Source: Candidatus Heimdallarchaeota archaeon LC_3
GTDB taxonomy: Archaea > Asgardarchaeota > Heimdallarchaeia > Hodarchaeales > LC-3
Length of the DNA stretch: 64,000 nt
Assembly: GCA_001940645.1 (NCBI GenBank)
Contig: MDVS01000117.1
Location: 1-64,000 of the forward strand
Direction of reading: 5' to 3'
Below, piece by piece: positions 1-64,000 of this stretch; positions within the stretch are counted from its first letter, which is position 1, and each line of letters begins with the position of its first letter. A model generated the notes under the pieces. It made no database searches and was not told the origin of the DNA. It saw only the letters and a list, made by a program, of their open reading frames with translations. Both the position numbers and the translations under genes were made by a program.

Positions 1-83
1 ATATTAGTAAAAATACGAAAATTGTTCAAACAATCCCAATGGGAACAAAATCAGGTAAAAAAATTGTTTCAAGGAAAGACAGG

Positions 84-554
84 TTAATTTTCAGGTACGA
101 AATACCCATCCTCGATAGCACCTTTAATTTCACCTTTTTTTATTAATAACGAGGTAGCCTTTGAAACAGCTTTATCTGATAATCCAACTTTCCCAGCTAT
201 TTCTTCTAAACTAGTTTTTTTCTTTAATTCTTGTATAGTTGTGACTAATCCTTGCTTTCTAGATACAACTGAGGCATCAGAGTCAGATTTTATTTTTTGC
301 ATCGCTAAACGTAGACTTTTACCACATTTAGGACAGGTAAATGACCCCATTATTGTTATTGTAACTCTTCCCATTTTATCTGGTAATGGAGAAATCATTT
401 GCCAAGTTTTGTTAGGAGGTGTTTCTACAGGATTTATCTTGTATGCACATTGTGTACATCTTAATTTATCTTTGGATCGTTTGCTTTTTTTGCCTTTTCT
501 AGTTGATTTTTCTTTTGTTTCTTTAATCTCTTCTATTTCCTCATTGTCAACCAT
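84..554 (-). CDS. Zinc-ribbon protein with C-terminal winged-helix-like region
   Basis: The product is about 156 residues. The first 25 or so are Lys/Glu-rich and probably disordered. A CxxC pair (CTQC) and a second pair about 45 residues on (CPKC) form a zinc ribbon. The last 50 residues resemble a winged helix, with a segment reading like a helix-turn-helix (SLEEIAGKVGLSDKAVSKA). This suggests a DNA- or RNA-binding protein, perhaps a chromatin or transcription factor. I do not recognise an exact family. A start at 572 is possible, but a GAGG motif lies eight bases before the ATG at 554, so I prefer that one. It lies about 90 bases downstream of the RFC gene on the same strand and may share its transcript. 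Confidence 0.75.
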   Translation of the reverse strand: MVDNEEIEEIKETKEKSTRKGKKSKRSKDKLRCTQCAYKINPVETPPNKTWQMISPLPDKMGRVTITIMGSFTCPKCGKSLRLAMQKIKSDSDASVVSRKQGLVTTIQELKKKTSLEEIAGKVGLSDKAVSKATSLLIKKGEIKGAIEDGYFVPEN

Positions 555-660
555 AAATGAAGCCTCAATCATTAAATTACTTTTAGCGAAAATATAATAT
601 TACAATATTTTGCATTTTAGGATAAAAAAATCAAATTGGATTTAAAACATTTATTATTAG

Positions 661-1623
661 CTATGTATTTTTATTCATAACATCAATAATTTTAGCTAAT
701 AAATAGACTAATTGTATTTCTTCATTAGCACCTTCAGTTAAACGAAAATCTACTTCTCCTAAAATACCAATTATTGTTACTTTTTCCGTTTCTGCTATAT
801 TAGTGTTATCAATTATAGCTGTATGAATCTGTTTTACCAAATCCTTTCCAGATACTCCTACAGAATATAAAAGAGACCTTAATTTTTTTCTTGCTTCAAA
901 AAATCCATCCATTGAATGCGTAAATAAGATGTTTAGCATTTCATCTATTTTCTTCGGATGAGCTCTTCCAGCAACATCATGAACAACTTCTTCTGTTATT
1001 TCACTACTTAAGACACTTGCAGCTTGCATTACATTAAGTAGTTTTCTCATATCTCCCTCAGAGACATTACAAAGTGCATCTATTGCTTTTTCTTCAATAT
1101 TAATTCCTTCATTCTTTGTAATTTCTGCTATTTTTTTCTTAACTAAGTTTTTTGGAATTGGGCGAAACCTGAAAACTGCACATCTTGATTGGATAGGCGA
1201 TATAATTTTACTAGAATAATTTGCTATTAAAATAAATCTTAAAGATTTATACTTTTCCATTGTCCGTCTAAGAGCTTGCTGGGCATCTGATGTCATATTA
1301 TCTGCTTCATCAAGAACAAGTAATCTAAAAGGCATACGAGCAGCAGGCATGATACTTGCATATTTTTTGATATCTTCACGTACCATTTTAATCCCTCTCT
1401 CATCAGAGGCATTAAGTTCTTTATAGTTTTCAGCAAAGGATTCCTGAAATATTTCTCTTGCTAATGCAATAGCAGTTGAAGTTTTACCAACTCCAGCTGG
1501 TCCTGCAAATAAAAAGTGAGGCATATTTCCTTTATCTTTAGCAAATGCCATTAAACGTTCAATAATTACTTCCTGACCCAAAACATCAGCTAATTTTTTT
1601 GGTCTGTAATCTTCAATCCACAT
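661..1623 (-). CDS. rfcS: Replication factor C small subunit (clamp loader)
   Basis: This AAA+ ATPase (320 residues, the usual length) helps load the PCNA sliding clamp on primed DNA together with the RFC large subunit. Visible motifs are the Walker A loop GPAGVGKT at residues 41-48, the NASDERG motif at 71-77, Walker B VLDEAD at 103-108 and the SRC arginine-finger motif at 146-148. The N-terminal RFC box (WIEDYRPKKLADVLGQ) confirms the start. The last 130 residues form the collar domain. The large subunit and PCNA are not in this window. The family assignment is secure. Confidence 0.96.
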   Translation of the reverse strand: MWIEDYRPKKLADVLGQEVIIERLMAFAKDKGNMPHFLFAGPAGVGKTSTAIALAREIFQESFAENYKELNASDERGIKMVREDIKKYASIMPAARMPFRLLVLDEADNMTSDAQQALRRTMEKYKSLRFILIANYSSKIISPIQSRCAVFRFRPIPKNLVKKKIAEITKNEGINIEEKAIDALCNVSEGDMRKLLNVMQAASVLSSEITEEVVHDVAGRAHPKKIDEMLNILFTHSMDGFFEARKKLRSLLYSVGVSGKDLVKQIHTAIIDNTNIAETEKVTIIGILGEVDFRLTEGANEEIQLVYLLAKIIDVMNKNT

Positions 1624-2083
1624 AAGTATTTATCTCTCTAAATTTGAAGTGCAAATAGACAAAAATTAATTAAAGTATTCTTAATGTAGTTATTAGAAAA
1701 ATTTGATATGTTATATTAAAGTTTAATTTGTTTTTTCTTTTATGATTTTGTATAACACGTAAAATGACCAGATTATTATTTTTAATATGTTTTATACTTG
1801 TTTAATCATAGACCAAAATATTATTTTACACTAACCTAACAAATATAAGTCTTACAAGAATGAATCATTTATACAACAAAAGCAAATTTCTCGTTATTAT
1901 TAAAATTAGGAAAAAAAAAATCTTATTTATATATTTGAAAGTTCAAACAATGTTTTGAAATCTTATTAAACTATAATTTCATTGATACTAAAAGTAAGTT
2001 AGAAAATCTTATAAGAATCAATAAAATGATATTGTTAAACCTTTTATCATTATATAATGTTTTTACAGGAGTTATTCATAAAT
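1624..2083. other. Gene-free A+T-rich spacer
   Basis: About 460 bases between the divergent RFC gene and a small membrane-protein gene. I see no long reading frame, tRNA or C/D-box motif. It presumably carries the promoters of both genes. A TATA-like run (tttatatattt near 1923-1933) is present, but it is too far from the next start to assign with confidence. Confidence 0.5.
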
Positions 2084-2416
2084 ATGGCAAAAGATAAACT
2101 TATTGGTTTTGGCTTAGCACTAATTTTCTTAATTGGCTTAATTTTATATATATTAGCGGTTCCAATTCCTATTTTACTAACAGTTCTTGATGGAGGAACC
2201 GATTGGAACTATGGGCTTTTAGCAGATCTATTACCATTTGGAGCTAACGTCACATTGTTTTGGTTGATGGTACCAGTCTTTGGTGGTGTATTTCTGTTCA
2301 GTTTCATCGTCATTTGGATTGGTTGGACCATGGCAACTACTCCCCCACCTGAACCTATCGATCTTGATAGTTTAGACTTAGATGACGATGATGACGACGA
2401 CGAAAAAGATGATTAA
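2084..2416 (+). CDS. Small membrane protein with poly-aspartate tail
   Basis: The product is about 110 residues. Two hydrophobic segments (about residues 6-30 and 52-82 from this start) look like transmembrane helices, joined by a short loop containing GGTDWNYG. The tail is extremely acidic (a run of Asp, then EKDD), follows a proline-rich linker and is presumably cytoplasmic. An upstream ATG at 2057 is in frame, but an AGGAG motif lies between the two about 12 bases before the ATG at 2084, which favours the shorter form. No family is recognised. The tail could bind metal ions or basic proteins, but that is speculation. Confidence 0.7.
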   Translation: MAKDKLIGFGLALIFLIGLILYILAVPIPILLTVLDGGTDWNYGLLADLLPFGANVTLFWLMVPVFGGVFLFSFIVIWIGWTMATTPPPEPIDLDSLDLDDDDDDDEKDD

Positions 2417-2547
2417 AAAAAGATTTGCTCTAAAAATAATAGAAAAATATTATTTAACTTTTTTAAAAAAGTAGTCAATTTGTCATAAATTTCTTTAAAA
2501 AAAAAACAATTAATAAGGACAATGTGTCCTTATAGTGTGTTCTATTA

Positions 2548-2802
2548 TTAATCTTCATTAACTGTTTCAAGTATTGAAACAATTTGCCAGATTTTCGTTC
2601 TTGAATACACAGGACAATTGGGATCCTGAGAGATTTCGTCTAATACTGATATAGCAAAATTAGCTTTCACTGGAGGAGGATCTTCTGGATTATCTAATCC
2701 CTCATTTGCTTGTTTTGCTGCTCGTCGTATATTTTTAGGTACGGAATGATCCGTAATGATAGAGCGTAAAAGTTCTTGTGCTTCATCTAGTTTTTCATTC
2801 AT
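2548..2802 (-). CDS. UPF0147 family protein
   Basis: This is a small helical archaeal protein of about 84 residues. It matches the UPF0147 family through its pattern of a helical start, VPKNIRRAA, then NPEDPPPVKAN and a conserved end that includes SQDPNCPVYSRTKIWQIVS. Function in the family is unknown. Earlier in-frame TTG (2817) could add five residues, but a GGGGTG sequence just upstream of the ATG at 2802 looks like its ribosome-binding site. It is monocistronic by position, with no same-strand neighbour close by. Confidence 0.88.
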   Translation of the reverse strand: MNEKLDEAQELLRSIITDHSVPKNIRRAAKQANEGLDNPEDPPPVKANFAISVLDEISQDPNCPVYSRTKIWQIVSILETVNED

Positions 2803-3022
2803 AATAATACACCCCAATCTTCTATTAATTGTGATTTTTATAGATAAAGGTATTTTAAAGATTATTTAGTATGCTATATTAATCCTTATCAAGAATTTTT
2901 CTATGTTTCTGTACTTTAAACCTTTCGCTAAGGAAAAGTTGTAACATCTAGATAAAATAACTTTCTTGATTTAAAAGTTCACGATGATTAGAACCATTAA
3001 TCTACTCTATTTGTATCAATTA

Positions 3023-4363
3023 TTAGAGATTAAATAATGATTTACAATTTTCAGGGAAAATAAAAAATTGTATTGCTTTTTTATTATAATTCTTGTAAAT
3101 CTGATCAGAAATCATCCTATTTTCTACATTTTTGCGGTTATTAACAATTTCTCTTATCAATGAGGTTGCGTATGATCCTTTATTAAGAGAGAATTCTAAA
3201 TTCATTCTATTTGAATAAATTTTAAATTTAAAATCTCTTGGATAGATAATTGCTTTTCTTTTACTCCCACTAATTTTAATCCACGATTCTTTTTGGTTGA
3301 AATTATGTAAATTGATTTTATCTTCTTTTAAGATTTCTTCAATATCTCTGTTAACCCATTCAGGATATTCGTTAAAGTCAGTTTCATATCCAATTAACGG
3401 AATATTTTCTAATTTTGTATCAAAAGCATTAAAATTCGTTAAAAATTTTGATAAAATCCAATTAAAGATAAAAGATTGATAAGAAGCAATGAATAATGAT
3501 AGAATTTTTTTAGGAACTGAGAAAATTGCCTTTTGATAATTATTAGTTTTTATTAATTCATTAGCAATTCTTTTCTCATAATGAAATTTTTTAGGTATAG
3601 AAATTATGAAATTTTTAAAATTTAAGGATGAAGATAATTCAAATCTAGTGTTTTGAATATAATCTTGTTCCAAATTAGTAGAAATAACAAGATAACTAAG
3701 AGCTGCGAGTTTCCAATCACTTCGTAATAATGCCTTCCCAATAAGATGAGAAATTGGTCTTATTGATCCAAAACGTTGAGTTCCAAAATAATTTGGAATT
3801 CCTTTTTTCTGAATACTATTCATTAAGTTGGAAATTTCTATTTTCTCTTCATTTGTTATCTGGTTTTTTGAATCTAATATGATATTAAATTGGTTTCCTA
3901 TTAAATCCCCAAAATTTAGCTCAAATTTACTAGTTATACCTCGAGAAAGTTGTATTCTCTCAAAATCTAAATTTCTATATGGTTTCCCTGTTGGAGACCA
4001 AATTGAAATTAGCTGATTTGTTATAGCTTGAGAATCTTTAAGTCCAGAGTACCCAATCCAGTTTTCAGGAATTTTAAGATTGTGTGCAATTATTTGAATT
4101 GCACCAGGTGTATCAATACCATACTTTTTCAATTTATGATAACTAAACAAACCATGATCTTCTTTGAATTCCTCTAAATTAGTACTATTATTGATTAAAA
4201 GGTGATTTTTATGAATTTCATCCACCTTGAAATTTGAATAAATTTTCCTATTTAAAATAAAAATAGGAAGATTCCTTTTATGATTGTGAAAAAGAGAAGA
4301 TATTCCAGATATTTCTTCGACATAAAGGGATGATAGTGAAAAATTTTTATCCAAATCTTCCAT
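3023..4363 (-). CDS. truD: tRNA pseudouridine(13) synthase TruD
   Basis: The product (446 residues) belongs to the TruD family, which isomerises uridine 13 in the D-arm of tRNA to pseudouridine. Diagnostic segments are the GLKDSQAITNQ motif, whose Asp is the catalytic residue, and the later NYFGTQRFGS segment that contacts RNA. The length fits archaeal TruD enzymes with the inserted TRUD domain. It begins 25 bases after the uL11 stop on the same strand, so the two are probably cotranscribed. Codon use is like its neighbours. Confidence 0.93.
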   Translation of the reverse strand: MEDLDKNFSLSSLYVEEISGISSLFHNHKRNLPIFILNRKIYSNFKVDEIHKNHLLINNSTNLEEFKEDHGLFSYHKLKKYGIDTPGAIQIIAHNLKIPENWIGYSGLKDSQAITNQLISIWSPTGKPYRNLDFERIQLSRGITSKFELNFGDLIGNQFNIILDSKNQITNEEKIEISNLMNSIQKKGIPNYFGTQRFGSIRPISHLIGKALLRSDWKLAALSYLVISTNLEQDYIQNTRFELSSSLNFKNFIISIPKKFHYEKRIANELIKTNNYQKAIFSVPKKILSLFIASYQSFIFNWILSKFLTNFNAFDTKLENIPLIGYETDFNEYPEWVNRDIEEILKEDKINLHNFNQKESWIKISGSKRKAIIYPRDFKFKIYSNRMNLEFSLNKGSYATSLIREIVNNRKNVENRMISDQIYKNYNKKAIQFFIFPENCKSLFNL

Positions 4364-4388
4364 TATATGAATTCCAAATGCTAAAGGA

Positions 4389-4868
4389 TTATTTGATTAA
4401 ACCATCATGTTTTCCGGTATCAATTTCTATTTGGACATCACGTGGATGTTTTCCATCAACTGTTATTCCACAAGAAATAGCTGTACCCAATACTTCTTTT
4501 ACTGCACTTTTTAGATCTCTTGAAAGAAGAATTTCTTCTTTCATTTTTGCGATCTTAACAATTGCGGGTATATCTACATCACCAGCTGTTTCGGTACCTG
4601 CTGTGCTACTTCCCTTCTCTGCATTAGCTTCTTTTTTTAGTAAAACACTTGTTTGTGGTGTACTTACTTCAATCTCATATTTTTTTGTTGCAGGATCAAC
4701 CTTTAAAGTAATTGGTACTGTCATTCCAATATAGCTTTCGGTTTTTTTATTGATATCATTTATAACCTGTTTAATATTAAGTTTTAATGGGCCTAGCGCA
4801 GGACCAAGTGGTGGACCAGCGGTAGCTTTACCTCCAACTACTAAAGCTTTTATTGTTTGAGTTGCCAT
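4389..4868 (-). CDS. rpl11: Large-subunit ribosomal protein uL11
   Basis: uL11 (159 residues) builds the stalk base and GTPase-associated centre of the large ribosomal subunit. The glycine/proline-rich N terminus (KATAGPPLGPALGPL) and the C-terminal rRNA-binding helices with the GITVDGKHPRDVQ motif are clear. A GGTG motif lies just upstream of the ATG. In many archaea uL11 sits in one operon with uL1. Here the uL1 gene lies 500 bases away and points the other way, so that linkage has been split by an inversion, and uL11 is instead followed by truD. Confidence 0.97.
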   Translation of the reverse strand: MATQTIKALVVGGKATAGPPLGPALGPLKLNIKQVINDINKKTESYIGMTVPITLKVDPATKKYEIEVSTPQTSVLLKKEANAEKGSSTAGTETAGDVDIPAIVKIAKMKEEILLSRDLKSAVKEVLGTAISCGITVDGKHPRDVQIEIDTGKHDGLIK

Positions 4869-5374
4869 TTTTTCACCATTTTTAGGATATAATTATGAAT
4901 TTAAATTCGATTTAAAATCATGTTATTTATTAAAGATTTCTCCCAAATTATCATTATTTACATTTGGAGTTCTGTAATCAAACTTAGAAATTATAATTTA
5001 TTTTATTTAGTTTTTTCAACTGTTTATGTCTTTTCTTAATAAATTCAACATTTTAAATTTATTCTAAAAGGTATTAATTCAATAATTTATTTCCTTTTGA
5101 CATTTTCATATGAATAAAGTTATGAAAACATGTGAAATATACGAAATTATTTTTCAACTTTCCATAATATCAAAAATCTTACAGTAGAAAACTAGTTTTA
5201 ATGAATTTTTCTTTTATTACCTCTTCTGAATTAATAATTAAGATATTTTGATTTAATAAGATGAATTAACATTGTTGAAGTTTTTAATTTACAAGAATTA
5301 ACGTTAAATTACTAGTTAAATTAGATTTACTAGCTAATCAACAAATAAAAACTTTAATAGAAGGAAAATAAACA
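4869..5374. other. Divergent promoter region between uL11 and uL1
   Basis: About 500 bases of A+T-rich sequence between two outward-facing ribosomal protein genes. No reading frame, tRNA or strong hairpin is seen. It must hold promoters for both directions. I cannot single out a TATA box with confidence because the whole stretch is A+T-rich. Confidence 0.5.
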
Positions 5375-6016
5375 ATGTCATATCAAAAACCGGCCTTACT
5401 CGAAGCAGTTGGCAAAGTCAGGCAGGGAAAGGAGAGAAATTTCGTACAAAGCGTCGAAGTTTTAATTTCCTTGCGAGATATAAACTTGAAGGATCCCTCA
5501 CAACGATTCAATATTGAATCTTTACTTCCTCATGCAATAAAAAAAGAAATTAAAATTGTTTTATTTGCAGATGGAGATTTAGCAGTACGAGGGAAAAATG
5601 AAGGATTAACCGTTATTTCATCTGATAAGTTTGATCAATTAGTCAAAAATCCAAAAGATGGTAAAAAACTAGCAGATGATCATGATTTCTTTTTAGCTGA
5701 ACGTCAATACATGGCAAAAGTTGGAAGATTTCTTGGTAAGATATTAGGACCTAGAGGAAAAATGCCTAAACCAGTAGCACCAAATGTTAATATTAATGAT
5801 TTAAAAGAGAATTATTTTAGAACTATTAGATTGAGACTAAGAGAAAATCCATGTTTGAATGCAAGAATTGGAACATTATCTAATTCAGATGAAGAATTAG
5901 CTGACAATATAATCTCCTGTTTAGCTACTGTTACAGGAAAACTCCCACGAGGAGCCCAGCATATTAAAAAAGTATATATGAAGACAACGATGGGTTCTTC
6001 GGTTTTAATTGAGTAG
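5375..6016 (+). CDS. rpl1: Large-subunit ribosomal protein uL1
   Basis: uL1 (213 residues) forms the mobile L1 stalk that helps release deacylated tRNA. The signature KVGRFLGKILGPRGKMPKP sits in the inserted domain, and the ends match the archaeal family. A GAAGG motif precedes the ATG. It is the first gene of a long cluster of translation genes running in the same direction. Archaeal uL1 proteins often repress their own messenger; I did not find an obvious binding hairpin in the leader. Confidence 0.97.
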   Translation: MSYQKPALLEAVGKVRQGKERNFVQSVEVLISLRDINLKDPSQRFNIESLLPHAIKKEIKIVLFADGDLAVRGKNEGLTVISSDKFDQLVKNPKDGKKLADDHDFFLAERQYMAKVGRFLGKILGPRGKMPKPVAPNVNINDLKENYFRTIRLRLRENPCLNARIGTLSNSDEELADNIISCLATVTGKLPRGAQHIKKVYMKTTMGSSVLIE

Positions 6017-6036
6017 GATGTTGGAGGATAAGTTAT

Positions 6037-6192
6037 ATGGCTCGATATAAACCAACAGCAAAAAAAATTAGAATTGGAAATCGATTAAATCAAAACAAAA
6101 CCGTTCCCACTTGGGTTATTATGCGGACACAAAGAAAAGTAAGAACTCACCCAAAACGAAGACGATGGCGACAATCAACGCTAAAAGTATAA
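6037..6192 (+). CDS. rpl39e: Large-subunit ribosomal protein eL39
   Basis: A 51-residue, very basic protein beginning MARYKPTAKKIRIGNR and ending RRRWRQSTLKV, which is the typical eL39 sequence. It lines the nascent-peptide exit tunnel in archaeal and eukaryotic ribosomes. A strong GGAGG ribosome-binding site lies at about 6023-6027, nine bases before the ATG. It sits in the conserved order uL1 - eL39 - eL31 - eIF6. Confidence 0.96.
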   Translation: MARYKPTAKKIRIGNRLNQNKTVPTWVIMRTQRKVRTHPKRRRWRQSTLKV

Positions 6193-6226
6193 TTAATCAT
6201 TATTGAAATTATTTGAAGGTTAAATT

Positions 6227-6520
6227 ATGAGTGAAGACATTAAAGATCTTGATTCAGAAATCATTGATCAGAGAACAGTAACTATTTCATTTAGTAAGCC
6301 AGTATATGGTGATAATGTTCCTAGGAGAAAAAGAACACCTCATGCATTAAAATATTTAAAAAACATTATACAACGACATTGGGATGTGGATAATGTTATC
6401 ATCGATCCAGAAGTCAATAGAGCAATTTGGAAACGCGGAATTCAATATCCTCCCAGAAAAATTACCGTTAAAATCATAAAATCAGAAGAAGACTCTGTGG
6501 AAGTATTTTTAGCAGATTAA
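6227..6520 (+). CDS. rpl31e: Large-subunit ribosomal protein eL31
   Basis: The product (97 residues) is eL31, which sits near the exit tunnel of archaeal and eukaryotic ribosomes. The central segments (RRKRTPHALKYLKNIIQRH and the following VDPEVN-like stretch) are typical, and the length is normal. An AAGGTT motif precedes the start. It lies 34 bases after eL39 and 74 bases before eIF6 in the same direction, as in many archaea. Confidence 0.96.
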   Translation: MSEDIKDLDSEIIDQRTVTISFSKPVYGDNVPRRKRTPHALKYLKNIIQRHWDVDNVIIDPEVNRAIWKRGIQYPPRKITVKIIKSEEDSVEVFLAD

Positions 6521-6594
6521 ATAGGGAAATGCCGAGATAAGATTCATAATGGTTTATCAAATGAAACCAAATTGTCTGGGTTGGAATAAGGTAA

Positions 6595-7266
6595 ATGTCA
6601 ATAGAGTTAATAGATTTCCAAGGTGATCCTAATATAGGATTGTTTTTAGTATCTACAAATAAATTTATCTTGGTTCCCGCAGATATTACAAATAACTTGA
6701 AAAGAACTTTGGAAGCAACTTTTAAAGTTCCTTTAATTGAAATTGTCTTTGATACTAAAATTATTGGAGCATTAATATCTGCCAATGACAACGGTATTGT
6801 TGTTTCTCATTTAATTCATGACAATGTCATTGAAGAGATAAAAAATAAATTACCAGATATTAAAATAGGAAAAATCAAAACTGGCTACTTTGCTATGGGT
6901 AATTTAATTGCTGGTACGAATAAACAAACATTAATTTCGCCATTAATTGAGTCTGATGAAAGAAAAATGATTAGAGACGTTTTAGATACCGAACTCATTG
7001 CTACTCGTTTATCAGGATCAGATTTAATTGGTTCACTGCTTAAAATTACAACACATGGAGGAGTTATCTCTCCAATTGTTGATGATGAGTCTGAAATTGA
7101 GAATTTAATCTCAATTTTTAACCTAGAACTAGAATCATCCACAGTTAACCGTGGGTTCCAATTTCCATCTGGAGGAATAGAAGCTAATTCTTTCGGTGCT
7201 GTCTTAGGTAATTTAACTACAGGGATTGAATCAATAGCTATAACACGTGGGTTATTCCCAAATTGA
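6595..7266 (+). CDS. eif6: Translation initiation factor aIF6
   Basis: aIF6 (223 residues) binds the large ribosomal subunit and prevents premature joining with the small subunit. The sequence shows the five-fold repeated structure of the family, with repeating segments such as NDNGIVV and PNRGFQFPSGG-like variants at roughly 45-residue spacing. The ATG at 6595 gives the standard N terminus. The gene lies between eL31 and eL20, its usual archaeal position. Confidence 0.95.
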   Translation: MSIELIDFQGDPNIGLFLVSTNKFILVPADITNNLKRTLEATFKVPLIEIVFDTKIIGALISANDNGIVVSHLIHDNVIEEIKNKLPDIKIGKIKTGYFAMGNLIAGTNKQTLISPLIESDERKMIRDVLDTELIATRLSGSDLIGSLLKITTHGGVISPIVDDESEIENLISIFNLELESSTVNRGFQFPSGGIEANSFGAVLGNLTTGIESIAITRGLFPN

Positions 7267-7303
7267 TAAAAAAGAGTGAAATTTCATTTAGTTGGTATAA
7301 AAT

Positions 7304-7567
7304 ATGAAAAACAATATTAAAATACGAAATTATTTAGTAAATGGTACTTATACACATAAAGGAAAGAAAGTGAACTTTAAACAAGAAATCAGAGCCGTGA
7401 AGGAAGAAGATGCAATAGAAAAAATTCAACTTGCTTTTGGTAGTAATCATGGTGTAAAAAGGAATCAAATCAAAATAGCAAATGTAAAAGAATTAAATAA
7501 AGATCAAATTTCAAACAAAATGATTAAAGAATTTTCTACTAATCAAGATATTTCAATTAGAAGATGA
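7304..7567 (+). CDS. rplX: Large-subunit ribosomal protein eL20 (L18a/LX)
   Basis: An 87-residue protein matching archaeal eL20 (formerly LX). It starts with a short beta strand region (IKIRNYLVNGTYTHKGKKVNF) and has the conserved charged helix with EDAIEKIQLAFGSNHGVKR. It lies between aIF6 and prefoldin alpha as in other archaea. Only seven bases separate its stop from the next start, so translation is probably coupled. Confidence 0.93.
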   Translation: MKNNIKIRNYLVNGTYTHKGKKVNFKQEIRAVKEEDAIEKIQLAFGSNHGVKRNQIKIANVKELNKDQISNKMIKEFSTNQDISIRR

Positions 7568-7574
7568 TATAAGC

Positions 7575-8039
7575 TTGGGAAATTCAGATATACCGAATTT
7601 GACTAATCAAGATCAACTTAAACAAGATCAACTAAGAAAGCAAATTGATCAAATTTCTAGAGAATTAAATCAGTTAAATAGTCAAATTCAATATGTAAAT
7701 CAACAGCTATCTATAATAACGAATTATCGTCAAGATATTTCTGCCGCTTTAAGAAGCATTAATGAAATAAAGACAAAAAAAATCGGAGAAAAAGTTTTAA
7801 TACCATTAAGCTCAAAACTATTTTTACCTGTATCATTATCAGAAGAATCACGTTCTGAATTGTTGATAAATCTAGGTTCAAGTATTCTCAAAAGAGGAAA
7901 CTTAGCCGATGCATCTGAAAAGCTTGAAAAAGAATTAGAACAGTCAAAAAAAGTTATAGAAGCTCTTCAAGGTGATTATTCTAAGCTGGAAACGGAGATT
8001 ATGAATAGAGAATCATTTTTATCTCAGTTTTATAAATAA
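7575..8039 (+). CDS. pfdA: Prefoldin alpha subunit
   Basis: Prefoldin alpha (154 residues) pairs with beta subunits to form the jellyfish-shaped cochaperone that hands unfolded proteins to the thermosome. Long heptad-rich helices occupy about residues 10-60 and 105-150, flanking a central beta-hairpin region with VLIPLSSKLFLPVSL. The start is a TTG, seven bases after the eL20 stop. The preceding eL20 end supplies the ribosome-binding context. Position and length match archaeal pfdA. Confidence 0.92.
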   Translation: MGNSDIPNLTNQDQLKQDQLRKQIDQISRELNQLNSQIQYVNQQLSIITNYRQDISAALRSINEIKTKKIGEKVLIPLSSKLFLPVSLSEESRSELLINLGSSILKRGNLADASEKLEKELEQSKKVIEALQGDYSKLETEIMNRESFLSQFYK

Positions 8040-8092
8040 ACAAGTTTGATTTAAATTTTTGCAATCATTATAAGAGCCAGAGGTAATTACAG

Positions 8093-9010
8093 TTGAATTC
8101 ATTTTCAAAAGGGCTAAGAAATCTTGTAATAAAAGTTAAAACTAAAGAAATTGATGAAATTAATGTAAAAGAAACTTTAAAAGAGTTTGAAATTTTTCTT
8201 ATTAGAAATAATGTATCATCTGTGGCAGCAAGAGAAATTATCAAAAGAACTAAAGTAAAAGTTCTTGGTAAACGTATAACAAGATTCAGCAATATGGAAA
8301 AACTAATAGAGGGACCTATCAAAGATTCAGTTTTAGAGATAGTAAGTTCTGATTATGAAATTGATATTGTTGAAATCCTGAAATCAAAAAAGAAGAAGGG
8401 AGAAATTAAACCATTAGTGATTCTATTTTTAGGAATTAATGGAACAGGTAAGACAACTTCTATTGCGAAAATAGCAAATATGGTTACAAAAGAAAAATTT
8501 CGTGCAGTAATTGCAGCTGCTGACACCTTCCGAGCAGCAGCTCAAGAACAAATTAAAGAACACGCGGATAAGTTGAGAATTAAGTGTATTGAAGGTCCTT
8601 ATGGTGGGGATCCTAGTGCAGTTGCTTATGATGCAATAGCTCATGCTACAGCCCGTGGTTTGAATATTGTCTTAATTGACACAGCAGGTCGAATGGCAAT
8701 AAACAATGATCTAATAGGTGAAATGCAAAAAATAAAAAGAGTGTCTAATCCCGATTATACATTATTGGTTGTTGATGCACTTGCAGGTAATGATGCAACT
8801 AATCAAGCTAAAGAGTTTGATGAAAAAGTCGGTATTGATGGTACAATTATCAATAAACTTGATGCTGATGAAAGATCTGGAACAGCGCTTTCAGTTACCT
8901 TTTCTACGAAAGGAAAGCCTATTGCATATGTCGGTATTGGCCAAAAATATAAAGATATTGATAAATTTGATCCTAAGAAATTTGTTGAAACGATTTTCGA
9001 TATTGGTTGA
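8093..9010 (+). CDS. ftsY: Signal recognition particle receptor FtsY
   Basis: FtsY (305 residues) is the SRP-family GTPase that receives ribosome-nascent chain complexes at the membrane. The N domain is helical (about 1-95). The G domain has GINGTGKTT (G1), DTFRAAAQEQ, DTAGR (G3) and a TKLD-like NKLDAD (G4) motif. No acidic A domain is present, which is normal for archaea. The start is a TTG at 8093, preceded by an AGAGGT motif. It closes the uL1-FtsY cluster. Its partner SRP RNA is found at 42671 in this window. Confidence 0.95.
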   Translation: MNSFSKGLRNLVIKVKTKEIDEINVKETLKEFEIFLIRNNVSSVAAREIIKRTKVKVLGKRITRFSNMEKLIEGPIKDSVLEIVSSDYEIDIVEILKSKKKKGEIKPLVILFLGINGTGKTTSIAKIANMVTKEKFRAVIAAADTFRAAAQEQIKEHADKLRIKCIEGPYGGDPSAVAYDAIAHATARGLNIVLIDTAGRMAINNDLIGEMQKIKRVSNPDYTLLVVDALAGNDATNQAKEFDEKVGIDGTIINKLDADERSGTALSVTFSTKGKPIAYVGIGQKYKDIDKFDPKKFVETIFDIG

Positions 9011-9188
9011 TTGATTCGAAAAGATGAAATAATAGATTGAAAGAATAGATAACAACAAATATATTTTTTATTCTTATAGATTTGTTCCCTCTTGGTTATT
9101 GAATCACTTTTTGAAAATGATAATTCAATTAACTAGTGAATATTTTATTATTTTTATTTAAGTAAATAGTATTGGGGTATTTACCTTC

Positions 9189-12100
9189 ATGTGGTCTCCA
9201 GAGCTTAAAAAAATATCACAAATTCAATTCGGGATACTAAGTCCCGAAGAAATAAGGAAATTAGCAGTTGCACGTATATTAACACCTGATACATATAATG
9301 AAGATGGTTCTCCTGTCGAATCCGGTTTAATGGATCGAAGACTAGGAACCATAGAACCAGGAATGCGATGTAGACACTGCGGAAATACTGTTGGTGACTG
9401 CACAGGTCACTTTGGTATTATTGAACTAGCACGTCCAGTTATTCATGTAGGATATGCAAAAAGCATTATCTATAAACTGTTAAAAAGCACTTGTCGTGTT
9501 TGTGCTAGAATTTTGCTTGATGATAGCATTGCACAAAGATATCGTGACAAATTGCATGATGCACAAAAACAAGGTGAAGGAATTCTTCAAAAACTTCAAA
9601 AAGAGATTGCAAAAGAAGCAAGAAAAAAATCTAAATGCCCACACTGTCAGAGTGAGCAATTTAAAGTAAAATATGAAAAACCCACAACTTTCCATGAAGA
9701 AACCATTCAGGGACCTGTTAAACTCACTCCGACTGACATTCAAGAAAGGTTTGAACGAATTAAATCGTTAGATCTTTACTTACTAGGAATTGATACCTCA
9801 TTTTCTCGACCTGAATGGATGATCTTAACTGGATTACCAGTACCTCCAGTCTCAGTACGAGCTTCTATTACATTAGAATCTGGTATTAAAAGTGAAGATG
9901 ATCTAACTCATAAATTAGTTGATATTATTAGAATCAACAAGCGTTTAAGAGAAAATATCGAAGCAGGAGCTCCTCAACTTATAGTTGAAGATCTTTGGGA
10001 ATTATTACAATATCATGTTACTACTTATATGGATAATGAAGTTGCAGGTATTCCTCCTGCACGTCATAGATCTGGGAGAGCGCTACGTACATTAACACAG
10101 CGTCTTCGTGGAAAAGAAGGAAGATTTAGGGGAAATTTATCAGGTAAAAGAGTAGATTTCAGCGCTAGAACTGTTATTTCCCCAGATCCTAATATTTCTA
10201 TAAATGAAGTTGGAGTTCCAGAACAAATTGCGAAAATATTAACTGTACCAGAAAGAGTGACGGAATTCAATGTTGAGGAAATGAAAGAACTTGTCATGAA
10301 TGGTCCTGCAGATCATCCAGGTTCAAATTATATAATACGTGCTGATAAAAAAAGGATTGATTTACGATTCGTCTCAGATTTAAAAAGAACTGCTGAATCT
10401 TTAGATTCAGGTTTTATCGTTGAAAGGCATTTGAAAGATGGAGATATTGTGTTATTCAACAGACAACCTTCTCTCCATAGAATGTCAATTATGGCTCACG
10501 AAGTCCGAGTCATGCCAGGAAAAACATTTAGACTCCATTTATGTGTTTGTACACCTTATAATGCTGATTTTGACGGTGATGAAATGAATCTTCATATTCC
10601 TCAGTCAGAGGAAGCAAGATCAGAGACAAGAGTTTTAATGAGAGTTCAAGAACAAATATTATCTCCACGCTACGGAGGTCCTATAATTGGAGCAATTCAT
10701 GATTATATTACTGCTGCTTATCTGATGACGTGGAAGAAGACATTTTTTGCACGGGAAGAAGCTTGGCAATTACTTTTAGCGGGAAATTATGAAGAAGCCT
10801 TGCCTACACCAGCCATTGAATATCCTAAAGAACTTTGGACCGGGAAACAACTTTTCAGTTTGTTACTACCAAATGATGTTAATATTAGCTCGAGAACAAG
10901 AACTTCTCAAGGAGATCCATTAACTAGTACTGAATTTGATTCAGATGATGCTGTTGTAATCAGAGATGGAGAACTTTTAACAGGTACAATAGATCGAAAA
11001 GCTATTGGTGCAGATGAATCAGAAAGTGTATTGCATGTAGTAGTAAAAGATCATGGTAGTGATCGTGCAAGAGAGTTTATTGATTCATTAACACAGATGT
11101 TACTTAAATATCTTTCTCACTTGGGATTTTCACTTGGACTTAACACTATAAATTTTAGCGATGATGTAAAGTTAAGAATAAGTAAAGGGATTGCAAATGC
11201 AGAAAAAGAAGTTGATAATATAATCCAAAGTTACAAACAAGGACAATTACAACCGTTACCTGGAAAAACACTTCGAGAAACACTAGAAATGAAAATTATG
11301 GGTGTATTATCTAAAGCCCGTGATAAATCTGGAGAAATTGCTAGATCAAACCTTGGCCGTGATAACACTGTTGTTATAATGGCCACTACAGGAGCTAGAG
11401 GCACTCCTTTAAGTATTACTCAAATGTCTGCAGCTGTAGGACAGCAATCAATCAGAGGTGAAAGAATTTTAAGAGGGTATAGAGAGAGATCTTTGCCCCA
11501 TTTCAAAAAAGGTGATTATTCTGCTGCTGCTAGAGGATTTGTAAGATCGAATTTTAGAGAAGGTTTGAATCCACTAGAATTTTTCTTCCATGCCCAAGGT
11601 GGTCGAGAGGGATTAGTTGATACTGCTGTCAGAACGTCAACGAGTGGATATTTGCAAAGAAGATTAGTAAATGCTATGCAGGATTTACAGGTCAATTATG
11701 ACTATACAGTTAGAACTTCAGATGGAGAGATTGTGCAATTAAAGTATGGAGAAGATGGAGTAGATCCCATGAAATCCTATCATGGAAGACCGGTAGATAT
11801 ACAATCACTCATTCAAGAAGTTTTAGCTTATGTTGATGATGATATTTCTGATCCTATATCTGAAAAATATATTGCAGACAGAATATTTAGCTATTCAGAT
11901 GATGAATTACCAGATAAAATCAAGAATGATTTGTACCTAGAAGTCAAGAAAATTAATGATTTATCCAAAAATGATTTAGAAAAAATTTGTAATGGAGCTT
12001 ATGAAGCATATCAACGAGCTTTAGCAGAACCTGGTGAAGCAGTTGGTACAATAGCATCACAGTCTATAGGTGAACCAGGTACACAAATGACGTTAAAAAC

Positions 12101-13121
12101 ATTTCATTTTGCAGGAGTAGCAGAATTAAACGTTACTATTGGTCTTCCACGTTTGATCGAGATATTAGATGCACGAAAGAATCCAGCAAGTCCTTTTATG
12201 AAGATATTTCTTGAAGAAGATAAGAAAGCTGACGAAGCAAAGGCAAAAGAAGTTCTAAAAAGAATCGAATTGACCACGGTCAAAAATGTTTCACAAGCTA
12301 TTACTGTAGAAATGGGTGGTCTGGGAATAGAAATTCAACTAGACCAAAAATTGCTTAAAGATAGAGGATTAGATATATCTGTTATAGAAGAACGTTTAAA
12401 CAAGTTAAGAAAAGGAAAAGTCATTAAAATTGATGACTTAAACATTAGATACGAACCAGAAAATACCTCTTTTGATGAAATCTATAAGGTAGAAGAAAAA
12501 ATTTCAACTACTCAATTAAAAGGTATTAAAGAAATTACTAAAGTCATAATGGTAAAGGAAAAATCTGATAACGTAGATGAATGGGTATTATATGCAGAAG
12601 GTTCTAATTTATCCGCAGTATTGACCGTTCCTGGTGTAGATCCTACTAGAGTAACAACAAATAGCGTAGAAGAAATTTTAGGGACTTTAGGAGTAGAAGC
12701 TGCCAGACAAGCTATTATCAATGAAGCTCTTGGCGTTTTAAAAGATCAGGGCCTTGAGGTCGATATCCGCCATTTGATCTTGGTAGCTGATTTAATGACT
12801 CAAAACGGTGGTGTCAGGCAAATTGGACGTCACGGTATTTCTGGTGAAAAAGAAAGTGTCTTGGCTAAGGCAGGATTCGAAGTTACTGTTCGTCACTTAC
12901 TTGAATCAGCTGCTTACGGAAAACTGGATCACTTACGTGGAATCACGGAGAATGTTATAATCGGGCAGATGATTCCAGTAGGAACGGGAATGGTAGAGCT
13001 TATTATGTTCCCAGGCATCTGGGCAGAGCAATCTGATCCTGAAGCTTTAGATCAAGAATACTTTTCAGATGAAGAAGTTTCTGACGATACTGAGGATAAA
13101 GAAAAAAAAGTGGAGAATTAA
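9189..13121 (+). CDS. rpoA: DNA-directed RNA polymerase subunit A, unsplit (A' plus A'')
   Basis: This single 1,310-residue protein covers both halves of the largest RNA polymerase subunit. Most archaea encode these as two genes of about 880 and 380 residues. Near the N terminus are the zinc-binding clusters (CRHCGNTVGDCTGHFG). The catalytic NADFDGD motif, whose three Asp hold the active-site magnesium, begins at about residue 458. The A''-type segment GEAVGTIASQSIGEPGTQM begins at about residue 949. The C-terminal tail is acidic. It is followed by eL30, nusA-like and uS12 genes as in other archaea. No rpoB or rpoH lies upstream in the window, which is unusual. Confidence 0.97.
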   Translation: MWSPELKKISQIQFGILSPEEIRKLAVARILTPDTYNEDGSPVESGLMDRRLGTIEPGMRCRHCGNTVGDCTGHFGIIELARPVIHVGYAKSIIYKLLKSTCRVCARILLDDSIAQRYRDKLHDAQKQGEGILQKLQKEIAKEARKKSKCPHCQSEQFKVKYEKPTTFHEETIQGPVKLTPTDIQERFERIKSLDLYLLGIDTSFSRPEWMILTGLPVPPVSVRASITLESGIKSEDDLTHKLVDIIRINKRLRENIEAGAPQLIVEDLWELLQYHVTTYMDNEVAGIPPARHRSGRALRTLTQRLRGKEGRFRGNLSGKRVDFSARTVISPDPNISINEVGVPEQIAKILTVPERVTEFNVEEMKELVMNGPADHPGSNYIIRADKKRIDLRFVSDLKRTAESLDSGFIVERHLKDGDIVLFNRQPSLHRMSIMAHEVRVMPGKTFRLHLCVCTPYNADFDGDEMNLHIPQSEEARSETRVLMRVQEQILSPRYGGPIIGAIHDYITAAYLMTWKKTFFAREEAWQLLLAGNYEEALPTPAIEYPKELWTGKQLFSLLLPNDVNISSRTRTSQGDPLTSTEFDSDDAVVIRDGELLTGTIDRKAIGADESESVLHVVVKDHGSDRAREFIDSLTQMLLKYLSHLGFSLGLNTINFSDDVKLRISKGIANAEKEVDNIIQSYKQGQLQPLPGKTLRETLEMKIMGVLSKARDKSGEIARSNLGRDNTVVIMATTGARGTPLSITQMSAAVGQQSIRGERILRGYRERSLPHFKKGDYSAAARGFVRSNFREGLNPLEFFFHAQGGREGLVDTAVRTSTSGYLQRRLVNAMQDLQVNYDYTVRTSDGEIVQLKYGEDGVDPMKSYHGRPVDIQSLIQEVLAYVDDDISDPISEKYIADRIFSYSDDELPDKIKNDLYLEVKKINDLSKNDLEKICNGAYEAYQRALAEPGEAVGTIASQSIGEPGTQMTLKTFHFAGVAELNVTIGLPRLIEILDARKNPASPFMKIFLEEDKKADEAKAKEVLKRIELTTVKNVSQAITVEMGGLGIEIQLDQKLLKDRGLDISVIEERLNKLRKGKVIKIDDLNIRYEPENTSFDEIYKVEEKISTTQLKGIKEITKVIMVKEKSDNVDEWVLYAEGSNLSAVLTVPGVDPTRVTTNSVEEILGTLGVEAARQAIINEALGVLKDQGLEVDIRHLILVADLMTQNGGVRQIGRHGISGEKESVLAKAGFEVTVRHLLESAAYGKLDHLRGITENVIIGQMIPVGTGMVELIMFPGIWAEQSDPEALDQEYFSDEEVSDDTEDKEKKVEN

Positions 13122-13247
13122 CCATCTCATTATTTTACAAAGATTATATAATTCTGTAAAAGAAGCTAATTATAATTTATTTCTAATTTATGATATAGAT
13201 CCAATATCAATGAGAAAAATAATAACTATTTTGAGGATTGATACATT

Positions 13248-13616
13248 ATGCCGAAAAGAAGAGGAAGAAAGAAAGAATCTGAAGAAGATTCAATTGATTT
13301 AGATAAATTAATTGCAATGGCCGCATCAACAGGAAAAATAAAGTTAGGAGGCAGGAATGCAACAAAGGAAAGCAAAGGTACTCGAGCAAAAGCATTTATT
13401 GTTGCAAATAACTGTCCTGAGGAAATCCGTGTTGAAATCGAATATAACAGCAACTTTAGTTCTGTTCCAGTTATAAAATATCCAAAAAGTTCATTTGAAC
13501 TAGGTGCATCGATTGGAAGACCTCACAAAGTAGCAACAATTACTATTTATGATGCTGGAAACAGTAAATTACTTGAAGTATTAGATAAAATTGAAACAAG
13601 TGAAAATTGGGCTTGA
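13248..13616 (+). CDS. rpl30e: Large-subunit ribosomal protein eL30
   Basis: The product (122 residues) matches eL30 from about residue 20: a helical start (LDKLIAMAASTGKIKLGGRNA), then AFIVANNCPEEIRVEIE and the IGRPHKVATITIYDAG end. About 18 extra residues at the N terminus are basic and acidic (PKRRGRKKESEEDS), longer than usual. A GAGG motif upstream supports the ATG. Location between rpoA and the nusA-like gene is the standard archaeal arrangement. Its stop overlaps the next start. Confidence 0.92.
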   Translation: MPKRRGRKKESEEDSIDLDKLIAMAASTGKIKLGGRNATKESKGTRAKAFIVANNCPEEIRVEIEYNSNFSSVPVIKYPKSSFELGASIGRPHKVATITIYDAGNSKLLEVLDKIETSENWA

Positions 13617-14065
13617 ATTTTCAAAATAATAAATTTAAACTTTCCAAATCTGAAATGGATTTGGTTTCATTTTTACTCGAAAAAACAGGAACACTAGGTA
13701 AAGATTGTTTCGAGTATAATAACAGAATTATTTTTTTAGTTAAAAAAGATGATATGGGGAAAGTCATAGGAGAATCAGGTAATAAAATTATTGGTTTAAG
13801 GAAAGAACTTAAGAAAAATATTGATATTATTGCATATAATCCTGATTTTACTGAATTTATCAAAAATATTTTTTACCCTATTCATATTTTGTCTGTTAAC
13901 ATAAAAAATGCTGAAATTGAAGTAGTAGTTGACAAAGAAAACATAGGAAGAGCAATTGGACGACAGGGAAGTAATTTAAGTAAAATGAAATTTATTATAG
14001 ATAGGCATTTTCTTGGAGTTAAAAGAATTCATGTAATTAGAAAGTCTGAAAACAATAGACAATAA
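13607..14065 (+). CDS. nusA: NusA-like transcription factor with two KH domains
   Basis: The product (152 residues) is the short archaeal NusA, which consists of two KH RNA-binding domains only and lacks the S1 domain of bacterial NusA. KH signatures are GKVIGESGNKIIGL near the middle and GRAIGRQGSNLSKM near the C terminus. It is thought to take part in termination or RNA binding during transcription. The TTG start overlaps the eL30 stop by ten bases; a second TTG six bases on is an alternative. The next gene uS12 follows after a 145-base gap. Confidence 0.9.
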   Translation: MGLNFQNNKFKLSKSEMDLVSFLLEKTGTLGKDCFEYNNRIIFLVKKDDMGKVIGESGNKIIGLRKELKKNIDIIAYNPDFTEFIKNIFYPIHILSVNIKNAEIEVVVDKENIGRAIGRQGSNLSKMKFIIDRHFLGVKRIHVIRKSENNRQ

Positions 14066-14209
14066 TTAGGAGTTAATATTTCAAGTTCAATATAGATTTA
14101 TTTAAATATATTAAAAATCGCTATTAATAGATAAATTCATGTATTTAAGAAAAAAAATTACTATTTATTACAAATAACGAATTAAGCTTTGCCAGGATGA
14201 TTAAAAAAA

Positions 14210-14653
14210 TTGACAGGAAGTAAGAGCCCAGTTGGTGAATTTGCAGCACAAAAGTTACGTGAAAAAAGAAGAAGATTCCGCTGGTCTAAAACAGATTACA
14301 AAAGAAGAGTCCTCAGATTAAAAAAGAAATTCGATGTGCTTGGTGGAGCACCACAAGCTAGAGGAATTGTCATTGAAAAGGTAGGGGTTGAAGCTAAACA
14401 ACCTAATTCAGCTATTAGAAAAGCTGTGAGAGTTCAACTCATCAAAAACAGCAGACAAATTACTGCTTTCGTTCCTGGTGATGGAGGCCTTCTCTATATC
14501 GATGAGCACGATGAAGTAATAATAGCTGGTATTGGTGGAGCAAAAGGGGGTGCTGTAGGAGATATGCCTGGAGTACGCTTCCGAGTTACACATGTGAATG
14601 GAGTAGCACTTACTTCTCTAATTTATAAGAAAAAAGAAAAGCCTATGCGCTAA
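14210..14653 (+). CDS. rps12: Small-subunit ribosomal protein uS12
   Basis: uS12 (147 residues) sits at the decoding centre. The invariant [13 protein letters not shown] segment and the [10 protein letters not shown] end identify it. The start is a TTG at 14210; the usual archaeal N terminus with [20 protein letters not shown] follows. In most archaea uS7 and elongation factor genes come next. Here none does: a terminator-like T tract and RIO1 follow. Confidence 0.96.
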
Positions 14654-14691
14654 TTTATTGAAATTATACCAGAAAAATTTTTCAAATTTCC

Positions 14692-14700
14692 TCTTTTTTT
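14692..14700 (+). terminator. Poly-T tract after uS12
   Basis: A run of seven T (14694-14700) within a T-rich stretch 40 bases after the uS12 stop. Archaeal termination commonly uses such U-rich transcripts without a hairpin. This would end the rpoA-uS12 transcript. The call is an inference from composition and position. Confidence 0.4.
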
Positions 14701-14870
14701 GCTAAATCTACCATTTTAATCAAACTTAAGTTTAAAATCCTGTGATTATCATACTAAGAGTAAATAAAGCTTTATTCTTTTTAGTAGAATTACGAAACTT
14801 TTTAGTTGATTTTTAACATAATTTTGTTTAAGAATCAATTTTGTTCATTAAATAATATTCTTTGATTGAT

Positions 14871-15959
14871 ATGAATAATAATAACAAAATAAGCAATAAA
14901 AAATTGAGTAAAAAAGAATCACATTCAAATAAAATCGAGGAACAAATTTCTAACAATCTTTTTAACCTTGATAATGAAATTAAGGAAGAATATGACGATT
15001 TAGAAGAAGAGGATTTTTTCGATGATTTTACGGAAGTATTTGATCAGAAAAAAAGATTTCTCAAAGAAATGGATAGTGAAGATAGTAAGGTATTAGACGA
15101 ATGGCGTAAAAAAACAAAAGATAAACGAAAAGATAAATCAACAGTTGAAGGTGTATTGGATCTGTCAACTAGTAAGATAATATTTAGATTTATCAATAAA
15201 GGATATTTTAAATCACTAGGAGGTATAATTTCTACAGGAAAAGAATCAAATGTCTATTATGCTCAAACTGATAATAAGGAAATCACTTATGGGATAAACG
15301 ATTTAGCTATAAAGGTTTACAGAACTAGAACGCTTGATTTCAAAAAAATTAAATCCTATATTGCTGGAGATCGTCGTTTTATTAGGAGAGCTGGACGAAA
15401 ATCACATCAGATTATAGAGCAATGGGCATTAAAAGAATATAAAAACCTAACTAGGGCATTTGAAGCCGGAATTTTAGTTCCTCGACCTATTGTGGTTAGA
15501 AGAAATGTTTTAATAATGGAATATATTCAAAAAACCTCAGAAGATAAAAATTCCGAATCAATTGCTGCACCTATCTTACAACGGATACAAAAAGATCAAA
15601 CATTTTTAGATATTGCTCATAAAATTTATCCAAAATTGATTGAAGAGATAAAGTTATTATGGAATAAAGCTAAATTAGTTCATGGAGATTTATCTGAATA
15701 TAACTTATTATGTATTTTTCCTAAAAATGCTGAAGAAAAATTTAAAATTTATTTAATTGATATTTCACAAGCTGTACTAAACACTCATCTATCTGCACAT
15801 CAGTTTTTACTACGAGATTTACTGAACATTAACAATTTCTTTTCAAGAATTGAGACAATAGAACCTATAAACATTATAGAGATTAAGGATTTGTATCTCA
15901 AAATTGTTGGTTACAAACCATCCGATAAAGATTTTTTACAATTTGAAAATGATATGTGA
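14871..15959 (+). CDS. rio1: RIO1-type serine/threonine protein kinase
   Basis: The product is about 362 residues and is an atypical protein kinase/ATPase acting in small-subunit ribosome maturation. The first 90 residues are strongly acidic and charged. The kinase core shows the ATP-binding loop GKESNVYYA, the lysine in LAIKVYRT, the RIO1 loop region with IAGDRRF, the catalytic HGDLSEYN motif and the metal-binding LIDISQ. An ATG at 14871 is the likely start; a TTG nine bases earlier is possible. Its stop overlaps or abuts the KH-protein gene, a conserved RIO1-KH pairing that suggests a joint role in ribosome assembly. Confidence 0.93.
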   Translation: MNNNNKISNKKLSKKESHSNKIEEQISNNLFNLDNEIKEEYDDLEEEDFFDDFTEVFDQKKRFLKEMDSEDSKVLDEWRKKTKDKRKDKSTVEGVLDLSTSKIIFRFINKGYFKSLGGIISTGKESNVYYAQTDNKEITYGINDLAIKVYRTRTLDFKKIKSYIAGDRRFIRRAGRKSHQIIEQWALKEYKNLTRAFEAGILVPRPIVVRRNVLIMEYIQKTSEDKNSESIAAPILQRIQKDQTFLDIAHKIYPKLIEEIKLLWNKAKLVHGDLSEYNLLCIFPKNAEEKFKIYLIDISQAVLNTHLSAHQFLLRDLLNINNFFSRIETIEPINIIEIKDLYLKIVGYKPSDKDFLQFENDM

Positions 15960-15964
15960 TTATA

Positions 15965-16648
15965 ATGAATTTACCAGATAATCCCGATAATTACTTCGGT
16001 TTAACAATGCAAGAAATAGTAAGGGTTCCATCAGATAGAGTCGGTGTATTAATAGGAAAAAAAGGAAATACAAAGTTAAAGATAGAAGAACTTACATCAA
16101 CTCACTTAGAAGTTAACAGTGATGAGAATTCTGTCATAATAAGACCGAAAAAGAAAATTGAAGATCCTTCTCTTATATGGGTCGCAAAGGATATGATTAA
16201 AGCTATCGCTAGAGGTTTCAATGAAAAAATTGCCTTTACACTAATAGATCCGAACATATTTCTTAGAATAATCACATTGGATGCTAAAAACAAGAAAAAA
16301 GTGTTAAAAATTCGTGGGAGAATTATTGGAGAGAATGGAAAAGCGAGAAGGATTCTGGAAGAAATAACTAGATGCAACATCTCTGTTTATGGAAATACTG
16401 TTTCCATTGTAGGAAGGTATGATGATGGAGAAATAGATATTGCACAAGAAGCAATTGAAATGTTAATAACTGGAGTTAAACATGGAACAGTTTACAGATT
16501 TCTAGAAAAGTTCCGTATCCAGAAAAAAGCTGAAGGGGTTAAAATGTGGAAACTAAGAGATGATATTGGCTTCGATCGTATGTGGGAAGAATTCTCAAAA
16601 GATTTAGAGAAAGAAAAACAAGGTGAAGATACCGAAAAAGAAAATTAA
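15965..16648 (+). CDS. Dim2/Krr1-type KH-domain protein
   Basis: The product is about 227 residues with two KH RNA-binding domains: RVGVLIGKKGNTKLKIEE near residue 25 and IRGRIIGENGKARRILEE near residue 115. This is the archaeal relative of yeast Dim2/Pno1, which binds the 3' end of small-subunit rRNA during assembly. The C terminus is acidic. A GTG at 15956 overlapping the RIO1 stop is an alternative start; the ATG at 15965 gives a more typical N terminus. The tight RIO1 linkage supports the role. Confidence 0.9.
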   Translation: MNLPDNPDNYFGLTMQEIVRVPSDRVGVLIGKKGNTKLKIEELTSTHLEVNSDENSVIIRPKKKIEDPSLIWVAKDMIKAIARGFNEKIAFTLIDPNIFLRIITLDAKNKKKVLKIRGRIIGENGKARRILEEITRCNISVYGNTVSIVGRYDDGEIDIAQEAIEMLITGVKHGTVYRFLEKFRIQKKAEGVKMWKLRDDIGFDRMWEEFSKDLEKEKQGEDTEKEN

Positions 16649-16663
16649 TATCATTAATGGATA

Positions 16664-17056
16664 TTATTTTTTATTAAACTTTTTCTTTAATTTACTCAGG
16701 AGAGCAATATTTTTCATTAATTTTAAATTTACTTTTAAAATATTCTCTAACTGATCTAAATTCGTCTCAGTTGCTATTTGAGTTGATAATAGTTGTAATT
16801 TTCCTATTAGAATCGATTCTAATTCTGATAAAATAGGTTTAGAAGATTGTTCTAAGGAAATCTTTTCTTCCAGTTTTTCTGCTTCTTCTTTATTTTGTAC
16901 ATACTGAGCTTCCTTAAGACAATTAGCACAAAAGATTTTTGCGCTATTTTTTTCTTGTATAAGAGGAATATTACAGTTTGGACAAGAAACTTGAAGCATT
17001 TTTGCTCCGTTTAAAATATATTTTGACATTTTCTTAAGTGCATCATTATTAGACAT
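16664..17056 (-). CDS. Zinc-ribbon protein of the Sjogren/scleroderma autoantigen 1 family
   Basis: The product has 130 residues. Two CxxC pairs (CPNC and CANC, about residues 25-45) make a zinc ribbon near the N terminus in the context MSKYILNGAKMLQVSCPNC, which is typical of this archaeal/eukaryotic family. The rest is helical and rich in Lys and Leu, probably coiled coil. Molecular function is not known for the family. It converges with the KH gene, with only 15 bases between stops. Confidence 0.82.
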   Translation of the reverse strand: MSNNDALKKMSKYILNGAKMLQVSCPNCNIPLIQEKNSAKIFCANCLKEAQYVQNKEEAEKLEEKISLEQSSKPILSELESILIGKLQLLSTQIATETNLDQLENILKVNLKLMKNIALLSKLKKKFNKK

Positions 17057-17188
17057 GAATAATTCCTCAATTGCTTAAAAAATAAATACGAGAACCATTA
17101 ATTGTTTATTATTTCAAAAATTCCCAATGATTTAAAGTTTTAAGGTTCTGAATGAAATACCATTTCCTGTAAAGATTTCTAGAACAAG

Positions 17189-18295
17189 GTGAAAATCATT
17201 TCAAGAAGAACACAAAAAAGATTAAAAGACGCTTTTTACACAGTTGCTTCTCATTTTATATCTTACTTTCAAGAACAAACATATACAAGTACTGGGTACA
17301 AACCAAAAGAAATTACGTTTCATAGTTTGGAACCTTTAGCGATTGTAGGGAGAAATAGAAAATTATACATTTACGAAGTTAATTATTCAAGTGAAATGGG
17401 ATTTCATAAATCAAAATTAGCCATAAAAGTCTTTGATGCAATGGATAAAGTACTACAGGAAGCATCTGGTAATCAGATTTTGAGATATGTATTAGAAGGA
17501 AACCCTGAAGTTAAAACTCCACAATTACTTTATTATTCAAAAGATTTTCAATTATTAATTTATGAGGGACTGTTCGCGGAAGAATTTTCAAATTCTAAAA
17601 TTAATGAAAGTGAAAAATATTACTTAGCTGGGAGAGCTTTAGCATCAGTTCATAATAAAGAATTGAAAAATCTTGATTTGCAAAGATATTACATGTTTGT
17701 TGAAAATATCTTTAATAAATTATTTGATTCAAATTTAATTCCTTCTAAAACTTTAGAAGAGTTACGAGATAAAATTGTGAGCGAAATAGAGGAGAAAATG
17801 TTTTATTCCTATGGTGGCAGTCGTTCGTTTGGAGATTACCATGTAGGTAACATAATGTTTGAACAACAAACTGAAAAAGTTCGAAATCTGGGTTTAAAAA
17901 GTGATAAATTTCAAATATTTTTAATAGATCCTGAATTTATTGAAGATTGTATTGAAAATACCTGTGTTGATAGATTTGAAGACATTGGAACTTTTTTTGC
18001 TAAAATTCTATTAGAAGATTTTATTAAAACAGCAGGTAAACCGAAAAAGGTCCTTAATGATTTAAGAGATTTCTTGAAAGGATATAATAGCATTTTTGAA
18101 CGCTATAAAATTAAATTAAAAGATATGTATCCTCGTGGAATAACTCTTGAATTACAAATGGTATTTGCAATACTTTTTGATGTTCTTTACTACATCGGTA
18201 CAAGCGAAAATGATGAATGGCTAAGAAGTGCAATTCAAGCCCGTCTTTCGTATATTGATTATCTGTTTCAATATCCTTTTGAGAATTCAGTCTGA
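17189..18295 (+). CDS. Aminoglycoside/choline-kinase-like phosphotransferase
   Basis: The product (368 residues) has the core of the kinase-like phosphotransferase fold. A lysine in LAIKVF (residue 80) would bind ATP phosphates. The catalytic loop is GDYHVGN (215-221), in the form GDxHxxN, and a metal-binding DPEF follows at 247-250. The N-terminal lobe and helical C lobe are present. The start is a GTG directly after an AAGG sequence. The substrate cannot be told from sequence: a small molecule, lipid head group or protein are all possible. The gene stands alone and converges on the Csl4 gene. Confidence 0.75.
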   Translation: MKIISRRTQKRLKDAFYTVASHFISYFQEQTYTSTGYKPKEITFHSLEPLAIVGRNRKLYIYEVNYSSEMGFHKSKLAIKVFDAMDKVLQEASGNQILRYVLEGNPEVKTPQLLYYSKDFQLLIYEGLFAEEFSNSKINESEKYYLAGRALASVHNKELKNLDLQRYYMFVENIFNKLFDSNLIPSKTLEELRDKIVSEIEEKMFYSYGGSRSFGDYHVGNIMFEQQTEKVRNLGLKSDKFQIFLIDPEFIEDCIENTCVDRFEDIGTFFAKILLEDFIKTAGKPKKVLNDLRDFLKGYNSIFERYKIKLKDMYPRGITLELQMVFAILFDVLYYIGTSENDEWLRSAIQARLSYIDYLFQYPFENSV

Positions 18296-18306
18296 AAAAA
18301 CTGTTC

Positions 18307-18909
18307 TTAAACTAAATTTTCTAATTTTCCGAAATATGAGCTTAACACGCGATTTTGTGTAGCGCCACAATTCTTGCAACGCAAAAGATTTCGTTTTAGA
18401 ACATGATTTACCTCTTGTCCGCAGGAATAACAGGTAGCACTTATGACCCCCAAGTCACGTGATCCAAATAAGCTAACTCTATAATCAGGACTCGTAGATA
18501 TTACCTTGCACAAAATATAATCTCCAGGTCGAACTCCATCATGAATTGCACGTATAAATCTATCCGATACATTAGATATGTGTATAATAGCATGAATAGT
18601 GAACTTTATTGACTGTAAACTATTTTTCTTGCCAAATTTGAAATGTGTTAGGGTAACATTAGCAATTTGTTTTCGCAATTCAGTTACATATCCAAGCGCG
18701 AATGCTCCTTCTTTTGGAGAAAAAGCTTCTTTGCATGGAATAATATTTACTAGATGATCTTTATCTTGTTTAAATTTTCCCAAAGTTTCAGAAATAACTT
18801 GCCCATCAATTTCAAAACAATTTTCACCAGGTGAAAATTCTTCTATTACACCCAAAACTTCTCCAGGTGTTACTATTTTATCCATATTATTTGTGGTGTT
18901 ATCAGGCAT
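18307..18909 (-). CDS. csl4: Exosome RNA-binding subunit Csl4
   Basis: Csl4 (200 residues) is a cap subunit of the archaeal RNA exosome. The N-terminal domain begins with VTPGEVLGVIEEFSPGENCF. A central S1-like RNA-binding domain spans about 75-150, with HISNVSDRFIRAIHDGVRPGDYILCKV. The C-terminal zinc ribbon has CYSCG and CKNCG. Cap proteins bind RNA and recruit it to the Rrp41/Rrp42 ring, which is not in this window. An internal ATG nine codons in is a weaker start. Confidence 0.93.
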   Translation of the reverse strand: MPDNTTNNMDKIVTPGEVLGVIEEFSPGENCFEIDGQVISETLGKFKQDKDHLVNIIPCKEAFSPKEGAFALGYVTELRKQIANVTLTHFKFGKKNSLQSIKFTIHAIIHISNVSDRFIRAIHDGVRPGDYILCKVISTSPDYRVSLFGSRDLGVISATCYSCGQEVNHVLKRNLLRCKNCGATQNRVLSSYFGKLENLV

Positions 18910-18939
18910 AATGAAACAATCTCTATACTTTGTTACTGT

Positions 18940-19362
18940 TTAATTATTTGCTACAGAAAAGTACAAGTAGCTGAATTCTAAAAATGCTATTAGCAGAAAC
19001 ATCATACCAATAAACATGTTTGTGAAGATTACAACAAATACGAGAAAAACTAATCCGAGAATTATGTATTCTGTAACATTCGCAGAAGGTAATCTAGAGG
19101 CCTCTTTAATAGTCACATAGGTAATCCAAGTAAAAAAGAAGCACAATCCCCAAATAAGTAAATGGAAAGCATCTAAAAGAAGCTGAAAACCAAATATATC
19201 AGTATAAAGCCATCCTAAAAAGATATTCTCTTTTATTACATCAACAGGAAAAAATATTAAATATAATTCTATTAACAAGGACCAAATTATCATTAAAAAA
19301 CTAAAAATTAATGTTCTATTAATTTGATTCTCCCAAATAGATTTGTAAACTTTCATAGACAT
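18940..19362 (-). CDS. Four-helix membrane protein of unknown function
   Basis: The product (140 residues) has four predicted membrane helices at about residues 16-38, 60-83, 96-115 and 117-136, with a short charged N terminus. No conserved motif is recognised. It lies between the guide-RNA locus and csl4 on the same strand. It may be cotranscribed with csl4, 30 bases apart, but no functional link is evident. Confidence 0.65.
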   Translation of the reverse strand: MSMKVYKSIWENQINRTLIFSFLMIIWSLLIELYLIFFPVDVIKENIFLGWLYTDIFGFQLLLDAFHLLIWGLCFFFTWITYVTIKEASRLPSANVTEYIILGLVFLVFVVIFTNMFIGMMFLLIAFLEFSYLYFSVANN

Positions 19363-19544
19363 ATTAATTCACTAATCAGATATATACATTTATTTGTTAA
19401 CTAAAAATTCCCTGATGTAAACATTAAAGTTATTTTTATCTTCCTTCATGAAAATTTTAGATGTTACGATATATTATTTTTAAGTTTTTTAAAAACAATA
19501 TATTTCCATTTAAAAATTAATTTGATTAAAGCCTAATTGTGAAA

Positions 19545-19621
19545 TTATCTGCTCAGACTGGGGCGGCCTTTTTCATCAGTTTACAGAAACCTCTTGCCAT
19601 TATATCATCATTTGCAGATAA
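19545..19621 (-). ncRNA. Box C/D guide RNA predicted to target the 23S rRNA P-loop
   Basis: Reading the minus strand, a C box ATGATGA (19605-19611), an internal CTGATGA C' box (19573-19579) and a D box CTGA (19553-19556) are in order. An eight-base terminal stem closes the element (TTATCTGC with GCAGATAA, 19614-19621 and 19545-19552). The 13 bases before and into the D box (GGCCGCCCCAGTC) complement the rRNA P-loop sequence GACUGGGGCGGUC with one G-U pair. By the D-box-plus-five rule the methylated base is the second G of GGGG, equivalent to E. coli Gm2251. I could not match the other guide. The element lies just after the Pop5 gene and is probably processed from that transcript. Confidence 0.75.
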
Positions 19622-19658
19622 ATTATCTTCACAGATTTGTTATTTTCTCATATTGTCT

Positions 19659-20024
19659 TTACCTTTTAGCATTAATTTCTATTAATTTTTTTATTATTAG
19701 TGATTTTTCAAGGTTTTTTAACCCTTTGATGGTTCCAGATATTTCCAAACTAAAAATAACAATTGGTTGCTTATCAAATTCTCGACAAAAAGCTAAACCC
19801 ATTAGAAAGTTATCAACTGAATTTAAGGATACTCTAAATATTGCAAAAGGATTTGAACTAGAATAATGTAAATAAAGACCCATTTTAATAAGTCCTTTTG
19901 TGCCAAACAAACTATAGCAACTACTTGAAATTAATTTCCAGAGTTCTTGTTGTGTTAATGTTCTATTATAGCCATAAGTAAGGGCTATATATCTTGTTCG
20001 TTCAATTTTTGGATTATTTGACAT
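19659..20024 (-). CDS. rnp2: RNase P protein component 2 (Pop5/Rpp14 family)
   Basis: The product (121 residues) matches archaeal Pop5, which pairs with Rpp30 and stimulates catalysis by RNase P RNA in tRNA 5' maturation. Typical features are RTRYIALTYGYNRTLTQQELW at the start, FGTKGLIKMGLYL in the middle and an acidic/basic helical end. It follows the Rpp30 gene with 26 bases between them. In many archaea proteasome alpha comes next; here the guide RNA and a membrane protein follow. Confidence 0.88.
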   Translation of the reverse strand: MSNNPKIERTRYIALTYGYNRTLTQQELWKLISSSCYSLFGTKGLIKMGLYLHYSSSNPFAIFRVSLNSVDNFLMGLAFCREFDKQPIVIFSLEISGTIKGLKNLEKSLIIKKLIEINAKR

Positions 20025-20050
20025 ATCTAATGGACCATTTTATTCTTGAG

Positions 20051-20782
20051 CTATTTTTCAATACGTATTATTCCGGGAGCTATAAAATCAGGACCTAATC
20101 TTTTTTGATTACGATTTAATCTTGTGTTCAATTTGATCTGAGATAAATCAAAATAATACTCGTGATCAATATCCAGAAACGATAAAATTCCTTTAAGTTC
20201 ATGCATTCCTATCAGATCATAATGAGATGAAGCGAAAGAACTAAAAATTATTGGAACTTCTTTAATATTAACTCTTTTCAGTGATTTCAGTAGGTTTCTT
20301 GATATTTTAATGAGATTTCGTTTAGGTTGAATGATTTTGGATACAGGAATCTCTAAAAATTTTTCATTTTCATACATCATTCTCGCAGTAGAAAGATCTA
20401 ATAATTGATGGATTAACAGCAAATCAAAAGTTAACGCATCAATTCGTTGATCTTGAGAGGCCCATTTAGTCATTTCTGGACTATCACATTTTTGAACTAA
20501 AAAATGACATTTATTACGCCAAAAATCTATATTTTTTTTATTATGATGTTTTTCACCCTGATCTTGGAGAGTTTTACGCAAATAAAGCTTGAAGTTTTCA
20601 TTAAGAGATGAAATATTACCATTGGAAATTAATTCAGAAACTTTTTGGAAAAATAAATCATTTTTAAGTTCAATAATTGCGGAAGTAAATTTAAGAGACT
20701 TGAGAAGAAAGATGATATGGTCTAAGTCTGATTCAGCTAATTCGAGACACGTCTCGATCAATTGCATATTCCTTTTATCCAA
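20051..20782 (-). CDS. rnp3: RNase P protein component 3 (Rpp30)
   Basis: Rpp30 (243 residues) has a TIM-barrel-like fold and works with Pop5. The clearest match is the segment DALTFDLL followed by a conserved helix and the EIPVSKII strand; the C-terminal half has the expected alternating strand-helix pattern ending near GPDFIAPGIIRIEK. The TTG start at 20782 overlaps the upstream COG1325 gene by eight bases; an ATG five codons in (20767) is an alternative. The operon eL15 - COG1325 - Rpp30 - Pop5 is conserved across archaea. Confidence 0.87.
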   Translation of the reverse strand: MDKRNMQLIETCLELAESDLDHIIFLLKSLKFTSAIIELKNDLFFQKVSELISNGNISSLNENFKLYLRKTLQDQGEKHHNKKNIDFWRNKCHFLVQKCDSPEMTKWASQDQRIDALTFDLLLIHQLLDLSTARMMYENEKFLEIPVSKIIQPKRNLIKISRNLLKSLKRVNIKEVPIIFSSFASSHYDLIGMHELKGILSFLDIDHEYYFDLSQIKLNTRLNRNQKRLGPDFIAPGIIRIEK

Positions 20783-21284
20783 AAAGTTGTTTATTGAGAA
20801 ATTTCTTTAACCTACTTTCGTTATTTTTTATGTTATTTAGAATAAAAAACTTGAAAACAATTTTAACTATATCTGAACCTTCATCAAGTCGAAATTGTCT
20901 TGATTTAATTACTTCTTGTTTATTGATTCTTAAATATAATGAATTATTTTTGGAATTAAATCGCTCCCAAAATAATTCAAAATCGGGTTTAGGGGAAAAA
21001 TTATTCATTAATTCTGTAAAAATTTTTGAATTTATTTTTTTATTGCCAGATTGAATTTTAAATAACTTAATTCGATTTTTATGATAACCTTGTAAATGGT
21101 GAACTGTTATTAGGTTTTGAAGTTGATCCCGTAATTCAGTTGGAAAAAAATATTTTATGATTTTATTAATTTTATATTTAGATTCAGTCTCATGCTGAGA
21201 TAATTCTATTAATACAGTTGAAATCTGAAGATCAGCTGACATTAGATAGCACGTGAGGAAATTAAGAGATATGTTATTATCCAA
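20775..21284 (-). CDS. COG1325-type predicted RNA-binding protein
   Basis: The product (169 residues) sits exactly where archaea keep the COG1325 protein, between eL15 and Rpp30. The family has been annotated as a predicted exosome-linked RNA-binding protein. Sequence agrees: an alternating fold with YHKNRIKLFKI in the middle and a late strand LYLRINKQEV followed by the DEGSDIVKI segment. The TTG start directly abuts the eL15 stop codon (TAA then TTG), so translational coupling is likely. The assignment leans on synteny as much as on sequence. Confidence 0.7.
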   Translation of the reverse strand: MDNNISLNFLTCYLMSADLQISTVLIELSQHETESKYKINKIIKYFFPTELRDQLQNLITVHHLQGYHKNRIKLFKIQSGNKKINSKIFTELMNNFSPKPDFELFWERFNSKNNSLYLRINKQEVIKSRQFRLDEGSDIVKIVFKFFILNNIKNNESRLKKFLNKQLFG

Positions 21285-21878
21285 TTAACGTTGGTTTACT
21301 CCTCTAAATCTCTCTGCCCCTTTACCTTTATTCCTGAGTCCTCTTGATTTTCTTGCAGAACTAGTCAATCCACGTAAACTTCTACCTTTATGCCTTTGTT
21401 TTATTCTTTTATCTGGAGATAAAATATCTGGACTCATCCAATTATAATTTTTATCAGCCATTATTACAGGGTGAAAGGGATCAATTAAAATAACTTCATA
21501 ATAGAGAGCTTTTCCATCTTTACCCACTAAATAAGAATTTAAAACCTCAAGATTACGGTATTTTCGTGCAGCTCTGTTCTCTGCTATTGTTTGTCTTGAA
21601 AAGTTAGCAGTAATACGGCTTACTCCCATTCTTTTTGATCTTCTTCCCTTTGTGGGTCGTGATTTCCTTCTGCCTCCACGTGATGTTTTTGATCGTACTA
21701 AAACAATACCTTGTTTAGGTTTATATCCCAAACTCCTAGCACGTGTCAAATTTGTTGGACGTTTTATCTTTATAACTGAAGTTTCCTTTCGCCACTTAAT
21801 AAGACGTTGTCTCTTAAGTTCATTTGATTCTTCTTTATGATTTTTCCTAAACTGAGAAATATATTTGTACATGGCCAT
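21285..21878 (-). CDS. rpl15e: Large-subunit ribosomal protein eL15
   Basis: eL15 (197 residues from this start) is a basic protein buried in the large-subunit rRNA. Diagnostic parts are MYKYISQF at the start, ARSLGYKPKQGIVLVR, RGGRRKSRPTKGRRS and the C-terminal LRGLTSSARKSRGL. An in-frame TTG at 21893 would add five residues. I prefer the ATG at 21878, which gives the family's standard start. It leads the eL15 - COG1325 - RNase P operon. Confidence 0.95.
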   Translation of the reverse strand: MAMYKYISQFRKNHKEESNELKRQRLIKWRKETSVIKIKRPTNLTRARSLGYKPKQGIVLVRSKTSRGGRRKSRPTKGRRSKRMGVSRITANFSRQTIAENRAARKYRNLEVLNSYLVGKDGKALYYEVILIDPFHPVIMADKNYNWMSPDILSPDKRIKQRHKGRSLRGLTSSARKSRGLRNKGKGAERFRGVNQR

Positions 21879-22058
21879 TTTATTAACGTCCAATTAGCTA
21901 TTTATGAAATGAAAAATAATCACAAGACTAAATTAATAATTGAATGAGATGATTAAGTAAGTTATAATCTTAAAATCTAATTTATATTCCTCATGAAACA
22001 AATAGAACCAAATTAGAATGGAAAACAAACCTTATCAATATATGTTTTTACCAATAAG

Positions 22059-22649
22059 ATGGATAAAATGAACGTGCGAAACCATAAAAAGAAGAAAAAA
22101 AGAAAAGATGAAAAAAAAGAAGACATTATCTTAGATGAAAATGGTATACCTATTGGATTATCACAAGATACAATTAAAGAATTGGCACCAAGACTACATG
22201 ATGAAATGACCAAAGGATCGAGCGCTCTCAAAATTGATGAAGTCAATGATGAATATTATAACGATGATGAATTAAGTCAGGACAATGATTTTATCAAAGG
22301 GATCGATAATGAAGAGGATTATTCAAATCCAGAAATCAAAATAACAACAAAAACAAATTATGAAATAGATTATTTAGAAGGATTCGATCCATCAGCAGTT
22401 GATTTTATAAGAAGAGCAAAAACGTTGGAAGAAGCTCTTGAAATAATAGAATATTTAGAGAAAAAAAAAGAGTTGGATCCCGATCAAGTAGTAGAATTAA
22501 GAACTAAATTAAAAAATCATGGCTTAGAATCCTTTGGTAGTCATAAGAAGGATGGACATTATTTTCAGTTAGCTGGAGACCATCGATTAAAAGAAAAAAT
22601 GAAACTTATTAAAAGAAAAGACAACAATTCTACAACTAAGAATGGCTGA
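22059..22649 (+). CDS. DUF2095-like archaeal protein
   Basis: The product (196 residues) begins with a Lys-rich stretch, then an acidic middle (about 60-105). Its C-terminal half looks like the archaeal DUF2095 family: FDPSAVDFIRRAKTLEEALEI, then EYLEKKKELDPDQVVELRTKL and GLESFGSHKKDGHYF. Function is unknown. It lies 76 bases before the YchF-type GTPase gene, on the same strand. The family name is from memory of its conserved pattern, not from a search. Confidence 0.65.
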   Translation: MDKMNVRNHKKKKKRKDEKKEDIILDENGIPIGLSQDTIKELAPRLHDEMTKGSSALKIDEVNDEYYNDDELSQDNDFIKGIDNEEDYSNPEIKITTKTNYEIDYLEGFDPSAVDFIRRAKTLEEALEIIEYLEKKKELDPDQVVELRTKLKNHGLESFGSHKKDGHYFQLAGDHRLKEKMKLIKRKDNNSTTKNG

Positions 22650-22725
22650 AATTCTTACCAAAAATTAAGTGGTCTCCCAAATATTATTATTTTGAATTAG
22701 ACAAACAAGCAAATGAGGATTAATC

Positions 22726-23928
22726 TTGCTAATAGGAATTGTGGGAAAACCATCTTCGGGAAAAAGTACGTTAATCAATGCTATAACAAAAAGTGATATT
22801 GCTAAAACTGGTTCTTATCCTTTTACAACAATCGATTCTAATCGTGGAACTGGATTTGCATACAAAAAATGTGTATGTAGAGAAATGGAAAAAAAATGTA
22901 ATCAATGTATAGAAGTATCAAATTCAGAAACACTTAGGCCAATCCAAGTAAAACTAATTGACGTTGCCGGATTAGTTCCCGGTGCACATGAAGGACGAGG
23001 ATTAGGAAATAAATTCTTAAGTGATTTATCAGAAGCAGATATTCTGTTACATGTGGTTGATACATCAGGATCATTAAATGAAGAGGGAGAAGAAGTACCA
23101 ATTGGAACTTATGATCCTGTTAAAGATGTGAATTTTTTAGAAGAGGAAATTTCATTCTGGATCGCTGGGATTCTTGAACACGGCTGGGACAGAATTAAAC
23201 GATCAGCTAGGTCTACTAAGACACCAGTAGAAGACGTACTGGCTGAAAGGTTGTCTGGAATAAAAATTAATCGTCATCAAATAAAAAAAGTCTTTCTTAA
23301 AACAGAATTAAACTTACCCCTAGATATTGGCGAATGGAAAAAAGAAGAATTAATAATTTTCTCGAGGGAAGTTCGAAAAGTTTCAAAACCGATAATAATA
23401 ATTGCTAATAAAATCGATCGCCCAAAAGCAAAAGAAAATCTTGAAAGATTAAAAGATTACTTTCCGAAGTATGAAATCATACCTGTAAGTGCTTTATCAG
23501 ATATATTATTACAAAATTTACATAAAAAAGGGAAAATTGAATATAAACCACTTGAAGGAAAATTAAGGAAAATAAATTTGACAGATAAAGAATCAGCAAC
23601 AATTGATAAAATTCAAGAAAATATTTTAGATAAATTTGAAAATACCGGAATACCTTTCATTCTGACTAAATGTATTGAGTTGTTGGAATATGTTATTGCC
23701 TTCCCAGTTGCTGATATTCAAAAGTTAACAGATGGATTAGGAGATAAAGTTCTTCCTGATACTTTTTTATTACCAAAAGGAACAACAGCTAGAGAATTTG
23801 CTGGATACATTCATAAAGACTTATATGATAGTTTTGTGTGTGGAATTGATGCTCGTACAAGTAAGAAATTAAGCGAAAGTTACGAAGTTAAAGATCGAGA
23901 CATAATAAAAATTCAAAGCTCAAAGTGA
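22726..23928 (+). CDS. ychF: YchF-type (OLA1-like) P-loop NTPase with TGS domain
   Basis: The product (400 residues) belongs to the Obg-related YchF/OLA1 family of translation-linked NTPases. The P-loop GKPSSGKST begins at residue 7, with DVAGLVPGAHEGRGLGN as the switch II region and NKIDRP as G4. A cysteine cluster (CVCREMEKKCNQC) follows switch I, as in archaeal members. The last 75 residues form the TGS domain, which includes FLLPKGTTAREFAG. The TTG start is two codons before the GIVGK strand and is the only reasonable choice. Confidence 0.9.
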   Translation: MLIGIVGKPSSGKSTLINAITKSDIAKTGSYPFTTIDSNRGTGFAYKKCVCREMEKKCNQCIEVSNSETLRPIQVKLIDVAGLVPGAHEGRGLGNKFLSDLSEADILLHVVDTSGSLNEEGEEVPIGTYDPVKDVNFLEEEISFWIAGILEHGWDRIKRSARSTKTPVEDVLAERLSGIKINRHQIKKVFLKTELNLPLDIGEWKKEELIIFSREVRKVSKPIIIIANKIDRPKAKENLERLKDYFPKYEIIPVSALSDILLQNLHKKGKIEYKPLEGKLRKINLTDKESATIDKIQENILDKFENTGIPFILTKCIELLEYVIAFPVADIQKLTDGLGDKVLPDTFLLPKGTTAREFAGYIHKDLYDSFVCGIDARTSKKLSESYEVKDRDIIKIQSSK

Positions 23929-24026
23929 TAGAAAAGAAAAACAGAACGAAAATTATATTTTAAAATTCAAAAAAACTATCAAATAATTGTAACTATTTAC
24001 TGATTAATAGCTCATGGTAGATATTC

Positions 24027-24797
24027 ATGCCTTTAGGATTTTTTAGAAAGAAAAAAGAAGAAGAAAAAGCAAATCAAAAGAACTCTGAAAACAATAAATC
24101 GACACCAACTCGGATAGCACGCTCTTCAGATATGAAAAGAGCAGTAATAAAACCTAAACGAAGATCTGTAATTGTAAAACGGCGAGGAGGAGCAACTAGT
24201 TCAAAACGAACACAACAAACTAAAAGAGCAGATTTTTTCATGAAACTTGTTCTCTGCGGAGATGGAGCAGTTGGTAAAACCGCATTAAGAGAAAGATATC
24301 TTGGTAGGGGATTTTCTCAATCATATCTTCAAACAATAGGAGCAGATTTTGCTACTACTGATAAAGATCTTAATATTGATGGAAAAAACAAATCTGTTCA
24401 ATACCAAATATGGGATTTAGCAGGACAAAATGAATTTCAAAGTATACGTGGTTCATATTACGAGGGTTGTTTTGGATCTTTAATGGTTTTTGATGTAACA
24501 CGTCCAGAATCTTTTAACAATCTTCCTAATTGGATAAATGAATTATGGGATAATTCAGGTAAAGGAGCTGTTCCTATTGTATTATTGGGTAACAAAGTTG
24601 ACCTTAAAGATAAATTCCCAGAACATGTAAGAGATGAAGAAATCAGATCCTTCGTAGAAAAATTAAATGAAAAATGTCGACCTAATAATTTTGAGGTATC
24701 TTATTTGGAAACTTCAGCTCTTACTGGTAAAAACGTAGAACAGGCCTTCCAAATGTTAGGAGTTAATGTTGTTAGGTGGGTTATGTCTAAAAAATAA
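24027..24797 (+). CDS. Ras/Rab-like small GTPase with basic N-terminal extension
   Basis: The GTPase core begins near residue 72 of 256. It shows G1 GDGAVGKT (78-85), the switch I threonine at 103, G3 WDLAGQ (129-134) with the catalytic Gln, G4 NKVD (189-192) and G5 ETSA (228-231). This full set resembles eukaryotic Rab/Ras proteins, which are greatly expanded in Asgard archaea. The first 71 residues are rich in Lys and Arg and could bind membranes or nucleic acid. There is no C-terminal cysteine, so prenylation is not expected. A HEAT-repeat gene follows after 50 bases on the same strand. Confidence 0.93.
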   Translation: MPLGFFRKKKEEEKANQKNSENNKSTPTRIARSSDMKRAVIKPKRRSVIVKRRGGATSSKRTQQTKRADFFMKLVLCGDGAVGKTALRERYLGRGFSQSYLQTIGADFATTDKDLNIDGKNKSVQYQIWDLAGQNEFQSIRGSYYEGCFGSLMVFDVTRPESFNNLPNWINELWDNSGKGAVPIVLLGNKVDLKDKFPEHVRDEEIRSFVEKLNEKCRPNNFEVSYLETSALTGKNVEQAFQMLGVNVVRWVMSKK

Positions 24798-24847
24798 TTT
24801 TTATCAAGTTTCAAATTTAAATTTCCAATTATTAAGAAGATGATAAT

Positions 24848-27361
24848 ATGAGCGTTAAAGATATTAAAAAATTACTAGAAAAATCTCAACCCGATCAAGT
24901 GGCTCAACGATTTCAAACTAAGGCTTTGAATTCGTTGGGTGAAATTCTTACCAAAGAAAAATCCATTGACACTCAAAACAATGCATTAATTGCTTATCGA
25001 TTAATCTCAGAATCTACTGGATCATTATCTCGTCGAGAAATAAATCCACTAATTGATGCTCTAGGAGGAATTAATCCCAATTGCAAAGATGAAATAGTTC
25101 GAACATTAAATCAGTTAGGAGATTTAGCAGTTGCTGGATTGCTAAACAAATCATTACAAATAGATAAGGAAAATGTCAGAAATTATTATTATGATATTTT
25201 AGGGGAAATTGATGAGAAAATAGTAACTGAAACATTGTTAGCTGAAAAAATAACTTCTCCTGGAAAAGCTCTAAGTCTAGAAATTTTAGTAAAAATTAAC
25301 GACAAACGATTTGCAGATAGTGATTTATCAGTTTATGACAAATTATTAGATTATAGTTTGGAAATAGAATCAATAAAAAATGCTGTATTATCTGGACTGA
25401 ATTCCTCAGATTTAGAGAAAAATATACGGGCTGTTGATTTATGTTCTAAATATTTAACTGTTTCAACTGAACTAGTTTCAAATTTGTCTAATAAACTGAA
25501 TTCAAGTAAGGAAGTTGAATTGGTTATTCACACCCTTAAAGCTTTAGGGGCTATTGGCTCAGATGCAGCCATAAATGGAATTAGTAACAAAATATCAGGA
25601 AATAATCAAAAAGAAATTAGAATGGCAGCTATTTATGCAATGGGGGAAGTTAAAACCGGCAGTTCAAAAGCAATTAATATTTTAATTCAAGAATCATTGT
25701 ATGATAAAGATGATGACATTAGATTTAAAACTATTAATGCCTTGGGAAAAATTGGTGAACCTGCTGCACCAATATTAGTCCAGTTATTGCAAAAAGAAGA
25801 AAATATAAATCCAATTGAAATTGCCTTAAAAAGGGTAGGGGAACCAGCCGTTTCGCACTTGTTGAATGCACTAGCAGACAAAAAAACACGAAAAAATGCA
25901 ATTGATTTAGCTAAACTAATTTTAACTCCTAAATATGGGCTATCTGGAACTGTAGCTAAACTTATTGAATATTTAGGCGATAAAAGTTCTGAAATTCAAG
26001 AAGAGGTTGTTAATACAATAATAGAAATGGGTGATCCTGGTCTTGAAAGTGTTATGAGAGCATTAAATTCCCCAAATCAACAAGTTCGCGATAATAGTAT
26101 CGAAATCCTTAATCGATTTGGAACAATGAATATTCATCTTTTCTTAGAAAATATAGTTAAAGATAAATCAAAAATCGTTCAAGCAGCTGAATTATTAGCC
26201 TTACTAGCTATTTATCAACTAGATGACGATTTGAAAGCCTTTTCTTTTGAGCAATTCGAAACTTTACTTGAAAATCCAGATTATAACGAACACGTTCAAC
26301 AAGCAGTATTTGATAATGTGTTAGAGAATATTTCAAGAGATTCTAATCCAGATACTCGATTTGCTTTTGGTCAAGTTGCTTATTATCTTGGTCGGCCAGC
26401 TCTAAATGATTTATTTAATTTATTAAATGATAAAGATGATAGTATTGCTGAAGTAGCCTTAGATTCATTAGGATTATTAAAGTATCCAGAAGAAACCAAA
26501 TATGAAATCGCTAAAAAACTACATGCTAAGGCTTCAAATATTCGTCTTGCAGCTGTAAAGGCTTTAGGGAACCTAGAAGATAATTCAAGTATCCCATATT
26601 TAATAGAAGCATTATTGGATCAGGATGAAGAAATTCAAGATTCTGCAAGTGCTGCTATTAATCAGATTGGAGAAGTTGGATTACCTGCATTAATTGAAAC
26701 AATGAACCACAAAGAACCAAGAATGAGAGATCGTGTAGCAAATTTAATAGCTTCACATGGAGAGAGAGCTTGGGAACCTTTATTAGAAAGATTAAATTCA
26801 AGAGATTCTAATTTCCAGCACACTGCAATTGAAGTGATAGGACAATTAGGAAATAATTTTGCAGAACGATTATTAACGTACGTTCAAACTTCTTTAGACG
26901 AAAACACTCAATTAACTTCCATTCAAGGCTTAGGAAAGTTACAATATAGACCAGCAATTCCCTTCATTGTTAATTCTATCCAGAATAATGATAAAAGGAT
27001 AAGAAATGCAATATCTATGGCCCATAATTACTATAAAGAAGAATTAAGTGAAGTTATTCTCCAAGATCTCGAAAAATCCTTTGGCAATGCAGAAAAAGCT
27101 ATTATTGATTATTTACAAAAAGATTCTGATTCTAGATGGCTAATCATACCAGTTATTAATAAACTTGCAGAAAAAACACCAAAATCGATAATTTATCTTG
27201 ATTTATTGAAGAAATTTGGTGATAAAAGAATAACAGAAACGTTTCTAGATCTATTAAAAAATGATCAACTAGAAGAAGTTAATAGTCTTTTAGGAATTAT
27301 GCAGCAATTTACTGATCTGATTAAGCTTGTGGAAAAAGTTTCTGCTAATGTTCCAAGATAA
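24848..27361 (+). CDS. HEAT-repeat scaffold protein
   Basis: The product (837 residues) is almost entirely alpha-helical repeats of about 30-40 residues. Typical units read like IRMAAIYAMGEVKTGSSKAI, IRFKTINALGKIGEPAAPI and IRLAAVKALGNLEDNSSI, each with the HEAT pattern of a hydrophobic helix, a Gly or Pro-containing turn and a second helix. Such solenoids bind proteins. No enzyme motif is present. Close spacing after the small GTPase suggests an operon and perhaps an effector or adaptor relationship, as between GTPases and HEAT solenoids in eukaryotic trafficking. That is inference. Confidence 0.88.
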   Translation: MSVKDIKKLLEKSQPDQVAQRFQTKALNSLGEILTKEKSIDTQNNALIAYRLISESTGSLSRREINPLIDALGGINPNCKDEIVRTLNQLGDLAVAGLLNKSLQIDKENVRNYYYDILGEIDEKIVTETLLAEKITSPGKALSLEILVKINDKRFADSDLSVYDKLLDYSLEIESIKNAVLSGLNSSDLEKNIRAVDLCSKYLTVSTELVSNLSNKLNSSKEVELVIHTLKALGAIGSDAAINGISNKISGNNQKEIRMAAIYAMGEVKTGSSKAINILIQESLYDKDDDIRFKTINALGKIGEPAAPILVQLLQKEENINPIEIALKRVGEPAVSHLLNALADKKTRKNAIDLAKLILTPKYGLSGTVAKLIEYLGDKSSEIQEEVVNTIIEMGDPGLESVMRALNSPNQQVRDNSIEILNRFGTMNIHLFLENIVKDKSKIVQAAELLALLAIYQLDDDLKAFSFEQFETLLENPDYNEHVQQAVFDNVLENISRDSNPDTRFAFGQVAYYLGRPALNDLFNLLNDKDDSIAEVALDSLGLLKYPEETKYEIAKKLHAKASNIRLAAVKALGNLEDNSSIPYLIEALLDQDEEIQDSASAAINQIGEVGLPALIETMNHKEPRMRDRVANLIASHGERAWEPLLERLNSRDSNFQHTAIEVIGQLGNNFAERLLTYVQTSLDENTQLTSIQGLGKLQYRPAIPFIVNSIQNNDKRIRNAISMAHNYYKEELSEVILQDLEKSFGNAEKAIIDYLQKDSDSRWLIIPVINKLAEKTPKSIIYLDLLKKFGDKRITETFLDLLKNDQLEEVNSLLGIMQQFTDLIKLVEKVSANVPR

Positions 27362-27365
27362 ATGG

Positions 27366-28967
27366 TCATTTTATTTCTAATGGTATAACTAATTCCATTT
27401 TTTGCATTTCTTCAAGGAATCTCACTGGATCTCCTTTGAGCACTTTTACCCAATCCTGAAAATGACCAGAAGTTTCAGTTACTTTTACTAAATAAGGAGC
27501 TAAACTTTCATCTCCAATAGATAATATAATTTGAATTATTGACCAATTTTTTGATGGCATGTGAAGAGAGGCGACCTTCTTAAGTCCATTACTAAGTAGT
27601 TTGGCCTGTTTTTCATTTTGATCTATTTGTTTTCCATCAATGAATGATTGCGAAAAGGAAGTTTGGCGTTTTGGTATAAAATACCCAACCGTGATATTGA
27701 GATCTCGTTTTTGACGAAATATTACTGCCATTTTTTTCCCAAAATCTATCATATGATTTATTTCATCATCTAGCTGACCGGGAAGACCAATAATATAATA
27801 CATCTTCATTGATCTTATACCAGAGGATTTTGCATAGTTAGCAAATTCGTAAAATTGGCTATTTGTAATTCTTTTTGCTAATGAGAATCTTAAATCATCT
27901 GATCCCACTTCCGGTGCTATTGTTATAGTATTTTGTTTATTTTTAACGACTTCATCAATCACAGAATAATCAGTATCAGCACGAATAGATGGTATTGAAA
28001 ATTTTAGTTTATTTTCATTTAGCGATTTCAGAAGGTTTGACATTTCTGAATAATCCCCTATTCCCGATCCTATTAAACTTATTTTGTCCACACGTGTTTT
28101 GTTCGTTCCTTCTAATGATAATTCTAATAATTTTTCTACTGATCTTTCTCTCATTGGGTTGTTTGCCCCTCCTCTCGTAAGTTTACCAATTAAACAGAAT
28201 TTACAACCCCGATTACATCCCCGAGAAACCTGTAACAAAAAGCCTCCTAATACTTGCATTTCTTGCCAATTTTTGTCAGATGTATTTCTTACTTGATTCG
28301 TTGGGAAATAAGTTGCATTTAGATCAGGTATTCGTGCATAAATTATTTCTTTAGGAGGTGAACTAGGTAAATAAACACCATCTACTTTAGCTAATAATTC
28401 AAAGTCCCTATAAAATAATCCCTCAGTCAAATCATTAATAGCAGCCTCAATTTCACCAATAAAGATTATATCAACAAAAGGTGAAAGAACTAGAGGATTT
28501 GCAGAAACAGCAGTACCTCCCACAATTATTAAAGGATAATTACCATGAATCCTGTCTTTTCGAAATAAGGGAATCCCAGAATTTTTTAGCATTCGTAAAA
28601 TATTTGTGTAATCAAGCTCGAATTGCACAGTAAAAGCTAAAACATTAAATTTTTGCAATAAAGTGCCAGTTTCTAATGATTTTGGAATTGTAAAAGATTC
28701 CTCAGGAAGAAATGCACGCTCAGCATAAACTTGATCAAATCTGTTCCAAAGTGAGTAAAGAATTTTTATCGCTAAGTTAGACATACCAATACGATATTTA
28801 TTAGGAAATATTACTGCAATTCTTAATTGAATACTTCTCAATGATTTAAAATAAACATTAATCTCATTTTTTATTATAGAAGAAGATTTTTGTTTGGAAC
28901 GAATAGTTCTTTTTGAGGCAATATTCAAAAATTCACCAATTAACAATTGCATAAAAAAACAGGTCAT
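27366..28967 (-). CDS. B12-binding-type radical SAM protein
   Basis: The product (533 residues) has the radical SAM motif CxxxCxxC at Cys251, Cys255 and Cys258 (SRGCNRGCKFC). The first 190 residues resemble the cobalamin-binding-like domain seen in this group, with IVGGTAVSANP and the GEIEAAI strand. Later segments (IAPEVGSDDLR, MYYIIGLPGQ) match the radical SAM barrel. The substrate is unknown. The first ATG is used, although a second ATG five codons later is as plausible. It converges on the HEAT gene with four bases between stops. Confidence 0.85.
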   Translation of the reverse strand: MTCFFMQLLIGEFLNIASKRTIRSKQKSSSIIKNEINVYFKSLRSIQLRIAVIFPNKYRIGMSNLAIKILYSLWNRFDQVYAERAFLPEESFTIPKSLETGTLLQKFNVLAFTVQFELDYTNILRMLKNSGIPLFRKDRIHGNYPLIIVGGTAVSANPLVLSPFVDIIFIGEIEAAINDLTEGLFYRDFELLAKVDGVYLPSSPPKEIIYARIPDLNATYFPTNQVRNTSDKNWQEMQVLGGFLLQVSRGCNRGCKFCLIGKLTRGGANNPMRERSVEKLLELSLEGTNKTRVDKISLIGSGIGDYSEMSNLLKSLNENKLKFSIPSIRADTDYSVIDEVVKNKQNTITIAPEVGSDDLRFSLAKRITNSQFYEFANYAKSSGIRSMKMYYIIGLPGQLDDEINHMIDFGKKMAVIFRQKRDLNITVGYFIPKRQTSFSQSFIDGKQIDQNEKQAKLLSNGLKKVASLHMPSKNWSIIQIILSIGDESLAPYLVKVTETSGHFQDWVKVLKGDPVRFLEEMQKMELVIPLEIK

Positions 28968-29014
28968 TTAAAGAAAATGAAACAAGAAAACATCTGAGAA
29001 AAAATAAATTGACT

Positions 29015-30268
29015 TTAATAAAAATTATGTTTTTTCTTTATTAACTCATTTTTTTTGTCAAATGCAAAAATTATTTGCTCAGGTAAATCATTTTGAACTA
29101 GAACATGTGCGCCTACAATAGATTTGTCATATAACTTTATTCCTGGCATTAATGAGGAATTAATACCTGTTTTAACATTCATTCCAGTTATTATACCTAA
29201 TTTTCTTCTTTTAGAATCTATTTGTTTATTTAAAATACTCATTTTTATTGTTTTATTATGAAAAGCAAGATTAGCTGTTTTAGATCCAGCTCCAAAGTTA
29301 TTTTTCGGTCCTATGATTGAATCACCTATATAAGATAAATGACCAATGTGAGTATCTTTCAATATAATTGAATTCTTTATTTCTACACTTTGACCAATTT
29401 TTACATGTTCACCAATGTAAGTATTTCCTCTGAGAAAGCAATTAGGTCCTATAACGGCTCCCTTTGAAATGTAAACAGGACCATTAATGTAAACTCCCGA
29501 TAGAATTCTTGCTCCAGATTCAACAACAAGATTTCCATTTATTGTCACACCTTGTTCTACCTCTCCAGCTGTTAAAGAAGACATTTTTGGCATTAGAAGT
29601 TCGTTTGCATTGATAAAGTGCCAAGGAAAATCAATAGATACTAATTGAAAAAAATCAATTTCATGAAAAACTACTTTTTTAGGAATTGAAATGAATTGTT
29701 CTTTATTATGAGTATAAAGTATCTTAATAAGTTGTGGAAGAAAATCTTTTATAAAAACTGAAGGAAAATATATTAAACTTATTCTTGGATCAGAAGGATG
29801 ATTATTTAATCCCTTATTGATCCTTATCCTACTATTATCTTTTTTTTCATAGCTAAAATAAGAGATAGAATTAAAAACAGCTTTCCCTGACGATTCAAGG
29901 CTTCCAAAAATTTGGAATGAATTTCTGTTTTTTTCAATAAGTTCTCTTATGTTATTCAACAAATCTGAAGAAAATACCGTTTCTCCTAGAAAAACAATCA
30001 AATCTGAATTAGAAGTTCTAATAAATTCATTTAATTCATTTAATTTATTGATTTGCTTTATAGTGACAGATTCAGATTTTTTATTATCTATATTGATTTT
30101 TTCATTAGCATTTATTCTGTAAATAGTTAGATTTTCACTTTTCAACGTTCTGGATGAATTTATTGCAAGTTCAAATAAATTAATACCTGCAATAGCTATA
30201 TTTGAGACAAAAGAGTCTAAGGGTTTTAATGATTCTGGATTTGTGAACAAAGCTAAGGAAGAGATCAT
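29015..30268 (-). CDS. GlmU-like protein with degenerate nucleotidyltransferase and intact beta-helix domain
   Basis: The product (417 residues) has the layout of archaeal bifunctional sugar-1-phosphate nucleotidyltransferase/acetyltransferases. From about residue 230 a left-handed beta helix of hexapeptide repeats is clear, including VKIGQSVEIKNS, YIGDSIIGPKNNFGAGSKTANL and GRRKLG-like KRRKLGIITGMNVKTGINSS, the acetyltransferase part. The N-terminal half lacks the glycine-rich LAAGxGTR loop that binds the nucleotide; the matching region reads LALFTNPESLKPL. So the acyltransferase may work while the nucleotidyltransferase probably does not. It is divergent from pgk, sharing a 205-base promoter region. 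Confidence 0.78.
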   Translation of the reverse strand: MISSLALFTNPESLKPLDSFVSNIAIAGINLFELAINSSRTLKSENLTIYRINANEKINIDNKKSESVTIKQINKLNELNEFIRTSNSDLIVFLGETVFSSDLLNNIRELIEKNRNSFQIFGSLESSGKAVFNSISYFSYEKKDNSRIRINKGLNNHPSDPRISLIYFPSVFIKDFLPQLIKILYTHNKEQFISIPKKVVFHEIDFFQLVSIDFPWHFINANELLMPKMSSLTAGEVEQGVTINGNLVVESGARILSGVYINGPVYISKGAVIGPNCFLRGNTYIGEHVKIGQSVEIKNSIILKDTHIGHLSYIGDSIIGPKNNFGAGSKTANLAFHNKTIKMSILNKQIDSKRRKLGIITGMNVKTGINSSLMPGIKLYDKSIVGAHVLVQNDLPEQIIFAFDKKNELIKKKHNFY

Positions 30269-30473
30269 TTTTAGTCTTACTTACCTTGAGATTATGATTC
30301 TGATAAAAAATATTTATATTAATACTAGCACCATATTGGTAAAAGATATTTACTATTTTTTGTATGGCGTTTACCTCCTAACTCTTATGAACACACACTA
30401 TTAAAGTTGAAATCGAATGAAAAAGTTTCAAAACACTAATACTAAACTAATTTTAGCAAGTAGATGAAATTAG

Positions 30474-31667
30474 ATGCTCAATAAGAAAACCATTAAGGAT
30501 ATTGATATTAAAAACAAACGTATCTTAGTACGTGTTGATTTTAACGTTCCATTGGATCAAAATCTTTCAATTACTGATCCTTTAAGAATAACAGCTGCAT
30601 TACCGACAATAAAATATCTAATAGCTAATGGAGCTAAGGTCATTTTAATGTCTCATCTTGGTCGACCGAAAGGAAAAGTCATAGAAACATTAAGAATGAG
30701 ACCAATATATGAATATTTGAAAACAAATATTGATTTTCCTGTTTTTTATGCTTCTGATTGCATTGGAGAAGAAGTGAGACAAACTACAGATAAAATAAAT
30801 CCTAGCGAGATTCTATTACTTGAAAATTTACGATTCCATATTGGAGAAGAAAAAAATGATCCCGAATTTGTGAAAGAGCTGGTAAAATTAGGAGAAATTT
30901 ATGTCAATGATGCTTTTGGTACTGCTCATAGAGCTCATGCTTCAACAGAAGGAATTGCTCACTATTTACCCTCTGTAGCAGGATTTTTAGTTGAAAAAGA
31001 AATAAATTATTTAGAAAATACGGTGAAAAATCCCCAACGACCGTTCGTTGCAATTCTGGGAGGAAAAAAAGTTTCAGATAAATTACCTGTAATAAGGGAA
31101 TTGATGAAAAAAGTTGACACGATTTTATTTGGTGGAGGAATGGTTTATACTTTTTTCAAAGCAATGAACAAAGAAATTGGATCTTCTATCTTAGATGAGC
31201 CCGGTATAAATATTGCTAAAGAAATTATGGAATTGGCTAAAGAACAAAACAAAACTTTTGTTTTTCCCCCTGATATTATTATAGCGGATAGTTTTAGTGA
31301 GAATGCAAATGTTTCAGTCTGTAACATAGATGATGGGATACCTGATGGTTGGCAAGGGCTTGATATTGGTCCAATAAGCATTGAGAAATTTGAAAAATAT
31401 ATTAACACAGCTAAAACAATTTTATGGAATGGTCCTGTAGGAGTTTTTGAGTTAAAGCCTTTTTCTCAAGGTTCAAAAGCAATAGCAAAAAAAATTGCAG
31501 CTAATAAAAATTTAATATCAATTATAGGTGGAGGAGATACTGCATCCGCTGTTAAAGCTTTTGGATTAGCTGATAAAATGTCTCATATTAGTACTGGAGG
31601 AGGAGCAGCACTAGAACTACTGGAAGGAAAAAATTTACCAGGCATATCAATATTAGAAGACAAGTAA
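30474..31667 (+). CDS. pgk: Phosphoglycerate kinase
   Basis: The product (397 residues) transfers phosphate between 1,3-bisphosphoglycerate and ADP in glycolysis or gluconeogenesis. Signatures include RVDFNVPLD, SHLGRPKG, ENLRFHIGEEKND, the hinge/ATP region FVAILGGKK, and the C-terminal nucleotide loop IIGGGDTASAV followed by HISTGGGAALELLEGK. Length is normal. It is a single-gene unit. Confidence 0.96.
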   Translation: MLNKKTIKDIDIKNKRILVRVDFNVPLDQNLSITDPLRITAALPTIKYLIANGAKVILMSHLGRPKGKVIETLRMRPIYEYLKTNIDFPVFYASDCIGEEVRQTTDKINPSEILLLENLRFHIGEEKNDPEFVKELVKLGEIYVNDAFGTAHRAHASTEGIAHYLPSVAGFLVEKEINYLENTVKNPQRPFVAILGGKKVSDKLPVIRELMKKVDTILFGGGMVYTFFKAMNKEIGSSILDEPGINIAKEIMELAKEQNKTFVFPPDIIIADSFSENANVSVCNIDDGIPDGWQGLDIGPISIEKFEKYINTAKTILWNGPVGVFELKPFSQGSKAIAKKIAANKNLISIIGGGDTASAVKAFGLADKMSHISTGGGAALELLEGKNLPGISILEDK

Positions 31668-31735
31668 GTAAAAATAAATTTACCTTGTCATTTCTTCCTA
31701 AAACAATGTTATAAAAGTTATTTAATCAATTTTTT

Positions 31736-32689
31736 TCATTTTATAACAAGTTCTGTTAATGGATATATTTTAGAAACTTTATTTAATTTTAAATCTGCCT
31801 GAAACTCTTCAATTGTTTCAATTTTATTAATAAAATGTTTTAATACCTCATAGTCTTCCAATTTAGATGCTGAAACTTCTCCAATCCGCATCCATTGAAG
31901 TTCAGCAGTCATCCAATAAAGAGCTACTGATCCTTGTTCAGGAGGATTAAACGAATAAACAAAGCTTAAGCGAGGTCTTGAATAATTTATAGAAGAACAA
32001 AAAAAAGGATCTATAAGCGGTATTGATAATAATTTTGATCCTGTTTCATTGAAAAACCATTTATAGTTTTCAGGAGAGAATTCTTCTGGAAAATCATCAA
32101 TAGAAGGATCAAAAGTCTTTTCTTCCTTCCTTAAATTGTCACCAAAAGATTTTTTACCAGCAAATTTTATTTTTTCTTGAAATTTATATGATTTCTTCTT
32201 TTTAATGGGTGATTTTCTTTCTTTATCAAAAAGGTCAGCTGCAGTAGATAAAGACAATGGAGTTTCTGAGGCTTTAAATTTTGTTTTTGGATTCCATTTT
32301 TTGTAGGAAGGACATCCGCGAATTGAAATGTCTGCAGCTTTACTCAGTAGACTTAATACAATTGAAGGTGTATCACTAATTAAGATCTTCTTATTAATTG
32401 AAGCAACTTTGAAATTACCAGAAAACTTTGCTTGAATTCCTGGATGTGCAAAAGCTATAAAATAATCAGAAGTTGAATAAGCTGTACTAGTACTTGAAAG
32501 CAATATTTGGATAGAATTCAAATCGTCTGCTAGTTCTATAGATAGAACTGATTTCTTTTTGTTATTAAAATCATCAATAACATCCCAGTTAAGTAAATCT
32601 CCTTCAACCATGCAAGATGGGAACTCATTTTTACCAGACTTAATGGATGTAAGAAGACCACTAACAGAAATTGTTTTCATCAATTTCAT
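31736..32689 (-). CDS. Unrecognised 317-residue protein
   Basis: I do not recognise this protein. The first 120 residues look like mixed beta sheet. Residues 125-205 are rich in Lys, Ser and Phe and may be a linker. The final 115 residues contain several aromatic segments, including SVALYWMTAELQW, that look like another folded domain. No catalytic or membrane motif is visible. It stands alone, converging on pgk. Base composition matches its neighbours, so it is probably a real lineage-restricted gene. Confidence 0.6.
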   Translation of the reverse strand: MKLMKTISVSGLLTSIKSGKNEFPSCMVEGDLLNWDVIDDFNNKKKSVLSIELADDLNSIQILLSSTSTAYSTSDYFIAFAHPGIQAKFSGNFKVASINKKILISDTPSIVLSLLSKAADISIRGCPSYKKWNPKTKFKASETPLSLSTAADLFDKERKSPIKKKKSYKFQEKIKFAGKKSFGDNLRKEEKTFDPSIDDFPEEFSPENYKWFFNETGSKLLSIPLIDPFFCSSINYSRPRLSFVYSFNPPEQGSVALYWMTAELQWMRIGEVSASKLEDYEVLKHFINKIETIEEFQADLKLNKVSKIYPLTELVIK

Positions 32690-32932
32690 AAAGAATTCGC
32701 TCTATAAAAAAATTGAGACGACTTGAATAAATATTAAGTAAATTAATACATTCCAATTTTTTCTATTTTTAATTCTGAAGTACTTTTATAAAAAACCAAT
32801 TCTAATTTAGAATAATTGTAAATTATAATAAATAATAAATTCATATACATTCTTATAATATAAGGAGTAATTTGTAAAAACTCCAATAAACGTAGTCATT
32901 TTTATTAATAAAGACATAAAGGTGTAAAAAAT

Positions 32933-33352
32933 ATGCCATCGTTAAAAGGAACAAAAACTGAAGAAAATTTAAAAGAAGGTTTTGCTGGGGAATCCCAGGC
33001 AAACCGGAGATATCTTTATTTTGCTCAAAAAGCCGATGTTGAAGGTTATCCAGATGTATCTGCTTTATTTAGATCTGTGGCCGAAGGAGAAACCGGTCAT
33101 GCATTTGGACACTTTGAATTTCTTGAGGAAACCGGTGATCCCGCTACTGGAAAACCCTTTGGAGATACAAAAAGCAATCTGGAATCCGCTGTCGCAGGTG
33201 AAACATATGAATACACTCAAATGTATCCTGGGTTCGCTAAAGCAGCTAGAGAAGAGGGATTTGACAAAGTAGCTGAATGGTTTGAAGTTTTAGCAAAAGC
33301 TGAAAAAGCTCATGCAGCACGTTATGGCGACGCTCTTAAAAACAACTTTTAA
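32933..33352 (+). CDS. Rubrerythrin (erythrin-type, no rubredoxin domain)
   Basis: The product (139 residues) is a four-helix ferritin-like di-iron protein. Metal ligands are visible as Glu in AGESQANRRY, the ExxH in GETGHAFGHFEF, Glu in AGETYEY and ExxH in KAEKAHAARY. It lacks the C-terminal rubredoxin domain of classical rubrerythrins, like sulerythrins. Such proteins reduce hydrogen peroxide. A GGTG motif precedes the ATG. Its codon use is somewhat less A+T-biased than average, suggesting high expression. A decayed copy of its 3' end lies 380 bases downstream. Confidence 0.92.
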   Translation: MPSLKGTKTEENLKEGFAGESQANRRYLYFAQKADVEGYPDVSALFRSVAEGETGHAFGHFEFLEETGDPATGKPFGDTKSNLESAVAGETYEYTQMYPGFAKAAREEGFDKVAEWFEVLAKAEKAHAARYGDALKNNF

Positions 33353-33373
33353 ATTACTAGATTACTTGAGCAT

Positions 33374-33391
33374 TTCTCTCTTTTTCTTTTT
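33374..33391 (+). terminator. T-rich tract after rubrerythrin
   Basis: A pyrimidine-rich run (TCTCTCTTTTTCTTTTTC) 20 bases after the rubrerythrin stop resembles archaeal U-tract terminators. A similar T/C pattern is partly kept after the rubrerythrin remnant downstream. Confidence 0.4.
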
Positions 33392-33530
33392 CAAGATTAT
33401 TTTACAAATATAAATTATTTAGAAATTAATGAATCATTGATAAATTTATGTTTAAGGCATTGTAAGAATATCATCCATTTGTCCAATCACCTTAGGATTA
33501 AAATTTAATAGATTTTTAGATCAAAAATTC

Positions 33531-33552
33531 TTTGTTTCATTTGAAACATTTT
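33531..33552. repeat. Palindrome-containing 22-mer, copy 1
   Basis: This copy contains GTTTCA-TT-TGAAAC, a six-base inverted repeat around two bases, within tttgtttcatttgaaacatttt. The identical 22 bases occur again at 35455-35476. It could be a regulator site or a trace of a small mobile sequence. Confidence 0.6.
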
Positions 33553-33730
33553 TTGGGTCTTAGTTTTTTCCGACTTACAGGTCTCTTATAACTTCTCCTT
33601 TTTTAATTAATTTGCATTATCATAATAGATTCAATAAATTGCATTTAATATTTTTCTGGAGAACTAATCCCAAGACCTGCAAGTTAATATCTCGAGATTT
33701 AAAGAAATATTATGTGTTAAGATAGCGCTA

Positions 33731-33838
33731 GAAAAGTTATTTGACAGGATAGCATGTTTTGAGGTTTTAGCTAAAACTGAAAAGTTTTTGCTCCTCGTTA
33801 CGGCGATACTCCTAAAAACAATTTTTAAATTACTAAAT
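33731..33838 (+). pseudogene. Decayed 3' fragment of a second rubrerythrin gene
   Basis: About 105 bases align with the last 35 codons of the rubrerythrin gene (around 33251-33352). Shared blocks include tttgaca, gaggttttagc against gaagttttagc, cgttacggcgatactc against cgttatggcgacgctc, and aaaaacaatttttaaattacta against aaaaacaacttttaaattacta. Small deletions destroy the frame, and no upstream part remains. Similarity continues some 20 bases past the stop codon. It shows an old duplication followed by loss. Confidence 0.8.
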
Positions 33839-34002
33839 TAACCAAAATTTGGTCTCTTTTCAATATTATACTATTTTTAACATAAATAAAATATCAAATT
33901 ATTATATTGATAATTTTTTGTTTATTTCAGAAAAAATTGTTAAAATTTATTTCAATTTAAGCATCAGTAAGAAAATTGAGCGGAATTACGGAAAAAAAAA
34001 GA

Positions 34003-34102
34003 CGAGCGCAGTGGGATTCGAACCCACGGCTTACAGGTACCTTTATTTTCAAACAAAGAAAATATAAAAGCCTGTTACGCTACCTGGCTGCGTCATGCGC
34101 CC
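34003..34102 (-). tRNA. tRNA-Lys (UUU) with intron in the anticodon loop
   Basis: Acceptor arms GGGCGCA and TGCGCTC pair with one wobble. The T arm is GTGGG-TTCGAAT-CCCAC. The anticodon stem ACAGG/CCTGT encloses 33 bases: a seven-base loop CTTTTAA with anticodon TTT, plus an intron of about 26 bases. The intron is placed after position 37, the usual archaeal site, and contains a TATTTTC/GAAAATA hairpin. The mature length is 74 bases. CCA is not encoded. Confidence 0.88.
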
Positions 34103-34344
34103 TCGATTTGTGATTATTCACTAAAATCATCTATTTTCTTGTTAATAAAAAAATTACCTTGTATTATTTATTAATCAGTTAAGTATCAAAATTTTTCTTG
34201 TTTCTTCTATTTCTTACTAGATTTCATAAATGGTTTAAATATTACTAAAAATGCATCTATTGTCTGCTTCAGAATCTAAAGCAATTTTTACAACACAATA
34301 GGCTACAATTTTAACTTTAAATACATTTTAGAGGTGTTTTTTTC

Positions 34345-34842
34345 TTGACGACTAAAATTCTTATTATGGGAGCAGCTGGGCGCGATTTTCATAACTTTAA
34401 TACATTTTTTAGAGAAAATAAAAACTATCAGGTAGTGTGCTTTACAGCCACTCAAATTCCAGATATTGCAGGTAGGAATTACCCACCAGAGCTATCTGGT
34501 CCATTGTATCCCGAAGGAATTCCTATTTATGATGAAGCAGATTTAGAAGATTTAATCACTAAACATGAAATTGATCAGGTTATTTTAGCTTATAGTGACC
34601 TTCCCCATGTTCTTGTTATGCAAAAAGCTTCAAGAATATTGAAACAGACAGATTTTAGATTAATGGGATATCCTAATACGAGTATTAAATCGAAATTGCC
34701 AGTTATTTCTGTTTGTGCAGTTCGTACAGGTGCTGGAAAAAGTCAAACTACTAGAAAAATTGGTAAAATTCTTCGTGATCATGGAAAAAGGGTAGCAGTT
34801 ATCCGTCACCCTAATGGATATCCAAGAACTAACCTATTATAA
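34345..34842 (+). CDS. Truncated copy of the cyclic-2,3-diphosphoglycerate-synthetase-like gene
   Basis: The 165-residue product matches the first 155 or so residues of the 36110 gene at high identity and then ends early. It keeps the N-terminal domain (GAAGRDFHNFNTFF) and the P-loop RTGAGKSQTTRKIG but lacks the whole C-terminal two thirds. The final eight residues are unrelated to the full protein. The start is a TTG with GAGGTG upstream. An intact frame, start and binding site mean it may still be translated, but an enzyme function is unlikely. It could be a recent pseudogene. Confidence 0.75.
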   Translation: MTTKILIMGAAGRDFHNFNTFFRENKNYQVVCFTATQIPDIAGRNYPPELSGPLYPEGIPIYDEADLEDLITKHEIDQVILAYSDLPHVLVMQKASRILKQTDFRLMGYPNTSIKSKLPVISVCAVRTGAGKSQTTRKIGKILRDHGKRVAVIRHPNGYPRTNLL

Positions 34843-35222
34843 ACCTCAATATAATTGATCTGTATTTTTATTTTTTCTTTCTCTTCTAAGACTGTGTCCA
34901 TATAAACACCATCCATTATATTAATAGAATGATTGCTTATAAGGACATGAATATTTTAGATGACTGAAAATGAAAAAAAGAAGTGATTTATAAGTTTTTA
35001 ATAGAATCAGTTATAAAATAATTGGTTATAACGAGTTATAGCATATTAAGAATTTAGGATTATATCTCTCTCGTTTTTTAGATGAGAAATTATTGACGCG
35101 ACCTTTTTGATCTGATCCATAATTCAATCTTTTGAATAAGAAATAACCGTCTCATTTATTATGAAACTATGCATTATTTTTCATTTTATAAAACTCCTAA
35201 TGTCATAATACGCTATAATATT

Positions 35223-35369
35223 ATGATAACAAGAGTATATAAGCACCCCAACAATAAAATGACTAAAAAAGGAAGAAATAGATATATTAGTGTTACAATA
35301 ACTGAATGGAACCAGTATTTGAACGTATTAAAGAATGAGAATCATTTGGTTCAAATAGTGATGGAATGA
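35223..35369 (+). CDS. Possible 48-residue protein
   Basis: A short frame beginning MITRVYKHPNNKMTKKG and including ISVTITEWNQYLNVLKNEN. It is basic at the start and could fold as a small DNA-binding unit, but no family is recognised. It sits in a stretch full of gene remnants, so it may be chance. An A+T-rich TATA-like sequence lies just upstream. Confidence 0.25.
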   Translation: MITRVYKHPNNKMTKKGRNRYISVTITEWNQYLNVLKNENHLVQIVME

Positions 35370-35397
35370 AGATAAATTCTTTGAAATTTTTATCTTG

Positions 35398-35447
35398 TTT
35401 AGGGAAAATACAGAAAATGTGTTGCTGTTATTCGTCATCCAATGAGT
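35398..35447 (+). pseudogene. Remnant of a third cyclic-2,3-diphosphoglycerate-synthetase-like copy
   Basis: In one frame this reads KCVAVIRHPMS, matching the segment KKVAILRHPMP of the 36110 gene and KRVAVIRHP of the 34345 gene, just after the P-loop. The bases before it (agggaaaatacagaa) match agagaaaatgggaag. No other part of the gene is nearby, so it is a leftover of a copy or of the missing 3' portion of the truncated gene. Confidence 0.65.
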
Positions 35448-35454
35448 CATGTTT

Positions 35455-35476
35455 TTTGTTTCATTTGAAACATTTT
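35455..35476. repeat. Palindrome-containing 22-mer, copy 2
   Basis: Identical to the 22 bases at 33531-33552, with the same GTTTCA-TT-TGAAAC inverted repeat. It begins eight bases after the gene remnant at 35398. Confidence 0.6.
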
Positions 35477-35587
35477 ATGAAATGAAGAAAAAAGAAGAAA
35501 ATCAACCGACAAAATTAAATAAATGATAATTGGAGACACTTTTACAATAAATTTAATGTGTATTTGTAACATCTACGCGACTTTTTC

Positions 35588-36015
35588 TTAATATAATTCT
35601 TCGTTCACAGAAGTTATACTAATTTCAAGTCCAAATTCTCTGAAAATAGTCTTAATAAACATAAATTCAGTTTGTCGAATACTTATCTCTGTTAAACAAT
35701 ATTCAAAATTATTATTGAACTCATTAAGGATATTTTTAATGATTACTAACCTATCTTGAGGAATAAGAAAGGATTCCTCTCGAAAATGTTCATCAATTTT
35801 ATTTAGAGGAAATTTGGTTTCAATGTTTGTAAGATAATTTTCTTTGAGATAATACTTTTCTTTTTGATCCTGAGTTTCCTTTAAGTCTGAATAGAAATTA
35901 ATGGAAAATCGAAAGTGTCCTTATCATAAAGAAGCGCAATTATGAAAGGAATAAATTTTAATTTTGAATAAGTAGTACAATCTAGTTGACAAATGAATTC
36001 ACTAAGAAAATTTTA
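35588..36015 (-). pseudogene. Broken minus-strand reading frame of unknown family
   Basis: Two open stretches follow one another in different frames. The upstream one (from about 36012) contains FICQLDCTTYSKLKFIPFI and LLYDKDTFDFPLIS. The downstream one contains SDLKETQDQKEKYYLKENYL, FREESFLIPQDRLVIIKN and ends TSVNEELY at a stop at 35588. Neither has a credible start codon and a one-base shift near 35900 joins them. Composition looks coding. I do not recognise the family. Confidence 0.4.
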
Positions 36016-36109
36016 TTTATCTAGAAAAAAGTTCTGTATAATATGGAATATTAACAATATAATAGAACACAATTTTGACTCTAAATAAGTTATAAAGATG
36101 TTTTTTTAC

Positions 36110-37423
36110 TTGGCAATTAAAATTATTATTATGGGAGCAGCTGGGCGCGATTTTCATAACTTTAATACTTTTTTCCGAAATAACGAATCTTATCAAGTGG
36201 TATGCTTTACAGCTACGCAAATTCCTGATATAGCGGAAAGGAAATATCCACCGGAATTATCTGGACCACTGTATCCTGAAGGAATTCAAATATACGATGA
36301 AACAGAATTAATAAACTTGATTACAAAACATGAAATTGATCAGGTGGTTTTGGCTTACAGCGATCTTCCACACGTCAAGTTAATGCAAAAAGCATCAAGA
36401 ATATTGATGCATACAGATTTTAGGTTAATGGGTTACCCTAACACGAGTATTAAATCAAAATTGCCAGTTATCTCTATATGTGCTGTAAGGACAGGAGCGG
36501 GAAAAAGCCAGACAACGAGGAAGATAGGGAGGATTCTAAGAGAAAATGGGAAGAAGGTGGCCATTCTGAGGCACCCAATGCCATATGGAGATCTCTCCAA
36601 ACAGATTTGGCAACGATTTGGTGAATTAGCAGATTTAGACAAACATAAATGCACTATTGAAGAGCGTGAAGAATATGAACCCCACATTATAGAAGGAAAT
36701 CTTGTTTTTGCTGGTGTTGATTATAAAAAAATACTTGAGGAAGCTGAAAAAGAAGTAGATATTATTATATGGGATGGAGGAAATAATGATTTTTCTTTCT
36801 ACAAATCCGATTTAACCTTTACCATTGTTGATCCCTATAGACCCAACCATGAAATTACCTATTATCCTGGACAAACTAATTTAGGTCTAGCAGATGTTGT
36901 GATCGTTAATAAGGTTAATACTGCACCAAAAGAAGGAATTGAAACAGTATTGAAAAATATTCAAATTGAGAATCCTGGTGTTCACATAATCAAAGCTGAT
37001 TCTAAAATTACTGTTGATAATCCTGACTTAATTAAAGGTAAAACTGTGTTAGTTGTAGAAGATGGTCCTACCTTAACACATGGCGGTATGAAAATTGGTG
37101 CTGGGATAATTGCTGCTGAAAGTCATGGCGCAAAAGAAATAATTGATCCACGTCCCTTTGCAGTGGGATCCATTATTTCAACTTTTGAAAAGTATGACCA
37201 TCTTGATCGTGTTCTTCCAGCAATGGGCTATGGTTCTAAACAGATGCAAGAGTTACAAGAAACAATTGAGAAAGCCTCAGCTGAAGTGGTTGTAATAGGT
37301 ACTCCCATTGATTTACGAAAATTGATAGAGATAACTAAACCTTCTGTAAGAGTAAAATATGATTTAGTTGAAAAAGAAGGTGGAACAATAGAAGAGGTAT
37401 TAAAAAAGAAAGGATTTATTTGA
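36110..37423 (+). CDS. Cyclic 2,3-diphosphoglycerate synthetase-like P-loop protein
   Basis: The product (437 residues) matches the COG2403-type family, annotated as predicted GTPase or cyclic 2,3-diphosphoglycerate synthetase. The N-terminal Rossmann-like part starts MGAAGRDFHNFNTFF. The P-loop RTGAGKSQTTRKIG is near residue 130, followed by RHPMPYGDL and, later, IIWDGGNNDFSFYK and DPYRPNHE. In thermophilic methanogens the enzyme makes a thermoprotectant; in other archaea the role is unproven. I choose the TTG at 36110 because it aligns with the TTG of the truncated copy, whose ribosome-binding GAGGTG corresponds to the AAGATG here. The ATG at 36098 is the alternative. Confidence 0.85.
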   Translation: MAIKIIIMGAAGRDFHNFNTFFRNNESYQVVCFTATQIPDIAERKYPPELSGPLYPEGIQIYDETELINLITKHEIDQVVLAYSDLPHVKLMQKASRILMHTDFRLMGYPNTSIKSKLPVISICAVRTGAGKSQTTRKIGRILRENGKKVAILRHPMPYGDLSKQIWQRFGELADLDKHKCTIEEREEYEPHIIEGNLVFAGVDYKKILEEAEKEVDIIIWDGGNNDFSFYKSDLTFTIVDPYRPNHEITYYPGQTNLGLADVVIVNKVNTAPKEGIETVLKNIQIENPGVHIIKADSKITVDNPDLIKGKTVLVVEDGPTLTHGGMKIGAGIIAAESHGAKEIIDPRPFAVGSIISTFEKYDHLDRVLPAMGYGSKQMQELQETIEKASAEVVVIGTPIDLRKLIEITKPSVRVKYDLVEKEGGTIEEVLKKKGFI

Positions 37424-37607
37424 CATAATAGAAATTTAATACTCTTTCATCTTTTTACCTAATTTTTGTTTTTTATGGAATTTTGTCCACAATTGATTCA
37501 AGTGAATCCTTAAATTGTAGAAATGTTTATTCCATCATAGATTCAAATAATAAATTATAATATCAAATTACCTCAAAACTATTTCTATCTATTCAGGTTT
37601 TCCTATT

Positions 37608-37976
37608 ATGAGTTATATAACTGATCCACTAAGTACCCCTGAAGTTTTTTTTTATATGTACGAATGCAACTATGTTTTGGATGATAGTGTAGACTTTATT
37701 GAGCTTGATAGTCTTTTAGCTGAAGTAGCTAATAATTTAGATAAAAGTCCTACACATGCTGGAGCTGCTAGAGAATTCAAGTTAGAATTAGACAGTTTTG
37801 ACGAAGATTACAAAGCAGCTGAAGTGATTGTTTCGTTTATTGTTCGTCTTTGGGAAGATGATGATAACGAATTAGAATTAATCAATAAAACAATTCAAGA
37901 AGAACTTGAAAGTTTGGGATTACAAACAGAAAGTGTTGAATTCCTAGGATTTGGAAGAAGAGGAAGATTTAGTTAA
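37608..37976 (+). CDS. Unrecognised small acidic protein
   Basis: The product (122 residues) is strongly acidic with a basic end (GFGRRGRFS). It appears to have an alpha/beta pattern: VFFYMYECNY strand, a helix, KLELDSFDEDYKAAEVIVSFIVRLWED and a final LGLQTESVEFLGF strand. No family or active-site motif is recognised. It stands alone with A+T-rich flanks. Coding composition and an open frame of this length support a real gene. Confidence 0.6.
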   Translation: MSYITDPLSTPEVFFYMYECNYVLDDSVDFIELDSLLAEVANNLDKSPTHAGAAREFKLELDSFDEDYKAAEVIVSFIVRLWEDDDNELELINKTIQEELESLGLQTESVEFLGFGRRGRFS

Positions 37977-38187
37977 ATTAATCTAAAATAAGTTTAAATT
38001 CTTATTTATTTTACACAAAAGCAGAAAATAAATCAACAATTTGTAAATCATTTATTTATTTAAAGGAAATATTTCATTATCTTTAAATTATTAATGGAAA
38101 CATTTGATTTATATTCTAAATAAAAATTGTATAACAAATTTATTTAATGTTTCATTTTTAAAGAATTAATTAAGGACGAAAATTGAT

Positions 38188-38475
38188 TTGAGCGTTGAAT
38201 TTGAAAGAAAATCTAGAAAGAAAAGAAGATGGGGAAGAAGTTTAGAATATAGTTCATATGAGAGAAAATACATCTTTGGTAATGTGTATGCAGATATGAA
38301 AACTAAAGTTGAGCAATCAGTTAAAAATAACAAAGGTTTCACAGATCAAGAAATTGCTTCTGCTAATGATATACGAGTTTCTGTTGCAAAGCAAATTTTA
38401 TCAGAGCTTGAGAAAGAAGGAAAAATCAATTTAATCTTAAGAAGTCGTAGACTTAGAATTTATCAAAGTAAATAG
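38188..38475 (+). CDS. rps25e: Probable small-subunit ribosomal protein eS25 (winged helix)
   Basis: The product (95 residues) starts with a Lys/Arg-rich tail (ERKSRKKRRWGRS), and the rest is a winged helix: TDQEIASANDIRVSVAKQILSELEKEGKINLILRSRRLRIY. In eS25 the corresponding region also pairs a basic tail with a helix-turn-helix of the form SLARRALRELEEKGLI. The match is suggestive rather than certain; a small DNA-binding regulator is the alternative. The start is a TTG with AAGGA upstream. Confidence 0.55.
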   Translation: MSVEFERKSRKKRRWGRSLEYSSYERKYIFGNVYADMKTKVEQSVKNNKGFTDQEIASANDIRVSVAKQILSELEKEGKINLILRSRRLRIYQSK

Positions 38476-38518
38476 CTCTTTTTTATAAATCACAATCTAT
38501 TTAGGTGAGTTAGTAAGA

Positions 38519-39934
38519 TTAACTCTTTTTTTTAAATTTTGCAATAAAAAAGCAATCAGTATTATCAATATGAGAATATGTTCGTCGACAATATCTAATT
38601 ATTTTCTCAGAAAATTGCTTTTTCTCAATAGTTTCTGGAAATGTAGAACCTTCGTTTCCCCATTCAGGGTCTAATAACTCGATTCTATCTAAAACTGTAT
38701 CGATTATTGCTTCTCCTTCTAGATAATGAATACTACATACACTATAAACACCTATCCCACCAAGTTTTAAAACTCTTAGTCCTTCGATAAGTAAATCTTG
38801 CTGTATTTTTGCATAAATTTGAATTTTTTCTTTACCATGCCATTTGTGATCAGGATATTTCCAAAATATTCCTGTACTAGAACATGGAGCATCAATTAAT
38901 ATTTTATCCATAGAATTACTTTTGAAAGGAAGAGGAATTGAATAACCTGCCTCAGCATGAACAACCGAGAACATTTTATTAGTAAATTTTCTAAGATTAT
39001 TCAGTAATCGGAAAATCCTTTTCTTTGATATGTCTACCGAGATAATTTTGCTGTTTTCCCCCATTAAATTTGCAATATGACTACTTTTCATTCCTGGAGC
39101 AGATGTCATGTCAAGAATAAGTTCATGATCCATTGGATGAAGTAAATGACTAATTATTGAAGAAATTTTACTTTGTATTACTATATCATTATTTAAAAAA
39201 GGTTTACTAGAAATAATTGGAATTTTATTTATCGAATTGACATGTAAAATATCCCGAAATTGAGAGTCTTGATCTACATTAATTTGATTTTTTTTAAGTT
39301 TTTCAATCAAATTTTCAACAGTTTGATTAAAATTTAATTTATTGTCTGAAATTACTCTCAAGTCAGATTCTTTAGGATCATTATTTCTTCGTAAGAACTC
39401 TTCTACTTCATCGATTGGCCAAAAGTTGGAGAGGTATTCCACAAACCATTCGGGATGGAAAAATTTCATAGAAAGACGTTTTATTTTACTTGGATTTTGA
39501 TCGTACCAATTATTTGTAGAAAAACTCATTAACTTGTCAAATTGAGAAGCAATGATTCGATGATTCTTTTTATTTGTATGAGAAAAAATGTCAGGAATTT
39601 TTCTTTTAAAATAAGCAGCATCTGGAGGATTTGATAAATATTCTTCCTCAAAAAATAGAAACGCCATTAAACGATAAAAGGATATTAATCTACTATTTAC
39701 TTCAGATGAGATATCAATTTTCAGATTTTGAAATCTAATTATTTCATCAATCCAATTTTTTTTCCTAGAAATTTCAATTGTCAAATGGTAAACTGTATTG
39801 TAAAGCTTCCTATTTTTTTTTAACTTCTTATTTGATGAAAAAAATGAATAAAACTCGTTCCTAATAGAGGAGTGTTGTTCTGAGCGTGACAATATTTTAA
39901 TTATGTATTTTACTTCAGGTATGCTGATAGTCAT
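38519..39934 (-). CDS. NSUN/RsmB-type RNA cytosine-C5 methyltransferase
   Basis: The product (471 residues) methylates cytosine in tRNA or rRNA using S-adenosylmethionine. The SAM-binding strand is LDMTSAPGMKSSHIANL, motif IV is DAPCSSTG with the product-release cysteine, and motif VI is YSVCSIHYLEGE with the catalytic cysteine. The N-terminal 230 residues form a helical NusB-like or substrate domain of low conservation. The RNA target cannot be told from sequence. Neighbours do not help. Confidence 0.9.
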   Translation of the reverse strand: MTISIPEVKYIIKILSRSEQHSSIRNEFYSFFSSNKKLKKNRKLYNTVYHLTIEISRKKNWIDEIIRFQNLKIDISSEVNSRLISFYRLMAFLFFEEEYLSNPPDAAYFKRKIPDIFSHTNKKNHRIIASQFDKLMSFSTNNWYDQNPSKIKRLSMKFFHPEWFVEYLSNFWPIDEVEEFLRRNNDPKESDLRVISDNKLNFNQTVENLIEKLKKNQINVDQDSQFRDILHVNSINKIPIISSKPFLNNDIVIQSKISSIISHLLHPMDHELILDMTSAPGMKSSHIANLMGENSKIISVDISKKRIFRLLNNLRKFTNKMFSVVHAEAGYSIPLPFKSNSMDKILIDAPCSSTGIFWKYPDHKWHGKEKIQIYAKIQQDLLIEGLRVLKLGGIGVYSVCSIHYLEGEAIIDTVLDRIELLDPEWGNEGSTFPETIEKKQFSEKIIRYCRRTYSHIDNTDCFFIAKFKKKS

Positions 39935-40148
39935 TAATTATACAACAATCTCTAGTTTTAAGCCCTTTTTGTAAACTGTTTCTTCACAGTTGCAATATTA
40001 GATCTATTTTATAAATATCAAATAATTATAACTAAATAAAAAACAAATAATAACAATCAAAAAGCAGAAATAAACAACAAAAACATTAGCTTTAAACTTA
40101 CTGTTTAACTTTTTACAAGTATTTTTTCGTTTACAAAGGTGTAATTTG

Positions 40149-40370
40149 ATGTTTTGGGCTCCTCCTATCCCTCAAGATTTGTATTTTCCAATTGGATTCA
40201 TATTTACGTTAATAGGTTTGTTTTCTGTTGCTTGGTTATTATTTTATTTAGAACACTCAAGAGATTTACCTAGGCCAGATAGAACCATAGGAATTCTTTT
40301 TCGATTATTAATCATGAGCCTGTTTTTGGGATTTGGACTTTTTTTACTGTCTATGGTTGATTTAATTTAA
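40149..40370 (+). CDS. Small two-helix membrane protein
   Basis: A product of 73 residues with predicted membrane helices at about 15-35 and 49-68 and a charged loop (LEHSRDLPRPDRT) between them. An in-frame TTG directly precedes the ATG. The stop is immediately followed by the ATG of the HD-domain gene, so the two are almost certainly cotranscribed and translationally coupled. No family is recognised. Confidence 0.65.
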   Translation: MFWAPPIPQDLYFPIGFIFTLIGLFSVAWLLFYLEHSRDLPRPDRTIGILFRLLIMSLFLGFGLFLLSMVDLI

Positions 40371-41009
40371 ATGCCAAATTTTCAACACTACTGGGGAATA
40401 AGTAGATTAAAACAGCTTTTAAGACAAGGTTGGGTTAATAATGTTCCTATTTCAGCAATAGAAAGTGTTGCAGATCATTCATTCGCAGTAGGGTATTTTT
40501 CTTATATTTTTTCATTATGGGAAAATGATCTCAGAAGTAAGAAAAAGCAAGATCTTTTGAAATTGGAAGCTAGCAAATATTGTGTTGCTGGACTCTTTCA
40601 TGACATTGCAGAAAGTTATTACATAGATTTTGATAAAAATGTTATAGATCTTGTTCCTGAAGCAAAATCACTGAAAAAGACTGCTGAAACACGTGGATTT
40701 AATAAAATATTAGAATTTTGGGCAAAAAAAAATAGAAATATTTCGAAAAATATGGAAAAATTATTTATTGAAAATTTAGACCAGGAAAGTAAACTTTTCA
40801 TTGAAGTTATTGACAAAATAGAGCTTCATTGGCAAACACTAACTTATTACATGAATAATTGGATATCTTTAAGTAATGCTCAGCCATTTATAACATCAAC
40901 ATACGAATTTATTAAGAAAAATCAAGAAAAATTTAATTTCATAGAAAATCTTCTAAAAGAAAAATTAATATTCGAAAATCTTCAAAATGTGATTGATATT
41001 AAAAAATAA
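40371..41009 (+). CDS. HD-domain phosphohydrolase (YfbR/HDDC2-like)
   Basis: The product (212 residues) has an HD metal-binding set: His in ESVADHS, the HD pair in FHDIAE and a distal Asp in EVIDKIELHW. The opening RLKQLLRQGWVNNVP is typical of the YfbR/HDDC2 group, 5'-deoxynucleotidases that dephosphorylate deoxynucleoside monophosphates. The precise substrate is an inference from the group. It is coupled to a small membrane-protein gene upstream and converges on the next gene with four bases between. Confidence 0.85.
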   Translation: MPNFQHYWGISRLKQLLRQGWVNNVPISAIESVADHSFAVGYFSYIFSLWENDLRSKKKQDLLKLEASKYCVAGLFHDIAESYYIDFDKNVIDLVPEAKSLKKTAETRGFNKILEFWAKKNRNISKNMEKLFIENLDQESKLFIEVIDKIELHWQTLTYYMNNWISLSNAQPFITSTYEFIKKNQEKFNFIENLLKEKLIFENLQNVIDIKK

Positions 41010-41013
41010 CTTC

Positions 41014-42057
41014 TCATTTTTTCTGGTTAAATAGTGAATCTAATGCTGATGTTAATGTTTCACATTCACCAATAAGCTCAGATTCTTCTATTTGCTCATT
41101 TTCCCCTATTTTTGTTATACCCAATCTGTATGCGAAGGCTTTTTCGACAACTGGAATGAATTTTTTCAGATTTTTGTCTTTTGCAAAAATATTAGGAAAC
41201 GTATCACGAATATCAGGTTTGGTGATATGTTCTAGATCTTTTTTCATCTTACTGTTATAAAGGTATATTAACGCTAATGCATAATCTACCACAGCTTCAG
41301 AAGAAAGATATGCAAGTTCTTCTTGTATAAATGCAGAATCGTCTTGATTATTCCTAACTTCTGAACAAGCTTTCTGATATTGCTCTATTGTATCACGAAT
41401 TATTATTTCCGCAGAATTAGATATTTCTGAGTTGAATTTGTATTCAATAAATGGATTTTCTCCCATTATTGGCTGAGATTGTGAAGCAGAAAAAGCATGA
41501 ATCATAGAAAAACCAGGACCCTGTCTCGTTTTGAATTTATCAATTGTAACTACATCTCTATTGAATAAAACAACAGGATCAATAAGATACTCAAACAATG
41601 GGTTCATCAGAGATTCAATAATTTCTGTTATTTCAATTCCTGCTTTTTGCTCTTCTTTTTTTGAGAGATCTTTAATAATCAACAGAAAATTGAGATTAGA
41701 TTGACCCATGATATGGTTTCTTTTACCATAAGACCCATAAGCAATCAATGATTGCATAAAAGGTTTGTTTTGAAATTTATCATAAAATGCCTGAACTAGT
41801 TCATCATATTCGTTTTCAATGAGACTTTCTGCGTCTTCCTCATTCAATTCTTTTAGTTCTTCTGGGCTCTTACTGTTAATTTCTTCTATTTCCTCTTTAA
41901 TAAGCTTAATTAATCCCTTAATTTTATCACGTTCTAACTCTTTTCCCAGTGATAACATAACATCACGAAATTGAGCCTTACCAGCCTGAAGCACTTGTTG
42001 TCTTATATGTCTACGTACTACCTCTAAAGTTTCTTTATCAACTTCTGTTTCAGACAT
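41014..42057 (-). CDS. Nucleotidyltransferase-like protein lacking catalytic aspartates
   Basis: The product (347 residues) has a helical, acidic N-terminal 95 residues followed by a segment GSYGKRNHIMGQSNLNFLLII. This resembles the minimal nucleotidyltransferase pattern GSxAxG...SDxDLxV, but both metal-binding aspartates are asparagine here (SNLNF). The C-terminal half is helical. If this reading is right, the fold is kept without catalysis, possibly as a regulatory or binding domain. The ATG at 42057 is preferred to the TTG at 42087. Confidence 0.65.
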   Translation of the reverse strand: MSETEVDKETLEVVRRHIRQQVLQAGKAQFRDVMLSLGKELERDKIKGLIKLIKEEIEEINSKSPEELKELNEEDAESLIENEYDELVQAFYDKFQNKPFMQSLIAYGSYGKRNHIMGQSNLNFLLIIKDLSKKEEQKAGIEITEIIESLMNPLFEYLIDPVVLFNRDVVTIDKFKTRQGPGFSMIHAFSASQSQPIMGENPFIEYKFNSEISNSAEIIIRDTIEQYQKACSEVRNNQDDSAFIQEELAYLSSEAVVDYALALIYLYNSKMKKDLEHITKPDIRDTFPNIFAKDKNLKKFIPVVEKAFAYRLGITKIGENEQIEESELIGECETLTSALDSLFNQKK

Positions 42058-42087
42058 AATATAATCATTCCAATTAAGGACTAACAA

Positions 42088-42498
42088 TTACAAGTTTTTT
42101 TTGTTTTTTTAATTTAAAAAGTTAATAGTAGTAAATATATTACTTGTGTATTCATAAGAATTTTACTAGTTAATTTTCTAATAATTTAAAATCATTTCTG
42201 ATAGTGAAAAAATAACTTTCATAATTTTCTAAATCGAACGATAGCTTTGTAGTGTTCATAAATATAACTAAACTAAAAAAATATAGATAATTATATCAAT
42301 AAACTATAAAAACCTTTTTATGAAAATTAAAACAAATGCTATGCCTGGTTTTAGTATCTAAGTTGAAAAACTAAAAATGGAATAATAAATTTGGAATGAA
42401 ATTTTGATCATACACAATAAACATAGCTAAAAAATTATTAACAAAGATAAAAAAATGTTATAAAATTAAAGATCTAAATCATTTTAGATCAATGTCCC
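42088..42498. other. Gene-free A+T-rich spacer
   Basis: About 410 bases with no convincing frame, RNA gene or repeat. It separates the nucleotidyltransferase-like gene from the tRNA-Arg promoter. Confidence 0.5.
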
Positions 42499-42507
42499 AT
42501 ATAAATA
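42499..42507 (+). promoter_or_regulatory. TATA box for tRNA-Arg / SRP RNA
   Basis: ATATAAATA lies 36-44 bases before the tRNA-Arg start, in a context of few G or C bases except the preceding TCCC. The spacing suits an archaeal promoter with a start about 25 bases downstream and a short 5' leader. It may also serve the SRP RNA, which follows 22 bases after the tRNA. Confidence 0.5.
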
Positions 42508-42542
42508 GTTAAATAATGACTCATACATGAATTAATGAAAAT

Positions 42543-42648
42543 GGACCAGTGGTATAGCTTGGATGCGTGAATTTTTAGAAAATTCATGTCTAAAGAGTAC
42601 GCGCGCCTGCGGAGTGCGAGATCAGGAGTTCAAATCTCCTCTGGTCCG
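42543..42648 (+). tRNA. tRNA-Arg (GCG) with intron at the D-arm/anticodon-stem junction
   Basis: Acceptor arms GGACCAG/CTGGTCC and T arm AGGAG-TTCAAAT-CTCCT pair fully. The D stem is GTAT/ATGC. The anticodon stem CGCGC/GTGCG encloses CTGCGGA, giving anticodon GCG. This stem is separated from the D stem by about 34 extra bases (42567-42600), which contain a GAATTTT/GAAAATTC hairpin. Removing them leaves a normal 72-base tRNA. The intron is therefore at about position 25/26, not the standard 37/38. CCA is not encoded. Confidence 0.8.
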
Positions 42649-42670
42649 TTATTAAAGGAAAAAAATATAT

Positions 42671-43006
42671 ACTCGGAATAGTGGTGAAATGCTAGATGGC
42701 GGGGTTAGCGCCCTCGTTGTACCAGAGATACGCTTTAGCTGGATCGAAAGCCATTCTAAGGATTCGGAATCGCTAATTATTTGATAGTGAACTCGTTGAT
42801 GATATCTTGCCCTCTTAGGCGGTTAGTTTTCAGAGACGTTTTCGTAGGAAAACGTAAGAACGATTAAGCCAAATCGGATCAGGCATGGGAATGAGCAGTC
42901 CTAAGGCTGATTAATCGTGCTTTGAGGTAAACAGGATTGAAACATTCTCTATTGGAGGTTAGTTGTGAACTTTTCGAAGAATGGGCATCCTAGAACTATT
43001 TCGAGG
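42671..43006 (+). ncRNA. ffs: Signal recognition particle RNA (7S)
   Basis: Helix 8 is present as CAGGCATGGGAATGAGCAG: the conserved CAGG and AGCAG flanks around a three-pair stem and a GGGA tetraloop, the SRP54 binding site. The 5' domain has the archaeal pattern GGCGGGGTTAGCGCC and then TGTACC. The ends pair as helix 1: CTCGGAATAGT (42672-42682) with ACTATTTCGAG (42995-43005). The length of about 335 bases fits archaeal SRP RNA. It forms the SRP core with SRP19 and SRP54, which are not in this window; the receptor FtsY is at 8093. Ends are accurate to a few bases. Confidence 0.85.
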
Positions 43007-43032
43007 ACCTGCTATCCCTGGTTCTAAAACCG

Positions 43033-44280
43033 ATGAACGATCTTCAAAACTCAATTGAATCAATAATTCCTGTTGTTACTGTTGATCATATGCTGTTAGA
43101 ATTTCTTCATTCAATACCTAACAAATTAATTCCTACAATTGAAATTCTTTGCAAAAATGAAAATTTACCTATTATCGATGTAATTCCTGTGGGAAGCGCA
43201 TTTAGAAACACAATTCTACCTCAAAAGATTGAAATGGATCTTTTTGTGCGGTTTGATACACGTTCGCAAAAAATTTTGTCTATTTTTGCTGATTTAGTTA
43301 TTGAAAAACTTGCTGAAGAGTTTTCGTGCAAATATGAGATAAAATATGCTGAAAATCCCTATGGAACCCTTTTTTATATGGCAAATGAATTTAGTATTAC
43401 CATTCCAATAGATATCGTAGCAACTATCTGGATTTCAGAGGCTAAATACCTCCCAGATATATTAAAAATAAGCGGTATGGCCAGAACTCCTTTTCATATG
43501 ACTTTTTTGAAGAATTTCATTAATCAAAAAGAATTAGAAGTAAAATTTTTCAAATATTGGTGTAAGAAAAAATTTTTGTATGGTCAATGTGGATTTACAG
43601 GGTTTTTATGTGAACTCTTAATCGGGGGATATGAAACCTTTGAAAATTTACTAAAACATTCAAAAGAAATTGCACAAATAATCTGGGATCCTTCGTATAG
43701 TCAAAAATCAAAAAATTCCTTGAAGGAACGTTTTCCTAACGATTTAATCATTATTATTGATCCAATTGATCGATATCGAAATACTGCAGCAGGTATCCAG
43801 GGTTTTTATGGAAAACTTCAATTAAAAAGGTTTATCTCTATTTCACAATTTAATTTATCCGAGCATTCAAATCTTTGGGATGAATATCAAATGACTAAAC
43901 CCTACTTCTCTGTTAATGTTGAATTTTCTCCTGAAGCGTCAAATAGAAACGATGAAGAAATAATTAGTAGAAAAATATCAATGGTAAATGCTATAAATCG
44001 CCAATTAGAAATAGAGAAAAATTTTGTGGTCGAAGCTATAGTTACTTTAGAAAAAATGTTTCTCAAAACACATCGGCTAGAAGAGATTACCTATTTGAGA
44101 AAAGGGCCTCCAAAAGAAAATAAATCAGCGGCAAAGAAATTTAAAATAAAAAACAAGGATTTTATTGAAAAAAATGGAAGATTATGGATAAAGGATTTAT
44201 ATTTTTCGAGTTTTGATTCCTTAAAGTCGTTTTTTAACAGTAAAAGTGATTTACAGGTAGAAATAAGTTTAATATCATGA
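43033..44280 (+). CDS. cca: CCA-adding enzyme (archaeal class I tRNA nucleotidyltransferase)
   Basis: The product (415 residues) adds CCA to tRNA 3' ends. Most tRNA genes in the window lack an encoded CCA and so need it. The active site includes GSAFRNT, EMDLFVRF and IPIDIVATI. In most relatives the first acidic pair is DxD; here it is ExD. The conserved RTPFHMTFLKNF segment of the central domain and the C-terminal tail domain are present. The ATG lies 27 bases after the SRP RNA, so it may share the RNA-gene promoter. Confidence 0.88.
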   Translation: MNDLQNSIESIIPVVTVDHMLLEFLHSIPNKLIPTIEILCKNENLPIIDVIPVGSAFRNTILPQKIEMDLFVRFDTRSQKILSIFADLVIEKLAEEFSCKYEIKYAENPYGTLFYMANEFSITIPIDIVATIWISEAKYLPDILKISGMARTPFHMTFLKNFINQKELEVKFFKYWCKKKFLYGQCGFTGFLCELLIGGYETFENLLKHSKEIAQIIWDPSYSQKSKNSLKERFPNDLIIIIDPIDRYRNTAAGIQGFYGKLQLKRFISISQFNLSEHSNLWDEYQMTKPYFSVNVEFSPEASNRNDEEIISRKISMVNAINRQLEIEKNFVVEAIVTLEKMFLKTHRLEEITYLRKGPPKENKSAAKKFKIKNKDFIEKNGRLWIKDLYFSSFDSLKSFFNSKSDLQVEISLIS

Positions 44281-44288
44281 TAAAGTAA

Positions 44289-45089
44289 TTATTTAACAAT
44301 GTTTGCTCCAAGATCTAATAATTTGCTTTGTAAAGATTCTTTTACTTTTTGCAAAGTTTCTTTAATATTTTCGTTTCCGTAAGCTGTAAGATGAAATGTG
44401 ATTACTGATTTCAACCCTTCAGAAGTCATTTCATGAGTGGGATGAGACTTAATATAAATTTGAGAATATTTTTCTGTCAATTCCTCTGTAACATGAGCTA
44501 AACGACTTTCTCCAATCCCTTCAATAGTAAATTCTTCTTGAAAAAATGAAGTTTTATCTTCCCTTGACTTTAACTCTGGTAAAATATGTTCATCAAAAAC
44601 TACTTTCATTTCATTAGGAATCCCAGGGATACAAAAAATAGTTACTTTATTTTTTTGATGCCGAATAGCCGGTGCAGTTCCTGCGGAATTGAACAAAGGA
44701 GTTGATCCTAATGGTAAGTTTGCCATTTTAATACTTGATGGATTGATTTTAGCGCCTATTGAGTTATATCTTTTTTTTATCATTTCTAAGGCAACTTCAT
44801 TTCGTTCTAATTTCAAACCAAGTGCAAGTGCCAGACCTTCTGATGTCCTATCATCCCATGTTGGCCCTAAACCCCCTGTTGATATGATTGTATCAGGTCT
44901 TCTATTAATAGCTTCCATGAATCCGGTTTTAAGATCAGTAAAATCATCACTCAAAGTTGTAATACGAGTAACTGATAATCCAAGTTCTGTGAGCTTAGAT
45001 GCAATCCAATTAGCATTAGTGTTTACTATTCTTCCAATTAAAAGCTCATTGCCAAAATTAATAATCTCAGCCTTTAATACTTTCGTCAT
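44289..45089 (-). CDS. CinA N-terminal / MoaB-type molybdopterin-binding-fold protein
   Basis: The product (266 residues) has the MoaB/MogA fold used by the CinA family. The GELLIGR-like start (NFGNELLIGRIVNTN) and the phosphate-binding loop STGGLGPTWDDRTSEG are diagnostic. A C-terminal 90-residue domain follows, without the amidohydrolase part of long bacterial CinA. Short archaeal members are common and mostly uncharacterised. A hypothetical pyrophosphatase role is known for some CinA proteins; it is not shown here. Confidence 0.85.
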   Translation of the reverse strand: MTKVLKAEIINFGNELLIGRIVNTNANWIASKLTELGLSVTRITTLSDDFTDLKTGFMEAINRRPDTIISTGGLGPTWDDRTSEGLALALGLKLERNEVALEMIKKRYNSIGAKINPSSIKMANLPLGSTPLFNSAGTAPAIRHQKNKVTIFCIPGIPNEMKVVFDEHILPELKSREDKTSFFQEEFTIEGIGESRLAHVTEELTEKYSQIYIKSHPTHEMTSEGLKSVITFHLTAYGNENIKETLQKVKESLQSKLLDLGANIVK

Positions 45090-45173
45090 ATTACAAAATC
45101 ACAGTAAGCTGTTCAGCTCATTAAACGTTTTAGAGTTTAAAATGAATTAAAATGAAAAAGATGTTATATTATT

Positions 45174-45599
45174 TTAATATGCATAAGTTTCCCAGGAAAC
45201 TATAACTACCATAATGCCAAAAGTTGCTAACAGAGAAGCAATTAGTTCCAAGAATAAAGCCAGTTGAGGAGTTCCACTTAATAACAAAAGGAAAGTCGTT
45301 CCAAAAATAACAGCAAGTGCCATAGCTCCAATCAAAGTTGGCCATTGTTCTCCTATATCAAAACTAAATGAAAGAGAAAAACCACTCTCGTCTGTTTTTA
45401 AACCAAATCCTAATCCAATCCCTGCAATTATTGCTGCAATATATGGTATCCAAAGTTCAAGATATAATTTATCTTCAAAACTAGGTTCTAGTATTAACTC
45501 GGGTTGGATGTTTGTTAAAAATATTACTCCCAAAGTTATAAATAAAAAAGATATCCCACTAATAAAACCACCAATAAATTCGGATATTTTCATAATCAA
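45174..45599 (-). CDS. Four-helix membrane protein
   Basis: The product (141 residues) has predicted membrane helices at about 10-30, 48-67, 86-108 and 111-137. A charged loop (LKTDESGFSLSFSFDIGEQ) separates helices 2 and 3. No motif or family is recognised. It is on the same strand as the cinA-like gene 85 bases on. Composition is normal for the region. Confidence 0.65.
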   Translation of the reverse strand: MIMKISEFIGGFISGISFLFITLGVIFLTNIQPELILEPSFEDKLYLELWIPYIAAIIAGIGLGFGLKTDESGFSLSFSFDIGEQWPTLIGAMALAVIFGTTFLLLLSGTPQLALFLELIASLLATFGIMVVIVSWETYAY

Positions 45600-45811
45600 T
45601 GATCCTCTTACTATAATTATTTAAATCTATTTACTATTTGAATATTATTTTCAATAGTAATCCTTAATAAGGACATTTCATTTTGTTTGCATTATAAAGA
45701 TATTTGCACATTGTTCAGGATACTAAAATACCTTTTTTTCATATCTAAACAACAATTACAGATAGAGAATGTTTTTCTTGTTTTATTCAATGAGTTATAG
45801 TAATGTTTTTT

Positions 45812-47674
45812 TTAATACAAAAAATTTTTGTAGTAATTTTCAATATAATGTGTAATCAAATATTTAATTACTAATCCAGTTATAATTAGAATAGTTAAAT
45901 ACCAAAAAACTGCTATAAAGCTTATTACCGATTGAGGAATAACTAATCCTAAAATGAAAACCAAACCAAAAAGGGATCCAATAAAAAATCCCCAAAACAC
46001 CATTCCCCAGATTTCCTTACTTACTGATACTTCGATTACCTTCATATTAGCTCCTAAGGACTTTAATATTTGAAGGATATTTCTTCTAATATCAATTATT
46101 GTTGTAGTATATATAATAACAGCAATTATGTAGGCTAAAATTGTTGGAAATATTATTAGTAAAAGAATATTACCTAAACTATTTTGAAATTCAATATTTC
46201 GATCTATTATTGGGTCTAATGGAATCAAAGTTAATGGTATTTCTAGATTGTTTAATTTTTCTGATATTCTTATAAAATTATTGGTAGAATTAATTTTCAC
46301 AATTGCGAAGTTTCGTAAATTGGAATTAAGATTAAAAATTGAAATCATTTGTTGAGTGGATATATAAACAGTTTTTCCTTTTAAAAAAGGGTCTATCAAC
46401 ATAGTTTCTACTGAAAATCTTATTGCACTTTTGTTGATTTGCAGCTGTTCTTTATTTTCTAGCGGATTATTTAGAATTTCCCAAGCAGTAGATTCACCCA
46501 CAGCAATTTGGTTTTCATTTAATGATTTTGGATCTTTTCCAAAAAATTGCCAATTTGAAAAGGAATCTTTCATAGATTGTCCAATAAGAAAAGTATCACC
46601 TCTCTTTGTCAATATAGAATATTGATTATCACTTATATACCGTTCATAGATTCCTAATACTGATACTAATGTAATTATTTTAAATTCTATGTTATTATTA
46701 GTAATTTTTTCACTATTGAGTATTTCTCTTACATTATTCTCTGAAAATGAATAATTTAACAAATTAATGGTTAAATTTGTTGGAGAGAAGAGTGAATATC
46801 CATCTCGGACAAAATTTTCCAATTTCGGATCAACTATCACATATAAATTTTCATCCCCGATCCCTTGATTCATAGCTTGTATAGTTGAATCTTTTACGGA
46901 GAATGTTCCAAATAAAACTGAGGAAAAAATTGCTGTTAACATAATTAGTGAAAGAAAATGACTTTTTACTAAATAAAATGTTCGACTAAAATTGATTCTA
47001 GCAAGCTTGTGAACAATTTTATTTGCTTTTGTAGAAGGAATGAAAAATGATATCCAAATGGGAAGTTTTAATTCGGGTTGAATTTCTCCAGAGAGAATTT
47101 CGGTATAGAATTTTTTAATAGATCTAACAACTATAATTGAAGCAAAAATGTAGCTGAGAATAAGAAAGGTTAAGACAAATATGAGAGAAATAGTTAACAT
47201 ATCCATGAAAGATACTTGAATGAAAACATCAAAATTTAATATAGACAAATATATTGATACAAAAAAGAAAAGAAAATTTCCTATTAGTATGGATAATAAA
47301 CATGATAATAAACTGATTATTAATATTTCTGCAATTAATCTGTCTGTGATTTTTTCAATTAAACCTCCGACTGCTAACATCAATGCTACATCTTTTTTTT
47401 TAGTTTGGAAAAATGTTCTCAAAGTCATTAAAAAAAAGAAAAGAGATGAAATAAAAGAAAGAACTGCTATAATTATTACAAAAGCAGCATATCTATTTGA
47501 AAGTGTTGTATTAATTAATAATCCGTCATCAAATCGAATCAGTGATTCTGTAAAATTCGCTGCCAGTAAAAATGCAAAAATACTACTAGCAAGGCTAACT
47601 GATTGGCCTAATAATAAATATTTACTCTCATTTCTAGAATGAAAATTATTCCATCCATAAGACCAAGCACCCAT
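45812..47674 (-). CDS. FtsX/MacB-type ABC transporter permease
   Basis: The product (620 residues) has about eight membrane helices in two FtsX-like groups. Residues 60-200 contain helices with the FtsX motif LMLAVGGLIEKITDRLI. A second set begins near 500 with LQILKSLGANMKVIEVSVSKEIWGM. A large extracellular domain (about 265-495) lies between and looks like a MacB-type periplasmic domain. Such permeases drive extrusion or shape changes rather than uptake. The ATPase gene lies 51 bases upstream on the same strand. Confidence 0.85.
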   Translation of the reverse strand: MGAWSYGWNNFHSRNESKYLLLGQSVSLASSIFAFLLAANFTESLIRFDDGLLINTTLSNRYAAFVIIIAVLSFISSLFFFLMTLRTFFQTKKKDVALMLAVGGLIEKITDRLIAEILIISLLSCLLSILIGNFLFFFVSIYLSILNFDVFIQVSFMDMLTISLIFVLTFLILSYIFASIIVVRSIKKFYTEILSGEIQPELKLPIWISFFIPSTKANKIVHKLARINFSRTFYLVKSHFLSLIMLTAIFSSVLFGTFSVKDSTIQAMNQGIGDENLYVIVDPKLENFVRDGYSLFSPTNLTINLLNYSFSENNVREILNSEKITNNNIEFKIITLVSVLGIYERYISDNQYSILTKRGDTFLIGQSMKDSFSNWQFFGKDPKSLNENQIAVGESTAWEILNNPLENKEQLQINKSAIRFSVETMLIDPFLKGKTVYISTQQMISIFNLNSNLRNFAIVKINSTNNFIRISEKLNNLEIPLTLIPLDPIIDRNIEFQNSLGNILLLIIFPTILAYIIAVIIYTTTIIDIRRNILQILKSLGANMKVIEVSVSKEIWGMVFWGFFIGSLFGLVFILGLVIPQSVISFIAVFWYLTILIITGLVIKYLITHYIENYYKNFLY

Positions 47675-47725
47675 AATTATCAGTTCAGAATTGATTATTT
47701 TATATTACAAATAATGTTCGAATAA

Positions 47726-48457
47726 CTAGTTTTGATTATCATCTAAATCGAATTCTTTTCCTTTCTCAGGTTCTGATATCCTTTTAAAAGAAAAATTAGT
47801 TTTTTCATTTTCTTTTAATTCTAAAATACATGTTCCAAGCTCAAAGATAGACGTATCATGAGTTGCGACAACGATTGTTATATCAAACTCAGTATGCACT
47901 GTTCTTAAAATTTTAATGATAAAGCTTCTTGTCATATTATCTAAATTTGCAGTAGGTTCATCAGCTAGTAATATGGAAGGATTATTTACTAATGCACGTG
48001 CGAAAGCTGTACGTTGTTGCTCTCCACCTGATAATTGTGATGGAAAATGGTTGGCTCTAGATTTAAGACCAATACGTTCCAAATGGTCTAAGGCAATCGT
48101 ACGAGCTTCATTGGAAAAGGCACCAGACAGTTCTAATGGTAACATAACATTCTCCAAACAAGTTAATGTGGGTATTAAATGAAAATCTTGAAAAACAAAA
48201 CCTATGTAAGCTGCCCGAAAAAGCGCTAATTTCTCCTGATTCATTTCACCAAGATTATTTCTTGAAATCAAGACTTTACCATTTGAATATTGTGTTAAAC
48301 CACCTATTATTTTAAGTAAAGTTGTTTTTCCGGTGCCAGAGGCTCCCCGAATTATAACAAAATCTCTTTCTTTTGCTTTGAAAGATAAATCTTCGAGAAT
48401 CGAGATCTTTTCTTTATTTAGCATATAAAACTTTGAAACTTCTTCGAAATCTATCAT
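47726..48457 (-). CDS. ABC transporter ATP-binding protein (LolD/MacB type)
   Basis: The product (243 residues) has Walker A GASGTGKTT at residues 37-45, the Q-loop in VFQDFHLIPTLT, the ABC signature LSGGEQQR and Walker B LLADEPTANLD. These match the LolD/FtsE/MacB exporter family. It precedes the permease gene on the same strand, and the pair forms a complete two-gene exporter. The cargo is unknown. The acidic tail (EKGKEFDLDDNQN) is extra. Confidence 0.93.
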   Translation of the reverse strand: MIDFEEVSKFYMLNKEKISILEDLSFKAKERDFVIIRGASGTGKTTLLKIIGGLTQYSNGKVLISRNNLGEMNQEKLALFRAAYIGFVFQDFHLIPTLTCLENVMLPLELSGAFSNEARTIALDHLERIGLKSRANHFPSQLSGGEQQRTAFARALVNNPSILLADEPTANLDNMTRSFIIKILRTVHTEFDITIVVATHDTSIFELGTCILELKENEKTNFSFKRISEPEKGKEFDLDDNQN

Positions 48458-48566
48458 TGATTATTCCAATAAATTGATAATAAAATCCATTTGAATTTTT
48501 ATTAAAAAAATATTAAATTATTTGTTTATAGACGATGTATTTCCTAAAAAAAATATTCTCTTTTTC

Positions 48567-50048
48567 TTATTTTTTTATATCATTTTGAAAGAATTTCAGA
48601 CTAATATTTTCTTTGGTAGCAATTACGAGACTGCTTATAAGAATAATTATACCTGTTGTCTGAATGAATACTCCTATGAGGAAGTTTACATTACGATGGA
48701 AAATAACATTGACTGTATAATTAATATTTGCATAAACATTTGTTTGGTTCCAATGTGGGGCAGAAATCCAATCATATAAAATAAATCCAACCGAAATACT
48801 TTGTTTTCCGGTAGTGAAGATAATTGGAGGCTGAAAGATCTCCTTTATATCAATTTTATTATATAAAACAGATGAATCACTAATTAGGGCATTAACAGAT
48901 TGTTTGTACAAAGTTTTGAACTCTAAATCTGTAGAATTAATTATTTCACTCATATTCTCAGTTTGACTAAACAAAATAGAAACTTTACTTTCCCATTCTG
49001 TGATTCTATCTTGTGGAGCAAAAATCAAAGCTAAACTAGCATTTGCAACAGAAATACTATTAGAAATTAAATGAATCTCATTTAAAGAGTTAGGATCAAG
49101 AGGTTGATACATAGATTCAAAGACAGTTTTTGACGAAGGAGATAAAAAATCATCGGTAAACTGAAGAGTTGAAGTATTTGTTCTAGAATCATTAAGTTCT
49201 GACCCTAACATTGGCCCTAAGGAAAAACCAATTAATAAAAGAATTAAAGAAGATCCTAGTAACCATTTTGGTATTTGATTCCAAATATTAGTAATATTAC
49301 CAAATAAATTGGATATCTTTTTTGGCCAATGTATCTTAAACCCAGATAAAAGTGGTTTAATAACATAATTAATATATAAAATAAAAATAATTGAATGTAA
49401 GATTAATCCAACTAATAATAGATCAAATTCTGGCCTTCCAAAATAAGAAATTATTTGATCAGGAGACCAATTAAGTAAATAAACTTGTAAAGATTGAAGA
49501 TTTGAAAAATCGATATCTATTTTTAATTCTTTAGGTGTCCATGGCAAGAGAAAAAAGGGATAGGCTAGAATTTCTATTAATACTTTGGGTTGATACACAC
49601 CATCATCAAATGGCCAAAATAATAACATTCCCCCTTCAGCAGAATCAATGTCTAAAATTAAATGCATTATCCAAAATAATGATGCTAGAATGAAGGAATA
49701 ACCTATCAATCTTGTTAAATTTATTGAATCAGTTTTCAATTGAATTTCATTTTTGTAGTAATTGAATAAAATAACGCTTATTCCAATCAGTACCAATATC
49801 AGCGGAAAAAAGATAGAATGTGTAGCTCCTCTGTGATAAAAAATGTTTAAAACAGGTTCCCCTCCAGGAATCCAACCGGTAAACAATCTAATAAGATAGT
49901 CTAAATCTGGACCTATTGCAAATAGAGAAGTTATGAAGAATAATAATCTTGTTCGTTTTGATTCTAAATAAGTTTTTCTTAATTTAGTACCAATTAACAT
50001 CCATATTAAAAGCGATTCTAATGCTAAGTGGGTTGTAAACCAAGTCAT
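48567..50048 (-). CDS. YdjM/DUF457-type membrane protein with long C-terminal domain
   Basis: The product (493 residues) starts with the metal-binding pattern of the YdjM-like membrane hydrolase family: HLALESLL, GPDLDYLIR and FYHRGATHSIFFPLIL. About six helices follow in the first 260 residues. From about residue 285 a large soluble domain, probably external, is followed by one last helix near 455-480. The hydrolase activity of this family is presumed, not proven. It lies upstream of the ABC exporter genes on the same strand, with a 110-base gap. Confidence 0.78.
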   Translation of the reverse strand: MTWFTTHLALESLLIWMLIGTKLRKTYLESKRTRLLFFITSLFAIGPDLDYLIRLFTGWIPGGEPVLNIFYHRGATHSIFFPLILVLIGISVILFNYYKNEIQLKTDSINLTRLIGYSFILASLFWIMHLILDIDSAEGGMLLFWPFDDGVYQPKVLIEILAYPFFLLPWTPKELKIDIDFSNLQSLQVYLLNWSPDQIISYFGRPEFDLLLVGLILHSIIFILYINYVIKPLLSGFKIHWPKKISNLFGNITNIWNQIPKWLLGSSLILLLIGFSLGPMLGSELNDSRTNTSTLQFTDDFLSPSSKTVFESMYQPLDPNSLNEIHLISNSISVANASLALIFAPQDRITEWESKVSILFSQTENMSEIINSTDLEFKTLYKQSVNALISDSSVLYNKIDIKEIFQPPIIFTTGKQSISVGFILYDWISAPHWNQTNVYANINYTVNVIFHRNVNFLIGVFIQTTGIIILISSLVIATKENISLKFFQNDIKK

Positions 50049-50275
50049 TTATAGTATCAAACCATTAAAACATTATTGTAATGATATATCTAAAATAATT
50101 AAATTGAATATTATATAAAATTGAAATTACCAAATAAATAAAGTTGTAGTTAAAGACTAAAGAAACAAAATTATTTACGTCATTGTTCTTAGAGAAGCAA
50201 AGTAAGTTTTTTATCCTTAATTGTTAAAATAGCTATAATTTCGATATTTATTGCTATTATTATGTTTAATTATGA

Positions 50276-51322
50276 TTGAAAAATGGAATACTCATAAAAA
50301 TGTTAACTGATACATTTCTAAAAAAAGCAGAATCTTTTATAATTAATCTCTTAATCAAACAGCATTATAAACAACCAAGCTATGTTAGAGATACTGATTC
50401 TATAAAAAAATATCTTAATTTTTTTAAACATGATACATTAAAGTTGTTTTTACCAATTTCTAAGAAATATCATATTGATACAAGCAATGCAACCATTATA
50501 GCTCCTGACCATTATGTGATTCAGTTTCCCACCCCATATAATCCTGTTCCTCTTTTTAAAGAGGAATTTATAAAAGACAACCAATTACAAATAGCAAAGT
50601 TGCATTATTTTCCATATAATAAAAGAAAAAAAGCTGAGATCTCAGATAGAGCCATGATCTATATTCATGGATGGGGTAGGGGAAATTTTAATTTTGAAAA
50701 ACAATTTCAATTCAAAATTTTTCAGAAATCTTATAATGTCGATATTTTTGCTTTAGAGCTCCCTTATCATAACACTAGAAATCCCAATCCTAATACTACT
50801 TTTTCTGGACAAGGATTTCTTGATTCCGACTTAGTTCGGACTATAGAAGCTTTCAGACAATCAACCATTGAATCATTTTTTCTCCTAAGATTTTTGAATA
50901 AAATTTATTCTGATGTAGGTGCTGTTGGTGTTTCATTAGGAGCTCATATCTTAATAATGCTGAATATGTTACTTGAACAAAATATGTTTTCTCTTACCTG
51001 CTTGGTTGGAACACCAATGAGAGAAAATATCCGAAATCTCAAAATTTCCCCAAATATGATAAATTCTATGAAAAATAAGGAAGTTATGAAAGCATTATCA
51101 ATCCTGGACTTCAGTAAAATACCTATAAAGCATTATAATGAAGACCAATATCTGTTTGGTGGACGTTTTGATTCAATAATATCCCCAAATACTGTAAAAA
51201 ATTTGGGAAGACATATTAAAAGTAAAACTTATCTTGTTCCAACAGGACACTTCACTTTTCCTTTATATTTTCCATTTATTGTTAAAAAAATAGCGCAATG
51301 GCCGAATAATGTCACAAAGTAA
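50276..51322 (+). CDS. Alpha/beta hydrolase
   Basis: The product (348 residues) has the alpha/beta hydrolase parts in order: oxyanion-hole HGWGRG (131-136), nucleophile Ser220 in GVSLGA, Asp299 in GGRFDSI and His325 in TGHFTF. A 120-residue N-terminal segment precedes the core. The substrate is unknown; position before a PlsC-type gene hints at a lipid or ester. The TTG at 50276 is the first start; an ATG eight codons in (50300) is also possible. Confidence 0.82.
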   Translation: MKNGILIKMLTDTFLKKAESFIINLLIKQHYKQPSYVRDTDSIKKYLNFFKHDTLKLFLPISKKYHIDTSNATIIAPDHYVIQFPTPYNPVPLFKEEFIKDNQLQIAKLHYFPYNKRKKAEISDRAMIYIHGWGRGNFNFEKQFQFKIFQKSYNVDIFALELPYHNTRNPNPNTTFSGQGFLDSDLVRTIEAFRQSTIESFFLLRFLNKIYSDVGAVGVSLGAHILIMLNMLLEQNMFSLTCLVGTPMRENIRNLKISPNMINSMKNKEVMKALSILDFSKIPIKHYNEDQYLFGGRFDSIISPNTVKNLGRHIKSKTYLVPTGHFTFPLYFPFIVKKIAQWPNNVTK

Positions 51323-51421
51323 GTTGGATATTATAACAAAAACCTTACATTATATTTAACAAATATGAAAAAATTAAGTTTCTAATTTAACAAAAGCAAA
51401 TATTGTTGTGGAAGAGCCAAA

Positions 51422-52147
51422 ATGCCTTCAGATTTAGAATATAAGATTGCAAAACAAGTAATAGCTACAATATCAAAAGTGGCGTATAGAATGAAAGTTT
51501 CAGGATTAGAAAATCTTGAAGGATTAAAACCACCTTATGTGATGGCTGCTAATCATCATTCGACTTATGATGCTTTATTGATGGGCATGTTTATTGAAGC
51601 AAAAGTACAATTTCTTGGGAAAAAATCGGCATTGTTTAATAACAAAGTTTGGTCAGCAATCAATAATTATTTTGGAACTATTCCGGTTCAAGACAAACCT
51701 GGGCAAAATACTCAGGCAATTAATGCTGGTTTAAGTGTTTTAAATTCAGGTAATGTATTGGGAATCTTTCCAGAAGGACATATCGTAGCTCATAAAAAAT
51801 CTTTCGAAGGTAAAACAGGAGTAGCACGTTTTGCTATACAAGCTGGTGTACCAGTATTACCAGTAGGTATACTCGGAACTGAAGATGTACTCCCTTATCC
51901 TGAATATGGGCAACCTCCTGCTATTTGGCCGCGTATAGGAAAAAAAGTTGAAGTTCATTTTCGTCCGCCTTTATATTTTGACAAATATAAACCAGATGAT
52001 ATAAATAATAAAAAAGCCCTTAGAGATGTAACCGATGCAATTATGAAGGAAATTCGAATTGCAAGTAAGGGGTATGGCTGTCCAGCTCCCTATCTTTATA
52101 ATCTAATCAAAGAGGGTGTTTTAACTAAAGAACAAATAATTAATTAA
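51422..52147 (+). CDS. PlsC-type 1-acyl-glycerol-3-phosphate acyltransferase
   Basis: The product (241 residues) is an acyltransferase. The catalytic HxxxxD motif is NHHSTYD (44-50) and the phosphate-binding motif is FPEG (116-119). A third block, GVPVLPVGI, follows. In bacteria and eukaryotes PlsC acylates lysophosphatidic acid. Archaeal membranes normally use ether-linked isoprenoids, so its substrate here is an open question. Four codons upstream of the window of conservation look normal. It follows the hydrolase gene with a 100-base gap and precedes the Trm112-like gene. Confidence 0.88.
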   Translation: MPSDLEYKIAKQVIATISKVAYRMKVSGLENLEGLKPPYVMAANHHSTYDALLMGMFIEAKVQFLGKKSALFNNKVWSAINNYFGTIPVQDKPGQNTQAINAGLSVLNSGNVLGIFPEGHIVAHKKSFEGKTGVARFAIQAGVPVLPVGILGTEDVLPYPEYGQPPAIWPRIGKKVEVHFRPPLYFDKYKPDDINNKKALRDVTDAIMKEIRIASKGYGCPAPYLYNLIKEGVLTKEQIIN

Positions 52148-52198
52148 AACTAGATTTACTATCTTGAGGAGATTTCAATTCTAGAAGACTTATTTCCA

Positions 52199-52480
52199 AT
52201 GTTAATGTGCCCTTATTGTGGAGAAGAACCTCCAAATCCACGTTTACAACTTCATCAATTACTTACTTCTGAATTAAAACATGGAAAACGTATCCATCAT
52301 GGTGTTGTGTATTGTGAAGAATGTACACGATTTTGGATGATCCACGATGACATACTATATATGTCAACTGATGATATTCGAGATAAGAAAAAAGAACTTG
52401 AATTCCTTCGCGAATGGCAAGAACAACTACCAGAACATATAACTCAGCAATCAAAACCTTATAATTTAAAAATAAACTGA
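52199..52480 (+). CDS. Trm112-like zinc-finger protein
   Basis: The product is about 94 residues with CPYCGEEPP near the start and VVYCEECTRFWMIHDDILYM later. This pattern of two CxxC pairs and a final hydrophobic ending fits Trm112, which activates RNA- and protein-modifying methyltransferases in archaea and eukaryotes. The ATG at 52199 has no ribosome-binding site close by. A GAGGAG at 52166-52171 instead sits six bases before an in-frame ATT at 52178, which would add LEDLFP-type residues typical of Trm112 starts. The true start is uncertain. Confidence 0.7.
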   Translation: MLMCPYCGEEPPNPRLQLHQLLTSELKHGKRIHHGVVYCEECTRFWMIHDDILYMSTDDIRDKKKELEFLREWQEQLPEHITQQSKPYNLKIN

Positions 52481-52509
52481 TAAAGTAAACTTTCTAAGAA
52501 TAGAATCCT

Positions 52510-52566
52510 GTCACCAGTCAGATTCGAACCACAAGGTCACTCTACTGAATAGTCATTTGTGACGAC
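52510..52566 (-). pseudogene. tRNA-like relic lacking the anticodon arm
   Basis: On the minus strand, GTCGTCA and TGGTGAC pair as a seven-base acceptor stem with two wobbles. A D-arm-like GACTATTCAGTAGAGTG and the T-loop sequence TTCGAAT are present. Only 57 bases separate the ends, the anticodon arm is absent, and the T stem pairs at only three of five positions. It reads as a tRNA gene that lost about 17-20 bases and then decayed. Confidence 0.6.
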
Positions 52567-52724
52567 TTTCATCATTCTGATTTACAAGATCTAATTAAGA
52601 AAAAACTCTCTAATAATATTATGTTTATGAATCTTAATCACATTTGGTATTTGTGTATTTTAAGTATCTGTCCGTAACTATTCATTTAAATACCATTTAT
52701 ACGTTTAGGAATATTGAAAAGCAA

Positions 52725-53441
52725 ATGTTAACAAATGACGATAATGACAATAGTAGTTTTCAGAATTCTAGTGATTTTGATCAACAAACTCCATCTCAAC
52801 ATACAGATGAGCTCGGACAAAGAAATCATGATTCGTTACCGGCATCCTTTCAAAAAATTGTGTATATTCCAAAAGCAAATAATTTAGAATCGGAAATTCT
52901 ATCATTATATACTTCAAAAATACCAAACTTTGGTTATTCTTTTACTGGATTAAAAAGAAAATTAGGAAATATTCATCAACAGAGTTTAGCCAATTCTCTG
53001 GATCGTTTAATTGAAGATTCCTATCTTGTTAAAGATCAGTTTGGAAATTATTTACTGGATCCTGAAAAATCTTCAAGAAACCGATTTAAAAGCAATTTTA
53101 ATAAAAATTCAGATGTATTATGGGATGAACGGTGGTCAGGAAGACCTTTGCAACATATTTCGGTAAAAAAGATATATCAGGATTTGCACGGAAAATGGTT
53201 TGGGAAGAGTAGGTTTGTTGGAGGAGTTTATAATTCCCAAAAGAATGAAGCTCTTTTAGAATGGGTAAATACAACTAATGATGGACAATCACAGCTAAAT
53301 ATAAAATTTGATGAGGTTAGAGCAAGATTTAGAAACTTAGAATGGATTGAGCGTGATAAAGCGTTAGAAGTTTTTAACCGATCATTCACATCAAATAACA
53401 TTTTGATGATCTTTGAACCATCCCAAAAGTATAACAACTAA
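52725..53441 (+). CDS. Predicted winged-helix DNA-binding protein
   Basis: The product is about 238 residues. The first 45 are polar and probably disordered (Asn, Asp, Gln and Ser-rich). The section ESEILSLYTSKIPNFGYSF followed by QSLANSLDRLIEDSYLVKD and a short wing YLL looks like a winged helix. A second folded region contains WFGKSRFVGGVYNSQKNEALLEW, a beta-rich stretch. No family is recognised. In-frame codons extend to 52644, but the ATG at 52725 gives the natural polar start. Confidence 0.65.
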   Translation: MLTNDDNDNSSFQNSSDFDQQTPSQHTDELGQRNHDSLPASFQKIVYIPKANNLESEILSLYTSKIPNFGYSFTGLKRKLGNIHQQSLANSLDRLIEDSYLVKDQFGNYLLDPEKSSRNRFKSNFNKNSDVLWDERWSGRPLQHISVKKIYQDLHGKWFGKSRFVGGVYNSQKNEALLEWVNTTNDGQSQLNIKFDEVRARFRNLEWIERDKALEVFNRSFTSNNILMIFEPSQKYNN

Positions 53442-53704
53442 ATCAAGATTTTAAATAACAGTTTTGAGTTTGAAAATATGACATAGAACTTTTCTCTTAT
53501 TTTAATTCAAAATTTAAAGATTTTTTTCCATTTCAAATAATAAAAAACACTTTCAGCGATTTTAAAGTTATTTTAGGATTACTATTAGACTTTCCTAGAA
53601 TGAAATTATCATTTCACCAGATAACTTAGTCATTAAGTATCAAAAATCCAATATTCATCCATAACAATATTTCTTAATTATATAACAAATTTTGGTGAAT
53701 AATT

Positions 53705-54349
53705 ATGGAAAAAATGGTAGAAATGCCTAAAGATGAAAAATTATTGAAAACAGGAACCACAGGATTGGCATTACGTTATGATGGTGGAGTAATTATTGCT
53801 GCGGATAAAAGAGTCAGTGCGGGATATATTATTGGTAAAAATGCTGAAAAAATTCATTTACTAACCAACAATATTGGGATGGCAATATCAGGACTGGTAT
53901 CAGATGCTATGAGTCTTGTAGACGTCATGAAAGCAGAATTGAAACTTTATAGATTTGATAACGCTCTAGAACCTACTGTTAAAGTTGCCGCTTCATTACT
54001 TGGAGTTATTACCCACGGAGCTTATAGAAGATATTTTCCTTACTGGACTCAACTAATTGTTGGTGGTGCTGATATAACCGGTCCACATCTTTATAACATT
54101 GATCCTAGTGGAGCTGTATCTGAAGATAATTTCATGGTTATTGGAAGTGGTTCATTATTTGCATTATCCAAGCTAGATGATGGCTGGAAAGAACGATTAA
54201 GTAAAGATGACGCTAGGAGATTAACCATCCAGGCTTTGAAACTAGCTATTAGTCGTGATTTATACACTGGAGATGGATTCAATATCTTCTTCTTCACTAA
54301 AGATGGCTCAGAAAAGGAAAGTGTTAACTTAAAAACAGTGGAGGCTTAA
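53705..54349 (+). CDS. psmB1: Proteasome beta subunit, copy 1
   Basis: The product (214 residues) is a 20S proteasome catalytic subunit. A 17-residue propeptide ends in KTG before the mature Thr1 (G-TTGLALRYDGG). Asp17 lies in AADKR and the catalytic Lys is the one before IHLL, one residue short of the usual number. The conserved SGLVSDA, HLYNIDPSGAV and IGSGSLFALSKL segments are present. A GGTG motif precedes the ATG. It is the first gene of a four-gene cluster and abuts the alpha gene by two bases. Confidence 0.94.
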   Translation: MEKMVEMPKDEKLLKTGTTGLALRYDGGVIIAADKRVSAGYIIGKNAEKIHLLTNNIGMAISGLVSDAMSLVDVMKAELKLYRFDNALEPTVKVAASLLGVITHGAYRRYFPYWTQLIVGGADITGPHLYNIDPSGAVSEDNFMVIGSGSLFALSKLDDGWKERLSKDDARRLTIQALKLAISRDLYTGDGFNIFFFTKDGSEKESVNLKTVEA

Positions 54350-54351
54350 TA

Positions 54352-55017
54352 TTGATTGATACAAGAGTTCCTTATGATAAATCAACAGTAATATGGTCTC
54401 CAGATGGAGAATTAGTTCAATTAAGCTATGCAAGAAGAGCTTCTGAAAAAGGCTTATCTGCAATGGGAATTTTATTAAATGATAGCACCATTTTGCTAGC
54501 TGGAAAGACTAAAGTTGATAAATTGGTTGAAACTCAATCAAAAATAAAGCTTGTAGATGATAATCTGTATTTATTAGCTTCAGGTCTTAGCTCTGATTCG
54601 AATTTGTTGTTATCACAGGCACGAGTAATGGCTCAGCGACATACACTAGTGTATGGTGATCCTATGGGTCCTGAAGCTTTATCTAAATCTTTAGGAGACA
54701 TGATGGCCCGAGTAACATTATCTGGTGGATTACGTGCGTTTGGAACAAGCCTGATTATTGCTGGTTTTCATCCAAACAATAAGAAACCAAAAATGTTTTT
54801 CGTAGATAATGGTGGATCATATTTTTCTGCTAAAGCCTATGCCAGTGGACAGGATACTGAAAGAATAGTGTCATATTTCCGTGAACATCTAAAATCACCT
54901 CTAAGTGTTGATGAGGGTAAAAAATTGATAATAGATGCTTTGAACGCGATAGCAGCAGATCCTGAAAAGAAAGTCACCGAAGAAGATGTCGAATTTCTTG
55001 TTGTGGCATTAGATTAG
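54352..55017 (+). CDS. psmA1: Proteasome alpha subunit, copy 1
   Basis: The product (221 residues) forms the outer ring of the 20S proteasome. It has YDKSTVIWSPDGELVQLSYARRASEKG, the gate region in which the usual YDR is YDK, then SGLSSDSNLLLSQARVMAQ and SGGLRAFGTSLIIAGF. The usual N-terminal extension before YDR is shorter than in typical archaeal alpha subunits. The start is TTG with GGAGG upstream. It is not a catalytic subunit: it gates access and binds ATPase regulators. Confidence 0.93.
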   Translation: MIDTRVPYDKSTVIWSPDGELVQLSYARRASEKGLSAMGILLNDSTILLAGKTKVDKLVETQSKIKLVDDNLYLLASGLSSDSNLLLSQARVMAQRHTLVYGDPMGPEALSKSLGDMMARVTLSGGLRAFGTSLIIAGFHPNNKKPKMFFVDNGGSYFSAKAYASGQDTERIVSYFREHLKSPLSVDEGKKLIIDALNAIAADPEKKVTEEDVEFLVVALD

Positions 55018-55030
55018 TGAGGAAATTAAA

Positions 55031-55663
55031 ATGATACAACTTTCACAAGATGATTTCTTGAAAACAGGAACAACAGGGCTTGCTATCAAATTCAAGAACG
55101 GAATAATAATTGCTGCCGATAAACGTGTGTCAGGTAGTTATGTTGTTAAAAAAGACTTTGATAAAATTCATATGTTAAACAAAACAATAGGAATGGCTAT
55201 ATCTGGATTAGTTTCTGATGCTATGAGTTTGGTAGATGTTATGAGAGCTGAACTACAATTATATGAATATGATAATGGTGTAGAGCCCTCAGTTAAAACA
55301 GCTGCTAAATTATTAGGAGTAATCTGTCATTCAAGTTATAGAAGTATGCAATTTTATTGGGTTCAGCTGATATGTGGTGGTGTAGATGATTTAGGGGGTC
55401 ATCTTTACAACATTGATCCCAGTGGTGCTGTTTCAGAGGATGATTACATGGTTATTGGTAGTGGATCATTATTTGCATTATCCAAGCTCGAAGACAGTTG
55501 GAAAGAAGGATTAAACAAAGAAGAAGCTGTAGCACTAGCTAAACAAGCGCTTAAATTAGCTATTAGCAGAGATCTATATACAGGTGATGGTATGGATTTC
55601 TATATTATTACTAAAGACGGGTTAGAACATAAAGTCGTCAAATTAATGGAAACCGAGGTATAA
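55031..55663 (+). CDS. psmB2: Proteasome beta subunit, copy 2
   Basis: The product (210 residues) again has a propeptide ending in KTG before the mature TTGLAIKFKNG. Asp17 is in AADKR and the catalytic Lys lies before IHML. It is about 60-70% like copy 1 by eye, with the same SGLVSDAMSLVDVM and IDPSGAVSEDDYMVIGSGS segments, but differs throughout in surface residues. A GAGG site precedes the ATG. Both copies look catalytically able. It ends three bases before the next alpha gene. Confidence 0.94.
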   Translation: MIQLSQDDFLKTGTTGLAIKFKNGIIIAADKRVSGSYVVKKDFDKIHMLNKTIGMAISGLVSDAMSLVDVMRAELQLYEYDNGVEPSVKTAAKLLGVICHSSYRSMQFYWVQLICGGVDDLGGHLYNIDPSGAVSEDDYMVIGSGSLFALSKLEDSWKEGLNKEEAVALAKQALKLAISRDLYTGDGMDFYIITKDGLEHKVVKLMETEV

Positions 55664-55666
55664 ACA

Positions 55667-56332
55667 ATGATGGATAATCGAATACCATACGATAAAGCTG
55701 CAACCATTTGGTCTCCTGACGGAGAATTGGTCCAATTAAGTTATGCTCGAAGGGCAACTGAAAGAGGTCTTCCAGGTGTAGCATTAATACTAAATGATAA
55801 AGAAATTTTATTGGCTGCAAAAATCAAAATAGATTCACTTATAGAAGCACCTTCTAAAGTTAAAAGCGTTGATGAAAATATGTATATGCTAGCTTCAGGG
55901 TTAAGTTCAGATTCCAATTTACTTCTTGTCCAAGCAAGATATATGGCTCAAAATCATAAATTAGTTTATGGAGAGCGAATCAGTCCCTATGGGTTAACCA
56001 AAAAGATTGGCTCGCTACTGTCAGAAGTTACCATGCAGGGTGGTTTGCGTGTATTTGGAGCGAGTTTAATCATGGCAGGATTTACACCTTATGAAAAGAA
56101 ACCAGAAGTATACTTCTTAGACAATGGAGGATCGTTCTTTTCAGCTAAAGCATATGCAACGGGGCAAGATCAAGATAAAATAATTAGCTACTTCCGTGAA
56201 CACTATAATAGCCCAATTTCAGAAGATGGGGCCAAAAGATTAGTATTGGATGCAATAAACGCAAGTGTTAGTGATCCAACAAAGAAAATCGAAGAAAAAG
56301 ATCTGGAATTTATGAAAATAAGTGCAAACTAA
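55667..56332 (+). CDS. psmA2: Proteasome alpha subunit, copy 2
   Basis: The product (221 residues) has the same length and layout as copy 1: IPYDKAATIWSPDGELVQL, SGLSSDSNLLLVQARYMAQ and MQGGLRVFGASLIMAGF. Sequence differences are spread along the protein. A GAGGT motif lies upstream of the ATG. Copy 2 alpha follows copy 2 beta, so each beta has its own alpha. Whether the two pairs make separate particles or mixed rings cannot be told from the sequence. Confidence 0.93.
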   Translation: MMDNRIPYDKAATIWSPDGELVQLSYARRATERGLPGVALILNDKEILLAAKIKIDSLIEAPSKVKSVDENMYMLASGLSSDSNLLLVQARYMAQNHKLVYGERISPYGLTKKIGSLLSEVTMQGGLRVFGASLIMAGFTPYEKKPEVYFLDNGGSFFSAKAYATGQDQDKIISYFREHYNSPISEDGAKRLVLDAINASVSDPTKKIEEKDLEFMKISAN

Positions 56333-56370
56333 GTCCAAATAAGACTTTAATTTTCTCTAAATTTCTATTA

Positions 56371-56379
56371 TTTTTTTTT
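56371..56379 (+). terminator. Poly-T tract after the proteasome cluster
   Basis: Nine T in a row, 38 bases after the last alpha gene, on the sense strand. It fits an archaeal U-tract terminator for the four-gene transcript. Confidence 0.45.
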
Positions 56380-56416
56380 CCACTTTAATCTATCCAGTTA
56401 TGATTAACCAATAATA

Positions 56417-56737
56417 TTAGACAAGCATATATTCATCTAATATTCCAATAATTTTTTCTGCTTGTTCCCTATTCATAGTAATATTAATTTTTTTCATAAA
56501 ATTCTTTCTTTCACCAATTATCTTCTTAAACAAACGAAATTGATAAGCATCGATATAAAAATTACCGTCTTCAAATCTGTAATCATTAATAAGACGAAAC
56601 CAGAGAATGAGAGGTTCGTTAAAAGAAGTTTTTGATCCCATCATAAACCGTAAGTTTGTAATGATAATTTTACTAAAATCATTTATTGAAACATCTAAAA
56701 GAATTTTCTCATCTGGACGAAAATCCAATAAAATCAC
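56417..56737 (-). CDS. Unrecognised 106-residue protein
   Basis: The sequence has strands and helices mixed (ILLDFRPDEKILLDVSINDFS, then FYIDAYQFRLFKK) and no known motif. The end is basic and then an amphipathic helix with INITMNREQAEKIIG. It may be a small lineage-specific protein. It converges on the proteasome cluster and starts close to a tRNA-Phe on the other side. Open frame and codon use support a gene, but I cannot say more. Confidence 0.55.
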   Translation of the reverse strand: MILLDFRPDEKILLDVSINDFSKIIITNLRFMMGSKTSFNEPLILWFRLINDYRFEDGNFYIDAYQFRLFKKIIGERKNFMKKINITMNREQAEKIIGILDEYMLV

Positions 56738-56969
56738 CTTTAAAGAGGGAATATAAATAACCTATTTGAGGTGTCAATTTAAACTTTTCAAAAACGGAAA
56801 AACATCCAAACAAGACTAAGTAAGAAGAATAAAGTTAATTTACCCAGATTATTTTTGTTAGTAAAAGTCTAAAAAACATAAAAAGAAATCATACAAACAT
56901 ACTAACATATTAAAATTAATCAAACAAGTGTAAAATATCCCTAAAAATAAGAAAATACATAATATATAA

Positions 56970-57046
56970 GCCGGCCTAGCTCAGTTAGGGAGAGCGCGTG
57001 ACTGAAGATCATGAGGTCGCCAGTTCAATCCTGGCGGCCGGCACCA
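56970..57046 (+). tRNA. tRNA-Phe (GAA), CCA encoded
   Basis: Acceptor GCCGGCC/GGCCGGC, D stem GCTC/GAGC, anticodon stem CGTGA/TCATG with loop CTGAAGA (anticodon GAA), and T arm GCCAG-TTCAATC-CTGGC all pair, with one G-T in the anticodon stem. No intron is present. The discriminator A is followed by an encoded CCA, unlike the other tRNA genes in the window. A T-rich tract follows at once and could end the transcript. Confidence 0.95.
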
Positions 57047-57184
57047 TTTTATTTTTTTTGTTCATTTTCACTTTTAATAATTCAGGATAGAATTTATTCT
57101 AAAAATTAAGAAAAAATTCATTATTAATAATATTTTAGAGATAATTCAACAAAATAGATCAGAATTAATGAACCATTGTTAATA

Positions 57185-57379
57185 TTAATTTTTTGAGAGA
57201 ATAGCTTGATTAAATAATTCACTTATATACGAAATTAGTAAATTAGAGGCATCAGGAATAAATAGATTGGAAAAATCTATTTGAGAATTATCTTGAATTA
57301 ATAAAATTTCCGTTATCATCATTGAAAGACGATTTATTGAGACTTGTCTTTCTTCAGTCAAAAGAAGATCAGAATTCAT
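57185..57379 (-). CDS. Possible small protein, 64 residues
   Basis: A short frame with alternating hydrophobic residues, including SINRLSMMITEILLIQ and SNLLISYISELFNQ, suggesting two amphipathic helices. No family is recognised. The frame starts with a good ATG but I see no strong ribosome-binding site. It may be real or a chance frame in A+T-rich DNA. Confidence 0.4.
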   Translation of the reverse strand: MNSDLLLTEERQVSINRLSMMITEILLIQDNSQIDFSNLFIPDASNLLISYISELFNQAILSKN

Positions 57380-57714
57380 TGCTTTACCTGATTTATTAAG
57401 TTAAAAACGCATTAAAAAGAGTTAGAAAATACGTAACCAAAAACCTAATTTGGTAACTACATATTTTTACCCCATCAAATTGTAAAAGCTGCTAATAAAG
57501 AAAAATTTGCATAATGTTTAATGATATTAATAAAAAACTAGAATTATGATATGTTTTTATTATCATAATGAAGTAAATTAATTTTTCTTGGAAATAGATA
57601 TTAATTATCTAATTTTTTGATGATATCGATTTTATTATTTCCTGAATTAAGTAAGATTCTGTCATTTTTCTCCCTATAAAAGCATAAAACCAAGAAAAAG
57701 AGAAAAATAAAATA
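57380..57714. other. Gene-free spacer
   Basis: About 335 A+T-rich bases between a small reading frame and tRNA-Ser. A TGATGA followed by a CTGA at 57619-57644 is too short and unsupported to be a C/D RNA. Nothing else is visible. Confidence 0.5.
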
Positions 57715-57797
57715 CGCCGGGGGTGAGATTTGAACTCACGAGGTGAAGCACCAGTAGCTTTCAAGGCTACCGCCATACCGGGCTAAGCGACCCCGGC
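57715..57797 (-). tRNA. tRNA-Ser (UGA)
   Basis: On the minus strand: acceptor GCCGGGG/CCCCGGC, anticodon stem GTAGC/GCTAC with loop CTTGAAA (anticodon TGA), and T arm GTGAG-TTCAAAT-CTCAC. A long variable arm (TGGTGCTTCACCTC) is typical of serine tRNAs. No intron and no encoded CCA. Confidence 0.95.
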
Positions 57798-58072
57798 TAA
57801 TTATATTTTAATTTATATTCGATAAGTTATGATGAAAAATACTTTTTTTGTGTGATTCAATGATTAAATATTATCTATTCGATTGATTATACACATATCA
57901 CATTTTTAATATGGGATTAAATTCGTAACGACAACAAAACAATTAATCCTTAGAGTCTATCAAAGAGTACGAGTAGTATTTTTTTTAATCAGTATCAATA
58001 TTTCTAAATTTAGTTCATATCAAGCCAGATATGGAAAAAAACTTGTCAAAGTGTAAGTATATTTAATACTAA

Positions 58073-58173
58073 GCTCCGATAGTGTAGTCCGGTCAAAGAT
58101 GTCTTACAAACGACTCGACAAAGCATTCGGGCCTTTCGAGTCCGCTACCCGGGTTCAAATCCCGGTCGGAGCA
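58073..58173 (+). tRNA. tRNA-Glu (UUC) with intron in the D-arm region
   Basis: Acceptor GCTCCGA/TCGGAGC and T arm CCGGG-TTCAAAT-CCCGG pair fully. Anticodon stem CGGGC/GTCCG holds loop CTTTCGA, giving anticodon TTC. Upstream, GTGT-AGTCCGGTCAAA is followed by 25 extra bases before GCAT, which completes the D stem. The repeat CAAAG flanks the extra bases, so the exact edges are ambiguous by a few bases. Removing 25 bases gives a 76-base tRNA. The intron lies near position 21/22, an unusual site. Confidence 0.8.
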
Positions 58174-58313
58174 TTATATTTTTCTTTTAGGTTTGGTTGT
58201 TTTCAGTTACGTAAATTTAAAGCAATGTTAAATCTTGAAGAAAATGTCTCATTAACTTAGTATAGATAATCAGGGACATTAAAAATAAAAATAATTAATC
58301 TGGTGGACATTTA

Positions 58314-58547
58314 TTGACAAAAGGAACACCCTCATTTGGTAGACATTCTGGTAAAAAGACTCACATTCCTTGTCGTAGGTGTGGGTATCGAAGCTACCAT
58401 GTTAGAAAAAAACGATGCGCACAATGTGGATACCCTGATGCACGTATGCGTAAATACAGATGGACTAACAAATTACCTCTTCACAAGGCTCGAAAGCCCC
58501 AACGAAGTCCTGGAATGAGAAGAAAAGCATTGATAAAGAATCAATAA
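58314..58547 (+). CDS. rpl37e: Large-subunit ribosomal protein eL37
   Basis: eL37 (77 residues) is a small zinc-binding ribosomal protein. The zinc motif is CRRCGYRSYHVRKKRCAQCG and the rest is basic (YRWTNKLPLHKARKPQRS). It is slightly longer than usual at the C terminus. The start is a TTG directly before TKGTPSFGRHSGKKTHIPC, the standard N terminus; a GGTGG motif lies upstream. Confidence 0.95.
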   Translation: MTKGTPSFGRHSGKKTHIPCRRCGYRSYHVRKKRCAQCGYPDARMRKYRWTNKLPLHKARKPQRSPGMRRKALIKNQ

Positions 58548-58664
58548 TTTTAATGGATTGTAATCTAACATTTATGTTAGAAAATTTTTTAAATTTTACT
58601 GCACCTTCTTCTCTTATCCATAATTTTAATGGATATATAAAATTCAAATTGATTTCGAATAGTC

Positions 58665-59036
58665 ATGACTCCTCGTTCAAGGAAAAAGTTCTTTATTAAT
58701 CGAAAACTAATTAATACGAGAAAAAGGCATGCCCTTAATCAAATGTATAATCTTGCTGGCTTAGCTCGCGAACCTCGTTTTTACAAATGGCGTAATAGAT
58801 ATGCTAAGCTGATTAGACTAATTGGTATGAAGGCCCAACAGTCTATTCCTAAAGATCTTAAAACTAAGTTTTGTCGTTCTTGTAATACCTGGTTCACACT
58901 TGATCCCAATCCTACAGTCCGTATCAGAACTCGTTCAAAACCTGTTCCTCATTTAATTTATACGTGCTTGAATTGTGGAAAAATACGACGTATAAATTTT
59001 CCAAAAAAAAAAAAGGATTTAGAAATCTCCATTTGA
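58665..59036 (+). CDS. rnp4: RNase P protein component 4 (Rpp21/Rpr2)
   Basis: The product (123 residues) has a helical N-terminal half and a zinc ribbon formed by CRSC and CLNC, 36 residues apart (FCRSCNTWFTLDPNPTVRIR, then TCLNCGKIRRI). This matches archaeal Rpp21, which pairs with Rpp29 in RNase P. It follows eL37 on the same strand. With Pop5 and Rpp30 at 19659-20782, three of the four core archaeal RNase P proteins are in the window. Confidence 0.9.
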   Translation: MTPRSRKKFFINRKLINTRKRHALNQMYNLAGLAREPRFYKWRNRYAKLIRLIGMKAQQSIPKDLKTKFCRSCNTWFTLDPNPTVRIRTRSKPVPHLIYTCLNCGKIRRINFPKKKKDLEISI

Positions 59037-59121
59037 ATTGGCGTCTAAATAACAATTTTGTTATAGGGAATTTTTAAAAGACTTATAAAATATTATTCAG
59101 GGAGTAATATACTTATTGAGT

Positions 59122-59322
59122 TCAATTTATACTCTTTTTTGGCTTATTCCATTTTATTCCATAACTTTTACATGCATCTTCAATTAAATCAAAACTTACT
59201 TCTATAAAATCCATTTCATGCAGGCAATATTCGCAACCGCTATGAATTTGATCTAAAATATTGGTTACATCTGTTGAAATATCACTTTTCTGAACTTTTT
59301 TTTCGTTATACATTTTTCCCAA
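59122..59322 (-). CDS. Possible small CxxC protein, 66 residues
   Basis: The frame contains HSGCEYCLHEMDF, with a CxxC that could bind metal, and an acidic helix (EVSFDLIEDACKSYG). No family is recognised. It lies between rnp4 and a dehydrogenase gene on the opposite strand. It may be real but evidence is thin. Confidence 0.4.
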   Translation of the reverse strand: MGKMYNEKKVQKSDISTDVTNILDQIHSGCEYCLHEMDFIEVSFDLIEDACKSYGIKWNKPKKSIN

Positions 59323-59457
59323 ATTATTCTTTTCCTTATCTAAAATAACTTAGTGAATACATATGTAATTTTGGATTTTTCTAATAATCAAATATATATT
59401 AAATTTTCTTTATTGAGTTTTTAATTAGCTTTTAAAGATATAGGAGATTAAAATTAA

Positions 59458-60285
59458 TTGTCAGCTAATAATAAAATAGTTAAAAGGTTTTTAGACAAAA
59501 TCGTTGTTATTACAGGAGGAAATAGAGGTATTGGAAAGGAAATTGCTATTAAATTGTCAAAATTAGGAGTGAAAGTTGTCGTTACAGCTACTAATGAAGA
59601 AAAAATTAATGAAACAGTTTTAGAAATAAAAAATAGTGGTGGAAAAGCATTTGGATATTTATGTGATGTTTCAAATCCAGATTCTGTTAATAGAATTTTT
59701 AAGAAAATAGATACTGAGGTCGGTTCAGTTGATTTTCTCATCAATAATGCAGGAATAGGAGGTATTGGTGGTTCTTTATGGACGATTGACCAAGAGAATT
59801 GGTGGAAGGTTTTAGAAGTTAATCTTCGGGGACCTATGTTATGTACTCAAGCTGTATTAACGAATATGATAGCAAATAAATCAGGAACAATAATTAATAT
59901 GGGTAGTTATGCAGGGATAAGACCGCTACCATATGCTTCAAGTTATTCTGTAAGTAAAGCTGCACTTATTAGGTTTAGCGACTCAATTGCAGAATCTGTA
60001 AAAGAATATGGAATAAACGTGTTTACCGTGAGTCCAGGATTAGTTTTAACGGATATGACTAAGGATGTTCAAGTTTTCAAAGATCTTCCAGATGAGGCAT
60101 GGAGTTCAATTGAAAAAATTTCAGAACTGGTTGTACAATTATTATTAAAAGATGTTTCTTCCTTAACCGGCCGTTTCATTCATGTAAATCAGGAGTTAGA
60201 TGGTCTTATTCAAAAATCAGATAAAATCCAAAAGGAGGGTCTTTATACTCTTCGACTCGCTGGATTAGATGGATTAATAGAATAA
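59458..60285 (+). CDS. Short-chain dehydrogenase/reductase
   Basis: The product (275 residues) has the NAD(P)-binding TGGNRGIG (19-26), NNAG in FLINNAGIGG and the catalytic Ser149, Tyr162 and Lys166 (SSYSVSKAALIRF). The substrate is unknown. The start is a TTG just upstream of the first beta strand; AGGAG lies a few bases before it. The region after the active site includes PGLVLTDM, the usual substrate loop. It stands alone. Confidence 0.92.
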   Translation: MSANNKIVKRFLDKIVVITGGNRGIGKEIAIKLSKLGVKVVVTATNEEKINETVLEIKNSGGKAFGYLCDVSNPDSVNRIFKKIDTEVGSVDFLINNAGIGGIGGSLWTIDQENWWKVLEVNLRGPMLCTQAVLTNMIANKSGTIINMGSYAGIRPLPYASSYSVSKAALIRFSDSIAESVKEYGINVFTVSPGLVLTDMTKDVQVFKDLPDEAWSSIEKISELVVQLLLKDVSSLTGRFIHVNQELDGLIQKSDKIQKEGLYTLRLAGLDGLIE

Positions 60286-60516
60286 TTCGAAAGAATTTGC
60301 TTCGATTCCTGTCGAGATTAGGATGACCTGATTAATGGTTTACCATGAATTTTGAATTCTCTTTTCTATTTTAACATGCTTAAAAAAGGTTTTAAGTTCA
60401 AAATTACTTGAAACTGAAAATAATAATGAAAGCAGGAGAAAATAGTTTTGAATCTTGAATAAGGATATATTCATTATTTTATCGGATCGTGGATTATCCA
60501 AGTTCTATCAATTTTT

Positions 60517-61587
60517 TTGTATATTTTACACCATTTTCATGATTTAAGATTGATGATCACATTAAAATGGTATAATCCAGGTTTTTATTTAATAAATCTA
60601 ATTCAGAATGGATTTATATTTGATTTCTCCATAAGAAATATATTTAGATTTTTTGAAGCTTTTATGATTCCCTTATCTGTAGGGACATTTTTAGCGCTGA
60701 TTCATACACCATTATTTGTATTTGTTTTTATGAAAATACCAGTAAAACCGCTGAAAATCCTATCACCAAACTCAATTCGAATATGGTTATTTTTACCTTT
60801 AACAATAATTTTAAGCCCTTACTCTATATTTCTCTTCCAATCATTATTCTGGCACTTTAGAAAAAGGCAATTTTACAAATGGGCAATCTTATTTTTGATT
60901 ATAGTAACAGCACAACAATTGATTTTAATATTTCTTTGGTCTAAAGAGGAGAATCAAACTTTACAAAGAATCACAACGAAATTTCTTAAAATATGGTCAG
61001 GATTATTTGTTTATATTCCTGTTATTACAGGAATCCTTTGGTCTATGGTTTCTTTAACTATATTATATTTAATTATCTTTTTATTTATCGATCCATCTTG
61101 GTTAATAGAGTGGTTTTTATCAGGTTCAATTACTCATCCAGATTTACCTAGGAGCTGGATGTATAGCTATATATCAATATACGATGTTCGGGAAAAAATT
61201 GTTATAATAGAAATAATGATTTTTAGTTTAGGTTTACTAATTTTCTTGGGATCTTTTATTCAGTTAGTAAAAAATTTGAAAAAGGAAAATAAACTTTATT
61301 GAGGAGGTTTTTACACTTATAGCAGACATCCTCAGAATTTAGGAATTATATTAATGTCATTTCCGTTAGTTATATATGTTCCTGGATATAACGATTTAGG
61401 AATTCGCGTGGGTGATCTAATTTCTTTGTTAATGTTAGTAACATTACTGATTTGTTTTTCAGATATCGAAGATAGAAGGTTGAGAAAGAAATTTCCAGAA
61501 TCATTCCAAGATTATTATGAAAACACTGGATTTTTCAGCCCAAAAATAATTAATTTGAAAATTTCAGATAGATTCTCTCTATTTTAG
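60517..61587 (+). pseudogene. Membrane methyltransferase-like (ICMT-type) gene with in-frame TGA
   Basis: A 261-residue, multi-helix frame (60517-61302) ends in TGA at 61300-61302. The same frame continues at once as GGFYTYSRHPQNLGIILM and runs to 61587. The motif YSRHPQNLG is the SAM-binding hallmark of isoprenylcysteine carboxyl methyltransferase and related membrane methyltransferases; GGFY before it corresponds to the family's GxY just upstream. So the two pieces are one gene of about 356 codons cut by a stop. A nonsense mutation, sequencing error or readthrough are all possible. The start is unclear; the frame opens at 60463. Confidence 0.75.
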
Positions 61588-61688
61588 AATTACAAGTTAA
61601 GGTATCTATTATTAATAGGATTTTACTGTTTTGGATTGATTTTCTTTTATTTTTTATATTTATATTTACCTTCGACCGGATATTTTTG

Positions 61689-61750
61689 AATTTAAACAGA
61701 ATGATTATGAAACAATAGTCCGTAGGTTCTGATTATATTCTGTTTAAATT
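61689..61750. repeat. Perfect 14-base inverted repeat (hairpin)
   Basis: AATTTAAACAGAAT (61689-61702) is exactly complementary to ATTCTGTTTAAATT (61737-61750), with a 34-base loop. It lies about 100 bases after the interrupted gene and about 150 before the glutathione peroxidase gene. It could be a terminator, an attenuator or a regulator site. The rest of the 311-base gap shows nothing. Confidence 0.65.
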
Positions 61751-61897
61751 TCGAATTAGTAGTTAGAACTTTTGTTGAAGATTAAATATCCAAAATTGCC
61801 AATTATTACCGAATTACTATGTTTAATTGTAAATTAAGACTTATTTTCTTATTTGTACTGTCGATTATTATAAAAATTTTTTTTCCTTTTTTTATTT

Positions 61898-62362
61898 ATG
61901 TCACTATACGATTTTGTTATTAAAGATATTGATGGTAATGATCAAAATTTAGCTATTTTAAAAGGAAAACCCAGTTTAGTGGTGAATTTAGCTTCTAAAT
62001 GTGGATTCACACCTCAATACAAAGAATTACAACAGTTTTATGAAAAGTATGATGGGAAAGTTGAAGTTTTGGGATTTCCCTGTAATCAGTTTGGAAAGCA
62101 AGAACCAGGAACTGATGCAGAAATTAAAGAATTTGCGTGCTCTAGATTTGATGTAACTTTTAAATTATTTTCTAAAATTGATGTTAAAGGAGAAAATATA
62201 TCTCCAGTTTATAAATTTTTAAATTCTGAGGCTAAAGTTGAACCTAAGTGGAATTTTCATAAATATCTAGTAGATAAAGAGGGAAAACTGTTGGGCTCAT
62301 ATCCCTCCCAAGTTAAACCTTTAGATGAAAAAATAACCTCTGAATTAGAAAAATATCTATAA
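61898..62362 (+). CDS. Glutathione-peroxidase-family thiol peroxidase
   Basis: The product (154 residues) has a thioredoxin-like fold. The catalytic Cys35 is in NLASKCGFTPQY, with a second cysteine in FPCNQFG (62), Gln64 and the Trp118-Asn119 pair in PKWNFHKYL. These form the usual active-site set. The catalytic residue is cysteine, not selenocysteine. Most such cysteine forms use thioredoxin rather than glutathione. It is monocistronic and likely protects against peroxides, like rubrerythrin at 32933. Confidence 0.92.
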   Translation: MSLYDFVIKDIDGNDQNLAILKGKPSLVVNLASKCGFTPQYKELQQFYEKYDGKVEVLGFPCNQFGKQEPGTDAEIKEFACSRFDVTFKLFSKIDVKGENISPVYKFLNSEAKVEPKWNFHKYLVDKEGKLLGSYPSQVKPLDEKITSELEKYL

Positions 62363-62400
62363 ATTTTATCTACAATTACAATTTTTTTTTAGGAAGTTTT

Positions 62401-62901
62401 TCAATCTTCTACTAAGGAAAGAGCTCCATCATCTTTTTTCAGTTGAGTAAAATTAATATAATTTCTATTTCTACCATCAAAATCAAGACTCCCCATCTTC
62501 TTCATTTGATTCATGTTTTTATGATCCTTACTCCATAAAATAATTTCTTTAATGGGTTTTAAATAGATAAGAGGACAGCTTACATCAATAAAAAGTGAGT
62601 TATTTTTTTTCAAATCCCGTTTCCATAATAATGGATACATTCTACACATAACAGGCCGTTCTAAATATATGCTACATTTGTTATCTTTTCCTAGGAACAT
62701 ACAAGGATCATTTTTTGATGAGTAGAGATACTGATCGTTTCTATCCTTCATTTTTTTAAAAATATGACCTTTAGGAATAGAGCTTGATTTATATCTTCCT
62801 ACGAAAGGAGCTACCTCATCCCCATGAATAGTAAATCTAACTGAAACACAGCATCCACCATTAACGGAAATGCACTTGCTACAAATATCGTTTTGATCCA
62901 T
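62401..62901 (-). CDS. YkgJ-type cysteine-cluster protein
   Basis: The product (166 residues) has the cysteine pattern of the YkgJ family: CSKC and GGCC near the start, DPCMFLG, CSIYLERPVMCRMYPLLW and a late Cys in DVSCPLI. These residues bind a metal or iron-sulfur cluster. The role is unknown. It converges with the glutathione peroxidase gene. Confidence 0.85.
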   Translation of the reverse strand: MDQNDICSKCISVNGGCCVSVRFTIHGDEVAPFVGRYKSSSIPKGHIFKKMKDRNDQYLYSSKNDPCMFLGKDNKCSIYLERPVMCRMYPLLWKRDLKKNNSLFIDVSCPLIYLKPIKEIILWSKDHKNMNQMKKMGSLDFDGRNRNYINFTQLKKDDGALSLVED

Positions 62902-62980
62902 AAATATGTTATTATAATGTTTATTTTAAAACTAACACATTGTTAAAATTATTTTGTGAATAAATAACATAAACATTTCT

Positions 62981-64000
62981 TTATGTTGTTGAGTCCCATT
63001 GCAAAAATGATTTATTCAATGAATCCCAAATTTCATCAATATTTAAGGATGGATTGGTAAAGTCAGCTTCATCTTGGATAACCAGCTTAGTATATTTTTC
63101 CCCCATAGATTCACGAATACCTATTCTAAGTGGCTCAGCAACTTTCATGACATACAGAATTAGTCCGTCGATTGATTGACTATTAATATTATTTTCACTA
63201 AGCGAGTCTTTTAGAGCTTCAATATCATCAGAAATTGTTTTTTTGAATAATTTATCTACTGTTAATGGATTCATATTAGTTAAAGAGGACTTTATTTTAC
63301 CTAATTGTGATATTATATAGAATTTTGTTAAATTATGAGCTAGAGGTTGCATTGATAGTTTAGCAACGGTTCTCAATTCAATCGTTTTTAATTCTTTACG
63401 CCAATAATAAATTCCATAAATAATTAGGGGAAAAGACCATAAAATAACTATTTCAAGAAGAATTAAACTAATGTTACCCGAATATAGATTAAGAGCTGAA
63501 TTCCATTGAAAACTAGAGTCGAGTACACGTTTAACATTATTTATCAAGAAATAGTGAAAAAAGGATATACCGAAGTAAATTATGGTTTTAACAACAACTA
63601 AATCTCGCAAAAGCTCTTTATTATCAATTTTTTCGTTAATATACAAGTAAATTCCATAGCTTAGAGCAATACCAAACAATAAAAAAATAGACCAATCAAA
63701 GAAAGAAAAAGCATTGGTATTCATAAAAGATTGACTCGAAATCAGTAAAGAAAGCACAAACAAGACGCTAAGCGATATTCCTAAAAAGAAGTAATAGAAT
63801 AGACCTACTAGAATCCAATGTTGCTTAATAAATAGAAGATTTTTTAGTTGTTCACGAGAATAAAGTCCTGTACCACTCAAAGTTGATCCATTGCTTAACG
63901 CAGTTCTGTAATTAACACTCTGATTTTCTTCAGAGGAAAAATTTTGAGATGAATCAGGTGTTTGCCTTCCTTTTTGGAGCTTTTGTTTTATTAAATCTGA
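62981..64000 (-). CDS. Membrane protein, 5' end beyond the window
   Basis: At least 340 codons are visible; the frame is open to the window edge with no start required. The upstream 40 codons are polar, including SSEENQSVNYRTALSNG. Four to five predicted membrane helices follow (about 17-47, 55-80, 92-112 and 130-160, counted from the codon at 63880). The last 130 residues are soluble and helical. No motif is recognised. A TTG at 63880 could be an internal start but the coding signal extends further. Confidence 0.6.
   Translation of the reverse strand, partial: SDLIKQKLQKGRQTPDSSQNFSSEENQSVNYRTALSNGSTLSGTGLYSREQLKNLLFIKQHWILVGLFYYFFLGISLSVLFVLSLLISSQSFMNTNAFSFFDWSIFLLFGIALSYGIYLYINEKIDNKELLRDLVVVKTIIYFGISFFHYFLINNVKRVLDSSFQWNSALNLYSGNISLILLEIVILWSFPLIIYGIYYWRKELKTIELRTVAKLSMQPLAHNLTKFYIISQLGKIKSSLTNMNPLTVDKLFKKTISDDIEALKDSLSENNINSQSIDGLILYVMKVAEPLRIGIRESMGEKYTKLVIQDEADFTNPSLNIDEIWDSLNKSFLQWDSTT

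Follow-up and report, generated by a model that had tools for sequence, protein, structure and literature searches.

Archaea with multiple 20S proteasome alpha or beta subunits are already known (PMC13022661), and 22 new homologues have been described (PMC8665760). Haloferax volcanii builds 20S particles that differ in subunit make-up, using alpha1, alpha2 and beta (PMC2910475). Rhodococcus erythropolis has two alphas and two active betas (PMC12650242), and the sharing of particles by its subunits is called unclear in one account (PMC13022661). In a study of Thermoplasma acidophilum mutants (PMC10349882), E25A raises basal activity and is not stimulated by PAN or PA26; the back-loop deletion deltaI59 gives slightly higher activity, again with no PAN or PA26 stimulation; I12A is about 3-fold active, with PAN adding almost twofold; and I12T is about 6-fold active, with no gain from PAN. 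As described in a second study, E25 pairs with R28 in the closed form and with R20 in the open V24Y mutant, and the Hb residue is the reported trigger of gate opening (PMC12352868). Residues T124 and A154 border the Hb pocket of Thermoplasma (PMC10349882, PMC12352868).

In the 64,000-nucleotide stretch of DNA that we analysed (the window), four intact proteasome reading frames occupy positions 53705-56332 of the forward strand in the order beta1-alpha1-beta2-alpha2, with gaps of 2, 13 and 3 bases, just as the original prediction had it (Table 1). The alpha1, beta2 and alpha2 starts each have GGAGG or GAGG 7-8 bases upstream (for alpha1, GGAGG at 54340-54344). Upstream of beta1, TATATAA was the single match among three TATA-like patterns tried on 110 bases around the start, and the box at 53679 is the probable promoter of a four-gene operon. 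Because one such box precedes beta1 and the gaps are of 2-13 bases, a single transcript for all four genes appears to be favoured. At a guess, the gene upstream of the box may encode a DNA-binding regulator.

Table 1. Features of the four-gene proteasome locus, in window coordinates.
Feature	Position	Strand	Remarks
Upstream gene	52644..53441	+	no Pfam match; relatives near the beta-alpha pair in 14/30 related loci, several of which end early at contig ends
TATA-like box TATATAA upstream of beta1	53679..53685	+	pattern match; putative promoter
beta1	53705..54349	+	214 aa; 17-residue propeptide, then Thr1; PF00227 E 2.5e-50
alpha1	54352..55017	+	221 aa; TTG start; alpha'-type; PF00227 E 9.1e-32
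beta2	55031..55663	+	210 aa; 13-residue propeptide, then Thr1; PF00227 E 9.8e-56
alpha2	55667..56332	+	221 aa; alpha'-type; PF00227 E 6.5e-28
Nine-T run past alpha2	56371..56379	+	possible terminator

All four products have the features of 20S subunits. Both betas combine PF00227 and the Ntn fold with the catalytic residues: Gly-1, Thr1, Asp17 and the K33-equivalent are retained, as had been claimed, along with the S129- and D166-equivalents. The K33-equivalent lies at position 32 in both, the loop being shorter by one residue, and the S169-equivalent is Thr in both, as in 22/23 betas compared. Both alphas carry PF00227, Y8/D9/P17/Y26, K66, G80 and the N-terminal signature PF10584, with alpha2 at 28.0 bits and alpha1, at 25.9, just below the cut-off of 27.7. 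For the AlphaFold models of beta2 (pLDDT 87.1) and alpha2 (pLDDT 88.3), all 50 matches listed in each case were solved 20S proteasome chains. Neither kind reaches its NCBIfam archaeal equivalog cut-off, the alphas scoring 158.9 and 141.1 against 287.35 (TIGR03633) and the betas 176.2 and 183.8 against 224 (TIGR03634).

By its sequence, the window comes from an Asgard archaeon close to the Hodarchaeota/Heimdallarchaeota genomes. The window RpoA (one 1310-aa reading frame) is 68-69% identical to those of nine phylum genomes over near full length, with the next full-length match at 60%; partial matches stand at 76% (G008), 74% (G003), 69% (G054) and 65% (G011). The two window alphas are placed by phylogeny in a divergent subfamily, which we named alpha' in this analysis. 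Its clade unites them with the operonic alphas of 13 genomes (G001-G012 and G054) and 26 database rows (41 rows, SH-aLRT 100). In a search of 227 phylum genomes with an alpha' profile, 13 genomes matched at 1.7e-86 or better and the next at 7.5e-48. Scanning with alpha2 alone as query gave no matches in these genomes, which the alignment query did find. Each of the 13 has one match at that level in the score-ordered list (genomes may be incomplete), and the tandem unit was therefore seen in none of them. The original suggestion to look for the four-gene unit in related genomes thus bore fruit in other contigs (see below) and drew a blank among the 13 alpha' genomes.

Both window alphas have E20, a residue other than Glu at position 25, L24, W15, a short back-loop and no C-terminal helix; the AlphaFold model, available for alpha2 only, ends at a strand without that helix. 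Across the subfamily, R20 and E25 occur in 0/41 rows, compared with 66/66 and 65/66 other Asgard alphas. Residue 20 is Glu throughout (41/41), and residue 25 is Ser in 37/41, with Leu, Asp, Gly and Thr once each. Among 119 matches from the alpha2 search, Glu25 was absent from all 115 with a readable motif. The Asp25 of G054 is a mild change. V24 is replaced by Leu and F15 by Trp in 41/41 rows. The back-loop, from position 50 to K66, spans 15 residues in 40/41 rows and 17 in one, compared with 18 in 13/13 canonical alphas, and C-terminal tails measure 8-17 residues rather than the canonical 26-36, one alpha' row being truncated. At residues 12-13, alpha1 has T12-V13 and alpha2 has A12-T13. With conserved columns defined as at least 90% conserved among the 66 other Asgard alphas, and loss as retention in < 10% of alpha' rows, alpha' loses 5/35: R20, E25 and alpha2 positions 84, 123 and 153. 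We take positions 123 and 153 to adjoin the equivalents of Thermoplasma T124 and A154.

Because alpha' is changed where T. acidophilum mutants are leaky and PAN-deaf, we infer that alpha' rings would have a relaxed gate and a weak or absent PAN response. Activator docking may nevertheless persist, since Y8, D9, P17, Y26, K66, G80 and L81 are retained in 41/41 rows. The short back-loop by itself need not abolish the PAN response, since it is also found in 17/17 other operonic alphas, from genomes where our searches found one alpha only. Residue 12 is likewise altered in those 17 and in canonical alphas (Ser in 11/13).

Each of the 13 alpha' genomes encodes a single full beta and, elsewhere, an additional alpha of canonical type. 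One of them, G011, has an additional 41-position fragment. SBDS is a usual neighbour of the archaeal alpha gene. It follows the canonical alpha at L023, the sole locus read for neighbours, where the alpha itself scores 288.9, just above the TIGR03633 cut-off. The idea that Hodarchaeota-type genomes encode another beta at their second PF00227 locus was rejected, as that locus scores as an alpha and lies beside SBDS in L023. In G011 and G054 the second alpha is on a long branch. Loss of E25 and R20 looks like one event, so that its association with a second alpha amounts to n=1; a Leu25 alpha also occurs in G171 (L140), a genome where no second alpha was found. Judging from these relatives, the window lineage would have a canonical alpha and PAN as well.

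We propose that a Heimdallarchaeia-type beta-alpha' operon, duplicated in tandem long ago, gave rise to an enlarged, relaxed-gate, mixed 20S particle that exists beside a conventional 20S, an explanation to which we give about an even chance. The operonic alpha would already have been alpha' before the beta-alpha operon doubled. One transcript would then supply beta1, alpha1, beta2 and alpha2 in matched amounts, and the paralogues would co-assemble into mixed 20S rings or subtypes combining two slightly different active sites. The alpha' rings, having a relaxed gate, would show little or no response to PAN, and the canonical alpha encoded elsewhere would form a conventional PAN-gated particle on a shared beta, to which ATP-dependent work would be left. 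The analysis directly shows the gene content of the locus, its age, its occurrence in other contigs, the intact catalytic residues, the alpha' changes, the lineage-wide difference at beta residue 31 and the canonical alpha in 13/13 genomes; the function is inferred.

One difference bearing on beta specialisation lies at residue 31. We take this to be an S1-pocket position, as in other 20S betas. Its equivalent is Ala in beta1 and Phe in beta2, and the pocket equivalents 20, 35, 45, 49 and 53 are identical between the two. Under a typing of betas that was set after the trees were known, and partly by contig position because unit-1 monophyly was not recovered and the order of beta groups was left open, residue 31 is Phe or Ile in 10/10 beta2-type rows and Ala in 7/8 beta1-type rows (Glu in 1/8). 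It is Ala or Val in 15/15 rows of an apparent single-pair lineage, recognised from longest-contig sizes, with several contigs short enough to have missed a second pair, and Ala, Gly, Thr or Val in the remaining 26/26 rows with a letter. The two types are also wholly different at positions 86, 89, 92, 94, 107 and 185. No beta site was fixed for one residue per type (4 and 5 rows), and six alpha sites were fixed differently between types (6 and 4 rows). The consistent difference at residue 31 favours two kinds of active site, whether these sit together in mixed rings or are split between two particles. The original suggestion of two specialised particles or mixed rings thereby gains some support as regards specialisation of the betas.

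The strongest alternative is that alpha1-beta1 and alpha2-beta2 form two separate homotypic 20S particles with distinct jobs, which we consider somewhat unlikely. Each unit is complete, intact and retained over a long divergence, as two particles would lead one to expect, and the stem of alpha2 in the alpha tree (0.40) is longer than that of alpha1 (0.086). The six differently fixed alpha sites, the bulky residue 31 of beta2-type subunits and the differences at 92 and 94 point the same way. However, the four genes lie in a single operon with gaps of 2-13 bases, and at no beta site does each unit type have its own invariant residue. PAN is moreover single in 18/20 relatives, with two matches in G063 and none in G164, which gives no sign of two ATPase routes.

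The PAN C-termini of G001-G006 and G008-G010 all (9/9) have the form E/Q-Y-X (EYL, EYT or QYL), in which the position before Tyr is not hydrophobic and the hydrophobic Hb residue is missing. Those of the alpha' genomes G011 and G054 are FFT and VFT, and those of six genomes without a second alpha are FFV (twice), VFV, GFI, FYT and FFS. A more far-reaching reading, unlikely in our judgement, is that two kinds of 20S share one beta, a PAN-gated particle with canonical alpha and an open-gate, ATPase-independent particle with alpha', and that PAN has been co-adapting. In the window lineage, duplication of the open particle would then have produced a four-gene core having two types of active site, and mixed rings like those of eukaryotes would have been approached independently.

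The betas of the two units are identical at 135/210 positions and their alphas at 133/221 (60-64%). Synonymous sites between the units are saturated: identity at fourfold sites was 22/52 in one comparison, where 34% is expected from base composition, and 14/45 in the other, where 36% is expected. Agreement near the level of base composition implies that the copies are old and have been kept at the protein level. In a check for gene conversion, beta1 and beta2 shared one identical 23-base run (shuffle fraction 0.0495), and the same check gave no sign of conversion between alpha1 and alpha2.

The phylogenies agree with an early doubling. A concatenated tree of 17 hand-chosen contig rows (14 pairs and 3 single genes) and 8 loci recovered a unit 2 clade (96/99) and units 1 and 2 jointly (94/90); the apparent single-pair lineage (100/99) branched outside them. 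Topology tests rejected a duplication confined to the window (p-AU 3e-8). They also rejected trees that joined the apparent single-pair lineage to unit 1 (p 0.018) or to unit 2 (p 0.017). Unit-1 monophyly was not recovered, and a tree constrained to hold it had p-AU 0.365. Wider trees, of 48 alphas and 43 betas chosen by id plus the loci, supported alpha1 types (11 rows, 88/81), alpha2 types (8 rows, 97/95) and their joint clade (19 rows, 92/84) and left the order of beta groups open. Given the co-occurrence on contigs described below, the topology tests and the saturated synonymous sites, the beta-alpha unit was most likely doubled once, long ago, with both copies retained.

The same data bear on whether the two units are redundant, one able to replace the other, and have been retained for dosage or through near-neutral drift. 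Identical catalytic residues, mostly identical pocket positions and few fixed differences are what such redundancy would produce. We nonetheless regard it as decidedly unlikely, as saturated synonymous sites, 60-64% protein identity and presence on six contigs point to both copies being under selection, and the difference at residue 31 is consistent.

The original prediction that a complete beta-alpha unit was duplicated in tandem, each part diverged yet intact, is borne out beyond the window. We assigned database proteins to a shared contig by the equal size of the longest contig, working from the proteins rather than the DNA of those contigs. On this basis, an 8211-bp MAG contig has one protein of each of the four kinds (P0003, P0071, P0015 and P0065), identical to the window proteins at 171/214, 184/221, 147/210 and 180/221 positions. 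Contigs of 2012, 3188, 2789 and 3564 bp each have three of the four kinds. The proteins of the 8211-bp contig bear the source label Candidatus Thorarchaeota. An assembly artefact, named at the outset as what could overturn the prediction, is thus contradicted by one contig with four kinds and four with three. A metagenomic origin is likely for this DNA, which speaks for an artefact, chimera or contamination, yet the recurrence of the gene set, paralogues only 60-64% identical and a flanking gene common to related genomes leave this alternative hardly any probability.

Gene order in the host's relatives completes the picture. A beta lies directly before an alpha on the same strand in 30/30 loci (L001-L012 and L083-L100), of which L083-L100 are 18 non-random loci hand-picked from the best alpha matches, some with a neighbouring beta, their class being taken from trees. 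The same order occurs in L158 (G080), and alpha precedes beta in G165 and G171 (loci L138 and L140). Since the order is constant in the 30 loci and relatives of the upstream gene recur in 14 of them, the window locus appears to be an ancestral beta-alpha locus with an added second pair. Trees of the four proteins, suggested originally and built here without actinobacterial or eukaryotic rows (26 of 119 alpha matches and 26 of 62 beta matches in the single-protein trees), placed all four among Asgard rows. Actinobacterial transfer, which the likeness to prcB-prcA order might suggest, is barely credible: beta-alpha order is normal in the host's kin, the betas score only 58.7 and 77.4 bits against the actinobacterial PrcB cut-off of 191.9 (TIGR03690), the alphas gave no match to PrcA (TIGR03691) at E 0.001, the four proteins fall among Asgard rows in those trees, and the noted likeness is thus coincidental.

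Asgard archaea are the archaeal group closest to eukaryotes, and the route from a proteasome with one alpha and one beta to the eukaryotic 7+7 core is an open question. With its duplicated beta-alpha operon, pocket-divergent betas and gate-altered alpha, this Heimdallarchaeia-type lineage offers a natural setting for studying heteromeric assembly and a division of labour in gating, and few proteins are needed. A search of open-licence papers found no account of an alpha' subfamily or of a tandem beta-alpha-beta-alpha unit. Multiple archaeal alphas and betas being known already, what appears to be new is the tandem unit, the gate-altered alpha' and the pocket change in beta2, the last two being the more interesting.

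Relative to known systems, the E25A, deltaI59 and I12 mutants of T. acidophilum are laboratory changes at positions naturally changed in alpha'. They are single changes in a conventional alpha, whereas alpha' combines several of them with E20, L24 and W15. Like the window lineage, H. volcanii is an archaeon with two alpha types; it is not known to have a tandem beta-alpha-beta-alpha unit. Here, by comparison, the operonic alphas are without E25 and R20 and the whole pair is duplicated. The alpha/beta pairs of R. erythropolis lie at separate loci and are actinobacterial, and the Asgard unit arose by a separate duplication of its own. The direct relatives are the beta-alpha' pairs of Hodarchaeota/Heimdallarchaeota genomes, which share the gene order, the alpha' subfamily and, in most loci, a related upstream gene. 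Those 13 genomes have one alpha' each, whereas in the window lineage the pair is present in duplicate.

The proteasomal ATPase (PAN) ended in EYL, EYT or QYL in nine genomes carrying the divergent alpha' subfamily (loci L183, L189-L191 and L195-L199). In all nine, the Hb position of the C-terminal HbYX motif, where a hydrophobic residue is reported to trigger gate opening, was occupied by a polar residue. Unlike these nine, the alpha' genomes G011 and G054 had PANs with a hydrophobic Hb residue. This residue was hydrophobic or Gly in the PANs of six genomes where no second alpha was found.

At the alpha gate residue, position 25, the alpha of locus L140 (genome G171) had Leu, and no second alpha was found in G171, making this alpha an exception to the E25 pattern.

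A beta-alpha-beta-like triple was present at L100:2346-4381 in G164, an Asgard genome of 0.9 Mb; its third gene is strongly diverged and, as judged by eye, lacks several catalytic residues. Two adjoining alpha genes formed a tandem at L107 in G016, a further Asgard genome, which has a third alpha at a separate locus (L109).

Additional features of the window
Feature	Position	Strand	Remark
RNA polymerase subunit A	9189-13121		single ORF, 1310 aa
tRNA, ~100 bases	34003-34102	-	Rfam match; not found by ARAGORN
165-aa ORF	34345-34842
441-aa neighbour	36098-37423
tRNA, ~100 bases	58073-58173	+	Rfam match; not found by ARAGORN

Both tRNAs likely contain an intron or a long variable arm. The 165-aa ORF is apparently a truncated copy of its 441-aa neighbour, the start of which matches it with 83% identity over 159 residues. 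RNA polymerase subunit A, encoded by one ORF in the window, is split between two frames of 900 and 401 codons at the related locus L163.
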